Positions 1-41,560 of a DNA stretch of 41,560 nt are shown piece by piece; the first letter of the stretch is position 1; every line of letters starts with the position of its first letter. The notes below the pieces were generated by a model, which did not search any database, was not told the DNA's origin, and saw only the letters and a program-made list of their open reading frames with translations. The stretch spans positions 1-41,560 of the forward strand of contig QIJH01000145.1 of assembly GCA_003232725.1 (NCBI GenBank), given 5' to 3'. This DNA comes from Chromatiaceae bacterium (lineage in GTDB: Bacteria > Pseudomonadota > Gammaproteobacteria > SZUA-140). The position numbers and the translations under genes are program-made.

Positions 1-2
1 GC

Positions 3-806
3 ATGATGTCACTACCCGATCTAAATGCCGTTATTGAGATTGTTATTAATGCAGCAAAGCAGGAGTTAAATCCGCGTTTCAGACACAGTGAGCGTGAATA
101 TAAATCGGATGGCAGCATCGTTACTGAAGCGGATTGTGCAGTACAGCAAGTGATCGAAGGTGCGCTAAAACAGCAGTGGCCAGAGATTCTGTTTGTCGGC
201 GAGGAGATGAGTGAGGCGGAACAGATTGTACTGCTGTCCACTAACGATCAGGCGGTGTGGTGTCTTGATCCCGTTGACGGTACTAGTAACTTCGCCGCTG
301 GCATCCCCTTTTGTGCTGTTTCATTGTCGTTGTTAAAAGGTGGTGATGTATTGATGGGTATTGTATACGATCCGATGCGTGATGAATGTTTTACCGCTAT
401 CAAGGGTGAAGGTTCATGGCTCAATGGTGAATTACTGGGTAAGTGTATGCCTGAACCGCCACTCGCCAAAGGGATTGGCATGATTGATTTAAAAAGACTA
501 CCGCGAGCGTTAGCAATACGCATCATCGATGAAAAACCTTTTAGCTCACAACGCAATGTTGGTGCTGTTGCATTGGAATGGTGCTGGATGGCTGCAGGGC
601 GCTGCCATGTTTATCTGCATGGTAAGCAACGTATCTGGGATTATGGTGCTGCTAGTCTAGTGTTACATGAAGCAGGTGGCTATTCTATGACGCTTGATGG
701 TGACGCGGTCTTGTCTGTCAGTCTTGAGCCGCGCTCTGCGGTGGCTGCACTTAATAAAGAACTGTTCGATGAGTGGGTGGTTTGGTTAGGGATTGTCAGG
801 AAGTAA
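3..806 (+). CDS. Inositol monophosphatase family protein (start may be at 3 or 6)
   Basis: Metal-binding motifs GEEMSE and WCLDPVDGTSNF, plus C-terminal WDYGAASLVLHEAGG, are typical of the IMPase/SuhB/CysQ family. Confidence 0.9.
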   Translation: MMSLPDLNAVIEIVINAAKQELNPRFRHSEREYKSDGSIVTEADCAVQQVIEGALKQQWPEILFVGEEMSEAEQIVLLSTNDQAVWCLDPVDGTSNFAAGIPFCAVSLSLLKGGDVLMGIVYDPMRDECFTAIKGEGSWLNGELLGKCMPEPPLAKGIGMIDLKRLPRALAIRIIDEKPFSSQRNVGAVALEWCWMAAGRCHVYLHGKQRIWDYGAASLVLHEAGGYSMTLDGDAVLSVSLEPRSAVAALNKELFDEWVVWLGIVRK

Positions 807-1028
807 AAAACGACTCTTTTCCCTGATGTTGATGTAATTCAATCCTGCAGAAAATAATTTTCCGCTTGCTTTCACGTTACTTGATGAGTGCTATGACGGT
901 GGGCAGAGCGCCTGATTTTTCCGCTTGGAGAAATGGTTTGATGTGAGAGAGGGAGCCACAAGTGAATCATTTGTATCGGCAATGCTATTAACAAACGGTC
1001 CCAGACCTATTTTTGTATGGTGCGTTAC

Positions 1029-1292
1029 CTAGCGGCGACCACCACGTTTATTTTTGGGTTCTTCAAAGTTCACGCGTAAAGATTTTCCGCTGAAGTCTTT
1101 GCCATCAAGACCTGAAATTGCGGCGCGCGCCTCGTGTCCTTCCATCTCGATAAAGCCAAAGCCTTTGCATTTATTAGAGAAGACATCCGTTGCTAGTTTA
1201 ATAGAACGTACTTTGCCGAATTGTGAAAATAGTTTGGTGACCTCAACTTCATTGGTCGAAGGAGGCAGGTTACCAACAAAGAGTTTTTTCAT
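1029..1292 (-). CDS. RRM-type RNA-binding protein (87 aa)
   Basis: RNP2-like LFVGNL and RNP1-like KGFGFIEM motifs; R/G-rich short tail. Confidence 0.93.
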   Translation of the reverse strand: MKKLFVGNLPPSTNEVEVTKLFSQFGKVRSIKLATDVFSNKCKGFGFIEMEGHEARAAISGLDGKDFSGKSLRVNFEEPKNKRGGRR

Positions 1293-1366
1293 GGCGATGT
1301 CCTTATAGAATCAGGAATTCTATTTTAATAGCAGTGGCTTGATATGGGATCAAGCGGGATAAAAGT

Positions 1367-1397
1367 CTATGTAGCCCATAATCGCGAGGCTACATAG
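1367..1397 (-). terminator. Perfect 10-bp stem hairpin downstream of the cold-shock gene
   Basis: CTATGTAGCC-cataatcgcga-GGCTACATAG, 14 nt after the 1411 stop on the minus strand, followed by ACTTTTAT. Confidence 0.6.
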
Positions 1398-1410
1398 TGA
1401 CAGCGATTTC

Positions 1411-1614
1411 TTACTGAGGTTGAACTTGTGCAGCTTGTAGACCTTTTGGCCCGGTTTCGACCTGGTAGCTTACGGTTTGGCCTTCGGCCAGGGTTTTAAA
1501 ACCATCACCAACAATTGCGCGAAAGTGTACAAATACATCATCGCCGCCATCTGCCGGGCTGATAAAGCCAAAACCTTTAGATTCGTTAAACCATTTTACG
1601 GTACCAGTATTCAT
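1411..1614 (-). CDS. Cold shock domain protein (CspA family, 67 aa)
   Basis: [31 protein letters not shown] is the canonical CSD. The ORF-track extension to 1761 is upstream/UTR-like; the real start is the internal ATG at 1614. Confidence 0.93.
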
Positions 1615-1913
1615 TCTCTTGAAATCCTCAAACTTAAAGTAATTATCATTATAGTTAGCGTGCATGATGTGACGCATAGAGGATTCAGAGAGGGAGCCGT
1701 ATGGTGTTCTAAGAAAGCCAGCCTGAGCCAATGCAAGCAAAATACTATACCCTATTCCCATAGCAAAAACCTAATTATTCATTTTGGCAGAATAACTTGA
1801 GTAAACAATCAGGATTATAAAGGTGCTTTGTTTTGTTATCTTTTATTGCCGCATACACACGCGAACTTTTGTGCAACATGTGAGTGTATTGTGCAAAGGC
1901 CACTTAATGATGA

Positions 1914-2597
1914 TTAAGCTCGCTGGCTTGCTGCGCGCATCCCTTGCCAAAAGATGGCAAGCTGTTGGCGATAGCTAATCGGAATTGCATCCGGGTTACT
2001 CATCCGCAGCAGTAGTGGTATGCCGTAAAAGAGTGACACTAGCCCCAACATTGCGGTTGGTACATGTGTATTGCCGGGTAGTTCGCCTTTGCTGATTGCC
2101 TGTTGTAGTGCTGGCACCAATATGGAATCAAGACCACTGACATCCAGCGCTTCGATTTCGCTAGCATTTTCATCGTTGATCACTTTCTCAAAGGTGCGAT
2201 GTCGTTCGGCGCGGCCAATCGGTTGTGGTGCTGGTTTTTTGCGCAGGCGAGCAAGACGTGCCAATACTTCGCCCATTAATCCCGGATGTTGTTGAAATTG
2301 TTGCGCGGCGGTTGCAAACAGGGCATCGATGGCGGCGGTACCTGTTTGGCCACTATGGCGAATTTGCCATGTAATTTCCAATGTCCACAACTGCACGTAG
2401 TAGTCGAGCAGCTCTCCTTTTTTGGCAAAATAGTTGAAGAAGGTCGCTTCAGAAATCTCAATGTCATCGCAAAGTGAATTGACGGTGATCTCTTCCATCG
2501 GGGTCGCTTCAAGGCGTTGAATGGCGGCGTTAACCAGTGCCAGTTTGGTGCGGGCATATTTTCGTTCGCGAAGTGGAATCTTGGGTTTGGCGGCCAT
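1914..2597 (-). CDS. TetR/AcrR family transcriptional regulator
   Basis: N-terminal HTH 'RTKLALVNAAIQRLEATPMEEITVNSLCDDIEISEATFFNYFAKKGELL' is a typical TetR_N pattern. Confidence 0.88.
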   Translation of the reverse strand: MAAKPKIPLRERKYARTKLALVNAAIQRLEATPMEEITVNSLCDDIEISEATFFNYFAKKGELLDYYVQLWTLEITWQIRHSGQTGTAAIDALFATAAQQFQQHPGLMGEVLARLARLRKKPAPQPIGRAERHRTFEKVINDENASEIEALDVSGLDSILVPALQQAISKGELPGNTHVPTAMLGLVSLFYGIPLLLRMSNPDAIPISYRQQLAIFWQGMRAASQRA

Positions 2598-2734
2598 TTA
2601 TATCTCCTTGAAATTTAGTGCTCTAATTATTTAAAGTTTAGCCTATTAATTTAACAAACACTAATAATTTTGTTTTTTATTTGTATTTCAACTAGCTATG
2701 TGGTTTATGCCGATGAGGCATGGCCCAGGTGGCT

Positions 2735-2751
2735 TTTCTATTTAATAGAAA
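2735..2751. promoter_or_regulatory. 17-bp palindrome in the divergent TetR/metH intergenic region
   Basis: TTTCTATT-T-AATAGAAA read directly from the sequence. An imperfect MetR-like TGAA-TATTG-TTCT follows at 2758-2770. Confidence 0.35.
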
Positions 2752-2951
2752 GTTCTATGAATATTGTTCTATATAATTTTAGTGTTAACAATGTGTTTTT
2801 GGTAATGGGCTTATGGAACAGTAGGTTAAAGGGATAATTTATCTACAATACGATTTAGGCATGTTAGACTCCCGCCACGATTTTCAGGCTATTCTATATA
2901 TAGCTAATAGATGTAGACCGCCCGTACAGCTTTAATCAAATAGGTAACTTG

Positions 2952-5900
2952 ATGGATAGACTTAAACAGCTTCTCGAAGAACGCATTCTGATTCTTGATG
3001 GTGCGATGGGTACGATGATCCAGCGCCATAAACTGGAAGAGGCGGATTATCGTGGTGAGCGCTTTGCTGATTACCCTTCTGATTTAAAAGGAAATAATGA
3101 TTTACTGGTACTCAGCCAGCCAGCGATTATCCGTAATATTCACACCGAATACCTGAACGCTGGCGCAGATATTATCGAGACGAACACCTTTGGCGCAACC
3201 ACCATTTCGATGGCCGATTACGACATGGAAGCGCTCGCCTATGAGATGAATGTCGCCGGTGCGCGCCTTGCGCGTGAGGCGTGTGATGAGGTGACGACTG
3301 CCGATAAGCCACGTTTTGTAGCGGGTGTATTGGGGCCAACAAACCGTACCTGCTCGATCTCGCCAGAGGTCAATGATCCCGCTGCACGTAATGTCACCTT
3401 TGATGAGTTGGTGGTTGCCTATAGTGAGGCGACGCGAGGTTTGATCGAAGGTGGTTCCGATACGATTCTGATCGAGACTATCTTTGATACCCTCAATGCT
3501 AAAGCGGCGATCTTTGCAGTGCAACAGGTGTTTGATGAGATCGGGCGTGAATTGCCAATCATGATCTCTGGTACCATCACCGACGCCTCAGGTCGAACCC
3601 TTTCTGGCCAGGTAACCGAGGCCTTCTATAACTCATTGGCACATGCCAAACCGATCTCGATTGGATTGAACTGCGCACTGGGTGCCGAAGAGCTACGCCA
3701 ATATGTGGAAGAGCTTTCACGTGTATCCAACTGCTACGTCAGTGCACACCCTAATGCTGGTCTGCCAAATCCGCTGGCCGAGACCGGTTATGACGATACG
3801 CCAGACAACATGGCTGGTTTTATCAAAGAGTGGGCCGAGAGTGGCTTTCTGAATATCATCGGCGGCTGCTGTGGCACCTCGCCTGATTTTATTGCGGCGA
3901 TTGCCGAGATAGTCAAAGATGTTGCGCCGCGCAAGCTGCCGACGATCCTGGTTGAGTGTCGTCTCTCCGGATTGGAACCATTTAATATTGCCGCCGAGTC
4001 ACTGTTTACCAATGTCGGTGAGCGTGCCAATGTGACAGGTTCTGCTAAATTCAAACGCCTCATCCTTGAAGGACAGTTCGACGAGGCACTTGGTGTCTGC
4101 CGTGAGCAGGTCGAAAATGGTGCGCAGGTGATCGATGTCAATATGGATGAAGCGATGCTCGATGGTAAAGAGGCGATGGTTCACTATCTGAATCTAGTTG
4201 CTTCGGAGCCTGATATCTCCAAGGTGCCGGTAATGGTCGACTCCTCCAAGTGGGAGATTATCGAAGAAGGGCTGAAATGTATTCAGGGTAAAGGCATTGT
4301 TAACTCAATCTCTCTGAAAGAAGGCAAAGAACAGTTTGTCCATCATGCTAAATTGATCAAACGTTATGGTGCAGCGGCGGTGGTCATGGCCTTCGATGAA
4401 AAAGGGCAGGCCGATACTTTTGAACGTAAGATTGAGATCTGTAAAAATTCTTACGATGTGCTAGTTGATGAGGTCGGCTTTCCGCCAGAAGATATCATCT
4501 TTGATCCTAATATATTCGCGGTTGCGACTGGCATTGAAGAGCACAATAACTATGCTGTTGATTTCATCGAAGCGACTGCGTGGATTAAACAAAATCTGCC
4601 GCATGCAAGGGTGAGCGGCGGAGTCTCTAACGTCTCCTTTTCATTCCGCGGTAACAACCCAGTGCGTGAAGCGATTCATTCGGTTTTCCTCTATTACGCG
4701 ATTAAGGCGGGGATGGATATGGGAATCGTTAACGCAGCGCAACTGGCGGTTTATGATGATCTGCCGGAAGAGTTGCGTGAACGTGTTGAAGATGTAGTGC
4801 TGAATCGTCGTGACGATAGTACCGATCGTCTGCTGGAGATCGCAGAGAAATATCGTGGTGATGGTAAGGTTGAAAAGAAAGAAGATGAAGCATGGCGTAG
4901 CTGGCCAGTTGGCAAACGCCTTGAGCATGCACTGGTTAAGGGAACCGATACCTTTGTCACTGAAGATACCGAAGAGGCTCGCCTGACATTTGAGCGCCCG
5001 ATTCAGGTGATCGAAGGGCCGTTGATGGACGGTATGAATGTGGTCGGTGATCTATTTGGCGCAGGCAAGATGTTCCTGCCACAGGTAGTGAAGTCCGCAC
5101 GCGTGATGAAGAAGGCGGTGGCGCATCTTATTCCATTTATTGATGCCGCCAAGGCGGAAGGCGCATCACAGAGTAATGGCAAAATTTTGATGGCAACGGT
5201 GAAGGGCGATGTGCATGACATCGGTAAAAACATCGTTGGAGTTGTATTGCAGTGTAATAATTTTGAAGTGATCGATATCGGTGTGATGGTGCCGACCGCG
5301 ACTATCCTCGAAGCGGCGAAAGCGCATAACGTTGATGTGATTGGTTTGTCGGGTCTGATTACCCCGTCACTGGAGGAGATGACCCATATTGCCAAAGAGA
5401 TGAAACGTCTGGGTATGAGTATACCGATCATGCTGGGTGGTGCGACGACCTCAAAGGCACATACGGCAGTGAAGATCGATCCGCACTATGATCATCCTAT
5501 TGTGTGGGTGAAGGATGCCTCGCGTGCAGTGGGTGTAGCGCAGAGCCTGATCTCTGACGAGCTACGAACAAAATTTGTCGGTGACCTGAAATCAGAATAT
5601 GAAGTGGTGCGTCAGCGGCACGCGGCACGACAGAGCGATGCCAAGTGGTTAACATTGGCACAGGCACGTGCCAATAAAACGAAGATTGATTGGGCCAATT
5701 ATCACTCAACCACGCCTGAATTTATCGGTACAAAAGTATTTGATGATTATCCATTACAAGAGCTGGTTAGTTATATCGACTGGACACCGTTCTTCCATTC
5801 ATGGGAGTTAAAAGGGAGCTATCCAAAGATATTTGATGACACAGAAAAAGGTGAAGAGGCGACAAAACTTTTTGCGGATGCACAAGCGATGTTACAAAAA

Positions 5901-6629
5901 ATCATCGATGAAAAGTGGTTGCAGGCAAAAGCTGTGATTGGGATTTATCCGGCGAACAGTGTTGCAGATGATATCGAAGTCTATCGCGACGAATCACGCA
6001 GTGAGGTGTTAACGACATTTCACAATCTACGTCAGCAGCAACAGAAGGCCGATGGTAAGCCTAATCGCTGCTTGACTGATTTTGTTGCACCGAAAGAGAG
6101 TGGCGTGAAAGATTACATTGGTAATTTTGCGCTGACTACCGGTATTGGTATTGACGAACGCATTGCTGAGTACGAAAAAAATCATGATGACTACAGTTCC
6201 ATCATGTTGAAGGCGTTGGCCGATCGTCTTGCTGAGGCCTTTGCTGAACGGATGCACATGCATGTGCGCAGAGAGTTCTGGGGGTATGCCAGTGATGAAA
6301 CACTCGATAGCAGCCAGTTGATCAAAGAAGAGTACAAGGGGATTCGCCCGGCCGCGGGTTACCCGGCATGCCCTGATCACACCGAGAAAGATTTGATCTG
6401 GGACTTGATGCAGGTGAAAGAAAACAGTGGTATCTGGTTAACTGAATCGAAGGCGATGGTACCGACAGCGGCCGTCAGTGGTGTCTATTATGGGCATCCG
6501 GATGCGATCTATTTTGGTGTTGGAAAAATCAATCGTGAGCAGGTTGAAGAGTATGCCGAGCGCAAAGGGATGTCGATGCAGGATGCAGAGTACTGGCTGG
6601 CACCGAACCTGGGTTACGATGCGGAATAG
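2952..6629 (+). CDS. metH: Cobalamin-dependent methionine synthase
   Basis: Full-length ~1225 aa: Hcy-binding domain ([21 protein letters not shown]), pterin-binding domain, B12 motif [13 protein letters not shown], and C-terminal activation domain ([14 protein letters not shown]). ATG at 2952 is preferred over the track's TTG at 2949. Confidence 0.98.
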
Positions 6630-6744
6630 CGTTTAGACTAAACAACAAGAGACAGCGATGCTTGTTATCGCCTTCCTCTTTTCCTCTGCCTGCTATCTGA
6701 TTAGTTGGTCATCTATATTGCGGCTGTTGGATTATCGACTGATG

Positions 6745-7734
<990 letters not shown>

Positions 7735-7765
7735 TTATAAAGGTTTTTATGATCTGGCCTCATGT

Positions 7766-8347
7766 CTATGAGGCGCGGATGACTTTATTGGTTTCGGCAT
7801 CCCTGATCTCAGTGGGGTTTTCTTGTACGCCAATCTTACCTGGCAAAATGTAATCGAGCTGATTGGTGAAGATGCGCCGTACATGCATTACGCTGCGTGC
7901 GGCCTGTTGTTTATGGCGATTAGCGCTAGTTGAAACCAGTGGTCCAGCGAGTGTTTCACACAGTGCGCTGGCCTGCGGATGTGCGGTGATACGAATCGCG
8001 ATTTTTTTCTGACCGCCGCTAATCCAGTGTGGCACTTCGGGGCGTACGGGCAGTAGCCAGGTGGTGGGGCCGGGCCATCTTTTATCGATGCGCTTTTTTG
8101 TTTTGGCATTGAGCGGCAAGATGAAGCGTTCGATCTGCTCAAATCTGGACGCGATCAGAATCAGCCCCTTTTCTGGCTTGCGCTGTTTGAGTTGCAATAG
8201 TCGTTTAACCGCCTCGCTATTGTATGGGTCGCAGCCGAGCCCAAAAACCGCCTCGGTAGCGTAGGCAATTATGCCTCCGCGGCGAATCACTTCGACGGCG
8301 TGTAAAGTATGCCAGCGGTTGACAGGGTGTTCCTTGACTATGGTCAT
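7766..8347 (-). CDS. tsaC: L-threonylcarbamoyladenylate synthase (YrdC/Sua5 family)
   Basis: YATEAVFGLGCDPYN, KQRKPEKGLILIAS and STSAN motifs. Confidence 0.92.
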   Translation of the reverse strand: MTIVKEHPVNRWHTLHAVEVIRRGGIIAYATEAVFGLGCDPYNSEAVKRLLQLKQRKPEKGLILIASRFEQIERFILPLNAKTKKRIDKRWPGPTTWLLPVRPEVPHWISGGQKKIAIRITAHPQASALCETLAGPLVSTSANRHKQQAARSVMHVRRIFTNQLDYILPGKIGVQENPTEIRDAETNKVIRAS

Positions 8348-8364
8348 CTGATTTTAATCGCGAT

Positions 8365-9648
8365 TTAGCTTTGCTCACGTGCAACGGCGCGGTAACCGAT
8401 GTCGTTGCGATAAAATGCACCATTCCAGCTGACCTTTTTAACGTGGGCATAGGCATTTTGTTGTGCTTCGCTTACGGTTGCGCCGAGTGCAGACACGCAA
8501 ACCACGCGCCCACCTGCAGTGACCACGTTATCGCCTTCCATTTTGGTGCCCGCATGAAACACTTTGCTGCTGTCAGTGTCGTTATCAAGCCCGCTGATCT
8601 CGTCACCTGTTGGATAGTTGTCGGGGTAGCCCGCAGCGGCGATTACTACACCGAGCGCGACGCGTTCATCCCACTCTGCGCGAGTGCTACCTAGTTTTTT
8701 GTCAAGTGCTGCATCGCATAACTCGGTGATGTCTGACTTTAGTCGCATCATAATGGGTTGTGTTTCAGGGTCGCCAAAACGGCAGTTGTACTCGATCACC
8801 TGCGGCGCGCCATCGGCGTTGATCATCAATCCTGCATAGAGGAAGCCGGTGTAAGGATTGCCTTCGCTTGCCATGCCTGCGACGGTAGGTTCGATCACCT
8901 CTTTCATGATGCGGGCGTGGATCTCATCGGTAACGACGGGTGCGGGGGAGTATGCCCCCATGCCGCCGGTGTTAGGGCCTGTATCGCCTTCACCGACCCG
9001 TTTGTGATCCTGGCTGGTGGCCATCGGCAGGATATTTTTACCATCGACCATGCAGATAAAGCTCGCCTCCTCGCCTTCCAGGAACTCTTCGATCACGACG
9101 CGGTGGCCCGCTGCGCCAAAGGCGTTAGCGGCGAGCATGTCTTTGACTGCTGCCTCGGCGTCATTGACTGTCATCGCCACAATCACCCCTTTGCCTGCTG
9201 CAAGGCCGTCGGCCTTGATTACGATTGGCGCGCCTTGTTGGCGTACGTAGGCGATGGCGGGGTCGACTTCGGTGAAGTTTTGGTAGCGGCCGCTTGGGAT
9301 GTTGTGACGTGCCAAAAAGTCTTTGGTGAATGCCTTGGAGCCCTCCAGCTGAGCGGCACCTGCTGTCGGGCCAAAACAGCGCAGAGCGGCCTCTTCAAAG
9401 CGGTTAACCACACCGGCAACCAGCGGTGCTTCAGGACCAACGATGGTGAGGTCGATGCTATTTTCTTTGGCAAAGGCGAGCAGCGCTGGAATATCTTCAG
9501 CACTGATGGCGATATTTTCAAGCTTTATTTCACCTGCTGTGCCCGCATTACCAGGCGCAACATAGACGGTTTCGACGCGTGCTGATTGCGCTGCCTTCCA
9601 GGCCAGCGCGTGTTCGCGACCACCGCCGCCAATGATGAGTACCTTCAT
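8365..9648 (-). CDS. purD: Phosphoribosylamine-glycine ligase
   Basis: MKVLIIGGGGREHALAWK start, ATP-grasp motifs, EYNCRFGDPETQ. Confidence 0.98.
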   Translation of the reverse strand: MKVLIIGGGGREHALAWKAAQSARVETVYVAPGNAGTAGEIKLENIAISAEDIPALLAFAKENSIDLTIVGPEAPLVAGVVNRFEEAALRCFGPTAGAAQLEGSKAFTKDFLARHNIPSGRYQNFTEVDPAIAYVRQQGAPIVIKADGLAAGKGVIVAMTVNDAEAAVKDMLAANAFGAAGHRVVIEEFLEGEEASFICMVDGKNILPMATSQDHKRVGEGDTGPNTGGMGAYSPAPVVTDEIHARIMKEVIEPTVAGMASEGNPYTGFLYAGLMINADGAPQVIEYNCRFGDPETQPIMMRLKSDITELCDAALDKKLGSTRAEWDERVALGVVIAAAGYPDNYPTGDEISGLDNDTDSSKVFHAGTKMEGDNVVTAGGRVVCVSALGATVSEAQQNAYAHVKKVSWNGAFYRNDIGYRAVAREQS

Positions 9649-10002
9649 GATTTAATATATATCTTTATAATGTTGATCTAAATGACGCTATTAAACATTG
9701 TGCAGGATGGTTTTTTGCTTCGATCTGGTCGGTCTTTGGCCATCGCGCTCTATTTTTTCAAGAGTGTTAAGAGTAACGCATTCAAGGGTGTCGGGTCATC
9801 TTCGCACTGCATTGGCGATGTAATTCTCATCGGGCGGCTAAGTTATTGTTTTGCAATGTTATACATAATGTCTAATCGATTGAAATAAAAAGGAAAATAT
9901 GGTATCATGCAGGTGTATTTGGTAGGTCTGGGTCTTTATTTTTGGCATTCCGTCAAAAATTCATTCAGAAACTCTATTCCATCATACGAGCAGGATTTAA
10001 GT

Positions 10003-13000
10003 ATGTCGGCTACGCAGTGCCAGCAAAAGATTTTTCAGTCGCGAGGCATCACCACTCGGTGGTTTTATGCGGTTCTGTTGTTATTCTCTGTTCCAGTTCA
10101 GACTGTTGCTGCACCGGATATTGAAGCCGCATTTCCTGCTGCAAGTAACCTGGTTACCAATGGTTCCGTGTTGACGAGCGCATCATTTGGTTCAAGTGCT
10201 GGTGAGGATACGGGGCATGGTGTGGCCATTGATGTGAACACGGCGCTGATTGATCCGGCTTTCCCAAAAGTGACGAATTCAGGTGGGACGGGACAGATCA
10301 ATGCCATTGTTGAAGATGGCCTGGGTGGCTGGGTGATTGGCGGCGATTTTACTCATGTGGGTGGGATTGCGTTAACAAATCTTGCCTATATTCAAGCGGA
10401 TTTAACGGTTAGTAGTGACTGGCGTCCAAATCCTGATGGTGTTGTACATGCATTGAAATTTCATACACGCGAAGCAGGCTTGCGCCTGCTGGTCGGCGGT
10501 AAGTTTACGGAGATACACGGTGAGCCACGTTCGTATTTTGCCGAACTGCACACTGGATCGATCTCGAAGCCGGTAACCACGCTTGATATAACGCTAAATC
10601 CGGGTGGATTTGTGTATGCAATAGAGACGATTGATGCTAACGATGAATTAGAAGATCGCCTAGTCTATATCGGCGGTGAGTTTACCATGGTTCAAGGCAC
10701 TGGGCCGCGTGATAGTAACGGAGATGGTCAATTAGATGTCGATATCGCGGGGCTGGTTGGCATTGATATGGACGGTGATGGCATCTTTGAAACAACAAAG
10801 ACAATTTTTGCGGATCTGATATTCGATATTGATGTGGATGGCGATGGCGATATTGATATTGATGTGAATGACGATGGCAATGTAGATCAAACGATTGATG
10901 TTAAATATGATCTTTCCGGGATCGCATTAGATACTCCATTCGAGCAAACATATCCGCTGGCAGGTGATGTACGGCAGGGTATCGCCTCCCTTGATTTAAA
11001 TCAAACAAGCAATGGCATGGTGGTGCGTGAATGGAACCCTAATGTTGATGGCCCGGTAAAGGTAATGGTGCTTGCAGGGGATCGTGGACGATTGTTTATT
11101 GGCGGTGATTTTGAGAACATTGCGGTTAATGTTCAAACGGGTGCGGCTAATGATGTTGCTAGGCAGAGCATTGCTGAACTTGATGTGACAACTGATATTA
11201 ATGTGTTAACGCCATGGAACCCTGGGGACCCTGGGGACCCTGGGGACCCTGGAGCAAAGGAAACGACAGAAATCAAAGCGATGTTGCTGCAAGAATTTAG
11301 CACAGGTGAGGCGACGGCAAACGAGACTGGCCTATTATATGTTGGCGGCGATTTTGAGCGTATCGGTGGACAGGATCGTGGTAACTTTGCAGTGCTTGAC
11401 ATCAGCTTAGCGGGTAATAATGCGACCTCATGGGATGTGGATTTCAGTAGCGGTGTAGTGACTTCACTGGCACAAACAAATGAAACGGTATATGTCGGGG
11501 GTGAGTTTTCAGCGGTCGAGGGTGATGTCGGTTTTGCTAATTTGGCTGGAGTCTTGACCGTGGATGGTACACTGAGAACTGGCTGGAATCCTAAGCCAAC
11601 CAATGGCCCTGTTATGGCACTTGCGGTTGTGCGCGAAGGGGATGTTTTGATTGCCGGTGGCAAGTTCACCTCCGTGGCGGACGAATCGCGCCTTTATATT
11701 GGCGGTGATTTTACCTATATCGGGCCGAGTACGGGCAGTGGGGTGGTAATAAACGATATTGGTAATGTGCAGCCTAGTTGGCCGGAGATTGATGGTGAGA
11801 TATACACAGCAATAAGCGATGGTGCTGATGGTTGGTATATTGGCGGTAATTTTTCTTATGTCAATAATATTCCGCGTAATAATGTTGCCAGAATAAATGC
11901 TGATAGAAGTGTCAATGTCTGGAATCCAGACGCAAATGGTACTGTTTACACATTAGCCGTTAGCGGTACAAATGTTGTTGCGGGCGGTGATTTTACCTCC
12001 ATCGGTGGCGAGCCAATCAGAAATTATATTGCGCAGCTTATTGGTACTGGTGTTGGTGCTGCTACTGACTGGGATCCCAATGCCAATGATGTCGTGCGGG
12101 CGATAACGGTTAATGGCGACAATGTTTATGTGGGTGGTGACTTTACACTCATTGGTAGCCAAACATCACAGCCAATAAGAAACCATGTTGCACATTTTGA
12201 TTTTTCGAATGCGGCTAATGACGACGTTGCTACTGACTGGAATCCAAATGCTAATGATATTGTTCGGTCATTAGCCGTGAGTGGTACTAATATAATTGTG
12301 GGCGGTGATTTTAGTTCCATCGGTGGCGCGCCAACAAGAAATTATATTGCAGAACTTGGTGGCGCTGCTGCGGGCGCTGCTACTAACTGGAACCCTAATG
12401 CCAATGATGTCGTGCGGGCGTTAGCCGTTAACGGTGCCGATGTATATGTGGGCGGTGACTTTACACGCATAGGTGGCCTGGATAGAAATCATATTGCATT
12501 GGTCGATAATGCAGGGGTGGTGAATGCCGACTGGGACCCCGATGCGGATGGCCGTGTTACCGCGTTAATGTTTAATGGTACAACGCTTTATGTGGGTGGT
12601 GATTTCACCTTTATAGGCCGATTGCTTCGTAATCGAGTGGCCGCTTTCACGGCAGGTAGTGATGTTGCCGAGAGCTGGAACCCTTCGGTTGGAAATACGG
12701 TGTATGCACTATCACCTGATAGTGCAACAAATATTTTTATTGGCGGGGCTTTTTCCTCTGTTGGCGGCGTTACTCGAGAGTATCTGGCTGCCATTGATTC
12801 GAGTACTGGTATTTTGAGTTCCAATTTCAATGTTGGGTCAGATGCGACGGTAAGAGATATGGCGTTAAGCGCAGATGGGGACACGCTTTATGTGGGCGGT
12901 GACTTTACCTCTGTGGGTGGTCAATCACGTAACCATATTGCTGCATTAAAGACGGCAACCGGTAGTGCCTGGGGGTGGGATCCTAATATAGATGGCAGTT

Positions 13001-14817
13001 CTTCGACGACAACAGTGCATGATATTGAACTCTCGCCGGATGAGGGCGTACTGTACGTGGCGGGTGAGTTTGAGACGATAGGTGGCACTGCGCGTAATAA
13101 CGTGGGGGCCATTGATGTGACGAGTGGTGGAGGTACTGAGTGGGATCCATCAGTGGGCGGGGTTGTTTATACGATTGCCCTAAATGACAATGCTCTATTT
13201 ATTGGTGGTGACTTTGCTAATATTAATACGAATGGCCAGAATATATTTCGCTCTCACTTGGCGGCGTTAAATACGGCTCAGGAGATAAACAATGCATTAG
13301 CCTGGGCGCCTGCTGTCGATGGCCCTGTGTATGGCATGGCGAATGCTGGTTCCACCCTCTATATTGGTGGCGACTTCCGCTTTATTAATGACGGCGGCCT
13401 TACTCAGGCGCGAGACTATCTTGCAGCCATTGATACCTCTGCTAATGCCTTTAACCTGCTCAGTTGGAAGCCGCTAGCAAATGGCAAGGTTGAGGCGATT
13501 GCCTTAACGAAAGATGCTGTTTTTGTGGGTGGTGATTTTACTGAAATTAATACTGTTTCACGTGAACGCTTGGCTGCACTCGATTTTGTTGATGGTGCAC
13601 CACTTTCGTGGTGGGATTTACGGGCAGACACAACCGTACGACATCTGGGTATTAATGGTGCGGATGAGCGAATGGTTATTGGGGGTGATTTTAAGCAGGT
13701 AACGGCGACCATCACGCCGATCACGCGCTACTTACGTGAGGGTTTGACGGCGGTGGATGTGGGGTTCCCTCGAGTGGTGACTAATCCGCCTGCGGGTGCA
13801 TATAAAGAGCTGTTAGAATCCGCCACATCAAATGATGTTACCGTGAGTTGTATCGATGTGCCAAGAGGGTGCAGTGGGCAAGCGGTGTATTACACCATTA
13901 ACAGTAATACAGCACCTGATTTTAGTGGCCCAGTACCATCACAGACAATTGATATTTCGTTTAACACAACACTTCAACTGATTGCCAGAGACGATGCGGG
14001 CAATCAATCTGAAATACAGACGATGCTTTATGTGATCGATGAGCAGCCTCCAGCAACAACTGCCTTACCTGCAGGCCTGCTGCCAGATGGAAAAATACTG
14101 AATCGCAATGATGACCTGGATATTGTATTGGACTGTGTTGATGTCGGTGGTGCAGGTTGCGCGGAAATCTATTATACGATTGATGGCACTGAGCCGACGG
14201 ATGCATCAACGGTTTACACGGGGCCGATTACCCTTAGTCAAAATACAACATTGAAGTATTTTGCATTTGATCAGGCGCGTAATAATGAACCAGATATCAA
14301 TGAAGAGCAGTATTGGCTTGATTTAGCTGCACCTACCGTGGTGTCTGAGCCGCCAACACAAGTATTTTATACTGAAGAACTTGAGTTGACGCTGTTATGT
14401 AGTGATGACACGGAAGTCACGCAGGCGTCCATTGGTGATATTCCTGATGCGAATAATCCACCGCAGCCAGATGATCCGCCGGTGACGGGAGAGGAGAGTG
14501 TTGATGAAAATGATAATGTGATAACAGGGTGTAGTGGGGTATATTATACGCTGGATAACTCAACACCAACCACCGCATCGATGCTCTACACGGGGCCGTT
14601 TCGCTTGTCAGATAGTACGGTGGTGAAATTCATCGCGCTAGATCGTATTGGTAATCAGTCGATACTCAAGCGCTCCAGTTATGTAAAAAATTATAGTGAC
14701 AATGTTGGCGCTATTGGGCCATTAGGTGGTGGTTTGTTGTTGCTATCATGGCTATGTTGGCGTTTTCATCGACACCATTTGGTGGGCCAGGAGTGTCGTG
14801 ACAGGGGATTGATATGA
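10003..14817 (+). CDS. Very large secreted DUF5122/delta-60-like beta-propeller repeat protein with chitobiase/HEX C-terminal-like repeats and a C-terminal membrane/sorting tail
   Basis: About 21 copies of a [LV][YF][VI]GG[DE]F[TS]xIGG motif alternating with 'RN.[IL]A.LD...W[ND]P[ND]..G.V'. Three 'C...YYT[IL]D...P....YTGP..L...T.[LV]K[FY][FI]A.D..GN' repeats. ATG at 10003 (SD-like AGGA upstream) yields a signal peptide ending TVAA; the track start at 9907 lacks one. Confidence 0.85.
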   Translation: MSATQCQQKIFQSRGITTRWFYAVLLLFSVPVQTVAAPDIEAAFPAASNLVTNGSVLTSASFGSSAGEDTGHGVAIDVNTALIDPAFPKVTNSGGTGQINAIVEDGLGGWVIGGDFTHVGGIALTNLAYIQADLTVSSDWRPNPDGVVHALKFHTREAGLRLLVGGKFTEIHGEPRSYFAELHTGSISKPVTTLDITLNPGGFVYAIETIDANDELEDRLVYIGGEFTMVQGTGPRDSNGDGQLDVDIAGLVGIDMDGDGIFETTKTIFADLIFDIDVDGDGDIDIDVNDDGNVDQTIDVKYDLSGIALDTPFEQTYPLAGDVRQGIASLDLNQTSNGMVVREWNPNVDGPVKVMVLAGDRGRLFIGGDFENIAVNVQTGAANDVARQSIAELDVTTDINVLTPWNPGDPGDPGDPGAKETTEIKAMLLQEFSTGEATANETGLLYVGGDFERIGGQDRGNFAVLDISLAGNNATSWDVDFSSGVVTSLAQTNETVYVGGEFSAVEGDVGFANLAGVLTVDGTLRTGWNPKPTNGPVMALAVVREGDVLIAGGKFTSVADESRLYIGGDFTYIGPSTGSGVVINDIGNVQPSWPEIDGEIYTAISDGADGWYIGGNFSYVNNIPRNNVARINADRSVNVWNPDANGTVYTLAVSGTNVVAGGDFTSIGGEPIRNYIAQLIGTGVGAATDWDPNANDVVRAITVNGDNVYVGGDFTLIGSQTSQPIRNHVAHFDFSNAANDDVATDWNPNANDIVRSLAVSGTNIIVGGDFSSIGGAPTRNYIAELGGAAAGAATNWNPNANDVVRALAVNGADVYVGGDFTRIGGLDRNHIALVDNAGVVNADWDPDADGRVTALMFNGTTLYVGGDFTFIGRLLRNRVAAFTAGSDVAESWNPSVGNTVYALSPDSATNIFIGGAFSSVGGVTREYLAAIDSSTGILSSNFNVGSDATVRDMALSADGDTLYVGGDFTSVGGQSRNHIAALKTATGSAWGWDPNIDGSSSTTTVHDIELSPDEGVLYVAGEFETIGGTARNNVGAIDVTSGGGTEWDPSVGGVVYTIALNDNALFIGGDFANINTNGQNIFRSHLAALNTAQEINNALAWAPAVDGPVYGMANAGSTLYIGGDFRFINDGGLTQARDYLAAIDTSANAFNLLSWKPLANGKVEAIALTKDAVFVGGDFTEINTVSRERLAALDFVDGAPLSWWDLRADTTVRHLGINGADERMVIGGDFKQVTATITPITRYLREGLTAVDVGFPRVVTNPPAGAYKELLESATSNDVTVSCIDVPRGCSGQAVYYTINSNTAPDFSGPVPSQTIDISFNTTLQLIARDDAGNQSEIQTMLYVIDEQPPATTALPAGLLPDGKILNRNDDLDIVLDCVDVGGAGCAEIYYTIDGTEPTDASTVYTGPITLSQNTTLKYFAFDQARNNEPDINEEQYWLDLAAPTVVSEPPTQVFYTEELELTLLCSDDTEVTQASIGDIPDANNPPQPDDPPVTGEESVDENDNVITGCSGVYYTLDNSTPTTASMLYTGPFRLSDSTVVKFIALDRIGNQSILKRSSYVKNYSDNVGAIGPLGGGLLLLSWLCWRFHRHHLVGQECRDRGLI
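10711..10905 (+). other. Ca-binding-like DxNxDGxxD repeat insertion inside a propeller repeat
   Basis: DSNGDGQLD...DMDGDGIFE...DVDGDGDIDID...DVNDDGNVD in the translated sequence. Confidence 0.65.
11217..11252 (+). repeat. 9-bp in-frame tandem repeat (ccctgggga)n encoding (G-D-P)n
   Basis: aaccctggggaccctggggaccctggggaccctgga encodes NPGDPGDPGDPG. Confidence 0.9.
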
Positions 14818-17800
14818 TGTTGTCATCGAATGTTCGCATGAAGAATTTATTGCTGCTGATGTTCATCTGTTTGTCATTAGTGTTCAGCGTGGTGCTGCAG
14901 GCTGCCACAGTTCCGCTGGATGGCACATGGCAGCCTAACGGCCCGGTTTATGCGGTTGAGATGGTGAAGGGTGACGGAGCCAATAGTGCTTTTATTGGCG
15001 GCGATTTTACCTATGTTGGCCCTGAGTCTGGCAGTGCCGTGGCGATTAGTTCAGAAGCGCCAAATCACACACTCTTTGATCTGACGTTTACTGGTTCTGG
15101 CGTTCACATTGCGATAGCATCCGCTAATGGTGGCTGGTATATCGGAGGTGATTTTACCCAGGTGATAGATAGTAGTGGTATTCATGAGCGTAATTATCTT
15201 GCTGAAATAGACGTCGATGGTAATGTGCTTGACTGGGATCCTGATGTTAATGGAATTGTTCGAACACTGTTGCTCGATATGGCAAATAGCACGCTGTATG
15301 TTGGCGGTGATTTTACGACAGTGAATGGTACAACAACGCGTAATCGGTTGGTGGCATTTGATACGTCTGATAATACTGTGATGAGCTGGAATCCAAATGC
15401 CAATGGTCCAGTGCATGCGATGGCATTGGATAGTACCAATGAGAGCCTTTATGTGGGCGGTGATTTTACAAACATTGGCAGCCAGGCGACACAGCCAACA
15501 AGAAATCGCATTGCACACTTTAATCTATTGATTGCGGGTAGTGAAGATGTCGCTTCTGGGTGGGATCCGAATGTTAATGAGATTGTTCGCACACTGCTAC
15601 TGGATGCGGTCAATGGCAGGCTTTATGCTGGCGGTGATTTTACGCAAGTGAATGGTGTGCTAGTGACACCACGTAATTATTTAGCGGCATTTGATACCAC
15701 AGAAAATATAAATAATGACCTGGATTGGCACCCGAATGCTAACGGTATTGTTCGTACGCTGGAATTATTAGGTAACTTTCTCTATATCGGCGGTGATTTT
15801 TCTACAATCAATGGCGCCAGCAGACCTGGTTTTGCTGTCAGCGATGTTTCTGATCTCTCTTCGGTTATGATTGTTGCCTGGAGTGGCAATAGGCTTCCTT
15901 TTACCGGTGCTGAGGAAGCAAGTATCCATGTGAGACAGATAATAGCTGTAGGTAGTTTGATCTATGTTGCTTCGAACGGAGAGCTTGATGCCGATGCATC
16001 TGATCGTGCGGTCTCTAGAGTGGCGGCGCTGAACCCAGCTACCGGCGCAGTCTCCTGGTCGACGGATACCAGTGGTGGGTTAATTAATACAATTGCCTTT
16101 GTCGATGATCAAATATTTGTCGCCGGAACGTTTGAATCTGGTGGTGGTCGTATTCGCAGTAATATTGCAGAACTGGATTTAAGTACGAGTACCTTGCGAG
16201 GTATGGCGACCGAGTGGGATGTGTTTGTTAATGGGCCTGTGTATAGCATTGCATCAACGAGTAACGGCCAGGGGATCTATATTGGCGGTCAATTCTCAAC
16301 ACCAAGAAATAATATTGCTTTACTAAGTGCCACTTCTAACAATGTTGCGCTCTGGAACCCATCGGTGACGGGTACAGATGCTAAAGTGAGGGCGATGGCA
16401 TTATCACCTGATGAGGAAACACTCTATGTGGGCGGATTGTTTTCGCACGTTACCACAATAAGTCGTAATAATATCGCGGAGTTGAATGCGCTTGTGACAG
16501 GTGTTGATGGGGAGGGTATTTTAAATACTGGCGGTAGTGCAATAGGGCAGTTTGATGGTGCGAATGGAGAGGTGTATGCATTGGCGGCCAGCAGTGATAA
16601 CGAGTTAGTTTTTGCTGGCGGTGCCTTTACGATTATTGGTGGGGATTTTAAGTCGAAAGTCGCTGCGTTAAGCGTTGCAAGCGGCAAGCCATTGTCTAAC
16701 GATGATTTTTGGGCAGTAACTGATGTCAATCAAGCAGTACGTACTCTGGCGCTGAGTAGTGATGACCGTGTGTTATATATGGGGGGGGAGTTTACATCAA
16801 TTCAAACTATTGATAAGGATGGTGTTTTTACCGAGAACACCAGCAATCGTATTGCCGTGCTAAAGATGCTGCCTTTTGATGTGCCTAACAATATTGATAA
16901 GTGGAGTCTGGATGTCGCTGTTGATCCAAATGTCACAGGCACAAGCGTCCATTCGCTGGCACTCTCTAGTGATGATCAAATGTTATGGCTGGGTGGGAAT
17001 TTTTCGAATATTATGGCTGCTGGAATTACAAGAAATCATGTGGCACGTTATAATTTGTCTGAGTCTTTATTGACTGAATGGAACCCTGATATCGCTGATA
17101 TCCCCGACAATAACCCAGTTGTTTATGCGGTGGAACGAAATACCGATGACTCTTTGATGATTGTTGGTGGTGGCTTTAATACTGTTGGCAGTAGCCCGGC
17201 TATTCCCCGCAATAATCTTACTATTTTTGATACGGCACGCCCTACCGTGACAAACCATGTTGTGGGTGGTTTTTACAATACTCCCTCATTGGATGTGATT
17301 CTTTCATGTACGCATAACAGCACCGCAGGGCCGTGCGAGATTTTTTACACGTTAGATGGTTTCGATCCAGAACAACTGACTGCTTTGTCAGTGCTCTATG
17401 TTCAGCCTCCCCCCGCGCCACCTGAGCCACCACCACCACCTAGAATTGATGTGATTGCAGCGGATGCTGAGGTGAAGTTTTTTGCAAAAGATGCACATGG
17501 CACGGTCAGTGAGATTAATTCAGCGAACTATGGCATTGATAATGAATACCCAACGACAACAGCGCAGCCAAACATTCTCTTGAAGGATATTTTACATGGA
17601 GATGGTTATATGGAAATTTCAAATACGGGGATCGAAATTGCGTTGGTATGTGAGGATAGTGGCGGTGCTAACTGTGGTAATACCTACTACACCACGGATG
17701 GTTCAGCACCAAACAAGGATGATGGTACGCTAAGTGACGGCGCGCAGCTATATGAATCACCGCTAACACCACAACAACTGTTGCCGCTTGGTTCTTACAC

Positions 17801-18881
17801 CTTGGATGATTTGGTGGGTAATGAGCAGGATGTTTTTGAGGAGATGACATTGGCTGATATTGTCTCCTCGGTCGAGGAAGCCAGAATTCGAATTGATTTA
17901 ACTAAATTTACATTAGCTGATATTCCCCCGGTGGCGGTTGCGCGTAATAGTATTGAGGTGGCACGTGTTCTTGAACATGTAGATTTAGCGGCGATCCGGA
18001 TTGATTCGATTCCAGGGAATATATTGGCGAATGTGGTGGCATCAGCTAATATCCCTGAAGGGGCCGAGACATTTGCAGATATTGATCCAGATAATCTGGA
18101 TCTGAATCAAATTACCCTCGGTTCAATTTCAAGGGAGGCCTACTCTTTGGCCGATATTCCAGCATCGGATACACCGCCGCCGACCTATATTACCGCTTCT
18201 CAGGTGCCGCTGATTCAGAGGGTGCCGGGTGGGGCGGATAATCGTATAGTGCTTGATGCGGTGCGTAAAAAGGAAATTACTTTAGAGCAGATCCCGGCTG
18301 AATTTATTCCGGGAACGCGTTTGTATGGCTTTATTGAGTTGCAGTTTTTCTCAATCGACAGGGCGGGTAATAGCGAGGCGCTCGCGCCTTCGCCTGATAC
18401 GGGTGTGAAACGTGAGATTTACTATGTGGATATCGGCGCGCCAGAAACACAGGCGACACCGAATACAGAGGGTAATGTATTTACCTCTGAAATCCATGTG
18501 GTACTGGAATGTTATGATTATGGAGATGTGCCATCTGGTTTTAGTGTTCTACCGACAGGCGTGACGACAGAGGCGACGGGTTCTGGCTGTAGAGAGGGCA
18601 GCACGTATTATACGATTGGTGGTGGGATACCAACACCATCTGAGGTGGGAACGGGTGGCGCAACACAGGTCTACAGCGGGCCGATTGCGATTTCATCAGC
18701 ATCGATATTGCGCTTTCTCTCTATTGATGAGCTGGGGAACGAAGAGATTTCTGGTTTTGAGGTTTACGCCTTTACCTTTAGTAGCGTGGCCCAGAGTGGG
18801 GTAGGGGCGAGCGGTTTTGCGGTGTGGTTGTTTGCACTATTCGGATTGCTAGTGCGTTGGCGTAGCATGCGGGCGACGTGA
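14814..18881 (+). CDS. Second large secreted DUF5122/delta-60-like beta-propeller repeat protein, paralog of the upstream gene
   Basis: ATGA overlap with the upstream stop; signal peptide (MKNLLLLMFICLSLVFSVVLQAA). About 13 xYxGGxF motifs, C-terminal YYT.DG...P repeats, and a terminal Gly/hydrophobic/basic tail (GVGASGFAVWLFALFGLLVRWRSMR). Confidence 0.85.
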   Translation: MMLSSNVRMKNLLLLMFICLSLVFSVVLQAATVPLDGTWQPNGPVYAVEMVKGDGANSAFIGGDFTYVGPESGSAVAISSEAPNHTLFDLTFTGSGVHIAIASANGGWYIGGDFTQVIDSSGIHERNYLAEIDVDGNVLDWDPDVNGIVRTLLLDMANSTLYVGGDFTTVNGTTTRNRLVAFDTSDNTVMSWNPNANGPVHAMALDSTNESLYVGGDFTNIGSQATQPTRNRIAHFNLLIAGSEDVASGWDPNVNEIVRTLLLDAVNGRLYAGGDFTQVNGVLVTPRNYLAAFDTTENINNDLDWHPNANGIVRTLELLGNFLYIGGDFSTINGASRPGFAVSDVSDLSSVMIVAWSGNRLPFTGAEEASIHVRQIIAVGSLIYVASNGELDADASDRAVSRVAALNPATGAVSWSTDTSGGLINTIAFVDDQIFVAGTFESGGGRIRSNIAELDLSTSTLRGMATEWDVFVNGPVYSIASTSNGQGIYIGGQFSTPRNNIALLSATSNNVALWNPSVTGTDAKVRAMALSPDEETLYVGGLFSHVTTISRNNIAELNALVTGVDGEGILNTGGSAIGQFDGANGEVYALAASSDNELVFAGGAFTIIGGDFKSKVAALSVASGKPLSNDDFWAVTDVNQAVRTLALSSDDRVLYMGGEFTSIQTIDKDGVFTENTSNRIAVLKMLPFDVPNNIDKWSLDVAVDPNVTGTSVHSLALSSDDQMLWLGGNFSNIMAAGITRNHVARYNLSESLLTEWNPDIADIPDNNPVVYAVERNTDDSLMIVGGGFNTVGSSPAIPRNNLTIFDTARPTVTNHVVGGFYNTPSLDVILSCTHNSTAGPCEIFYTLDGFDPEQLTALSVLYVQPPPAPPEPPPPPRIDVIAADAEVKFFAKDAHGTVSEINSANYGIDNEYPTTTAQPNILLKDILHGDGYMEISNTGIEIALVCEDSGGANCGNTYYTTDGSAPNKDDGTLSDGAQLYESPLTPQQLLPLGSYTLDDLVGNEQDVFEEMTLADIVSSVEEARIRIDLTKFTLADIPPVAVARNSIEVARVLEHVDLAAIRIDSIPGNILANVVASANIPEGAETFADIDPDNLDLNQITLGSISREAYSLADIPASDTPPPTYITASQVPLIQRVPGGADNRIVLDAVRKKEITLEQIPAEFIPGTRLYGFIELQFFSIDRAGNSEALAPSPDTGVKREIYYVDIGAPETQATPNTEGNVFTSEIHVVLECYDYGDVPSGFSVLPTGVTTEATGSGCREGSTYYTIGGGIPTPSEVGTGGATQVYSGPIAISSASILRFLSIDELGNEEISGFEVYAFTFSSVAQSGVGASGFAVWLFALFGLLVRWRSMRAT

Positions 18882-18914
18882 CATTAACGCTGCCCACACG
18901 CGAATCATCTCTTT

Positions 18915-20495
18915 TTAGTGGCGGAAGTGGCGCATGCCAGTAAAGACCATCGCCATGCCATGTTCGTTAGCAGCATCAATCACTTCCTGGTCTCGCATTG
19001 AACCGCCTGGCTGAATTACCGCAGTGATACCTGCTTCGGCTGCGGCATCAATACCATCACGGAACGGAAAGAAGGCATCGCTTGCCATGACGGACCCTTT
19101 CACTTGCAGGTTAGCATCGGCTGCCTTGATCGCGGCGATACGCGCACTATAGATACGGCTCATTTGGCCCGCACCAACGCCGATCGTGGTAAGCGCTTTG
19201 CTGTAGACAATGGCGTTAGACTTGACAAACTTCGCTACCTTCCAGCTGAATAGCAGGTCTCTCATCACTTCGTCAGAGGGCGCAATCCTGGTGACAATCT
19301 TAAGGTCATCTTTGGTGACCATTGCGATATCTGAGGTTTGCAGCAAGATGCCGCCATTTACTCGGCGGTAGTCGAGTGATACAGTGCGTTCTAACGGCCA
19401 TTCACCGCAGGCGAGCAGACGGACGTTTGCTTTCTCGGCGATAATCGCCAAGGCGCTCTTCGTTACAGAGGGGGCGATAATAACCTCAACAAACTGACGG
19501 TCGATAATCGCGCGTGCTGTTTCGGTGTCGAGTGGGCGATTAAAGGCGATGATGCCACCAAAGGCTGAGGTTGGGTCTGTTTTATAAGCACGATCGTAGG
19601 CATTGATCAGCGAACCGGCGATCGCAACACCACAGGGGTTGGCATGTTTTACGATCACACAGGCTGGTTTTTCAAATTGCTTAACGCACTCTAGGGCGGC
19701 ATCAGTATCGGCGATATTATTAAATGACAGCGCTTTGCCTTGTAGTTGTGCTGCTGTTGCAACGCAGGCCTCTTGCGCACGTGCTTCAATATAGAATGCT
19801 GCTTTTTGATGAGGGTTTTCACCGTAACGCATATCTTGTAATTTGATGAATTGCGCATTGAAGCTGTGCGGGAATGTCGCACGATTTTTATTTGAAACCC
19901 CGTTGTCGGTGATGCTACCCAGGTAATTGGCAATGGTGCTGTCGTAGGCGGCGGTATGCTCAAAGGCTTTAACTGCGAGTGAAAAACGACTGGCATGACT
20001 GAGACTGTTATCATTTTCAGCCATCTCTTCCAGTACCTCTGCGTAGTCGTTAACATCCACAACGATCGCGACATCTTTGTGGTTTTTAGCTGCTGCACGC
20101 ACCATGGTAGGCCCGCCAATATCGATGTTTTCAATCGCGAGCGGGAGGTCGCAGTCTGGTTTGGCGACGGTCTGTTCAAAGGGGTAGAGGTTTACCACGA
20201 CCAGATCAATCGGGGCGATGTTGTGTTCCGTCATCGCATCGCCATCAATCTCGCGACGGCCAAGAATACCGCCGTGAATCTTTGGATGCAGGGTCTTAAG
20301 GCGGCCATCCATCATCTCTGGAAAACCGGTGTGGTCGGAGACTTCAATCACCTTGACACCATTATCGGCAAGTAATTTGGCAGTGCCACCGGTAGAGAGT
20401 ATCTCTACCTTCATCGATTGCAAGCCCTGGGCAAATTCTAGAATGTTCGTTTTATCCGATACACTGATGAGTGCGCGTTTAATAGTCATGGGCAA
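18915..20495 (-). CDS. purH: Bifunctional AICAR formyltransferase/IMP cyclohydrolase
   Basis: [21 protein letters not shown] start, [22 protein letters not shown]-terminal MRHFRH. Confidence 0.98.
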
Positions 20496-20574
20496 TTGTG
20501 GTCTTTAGGTTGGGTGAAACAAACGAGATTGAATCGATAGCGAATCATCTGACTGTGATATCGATTCAGTTCGA

Positions 20575-20832
20575 TTAATTATTGAGGTTGTAAACTTCTA
20601 ATTTTTTGCGCAGTGTGCTGCGGTTGATGCCGAGGATCTCTGATGCTTTACTCTGATTGCCACGGGTGTAATCCAGTACGGCTTTGAGGAGTGGTTGTTC
20701 CACTTCATTCAGCACCATGCGGTAGAGATCGGCAGGCTGATGCCCATCGAGGTCGTGAAAATAGCGTTCCAGTGCACTATCGATACAAGCACTGATAGGT
20801 TGTTTGCGACGTTCCTGTTTGTCTGTGTTCAT
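20575..20832 (-). CDS. fis: DNA-binding protein Fis
   Basis: C-terminal HTH 'LYRMVLNEVEQPLLKAVLDYTRGNQSKASEILGINRSTLRKKLEVYNLN'; adjacent to dusB. Confidence 0.96.
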   Translation of the reverse strand: MNTDKQERRKQPISACIDSALERYFHDLDGHQPADLYRMVLNEVEQPLLKAVLDYTRGNQSKASEILGINRSTLRKKLEVYNLNN

Positions 20833-21848
20833 TATGCGGCGGCTTCTTCCAGGTTAGGTTGTTTTGACTTTTGATGTGCTGCTGCTTCTAGTTGTTCGAA
20901 AAATTCACGGGTGAGTGCCAGTTGTTGTTCGATGCTATCGACGCGATTGACTAACTGGCGGAATGCCCCGCCACCCGCCTGGCCTTTGCTATACCACGAG
21001 ATATGTTTGCGCGCCATGCGAATCCCGATGTACTCGCCATAAAACTCATAGAGGCGTTCAAGGTGGTCGAGCATAATGGTGCTTATTTCTTTGATAGATG
21101 GTTCAGTAAGGTGTTCGCCAGTCGTAAGATAATGGTTCATCGTATTGAAGATCCATGGTCTGCCCTGAGCAGCGCGGCCGATCATAATGGCATCGACGCG
21201 TGTCTGTTCAAATACCCATTTTGCCTTTTCAGGGGTGTTGATATCACCATTGGCGATCACCGGGATATTGATCGCCTCTTTGATCTGGCTGATGGTTTCG
21301 TACTCAGCCTCGCCGCGATAAGCGCAGGCGCGTGTACGACCGTGTACGGCGAGTGCCTGAACGCCTGCCTGTTCGGCAATTCGTGCAATGGCGACACCGT
21401 TGCGGTTTTCCAGATCCCAGCCAGTACGAATCTTTAGTGTCACCGGGATATCAATGGCGTTGACTACGGAGTCGAGAATGCGAGCGACGAGGTCTTCATT
21501 TTGCAATAGTGCGGAACCGGACATGACGTTACAGACTTTTTTGGCAGGACAGCCCATGTTGATATCGACGATTTGAGCGCCATTATCGGCATTGTGTTTG
21601 GCTGCTTCGGCCATCATCGCGGGGTCAGAACCGGCGATTTGCACAGAACGAGGCTCTGTCTCGCCATCGTGGTTAGCGCGTCGTAGCGTCTTCGCACTGC
21701 CGTACAGCAGTGAATTCGATGAGATCATCTCAGACACGGCCATGCCAGCGCCTAGCCGCTTGCAGAGCTGGCGGAATGGGCGATCCGTGACTCCCGCCAT
21801 GGGGGCGAGCATGAGGTTATTAGCGAGTTTATATGGTCCGATTTGCAT
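20832..21848 (-). CDS. dusB: tRNA-dihydrouridine synthase B (track start 21881; internal ATG at 21848 also plausible)
   Basis: MQIGPYKLANNLMLAPMAGVTDRPFRQLC, NMGCPAKKVCN, DAIMIGRAAQGRPWIF. Confidence 0.95.
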   Translation of the reverse strand: MQIGPYKLANNLMLAPMAGVTDRPFRQLCKRLGAGMAVSEMISSNSLLYGSAKTLRRANHDGETEPRSVQIAGSDPAMMAEAAKHNADNGAQIVDINMGCPAKKVCNVMSGSALLQNEDLVARILDSVVNAIDIPVTLKIRTGWDLENRNGVAIARIAEQAGVQALAVHGRTRACAYRGEAEYETISQIKEAINIPVIANGDINTPEKAKWVFEQTRVDAIMIGRAAQGRPWIFNTMNHYLTTGEHLTEPSIKEISTIMLDHLERLYEFYGEYIGIRMARKHISWYSKGQAGGGAFRQLVNRVDSIEQQLALTREFFEQLEAAAHQKSKQPNLEEAAA

Positions 21849-21974
21849 GTTCTTTAGCGCGATATTATTGATTTCCAGCACTTCGATCTGAGTCGATTGG
21901 AGGGAAATGCAGAGGCCACATGATACCTGCTCCAGGGATGCGGATAAAGCAGAAGTTGTTGCTTTTTTAATCGA

Positions 21975-22709
21975 TTATTTGAGCTCGAATTCGAAATTAA
22001 CGGCCTGTTTATCGGGGTCGATTAGTTCGAGGATGGCGCTTAATGGTTTGCTTGCCGGGAATCCGCTAATAATATCAATCTCTTGCGATAGGTATTCATC
22101 AGGGTGGAAGGCGCGGGTGGCGAGCAGAGTATGGTTGATGTCAAAAAAACTCAGTTTGAGTTGCGGATAAGGTTGGGTGAAGCTGGCGTTATTTTGCAGC
22201 GTGACATTGATCAAGAGTGCTCCGGTAACCGTTGGATGGCTACGAACATCACGATTAACGATGCTGATTTTATCCGCTGCACGCTGTAGTGAAAGCTGGC
22301 AATCGCTCAGCGCGCAAAAGTGTTCGAGCCATGGGCGTAATATTGGGTAGCCTTGTGCCAGTTTGTCGCTTAAGAAATAGCTTGCCTGAGTAAAGAGTAG
22401 TGCGCATAAGAGCATGCCAAGTACGCTCCAGGCCAGGATTGATGGCTTACCGGATGGGATGGCTATTGGTGGCGTGGGTCTGTCAGTGAGCTGGTAACTT
22501 TCGGCAATATTGTCATTGTTAAGGCGGTTGATGGACGATATCTCCAGGATTTCAGCCGGTTCACTGTTACTCAGGGGGTGTTTTGAGAGTGTGTAGAGTG
22601 CATTAAAGGTGTTGCTACACTTTCCGCACTGTACTTTGCCGCCGGCGGCAGTGAGATCCTGATCACTGATGCTGAAATTTGTGTGGCACTGTGGGCATTG
22701 GGTAAACAT
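21975..22709 (-). CDS. Zinc-ribbon/DUF3426 domain membrane protein
   Basis: N-terminal MFTQCPQCHTNFSISDQDLTAAGGKVQCGKCSNTFNAL, one TM segment, DUF3426-like C-terminus. Confidence 0.85.
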   Translation of the reverse strand: MFTQCPQCHTNFSISDQDLTAAGGKVQCGKCSNTFNALYTLSKHPLSNSEPAEILEISSINRLNNDNIAESYQLTDRPTPPIAIPSGKPSILAWSVLGMLLCALLFTQASYFLSDKLAQGYPILRPWLEHFCALSDCQLSLQRAADKISIVNRDVRSHPTVTGALLINVTLQNNASFTQPYPQLKLSFFDINHTLLATRAFHPDEYLSQEIDIISGFPASKPLSAILELIDPDKQAVNFEFELK

Positions 22710-22763
22710 CTATCTCTGTCATGTTCCTGTGGTCAATCTACGTTTAAAAAACGATCGGTGTTG

Positions 22764-23651
22764 TTAGTGTGCGTTACGGGTGGCGACAAGGCGTACCCAA
22801 CCCTCTTTTTCGGCTATGGGTTGAAACTCGAACCATTTTTCATAGGCGCTGGTGACCAGTGTTGCCTGTTCGCTTAAAATTCCCGATAGCACGATCATGC
22901 CGTTATGTTTTACCAGTGTCGAGAAATAATCGGTCAGTTCTATGATTGGGTTAGCGAGAATGTTAGCGAGCAGGCAGTCAACGGTTGATAACTCAGTGGC
23001 CTCATCGGCTAGTACCGTTGTGATCTTCGAGTCAACGCGGTTCTGGGCTGCATTGCTATTGGTGGCAAGTAGTGCTTGAGGATCAATATCGACTGCGTCA
23101 ATGGATGTTGCGCCACTCATGGCTGCACCAATGGCGAGAATGCCCGAGCCGCAGCCGAAGTCGATGACTGTTTTTCCACTGAGATTGTTTTGATCGATCC
23201 ACTCCAGGCAGAGAGCGGTGGTGGGGTGGGTGCCGGTGCCAAAGGCGAGGCCGGGATCGAGCATGATATTCAGGGCGTCGGGTTCTGGCGGTGTGGTTTC
23301 TGTTGGACAGATCCAAAGGCGCTCTCCAAAGCGCATTGGTTTGAATTCATCCATCCAGAGGCGTTCCCACTGCTGCTCTTTTAGCTTGGTGATGCGGTAA
23401 GGCGGCAGAGTAGAAAATAGTGCAGCTTGCTGAACTCGTGCGAGTACCGTATCAAAGTCAGTCCTGGCATCGAACAGACCAACCACGCAAGTACTGGCCC
23501 ATAGGTCGCTTGCATCCGCAGCGGCTTCATAGATTGGTGTGTCAGCACTGTCTTTGAATGTGACAGAGGCGGCGCCTGCTGCGCATAAAATATCTGAAAG
23601 TGTATCGACTTCTGTGGGTGATACATCAAATGTAAGTTCCTGCCACGGCAT
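22764..23651 (-). CDS. prmA: Ribosomal protein L11 methyltransferase
   Basis: MPWQELTFDV start; LDPGLAFGTGTHPTTALCLEWID and VIDFGCGSGILAIGAAMSGA. Confidence 0.95.
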   Translation of the reverse strand: MPWQELTFDVSPTEVDTLSDILCAAGAASVTFKDSADTPIYEAAADASDLWASTCVVGLFDARTDFDTVLARVQQAALFSTLPPYRITKLKEQQWERLWMDEFKPMRFGERLWICPTETTPPEPDALNIMLDPGLAFGTGTHPTTALCLEWIDQNNLSGKTVIDFGCGSGILAIGAAMSGATSIDAVDIDPQALLATNSNAAQNRVDSKITTVLADEATELSTVDCLLANILANPIIELTDYFSTLVKHNGMIVLSGILSEQATLVTSAYEKWFEFQPIAEKEGWVRLVATRNAH

Positions 23652-23814
23652 CGTTGGTTTTATCACGCTTCTGGTTATTGATAAGTTTTTATTGTACGCG
23701 CATGAGCAGGAGTATGGCGAACCTGATTTTATTGGCGTATGTTGAGAAGGGCGCAATGCTTTGCTTTGTAGTATTTAAAAGTCGCTGGTAAATGATGCGA
23801 TTGAGAGGTATGTG

Positions 23815-24057
23815 ATGAATGAGTTATTGACGTTATTGATGGCGGGCAGTTTTCTAGTGGTCGGTTGGCACTTTGTTAAACGACCTGAAGTGATTCAGCA
23901 GTGGGTGTTGCAGTTGCATCAGAAAAACCATCTCGTTGCAGAGATGAACCCGTTACGAAACTGGATTGATAAAAAGAGCTTTGTTATTGCTGTGCGTGTG
24001 TTGGGTATCCTCTCTCTTTTTAACTTTTTCATGTTATTAATGGTGCTGTTGCTGTGA
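23815..24057 (+). CDS. Small membrane protein of unknown function
   Basis: 81 aa ORF with N- and C-terminal hydrophobic helices; no family recognised. Confidence 0.55.
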   Translation: MNELLTLLMAGSFLVVGWHFVKRPEVIQQWVLQLHQKNHLVAEMNPLRNWIDKKSFVIAVRVLGILSLFNFFMLLMVLLL

Positions 24058-24213
24058 TTGTGAGATGAAATTGAATTTATTCAAATATTCTATTTTTAGG
24101 ATAGTTAACAGGTGATATTTAGCTAAAACAAAAATTGTAAAGGCCGATAATAATGATAAGGGTTGTGATTTTTCAGGGCTTTCCTCGTCCCGGTAACACA
24201 GGAGGCGTTTACA

Positions 24214-24567
24214 ATGAAAAAGGCAATAAACACACTTGTAGGATTGGCGTTGATGTTATTGGCAGGTAGCTCCCAGGCTTTCGAGAGCCATGTGGTTGGT
24301 ATGGCAGAAAGCAGTTGTTATGGGCAAGCGATGGTTGGAATGGATTCAGTGATTAATTCGCGTCTCGGTGTTCCTGCTGAACATGCATTAGGATTAAGCT
24401 TGAACTCATCGTTGCGTGTTGCGATGGGGGATGAATATTCTACTAGTATGCTTAACACTATTCTTGCAGCCTATCTTTGGGATGACACTCCGCATAGCTA
24501 TGCCATTAAGGTTTTCTATGACTGTGCTGCGCGTAGTAGCGTGCCATTGCAAAGCGCGAGTAATTGA
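24214..24567 (+). CDS. Small secreted protein of unknown function
   Basis: Signal peptide MKKAINTLVGLALMLLAGSSQA and an upstream aggagg SD. Confidence 0.7.
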   Translation: MKKAINTLVGLALMLLAGSSQAFESHVVGMAESSCYGQAMVGMDSVINSRLGVPAEHALGLSLNSSLRVAMGDEYSTSMLNTILAAYLWDDTPHSYAIKVFYDCAARSSVPLQSASN

Positions 24568-24638
24568 ACAAACGACAGCGATGCTAAACAAGCCAGGCAG
24601 CGATAGGCGACCTGGGTTTGGTTAGTTTCAGCAGTGGT

Positions 24639-25526
24639 CTATGACCGCTGTGTCGTTTTTTTGAGTAAAATGTCACCCCATTCATGACTCATTAAGCCGA
24701 TCAGAATCATTGCGGTGCCAAGCCACACTTCGACTCCAACACGCTCACTATTTAGTACATGACCAAGCAATAGCGCTAGTACCGGTGTGATTAACGTGAG
24801 CAATGTTGCGCGACTGGCTTCCATGTTTTTTAGTAGATAAAAAAACAGAATAAATCCAGCAACAGAACCAATGGCACCTAAATACACAGTGGCACTGAGT
24901 GCGCGCATCGGGATTTCAGTGGGCAGTTGGCCATCAAATAGCAACCATGTCAGCGCATAAAGTGGCGTTGAGATAATCAATGCCCCAGTGGTGACTGCAA
25001 CAGGCGATAAGCCTGCATTGGTGCGTTTAAGCCATACCGTACTTACCGCAGTCAGGATGACCGAAAGCAGTATTGCACAGGTGCCTTGTGTTGCCTTTTC
25101 ATTGAGTGAAAAGTCAGCGCCAAAGACAACGACCAGCCCTGCCACGGCCAATATCAGGCCGGTGATCCTTGTCGGGGTAAATTTGCTTTCACCTAAACAG
25201 ATGACCGCCAAAACGCCTGTCACAATGGGTGTTAATCCAAATAGCACAGAGATGACCCCGGATGGAATGAACTGCGCCCCCCAGTAGACAGATAACATTG
25301 CACCGTAAATACTTAGCGCGGCTGCAAGGTATGCATGACGGGCAGGCTTATGCCAGGGTAATGGAATGTTCATTGCTTTGACGATTAGCAGGCATAACAC
25401 GGTGCCTAGCACCATTCTACTGAAGACGCTAAAAAGGTAGCCTTGACCTTCGCTGCTCCATTGAATGGCGAGTGGCGTGGTTGACCAGATGAGAACGACG
25501 GCCGCAAAGGCGGCGGGAACTTGCAC
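24639..25526 (-). CDS. DMT/EamA family transporter
   Basis: ~10 hydrophobic segments in two EamA-like halves (PSGVISVLFGLTPIVTGVLAV; LGAIGSVAGFILFFYLLK). Confidence 0.87.
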   Translation of the reverse strand: MQVPAAFAAVVLIWSTTPLAIQWSSEGQGYLFSVFSRMVLGTVLCLLIVKAMNIPLPWHKPARHAYLAAALSIYGAMLSVYWGAQFIPSGVISVLFGLTPIVTGVLAVICLGESKFTPTRITGLILAVAGLVVVFGADFSLNEKATQGTCAILLSVILTAVSTVWLKRTNAGLSPVAVTTGALIISTPLYALTWLLFDGQLPTEIPMRALSATVYLGAIGSVAGFILFFYLLKNMEASRATLLTLITPVLALLLGHVLNSERVGVEVWLGTAMILIGLMSHEWGDILLKKTTQRS

Positions 25527-25562
25527 GGTTATATTTCCATATTTTCTTTAGGTTTAAAAACA

Positions 25563-25598
25563 AAAAAGGCCGCGGAATTTTCATTCAGCGGCCTTTTT
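25563..25598. terminator. Bidirectional Rho-independent terminator-like hairpin
   Basis: AAAAAGGCCGC-ggaattttcattca-GCGGCCTTTTT. Confidence 0.85.
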
Positions 25599-25776
25599 GA
25601 GAAAACAGATTGATGGGGGTTATTGTTACATCAGGTTCTCTGTTTTCAGGCGCGCATGATTAATCGCCACCAGCCATTTAGGCTGCTGGACGCGAATGAC
25701 GCACATCGGTTTGTTCAGAGTTCTGTTCATGACGCGCAGTCTGCCAGTGAAGTGAGTCGAAGTCAATAAAAGCGAG

Positions 25777-26472
25777 CTAGCGCGAATGGTTGCTAGCGGT
25801 ACGGGCAAGCTGAGCGGCATCTTGAATGATTGATGCATGGCCGTTACGAAATGCAGTCGCAAGCTCATCTGGTGTTCTATCGGGTGCTTTTCTACCATCG
25901 CGGTCGATGAATAGATAGATACTCGTGACGGGGTTTACCCAGGTAAAGCGAGCTTTGAGCGTTGCTGAATCAGGGTAGTTGAATTCGAGCCAGCTGCCTT
26001 TAGGTAATGTGTTAGCCATCTGACTATATTCATCTTCTGCATGTTGATTGGTTGTTGGTGGTTTAGGCATCGTTTCCTCCAGAGGCTTCTGTTGAGGGGA
26101 TGATTGGGTTAGCTGTTCGATGCCCGCAAGGGCTGCATTTGTAAATATAGTGGCCGACTGGCTGTTGGGCTGTGATTGAATTTCAGCTTTGATAGTGGCC
26201 AGAAACTGCTTTTTGAAGTCGCTTTTAGACTTGCTTCGGCTACTATAAAGTTCTTGTAGCGCGCTGAAGTAGAGACGGCGCAGTTCGTGTTCATCAGCCT
26301 GGTCGGCCATTTGATAGAGGGTTTCGCTAAGACCATCAATGATTAACATGAAATGCTCGGAAAAACGCTCTGCTGCAGCCAGGCACTGTTCCTGGAGCGC
26401 TCTGCTGGAGATGGACGGTTGAGCATCTTGTGGGCGCTTGAGTAAAGCGGAGGAGTCTCTATCTGATGTCAT
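25777..26472 (-). CDS. DUF1631-like protein (short form)
   Basis: C-terminal 'LPKGSWLEFNYPDSATLKARFTWVNPVTSIYLFIDRDGRK' resembles DUF1631 C-termini. Confidence 0.6.
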   Translation of the reverse strand: MTSDRDSSALLKRPQDAQPSISSRALQEQCLAAAERFSEHFMLIIDGLSETLYQMADQADEHELRRLYFSALQELYSSRSKSKSDFKKQFLATIKAEIQSQPNSQSATIFTNAALAGIEQLTQSSPQQKPLEETMPKPPTTNQHAEDEYSQMANTLPKGSWLEFNYPDSATLKARFTWVNPVTSIYLFIDRDGRKAPDRTPDELATAFRNGHASIIQDAAQLARTASNHSR

Positions 26473-26641
26473 AATTCTAGCCCTGAAAATGTAAAATCCC
26501 TAGCTGGTGTAGCTATTTATAGCAAAATTATTTACCTTTTATTGTGACTTCACCCTCAATAATTCTATTTAGCGAGCGATATCATAAAATATATGTTGTG
26601 TGTGACGGTACGCGCGTAGCGCTTAAATTTTGGAGAATTGA

Positions 26642-27538
26642 GTGAGCGAGATGAATGTTCTTAAATATCAAGAGGATGTGGCTGCAAGTAAGGTTTCATC
26701 ACGTTGGCTCGGTGAAGTGTCAGGTCTGGTTTCTCCACCTGATGTCTATGTGAAGATATTCGACCTAATGGAGTCTCCAACGGCTACCGCAGACGATATG
26801 GGGCAGATTATTAGTCAGGATCCCAGTCTGACGGTGCGTCTGCTTAAAATCGTCAACAGCCCTTTTTACAACTTTAGTTCGCGCATCGATACCGTTTCAC
26901 GCGCCGTGGCAGTAGTGGGGCTGCGTGAGCTTTACAGTCTGGTGGTGGCGGTATCAGCCGTAAAATCTTTTTCTGCTATTCCTAATGACGTGGTTAATAT
27001 GGATACCTTCTGGCGACATAGTATCTACTGCGGCATCATTTCCCGCCTGCTGGCCAAACGCTGTAACGTGTTGCATACCGAACGCCTGTTTATTGCGGGA
27101 TTATTGCATGATATCGGTAGTTTGGTTATTTATAACCGTGTGCCTGATATTGCGAAACGAATGCTGGATACCGCTAATGGCGATGAAGAGATGCTTTTTG
27201 CGATAGAGTCTGAGGAGCTGGGTTTTAGCCATGCAGATCTAGGTGGGGAATTGCTAAAACAGTGGACATTGCCCGAGAGTTTACAGGAAGCGGTTGCTTT
27301 TCATCACCAACCAGGGGGAGCCAAAGGAGCCAAGATGGAGGCCGCGATTGTGCATATTGCGAATGTATTGGCTAACCAATCGGAATTGGGGGCTTTTTGT
27401 GAAGTTAAGGTGCCTGAGACAGAGATTGATGGCGCGGCATGGCTTGCGACGGGGTTGAAGAAAGATAAATTTGATCGTGAAGGCATTATCGGAGAAGCCG
27501 GTATTCAGTTTGTTGAGACGGCAAGCCTCTTCTGGTAG
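26642..27538 (+). CDS. HDOD domain protein
   Basis: ISQDPSLTVRLLKIVNSPFYNFSSRIDTVSRAVAVVGLREL and HTERLFIAGLLHDIGSLVIY. Confidence 0.92.
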   Translation: MSEMNVLKYQEDVAASKVSSRWLGEVSGLVSPPDVYVKIFDLMESPTATADDMGQIISQDPSLTVRLLKIVNSPFYNFSSRIDTVSRAVAVVGLRELYSLVVAVSAVKSFSAIPNDVVNMDTFWRHSIYCGIISRLLAKRCNVLHTERLFIAGLLHDIGSLVIYNRVPDIAKRMLDTANGDEEMLFAIESEELGFSHADLGGELLKQWTLPESLQEAVAFHHQPGGAKGAKMEAAIVHIANVLANQSELGAFCEVKVPETEIDGAAWLATGLKKDKFDREGIIGEAGIQFVETASLFW

Positions 27539-27620
27539 AGCCTCTGTCAATGGATGATTATTCGATGCTCTGCATCAGGATAGTCTTCCAATCTAATACT
27601 TTTCTCATGCTAGACTAAGC

Positions 27621-27660
27621 AGCGCACAATGTGCGCTCCTGTTTAATTGTATTAAACAGG
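27621..27660 (+). promoter_or_regulatory. Two directly abutting perfect hairpins/palindromes upstream of a secreted-protein gene
   Basis: AGCGCACA-A-TGTGCGCT (27621-27637) immediately followed by CCTGTTTAA-TTGTA-TTAAACAGG (27638-27660). Confidence 0.6.
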
Positions 27661-27697
27661 ATCGTTACCTATTTTAGCGGAATGGTTTTAATTAGTA

Positions 27698-28327
27698 GTG
27701 AGGATTGTTGTGAGCTTATCCAGATCGATTATAGCGCCATTTTCATTGGCGGCTGCCATGGTTGTTATCGCATCTCCGCTAAATGCCGGTGTGGTGATTG
27801 AAAGTGTTAATAAACATCAAATGCATAGCAAGGTTAGTATTGAGGCAACGCGTGCGCGAATCGATAGCGGTTCGGCTGATGATTATCTGTTAATGGATCT
27901 CGCCAGCGGCAAGACTTACACCGTGAATCATCTCGAAGGGGTAGTGATCGACCTTGAGTCGGCCGTTGCCACCAGCGAACATATTACCAGCGCCATCAAA
28001 GATCGCATGATGCCGAAGGTTGAACTGTTAAAGCAGGGTGAAGGCCCGCTGGTGAATGGTTTTGCTACAGTTCATTATCGCGTGATGATTAACGACACCA
28101 TTCACTGCTCTGATGAGTACCTGGCACCAACAGCGACTGAAAACGAGCTTGTGAAAAACTTTGTCGCGGCGATGGCGCGTGGCTCCGATGGAGTGGATAG
28201 CATCATCATGGCATCACTGTTTGGCGAAGAGCAGATGTGTGAGGCCGCAGCCGATATTGTGGATGATGAATACGCTGAGAAAGGTTTACCAATGCGTTCA
28301 GTAGATAAGGTCAACATAGCATGTTAA
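27698..28327 (+). CDS. Secreted/periplasmic protein, possibly DUF4412-like
   Basis: GTG start, signal peptide ending LNAG, 209 aa; overlaps the next ORF. Confidence 0.7.
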   Translation: MRIVVSLSRSIIAPFSLAAAMVVIASPLNAGVVIESVNKHQMHSKVSIEATRARIDSGSADDYLLMDLASGKTYTVNHLEGVVIDLESAVATSEHITSAIKDRMMPKVELLKQGEGPLVNGFATVHYRVMINDTIHCSDEYLAPTATENELVKNFVAAMARGSDGVDSIIMASLFGEEQMCEAAADIVDDEYAEKGLPMRSVDKVNIAC

Positions 28328-28545
28328 CCAATGACGAGATGACGATCCCTGCTGGTTATGAGTTGTTGAGTCGTGCTGAGATGCGTAAGCGCCTTGCTGA
28401 TCGAGTGAAGCCCATTCAGGATCAGATCGATGCGATGCCTGAGATCAATATGGATGAAGTGATACAGCAGCAGCGTGATATGCAACAGCGTATGCGTGAC
28501 GCATCGAAAGAATTGAAGGGTGGTTTGAAAACAGGTTTTGAATAA
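28321..28545 (+). CDS. Small coiled-coil protein of unknown function
   Basis: 74 aa, overlaps the upstream stop by 7 nt, charged helical composition. Confidence 0.55.
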   Translation: MLTNDEMTIPAGYELLSRAEMRKRLADRVKPIQDQIDAMPEINMDEVIQQQRDMQQRMRDASKELKGGLKTGFE

Positions 28546-28605
28546 ATAAAGCGGTAGCAGAATAGTACCGTCGTTATTATTCATATCATTTGAAGGGGAG
28601 AAAAA

Positions 28606-29839
<1,234 letters not shown>

Positions 29840-29849
29840 ATAACATCGC

Positions 29850-31052
29850 TTATTTTTTGGCTGGTTTGACTTGCTCGGCGGCGTGGCCTGCACGCTGTCG
29901 AGCATCGTTAGTGTTGTTGCTATAGGCTAACGCAACACCCATGCGGCGTTGTTTAAACGCCTCTGGTTTGCCAAATAATCGAAGATCAGTTTGAGCATCC
30001 TGTAACGCACTATCAACCCCTTCAAAGGCAATGCCTTTTTCATCCATTGTGCCGTAGATTACCGCGCTAGCCGCGGCGACGACATTCATCTCAACCGATA
30101 CCGGCAGACCCAAAATGGCGCGCGCATGTAGTTCAAATTCATTTTGATACTGGCTACTCATCGTCACCATGCCGGTATCATGTGGGCGCGGGCTTACCTC
30201 GCTAAACCACACCTGATCACCTTTGATGAAAAACTCAACGCCAAAGATGCCGCGGCCGCCGAGATTAGCGGTCACAGCAGCGGCAATTTCCTGCGCGCGA
30301 TGCAGAGCCTTTTCAGTCATCTGTTGTGGTTGCCAGCTTTCGACATAATCACCGTTAACCTGACGATGGCCGATTGGTGCACAGAAGTGAGTTTCAATCT
30401 CGCCATTGCGGTTATATGCGCGTACGGTTAGCAATGTGATCTCGAAATCAAATTCGATCATCTCTTCAACGATCACGCGTCCGCCTTTGATACGGCCGCC
30501 ACTCATCGCATAGTTCCATGCGGCTTCAATTTCTTCTGGCTCATTGATGGTAGATTGCCCCTTACCCGATGATGACATTACCGGTTTAACGATGCAGGGG
30601 TAACCGACGCCGCCATCAATTGCCATACGAAGCCCATTAAGGCTCTCGGCAAAGGCGTAACGTGAAGTTGGTAATGCAAGTTCTTCGGCCGCGAGTTTAC
30701 GAATTCCTTCGCGGTTCATCGTGAGTTGTGTGGCGCGCGCGGTAGGGATCACCTCAGCGATGCCATCGGCTTCAATTTCTGCCAGTATGTCGGTCGCAAT
30801 CGCCTCGATTTCCGGCACGATGATATCCGGCTTTTCCTGTTCAATCAGTGCACGCAGTTGTGCTGGATTGGCCATGTTAATTACGTGTGCACGGTGTGCC
30901 ACCTGGTGGCCAGGTGCATTCGCATAGCGATCTACTGCAATGGTCTCAACGCCAAGGCGTTGTAATGCAATAATCACTTCTTTACCAAGTTCGCCGCTGC
31001 CAAGCAGCATCACGCGGGTTGCAGTGGTGGATAAGGGGGTACCTATTTTCAT
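29850..31052 (-). CDS. purT: Formate-dependent phosphoribosylglycinamide formyltransferase 2
   Basis: [57 protein letters not shown]. Confidence 0.97.
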
Positions 31053-31178
31053 TTTTACAGTCCTGTTAGCGGAAATAATGGCTATAGTTTGATGATGATA
31101 ACGGTTATCCCTGTTAATGAAAACGCGCAGCCGTTACAATGCGCCAACTTATACAGAAAGATCGCGTGGAGGTCGAAA

Positions 31179-31697
31179 ATGGTTATTTTTTCAACATCGC
31201 ATGGTGACATCACCATTGAAATGTTCCCTAACGAAGCACCAATTACGGTTGAGAATTTCCTGCAGTATGTTGATGATGGCTATTTTGATGGCACTATCTT
31301 TCATCGCGTGATTCCGGGCTTTATGCTGCAGGGCGGTGGCTTCACTGCCGACATGGTGCAAAAGGAGACTCGTGAAGAGATTAAAAACGAAGCTGACAAC
31401 GGTCTGAAAAATGAGCGCGGTACATTGTCGATGGCGCGTACCGCTGTGGTTGATAGCGCGACTTCACAGTTTTTTCTTAACCTAGTTAAGAATGAGTTCC
31501 TTGATAACGGTAGTCGTGACTTTGGTTATGCAGTGTTTGCTAAAGTGGTTGATGGTATGGATGTTGCTGACGAGATTGCCAAGGTTCAGACCGGTAATAG
31601 TGGTGGCCATCAAAATGTGCCGCTCGAGCCTGTCGTAATTAACTCAGCGCGTCGTGTTGATGTGACGACTGATGAGGGTAGCGACGAGGGCTGTTAG
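31179..31697 (+). CDS. ppiB: Cyclophilin-type peptidyl-prolyl isomerase
   Basis: [61 protein letters not shown]. Confidence 0.93.
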
Positions 31698-31723
31698 ACT
31701 GTTAGTGAAAATTGATGCTGAAG

Positions 31724-31748
31724 AAGGCGTCTCTATGGCGCCTTTTTT
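31724..31748 (+). terminator. Terminator hairpin downstream of ppiB
   Basis: aaggcg-tctctatgg-cgcctttttt. Confidence 0.75.
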
Positions 31749-31873
31749 GTGGTTGTATGCAGACGGTATGTTTTTTTAATGTGTTATCAGTTGATTTGGC
31801 TCATAAAATGCTTAAGTTAGCTTTGCTTTAGACGATAGATGATTATCAGGTAACGGATAGTCATGCTGGTAAT

Positions 31874-32398
31874 ATGAAACTTGAAGCGATCTCAACGGAT
31901 AATATCCGAAACTCTGTCTTGCTACCCTTTGTTAGCGAAACGATTAACACCTTGCAAACAATGGCTGATTTAAAAGGCTCAAGTGATCTATTAACCTATC
32001 ATGAGCCGCTGGATGTTTTTGTTTTTAAAGATTTCGCCGTCTCTATTAATGCCACCTTTGCCAATGGCATTACCAATAACGTAGTGATGAACTTTGATGC
32101 TCAGACGGCGATTATTATTGGTAACAAAGTCCGTTCGGTAATGTTTGGTACCAATGAAGCGGATACCTCATTAACGAATGATAATAAAGAAGCGCTGGCT
32201 GAGTTTCTGAATACCGTGGTTGGATTGTCTGCGCGTGAAATCAACGAAACCAATCACAAAATATCTTTTGGTGTTCCGCTGTATTTATATAATAAAGAGG
32301 ATAGCGAGTTTTTATTAGATGGCGTAAAAAATATTATGACGGTGCCGGTAGACTTAGAAAATGCAGGCCGATTTTATTTGAGCTTTCTTGTACGATAG
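31874..32398 (+). CDS. CheX-like chemotaxis phosphatase domain protein
   Basis: Motif EFLNTVVG (ExxNxxxG) typical of CheC/CheX/FliY phosphatases; adjacent to a receiver-domain gene. Confidence 0.72.
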   Translation: MKLEAISTDNIRNSVLLPFVSETINTLQTMADLKGSSDLLTYHEPLDVFVFKDFAVSINATFANGITNNVVMNFDAQTAIIIGNKVRSVMFGTNEADTSLTNDNKEALAEFLNTVVGLSAREINETNHKISFGVPLYLYNKEDSEFLLDGVKNIMTVPVDLENAGRFYLSFLVR

Positions 32399-32418
32399 TA
32401 ATAATAAGGGAAGATCGT

Positions 32419-32796
32419 ATGCTGGATAAAGAAAAATCTATTTTAATCGTCGATGATACGATGATGATGCGAGAGGGATTGCGTCGAGTATTGGCCTCGA
32501 TGGGTTATGAAAATACTGTGCAGGCAGAACATGGTAAACAGGCGTTAAACATTATAGAGAGTGGTAAACATGATATAGGCGCTGTCTTTTTAGACATTGT
32601 TATGCCTGTGATGGATGGTAAACAAACGCTGAAAAAAATTCGCGAAACCAATAAAGATCTGCCCGTGATTATGGTCACCTCAAAGGCAGATAAAGATTCG
32701 ATTGTAGAATGTAGCAAGCTTGGTATGAGTAGTTATGTGTTAAAACCGATTAATGTGACTGCGGGAATTCTTGAGGAAATATTTATTCGGCTTTAG
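32419..32796 (+). CDS. Single-domain response regulator (CheY-like)
   Basis: SILIVDDTMMMREGLRRVL, FLDIVMPVMDG, VMVTSKADKD, YVLKPIN receiver signature. Confidence 0.93.
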   Translation: MLDKEKSILIVDDTMMMREGLRRVLASMGYENTVQAEHGKQALNIIESGKHDIGAVFLDIVMPVMDGKQTLKKIRETNKDLPVIMVTSKADKDSIVECSKLGMSSYVLKPINVTAGILEEIFIRL

Positions 32797-32890
32797 ATTG
32801 CTTGTTTAGATGATTAATTTTAGAAAGATGTTTTTATGGTGAGTTTTCTATACTGGGGTGAAAGGACATGAAACGCAGTGCTCATTGATT

Positions 32891-34027
32891 TTATTGGTTG
32901 AATATTAAGAGGTAATCATTAAACCAAAAGACTCTGTTGCGTCGCTTACCCGTGAGTTCTTTCAAGACACCATGTTTTACAAAATCATTGACCAGCGCAG
33001 TGGCCGTGTTGTGTTTTAACCCCAGTAAATTTGCAATTCCATTGATATTCACTACTGGCATTTGATATAAGTGTTGCATCAATTTTTGTGCATTGGATTG
33101 TCTTCGTGTGCTGAAATGGGGGAGCACTTCACTTTCCAGTCGTGCTTTAAGCGCAAGAATATCTTTAAAAACTTGAATAGAGTTTTCTGCAGTTTCACGT
33201 ACACCGTATAAAAAAAATACCAGCCACTCCTGCATTTTATTTGCCTGACGCACGGCCATTAGGCGATCAATGTATTCAGTTTTGTTACGCTCAAAATAAT
33301 CGGAAAGATAGAGTGCTGGTTTATGTAGCAGACCAAAGCTGGCTAGATATAGGGCGATCATCAATCGTCCCAGCCGGCCATTGCCATCAAGAAAAGGATG
33401 GATGGTTTCAAAATGGTAATGGGCGATCGCTATCTTGATGAGATGTGGTACCTGTAACGCTTCATTATGAATGAACTTCTCCAAATCACTCATAAGCGCT
33501 GTTACTTCTTCGTGATGAGGTGGGATAAAGGTGGCATTTTCCAAACTGACACCAATCCAGTTTTGGCTGCTGCGGAACTCTCCGGGCAGCTTGGCTTGTC
33601 CGCGTACGCCTGACATCAAAATTTTGTGAGTATCTTTTAACAGGCGATTGGAAAGTGGTAGGGTTTCCAGTTGAGTAATGGCAACATTAATGGCCTCGAT
33701 GTAGTTTTGTACTTCGAGCCAGTCATCACGACTCTCAGGGGCAATATCCTGCTCATCCAGTAGTGCCTCTTTCATGTGGGTGCGAGTACCTTCGATGCGA
33801 CTCGATTGCGTGGCTTCTTTTGCAATGTGCATGCGGATAAAAAAATCCACATTCGGCACTAATTGAGAGAATGCATTTAGCTCTCCGAGTGCCCGATCGG
33901 CATCGCTCAGCAGCCGTTGGAGTTCTCCGCCAGAGATATTCCAGGGGTGGTTGATGAGCGAGGGGCTAAAGCTCCTGTATTCATATTGCTGCTTGTATTG
34001 GCCTGCATTGTAAGCGGATAAATCCAT
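32891..34027 (-). CDS. Fic family protein with N-terminal inhibitory motif and C-terminal winged-helix-like domain
   Basis: Fic motif HPFLDGNGRLGR, inhibitory (S/T)xxxE(G/N) motif SSRIEGT, C-terminal NINGIANLLGLKHNTATALVNDFVKHGVLKEL. Confidence 0.94.
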   Translation of the reverse strand: MDLSAYNAGQYKQQYEYRSFSPSLINHPWNISGGELQRLLSDADRALGELNAFSQLVPNVDFFIRMHIAKEATQSSRIEGTRTHMKEALLDEQDIAPESRDDWLEVQNYIEAINVAITQLETLPLSNRLLKDTHKILMSGVRGQAKLPGEFRSSQNWIGVSLENATFIPPHHEEVTALMSDLEKFIHNEALQVPHLIKIAIAHYHFETIHPFLDGNGRLGRLMIALYLASFGLLHKPALYLSDYFERNKTEYIDRLMAVRQANKMQEWLVFFLYGVRETAENSIQVFKDILALKARLESEVLPHFSTRRQSNAQKLMQHLYQMPVVNINGIANLLGLKHNTATALVNDFVKHGVLKELTGKRRNRVFWFNDYLLIFNQ

Positions 34028-34045
34028 CTTATATCAAATTCCCCT

Positions 34046-34138
34046 ACTGTTTTCGATATAATGGCATTTTAATGTTGCAAACATATCCTTTCTGGTTCGT
34101 TGTGTCAAATAACCGGGTAGTTTCCGATATAATGAAAT
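34046..34138. repeat. Pair of direct repeats (TTTyCGATATAATGrmAT) upstream of fic
   Basis: ttttcgatataatggcat and tttccgatataatgaaat; 10-bp core CGATATAATG at 34054-34063 and 34125-34134. Confidence 0.6.
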
Positions 34139-34224
34139 CCTTGTGTCGAATTCGATGCTTTGTCAGCAATTCTCCATCACTAGGCTCTGTTGAGGTTATA
34201 AGGATAATTTGGGGCAAGTGAGGT

Positions 34225-35204
34225 TTAATCCCACACTAGCGGTGGTTCATCCATCAATGCCGCTTGTTCACGTAGCGCCAGAATATGTTCATCCCAATAA
34301 CGGCCTGTGTTGAACCATGGAAATGCCTGGGGAAAAGCAGGATCATTCCAGCGGCGTGCGATCCATGCTGCGTAGTGCATCATCCTTAATGTGCGCAGTG
34401 CTTCGAGCAGGTGTAGTTCTTTTGGATCAAATTCGCGGAATTCGATATAGCCGTTTAGAAAATCGGCAAGGCGGGCGGTCATGTACGGCCGGTCACCGGA
34501 GAGAAACATCCAGATATCCTGAATAGCGGGTCCCATGCGCGCATCATCAAAGTCAACGATGTGAGGGCCATTGTCGCGCCACAGGACATTACCGGGGTGC
34601 ATGTCGCCGTGCAGGCGAATGATCTCGACATGCAGGTACGCACGCGTGTAATCAGGTCTTTGGCCAGCGAGCAATAGGCATCGGTGAGCCCTTCGGGTAC
34701 AAAATTTTTATCCAACAGGTAAAGATATGAATCGACGCCAAAGCTCTCGATGTTTAAGGTAGGGCGGTGTTTGAACGGATGCGTCGCGCCCATGTTATGA
34801 ATGCGCGCCATAAAGCGTCCCATCTGCTCCAGATGTTCGGGGTCATCGAGTTCTGGTGAGCGGCCACCGCGGCGGAGTGATAGTGTAAACCGAAAACCGT
34901 TATGGCAATGTAAAGTGGCACCATCTTTGTCTGCGATGGGTGCAATCACCGGAATCTCAAGATCACTCAATGCCCGGGTAAATTCATGCTCTTCGATGAT
35001 CGCTTCATTACTCCAGCGTGCCGGGCGATAGAACTTGGCGATCAGTGGTTCTTCATCTTCAATACCGACCTGATAGACACGGTTTTCATAACTGTTAAGC
35101 GCAAGGAACTGACCGTTGCAGTGATAGCCCAGACTTTCAACCGCATCCAAAATCGCATCGGGGCCGAGTGCTGCGTAGGATTCATTGTCTTTGTGATCTG
35201 CCAT
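34225..35204 (-). pseudogene. srkA: Stress-response serine/threonine kinase SrkA (YihE/RdoA-like), frameshifted
   Basis: N-terminal half (LNSYENRVYQVG, IAKFYRPARWSNEAIIEEH) lies in ORF 34479-35204. The catalytic half (RLHGDMHPGNVLWRDNGPHIVDFDDARMGPAIQDIWMFLSGDR) lies in ORF 34225-34674, in another frame. Confidence 0.85.
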
Positions 35205-35215
35205 GAGGATATTGG

Positions 35216-37096
35216 TTATGCGTCCAGTGCTTCCCAGCGTTGATAACAGATGGCAAGTTCCGCTTCGATCTCAGCAATTCGCTCATTGGCTTTCGCCACA
35301 ACATCACCTTGTTGCTGGTAAAAATCGGGACCCCCTAGTTTTGCCAGCAACTCACTTTGCTCATCTTCCAGTTTTTCGATTGTTTTTGGCAGCGTATCAA
35401 GCTCACGCTGGTCTTTATAACTGAGCTTTTTCTTTTGCTCGGTCTTGGCTGTGCTGTTGGTCTGTGCCTTCGCCTTTTTTGTTGGTGTCGCAGGTTTGGT
35501 ATCTGACTTCTGGCGTAACCAGTCGTCGTAACCGCCGACGTATTCGTTGATCATGCCGTCACCTTCAAACACAAGCGTGCTAGTGATAACGTTATTGATA
35601 AAGGCACGATCATGGCTAACCAGTAAGAGTGTGCCCTGATAGTTCAGCAGCAGCTCTTCAAGCAGTTCAAGTGTTTCAATATCGAGGTCATTGGTCGGCT
35701 CATCCATGATGAGCAGATTAGCGGGTTTGGTGAAAAGGCGCGCTAATAGCAGGCGGTTACGTTCACCACCGGAGAGCGCCTTCACTGGCGTGCGGGCACG
35801 TTCGGGTGAAAAAAGAAAATCCTGCAAGTAACTGATGATGTGACGTTCAATCCCGTTGATCGTTACCTTGTCGCTGCCCTGAGCGAGGTTGTCGATCACG
35901 CTCTTTGATTCATCAAGTACGGAACGATGTTGATCAAAATAGGCGACCTCAATCTTGGTGCCGAGTTTTATCGTGCCGGATTTCGGCTCTTCTTCGCCTA
36001 GTAGTGCTTTCAATAGCGTGGTTTTACCCGCGCCGTTAGGGCCGAGGATGCCGATTTTATCGCCTCGTAAAATAACGGTGGAAAAATCATTGATGATGAC
36101 TTTATCACCATAGGCCTGGCAGATATGGTCGGCCTCGACCACCAGCTTGCCGGAGTTGGCACCACTCTGTAGTTCCATCCGCACAGTGCCCATCTTTTGA
36201 CGACGGTCACTGTGTTGGCGGCGCATCTCTTCCAGTGCGCGCACGCGGCCTTCGTTACGGGTACGGCGTGCCTTGATCCCCTGGCGAATCCATACTTCTT
36301 CCTGCGCCATTTTTTTATCAAATAGCGCATGCTCGGTCGCCTCGGCATCAAGTGCTTCCTGCTTACGTTGCAGATAGGTCTCGTAATTGCCCGGCCAGCT
36401 GGTGAGGCGACCGCGATCAAGTTCGATGATGCGTGTTGCGAGCTTTTTGAGCAGTGCGCGATCATGTGTCACAAATAGCAGTGTGCCGTCGAAATCGAGC
36501 AGAAATTCTTCCAGCCAGCGAATGGCCTCAATGTCGAGATGATTTGTTGGCTCATCGAGCATCAATAGATCGGGATTGTTCACCAGTGCACGCGCCAACA
36601 ACACGCGACGTTTGAGTCCGCCCGAGAGCGCGCTGAATTCCATCTCGGGATCGAGCTGCATACGGGTCAGCGTGGCGGTGACTTTTTGATCCACTTCCCA
36701 GCCACCACACGCTTCGAGTTCATGTTGCACTTGCTCAAAACGTTTCATGATCTTGTCACTGGTGTCGTGCGCCAGTTCATGACTGATGTGGTGAAATTCA
36801 GCCAGCAGCTTCCCTTGCTCGCCAAGCCCTTCGGCGACGATATCAAAGATGGTACCGCTGAGGTCGCGTGGTACCTCCTGCGTGAGACGGGCGATGGTGA
36901 TTCCCTGTTTGTAGACAGTTTCGCCTTCGTCAGCCTTGATTTCACCTGCAATCAACTTCATTAAGGTCGATTTGCCGGTGCCGTTACGACCGACCAGGCA
37001 GAGGCGCTCACCACGTTCGATCTTTAGATCAAGATGTTCGAGCAGTGCGGGGCCGCCAAAGCCGAGGTTAACGGCGCGTAGGGTAATGAGTGCCAT
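35216..37096 (-). CDS. uup: ABC-F family ATPase Uup
   Basis: Two ABC domains (GRNGTGKSTLMKL; GPNGAGKTTLLKALLG), LSGG signatures, Uup-like C-terminal coiled coil. Confidence 0.93.
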   Translation of the reverse strand: MALITLRAVNLGFGGPALLEHLDLKIERGERLCLVGRNGTGKSTLMKLIAGEIKADEGETVYKQGITIARLTQEVPRDLSGTIFDIVAEGLGEQGKLLAEFHHISHELAHDTSDKIMKRFEQVQHELEACGGWEVDQKVTATLTRMQLDPEMEFSALSGGLKRRVLLARALVNNPDLLMLDEPTNHLDIEAIRWLEEFLLDFDGTLLFVTHDRALLKKLATRIIELDRGRLTSWPGNYETYLQRKQEALDAEATEHALFDKKMAQEEVWIRQGIKARRTRNEGRVRALEEMRRQHSDRRQKMGTVRMELQSGANSGKLVVEADHICQAYGDKVIINDFSTVILRGDKIGILGPNGAGKTTLLKALLGEEEPKSGTIKLGTKIEVAYFDQHRSVLDESKSVIDNLAQGSDKVTINGIERHIISYLQDFLFSPERARTPVKALSGGERNRLLLARLFTKPANLLIMDEPTNDLDIETLELLEELLLNYQGTLLLVSHDRAFINNVITSTLVFEGDGMINEYVGGYDDWLRQKSDTKPATPTKKAKAQTNSTAKTEQKKKLSYKDQRELDTLPKTIEKLEDEQSELLAKLGGPDFYQQQGDVVAKANERIAEIEAELAICYQRWEALDA

Positions 37097-37178
37097 GGTT
37101 CAGGGTGTTCCGTATTCGGTAGTGCTTAATGAGGCGCGATTATCGCACATTGGGTGGATATGCCGTGAGAAAGATCAT

Positions 37179-37203
37179 CCCGCACTTGAGACTCAAGTGC
37201 GGG
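37179..37203 (-). terminator. 11-bp perfect stem hairpin downstream of accC
   Basis: CCCGCACTTGA-gac-TCAAGTGCGGG, after the accC stop. Confidence 0.65.
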
Positions 37204-37221
37204 GTGTGGTGTTGCTGAGTT

Positions 37222-38571
37222 TTAGTTGTTGGCTTCCGCCAGCTTTTTCTCCAGATAGTGGATGTTGGCACCCCCTTCCTGGAAATTAGGGTCATTCATG
37301 ATGTCACGATGCAGCTGGGTATTGGTGGTGATCCCTTCGATCACTAACTCGCCCAGCGCAGTGCGCATACGGTTGATGGCCGAGGTGCGTGAATTACCAT
37401 GGGTGATCACTTTGCCGATCATCGAGTCGTAATAAGGTGGCACGGTGTAGCCATTGTAGAGATGGGTATCAACCCGTACACCGGGGCCGCCGGGTTGATG
37501 AAACTGGGTGATCTTGCCGGGTGACGGCGTGAATTTTTTAGGATCTTCGGCATTAATACGGCACTCGACTGCATGCCCTCGGAGCACGATATCGCTCTGC
37601 CGGTAGGTTAGTTCTTCACCGGATGCGATACGCAGTTGCTCTTTTACCAGGTCGACACCCGTCACCATCTCGGTGACCGGGTGCTCTACCTGCAGGCGTG
37701 TATTCATCTCGATAAAGTAGAACTTGCCATTTTCGTAAAGGAACTCAAAGGTGCCCGCGCCAAGATAGCCGATTTCGCGACAGGCGTTGGCACAAACTTC
37801 ACCAATCTGGTTGCGTAGCTCTTCGGTAATGCCGGGTGCAGGGGCTTCTTCCACTACTTTTTGGTGGCGACGCTGCATTGAGCAGTCACGCTCACCGAGG
37901 TGGATCGCGTTGCCATGTGAATCAGAGAGTACCTGAATCTCGACGTGACGCGGATTTTCCAGGTATTTTTCCATGTAGAGGGTGTCATTACCAAAGGCGC
38001 TACCGGCTTCGGCACGGGTGAGCGCAACGGCATTGTTAAGTGCCGCATCGCTGTGCACTACGCGCATGCCGCGTCCTCCACCGCCACCGGCGGCCTTGAT
38101 GATCACTGGGTAACCGATCTCACGCGCCATTTTCAGGTTGGTCTCGGTATCATCACCGATGGGACCGTCAGAGCCTGGTACGCAAGGGACGCCACTCTTT
38201 TTCATGGCGCTGATAGCCGCGATCTTGTCACCCATGGCGCGAATGGTGTCGGGGCGCGGTCCGATAAAGACAAAGCCGCTCTGTTCGACCCGTTCTGCAA
38301 AATCTGCATTCTCAGAGAGGAAGCCGTAGCCAGGGTGAATCGCAACGGCATCGGTTACCTCAGCCGCGCTGATAATGGCCGGTACGTTAAGATAACTGTC
38401 GATTGATGCCGGTGGGCCGATGCAGACCGATTCATCCGCAAGGCGCACATGTTTCAGGTCGCGGTCGGCAGATGAATGCGCTGCAACGGTTTTAATGCCG
38501 AGTTCACGGCAGGCACGCAGAATGCGCAGGCCAATTTCGCCCCGGTTGGCGATGACGATCTTTTCAAACAT
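37222..38571 (-). CDS. accC: Acetyl-CoA carboxylase biotin carboxylase subunit
   Basis: [57 protein letters not shown]. Confidence 0.98.
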
Positions 38572-38586
38572 GACAGCTATCCCGAA

Positions 38587-39033
38587 TTATTCAACGGTGA
38601 AAAGGGTTTCGCCATACTCAACTGGCTGCCCATTTTCGACCAACACGTCGATGATCACGCCCGCCTTATCGGCTTCAATCTGGTTTAGCATCTTCATCGC
38701 CTCGATAATGCATAGCGTATCGCCAATATTAACGCGCTGTCCTACTTCAGCAAACGGTTTTGCACCTGGTGCTGCGGAGCGGTAAAAGGTACCGACCATT
38801 GGCGCGGTGATGGGATTGCCGCTGACAGCTGCAACCTCTACTACTTTGGCTGCCTCTGCAACGGGTGCTGGCGCAGCTACGGGTAGCGCTGCGGCAACCA
38901 TTGCGGGTTGTGAAGCAACGATCTGGCTGGTACGGCTGATGCGCACTGATTCCTTGTCTTCATGAATTTCGATCTCTGCGAGGTCTGATTCTTCAAGCAG
39001 CTCAATCAGTTTTTTTATTTTTCGTATATCCAT
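38587..39033 (-). CDS. accB: Biotin carboxyl carrier protein of acetyl-CoA carboxylase
   Basis: [16 protein letters not shown] start, A/P-rich linker, biotinylation motif [12 protein letters not shown]. Confidence 0.97.
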
Positions 39034-39071
39034 TAAGGGCACTCTTTAACATTATTGTTTAATGTAAGTTA

Positions 39072-39515
39072 TTAGTCTGTTTCAAGTCGTTTAATAGCAG
39101 CCTGTAGTGCCAGCTCGTAGCCCATTGGCCCGAACCCGCAGATCACGCCCACGGCGATAGCCGAGAAGAAGGAGTGCTGCCTGAACGCTTCTCGTGCATG
39201 GACGTTTGAAAGATGAATCTCAATAAAGGGGATGTGGGTGGCGCTGAATGCATCCCGAATCGCAACACTGGTGTGGGTGAAGGCAGCAGGATTGATGATG
39301 ATAAAGGCAACACCATCCTTTTTTGCTGCTTGTACCTGATCAACCAGTTCATGTTCAGCATTGCTTTGAAAGCTGGTTAGCGTATGCCCCGCGGCCTGTG
39401 CAGCGCTTTCGAGGCGCTGGTTGATAGTGGCTAGTGTATCGTTGCCGTAGAGTCCGGGTTCTCGTTCACCAAGCAGGTTTAGATTGGGCCCGTTTAAAAT
39501 GAGTAACTTAGCCAT
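39072..39515 (-). CDS. aroQ: Type II 3-dehydroquinate dehydratase
   Basis: [48 protein letters not shown]. Confidence 0.97.
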
Positions 39516-39692
39516 CAGCGTGGTTATTGTCCTGTTAAGTCCTGCTAAATACCGTTAAATTGCTATCAAACTGGTGGTTATGAGGTAACCCCACTCTCTT
39601 GAATGCTAATTTAGCACCATTTGGAGGATTTTGTCTAGATCCGTGGAGATTGCAACAAAATCGAAGAAGATCGCGGTAATTTATCTAGATAT

Positions 39693-39833
39693 TGAGACCT
39701 TTGCACGAGAGCTAGTTTTCGTTCCAGCAAGGCATAAATGATCGAAAAAACGGAGTTTACACGCAGTAAATGAGTATTTTGAGATCATTTATAACGCGGC
39801 TGGAGCGGAAAATAGACTCGTGCAAAGGTCTCA
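39693..39833. mobile_element. MITE-like 141-bp inverted-repeat element
   Basis: Perfect 17-bp terminal inverted repeats TGAGACCTTTGCACGAG / CTCGTGCAAAGGTCTCA, with imperfect complementarity continuing inward (TTTTCGTTCCAGC / GCTGGAGCGGAAAA; ATAAATGATC / GATCATTTAT). No ORF. Confidence 0.8.
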
Positions 39834-39842
39834 TAATAGCTT

Positions 39843-41294
39843 TTACGGCATAAATGGGCGTAGTGCCAGAACAGCGGCCAGTATGACTAGCGGAAAGACC
39901 AGGTTAAGGCGAAAACCGGCCTTGATCATCTCGCTCATCGAGACCCGTTCGGTACCAAAGATGATCGCATTGGGCGGCGTGGCCACCGGCAGCATAAAGG
40001 CGCATGAGGCGGCGAGCGTCGCAGTGAGTAGCAGTTGCGTGACATCATGGTCACTGGCGATGGCGACGGCCGCCAGCACCGGCAGCATCACCTGAGTGGT
40101 AGCGGTATTACTGGTGACCTCGGTAAGGAAGACAATCACCAACGCGATGCCGAGTAGCATCAGCGGCAGTGGTACGGCGCTAAGAAATTGCAGCTGGTCG
40201 CCTATCCAGAATGAGAGGCCGGAGTTTTTCATCCCCATGGCGAGGGCAAAACCACCGCCAAGTAGCAGGATGATATCCCACGGCAGACGCCCGATGGTGG
40301 TTTTGTCCATGATCGGCTTGCCATCACGGATTGGCACCAGAAAGAGAATCAATGCCGCAACGACCGCCACCGTGCCGTCATCAACCCCATCATAGGGAAG
40401 CAGTGAGGCCCAGCCGGGGATGTCGATCCCTTCGCCCTGAATCCCTTTGCGCGTCATCCACGCCATGGCGGTGAGGCCTAGCACCCAGGCAACAAAGCGT
40501 TCATCGCGGCGCATGGTGCCGAGGCTTTGCAGCTCGTCGGCAATCCCTTCAACCGCTGCATTTGACCAGCTCAGGTTACGTACGCGGCGCCCCAGATAAA
40601 AGACCACAATGGTGATGCCGACGATCACCATCGGTACTCCGATCATCATCCACTCTAAAAAGCTGGGAACATCATCAGGTGCGGCTGCGCGCATGTTTTC
40701 GAGAAAGACCAGATTCGGTACTGTACCAACCGGGGTGCCCATGCCGCCGATGTTGGCGCAGTAAGCGATCGTGAGTAGTAGCGTGCTCGCCATCACCACC
40801 ATTGTTTTGCCGTCGAAGACTTTGTCGAGGCGCGCCAGTACTGCGATCGCAATGGTGGCCATCAACATGGTGGTGGCAGTGTTGGAGATCCACATCGAGA
40901 GAAAGGCGGTGGAGAGGGCAAAGCCGACCAATATCTGAAATGGGCTGCCATGCAAATGCGACAGGATTACCAGTGCAATGCGTTGATGCAGTCCAGTGCG
41001 CTCCATCGCCTGTGCAATTAAAAAACCACCAATGAAGAGAAACATGATGCTGCCCATGTAGCGCGGGGCCGTCTCTTTGGCAGTGGCGATACCCATTAAT
41101 GGAAAGGTGATCAGCGGTAGCAGTGCGGTGACAGCGAGCGGTACACATTCACTCAGCCACCAGATTGCCATCCACACCACTACGCCGAGCATTGAGGCCG
41201 CATGAGGATGACCGGGGATATCGACAAAGGCGGCTATCGATAGCCCAAGGGTCGGGCCGAGTAGTAGCGCGATCTGTCTAACGCGTTTTATCAT
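39843..41294 (-). CDS. DASS/SLC13 family sodium:anion symporter
   Basis: ~12 TM segments with the two signature motifs ISNTATTMLM and TSNTATTQVMLP. Confidence 0.9.
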   Translation of the reverse strand: MIKRVRQIALLLGPTLGLSIAAFVDIPGHPHAASMLGVVVWMAIWWLSECVPLAVTALLPLITFPLMGIATAKETAPRYMGSIMFLFIGGFLIAQAMERTGLHQRIALVILSHLHGSPFQILVGFALSTAFLSMWISNTATTMLMATIAIAVLARLDKVFDGKTMVVMASTLLLTIAYCANIGGMGTPVGTVPNLVFLENMRAAAPDDVPSFLEWMMIGVPMVIVGITIVVFYLGRRVRNLSWSNAAVEGIADELQSLGTMRRDERFVAWVLGLTAMAWMTRKGIQGEGIDIPGWASLLPYDGVDDGTVAVVAALILFLVPIRDGKPIMDKTTIGRLPWDIILLLGGGFALAMGMKNSGLSFWIGDQLQFLSAVPLPLMLLGIALVIVFLTEVTSNTATTQVMLPVLAAVAIASDHDVTQLLLTATLAASCAFMLPVATPPNAIIFGTERVSMSEMIKAGFRLNLVFPLVILAAVLALRPFMP

Positions 41295-41560
41295 GGTGAG
41301 TGATGGCGCTTAATCGGTTCGGGTGCTGTCCACCCGTTCACTTTTTTGAAAAGAAACTTGAGATGGGGGCCATCGAATTTTTGTTTGGTGTAATACCAGA
41401 ACTCAGAAGCACCACGGCGAATTTTGAGCGGCTCACCGAGCAAATCGCGTACATCCTGATAGTCCATACCGACCTTGAGGTGTATCCAGTTGGTGGTATC
41501 TTGCCATTCGCCGGGATTGGTGGGTGGAGTCAGTGCATTGTCTGTTTTGATGATGGTGGT
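41291..41560 (-). CDS. Partial (runs off window) protein with a SmpA/OmlA/BamE-like domain
   Basis: Minus-strand translation ...NWIHLKVGMDYQDVRDLLGEPLKIRRGASEFWYYTKQKFDGPHLKFLFKKVNGW... ending in TGA that overlaps the transporter ATG (ATGA). Not in the supplied ORF track. Confidence 0.7.
   Translation of the reverse strand, partial: TTIIKTDNALTPPTNPGEWQDTTNWIHLKVGMDYQDVRDLLGEPLKIRRGASEFWYYTKQKFDGPHLKFLFKKVNGWTAPEPIKRHHSP

Follow-up and report, generated by a model that had tools for sequence, protein, structure and literature searches.

A purH-linked pair of probable multi-propeller surface proteins conserved across a gammaproteobacterial order

Organization of the locus

The analysed window, a 41,560-nt stretch of a Chromatiaceae bacterium, is one of the 257 contigs that make up the 2.66-Mb source genome. 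It carries two long plus-strand open reading frames, 9907-14817 (1636 aa) and 14814-18881 (1355 aa), which are flanked by purD and purH on the minus strand. The first-pass annotation had reported a coupled gene pair at this place, and both genes were present at the positions it gave, with an ATGA overlap joining gene 1 (encoding P1) to gene 2 (encoding P2). The tsaC and hemF genes lie downstream of purD. The order fis-dusB-purH given for the other flank needed correction: the minus strand actually reads dusB, a fis-like 85-aa ORF (20575-20832, named by eye) and purH.

The sequence comparison indicated that gene 1 probably starts at 10003 rather than at 9907, because the ATG at 9907 was missing from three of seven congeners and GAGCAGGA...ATG (AGGA...ATG) at 10003 was preserved almost unchanged in each of the seven. 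Transcription from the predicted promoter-like element TTGAAA-17-TATCAT would begin downstream of 9907. The proposal that purD needs a promoter of its own agreed with the layout, in which purD is divergent from gene 1 and a partly conserved intergenic region separates the two. A search for RNA elements in the interval separating purD from gene 1 returned no Rfam match there or anywhere else in the window. Judged by eye, the N-termini of both proteins are plausible signal peptides, as had been proposed. Elsewhere in the window, the Cys/Met metabolism PLP enzyme domain at 28634-29525 stops at 201 aa, about half of its profile, and is overlapped by a 130-aa ORF in another frame, so that this gene is possibly frameshifted or broken; the 231-aa ORF at 25777-26472 matches only the C-terminal end of DUF1631 and is possibly a truncated gene.

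Table 1. Features of the purD-purH interval in window coordinates.
Feature	Position	Strand	Description
purD (flank)	8365..9648	-	
purD/gene 1 intergenic region	9649..10002		between divergent genes; partly conserved within the genus
Promoter-like TTGAAA-17-TATCAT, extended -10	9880..9908	+	predicted from consensus match and conservation; TTGAAA in 7/7 congeners
Gene 1 (P1)	10003..14817	+	1604 aa with the probable start (1636 aa with ATG 9907); 21 propeller repeats, then CHB_HEX_C_1/Fn3 repeats, between a signal-like N-terminus and a Gly-hydrophobic-Arg tail
P1 propeller A (repeats 1-7)	10150..11646	+	with DxDGDG-type acidic insert
P1 propeller B (repeats 8-14)	11662..12696	+	modelled as beta-propeller, pTM 0.80
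P1 propeller C (repeats 15-21)	12697..13791	+	
P1 CHB_HEX_C_1/Fn3_assoc repeats	13792..14676	+	profile match
P1 C-terminal Gly-hydrophobic-basic tail	14677..14814	+	
Gene 2 (P2)	14814..18881	+	1355 aa, coupled through ATGA with gene 1; 14 propeller repeats, then CHB_HEX_C_1/Fn3 repeats, between a signal-like N-terminus and a Gly-hydrophobic-Arg tail
P2 propeller 1 (repeats 1-7)	14940..16073	+	colinear with P1 propeller B
P2 propeller 2 (repeats 8-14)	16074..17249	+	colinear with P1 propeller C
P2 CHB_HEX_C_1/Fn3_assoc repeats	17250..18758	+	profile match; interrupted by the insert
P2 175-aa insert	17790..18314	+	LxxIP-like repeats, inside the middle chitobiase-C-like repeat; genus-specific
P2 C-terminal Gly-hydrophobic-basic tail	18759..18878	+	
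purH (flank)	18915..20495	-	convergent with gene 2

Propeller repeats and the C-terminal repeat region

Both proteins had been described as combining DUF5122/delta-60-like propeller repeats with chitobiase-C-terminal-like repeats, and a profile check bore this out. DUF5122 (PF17164) scored 59.4 bits in P1 and 43.7 bits in P2 against a gathering cut-off of 27, and the chitobiase/hexosaminidase C-terminal domain (PF13290) scored 133.8 and 53.9 bits, respectively, against a cut-off of 22. The CHB_HEX_C_1/Fn3_assoc repeats, above the Pfam cut-offs in both proteins, lie C-terminal to the propellers. Leptospira plasmids (NZ_CP092205.1 and others) were also found to encode delta-60 repeat proteins, which share about 28-31% identity with P1.

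A repeat profile built for this analysis counted 21 propeller repeats in P1 and 14 in P2, and the relatives mostly contained 7, 14 or 21. The count was an exact multiple of seven in 18 of 30 proteins and one off in nine more, compared to about four exact multiples expected if the numbers were random modulo seven. Multiples of seven dominated the counts, and closure of each ring at seven blades is a prediction from counting and modelling. The AlphaFold model of P1 repeats 8-14, with the other units of the window as the alignment, reached a pTM of 0.80 and a pLDDT of 75, the first blade being of low confidence, and a Foldseek search with this seven-repeat model found 461 matches in the PDB with E <= 0.001, propellers being the best of them. 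This result supported a beta-propeller fold of the seven-repeat unit and with it the earlier propeller reading, for which an AlphaFold check had been proposed. The 14-repeat model (pLDDT 51) was too poor for use, and a search by sequence for a solved close homolog gave weak matches only (E >= 0.007).

The segments P1 580-1300 and P2 45-835 could be aligned colinearly at 35% identity, indicating that P1 and P2 are tandem paralogs of which P1 has one extra unit; gene 2 in other genera encodes one seven-repeat unit. Propeller B of P1 showed 62% identity between close congeners compared to ~80-85% in its neighbours, which suggests repeat shuffling or conversion in this propeller. An acidic DxDGDG-type stretch at 10700-10900 in propeller A of P1, overlapping a short tandem repeat, possibly binds calcium. 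The insert in the P2 repeat region was conserved about as well as its surroundings and was found only in the source genus, other genera having a short loop at about its place; a Pfam search with its 175 residues gave no match.

The fold and the repeat families also bear on what the propellers do. They might act as enzymes (e.g., a lyase, esterase or hydrolase) rather than as binding heads, a reading favoured by the enzyme CylK among the top Foldseek matches and by the chitobiase-C-like repeats of PF13290, which occur in glycosidases. However, the CylK match was at the level of the fold only, with 14% identity, and profile searches found no catalytic-domain family in P1 or P2, leaving an enzymatic role quite improbable. 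Binding rather than catalysis appears to be the likeliest activity of the pair.

Conservation, composition and descent of the pair

The first-pass annotation had interpreted the pair as a cassette inserted between purH and purD and had proposed comparing this synteny across close relatives. That comparison overturned the interpretation, because relatives across the order carried the same genes at the same place. The order was represented by 20 genomes, fragmented drafts from 7 genera of a single family, and P1/P2 homologs were present in all of them. In each of the 18 genomes with the purH side assembled, the homologous cassette lay tail to tail with purH, and it adjoined purD in 13 of the 15 genomes that were testable on that side; in genomes G005 and G008 purD was relocated, with the cassette still beside purH. 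An assembly error was ruled out, since eight genomes, the source genome included, showed the whole purD-cassette-purH arrangement on one contig. In the genome G007 (L141 4960-11046), a single frame of 2028 aa spans both cassette genes, and its join runs across a tail that is now internal and across a new segment that is signal-like. A lost stop or a sequencing error could account for this frame, and we therefore set the fusion aside as evidence of joint action.

Beyond this family, two genomes of a second family (G041, G188) each carried one homolog of ~1256 aa, placed between purH and purD and oriented as in the order, and a genome of a third family (G322) carried a homolog close to purH but separated from it by a single unrelated gene of 880 aa. 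A class-wide search of 369 genomes gave a strong homolog in nine genomes outside the family; in six of these, the homolog lay elsewhere than at purH-purD within the stretch examined. No viral relatives were found. A few other gammaproteobacteria had different, unrelated genes in the purH-purD gap (L037 6416-9951; L071 4342-7938; L070 9004-9966; L075 9109-9927), pointing to the gap as a tolerated site.

A comparison of GC and codon usage with the flanks had also been proposed. The compositional offset proved real, with a GC3 of 0.41 in the pair compared to 0.51-0.60 in the genes around it, and the correlation of codon usage was also lower. Together with the adjacency of purH and purD in most other gammaproteobacteria examined, this offset would be expected of a cassette that had arrived by horizontal transfer and had been inserted between the two genes recently. 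In contrast, the same site was occupied across the whole order and in the second family, and the cassette GC3, which fell below that of purH in all genomes of the order, tracked the GC3 of the host (r = 0.97). The offset is thus a property of the genes and not of a donor, so that the foreign origin drawn from it did not hold; a genomic island was rejected on the same grounds, and we consider a recent insertion extremely improbable.

The tree of gene 2 agreed in the main with that of purH, the two not being identical: they had five of 11 splits in common (the genus and four others, including the pairs G005-G006 and G007-G008), and some deeper placements, e.g., that of G009, differed. The dN/dS values of 0.20-0.27 for the pair, compared to 0.05-0.08 for purH and purD, indicated that the pair is under purifying selection and evolves faster than its flanking genes; faster evolution is usual for surface proteins. 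Taken together, we consider it reasonably likely that the locus is a two-gene operon for paired surface proteins, of old standing and passed on mainly by vertical descent. An ancient insertion may have taken place before the order arose. Only position connects the pair to purine synthesis; no functional link to purH or purD is evident, and its place beside them is most simply explained as a chance arrangement that was inherited.

C-terminal tails and a proposed route to the cell surface

As the earlier reading of a sorting-like tail implied, both proteins end in a Gly-hydrophobic-Arg tail, and nearly all relatives in the order likewise finish with a short motif containing Gly, followed by a hydrophobic stretch and then by basic residues. 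Neither tail in the window matched the GlyGly-CTERM model (TIGR03501, cut-off 15.5 bits), and we therefore do not claim membership of that class; the nearest family member, in genome G004, reached 13.8-14.5 bits. Assignment to MYXO-CTERM (TIGR03382/TIGR03901) was taken as a profile score above the cut-off together with a motif containing an invariant Cys, and P2 scored 11.5 bits against 15.85 with a motif lacking Cys. The source genome encodes a rhombosortase (G000:C21; 171 bits, cut-off 84) and, in a search that covered GspD, a type II secretin (G000:C144; 591 bits, cut-off 351). The two proteins exceeded their cut-offs in 19 and 18 of the 20 family genomes, respectively. Outside the family, a rhombosortase was present in all five genomes with a tailed propeller protein and in none of the four with a tailless one, a split with a chance of about 0.01 if the genomes were independent, although two of these nine are congeners and the correlation was noticed after the fact.

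The tail also resembles a plain transmembrane helix followed by a basic stop-transfer segment, and nothing scored above the GlyGly-CTERM cut-off. On this evidence, the C-terminal helix might stay uncut and hold the proteins in the inner membrane, with the propellers acting in the periplasm. However, the joint presence and absence of tail and rhombosortase in the nine outside-family genomes, the rhombosortase in nearly all genomes inside the family, and the P2 tail being the best conserved part of P2 between distant congeners (68-70%) make retention of the helix unlikely. The tails, the rhombosortase and the secretin in the same genome favour a probable surface system, the kind of function suggested earlier as a possibility, and P1 and P2 are most likely surface-anchored adhesins or ligand-binding propellers, the anchoring being predicted from these components.

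In the proposed route, Sec would export P1 and P2, and each would fold in the periplasm into a row of seven-bladed propellers borne by an Ig-like stalk. The rhombosortase would then cut both proteins just before the C-terminal helix, the cut proteins would receive a lipid-type anchor, and the type II system would carry them to the cell surface, as has been shown for the Vibrio cholerae protein VesB. At the surface, the propellers would form a multivalent binding head for adhesion to polysaccharide, matrix or another cell. Tentatively, the pair may represent a new class of rhombosortase cargo, in which two multi-propeller paralogs, their tails a variant missed by the current GlyGly-CTERM model, are displayed together as a modular binding head that gains or loses whole seven-bladed rings between genera.

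These results replace a mistaken insertion story with a feature of the lineage, a purH-linked pair of probable surface proteins conserved in the gammaproteobacterial order examined. Should the rhombosortase link prove correct, the present tail model misses part of the proteins that use this sorting pathway. The gain or loss of whole rings between genera would provide a natural series in which the growth of tandem propellers could be followed.

Among known systems, the C-terminal propeller of Rax2 (PF12768), a fungal cell-polarity protein, scored above the Pfam cut-off in both P1 and P2, with the similarity confined to the level of the repeats. The C-terminal repeats of P1 just passed the model for OmpL47-type repeat proteins (NF047446; 40.6 bits, cut-off 40); in this case, however, the repeats in question are the CHB_HEX_C_1/Fn3_assoc ones, and the full-length model of the Leptospira OmpL47-type protein was not matched (23 versus 250 bits). 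The DUF5122/delta-60 proteins (PF17164) share the repeat family, which is above cut-off in P1 and P2, whereas the present proteins differ in their sevens (21 and 14), their coupled gene pair, and their stalk and sorting-like tail. The DUF5122/delta-60 propeller has been modelled from contacts (PMC8078820), and a literature search for DUF5122 or delta-60 function gave only a modelling paper. A parallel to the tail is offered by GlyGly-CTERM/rhombosortase proteins such as VesB (TIGR03501/TIGR03902; PMC3237569, PMC6219818), which also end in a Gly motif, a hydrophobic helix and a basic end; in V. cholerae, VesB is cut by rhombosortase, receives a glycerophosphoethanolamine-containing group and reaches the surface through the type II system (PMC6219818). 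The source genome likewise encodes a rhombosortase and a type II secretin. In contrast to these systems, the tails of P1 and P2 fall below the TIGR03501 cut-off, and VesB is a protease, whereas the cargo here is a string of propellers. The parts of the system are known and its placement is ordinary, and the possible link to sorting is what is new for this group.
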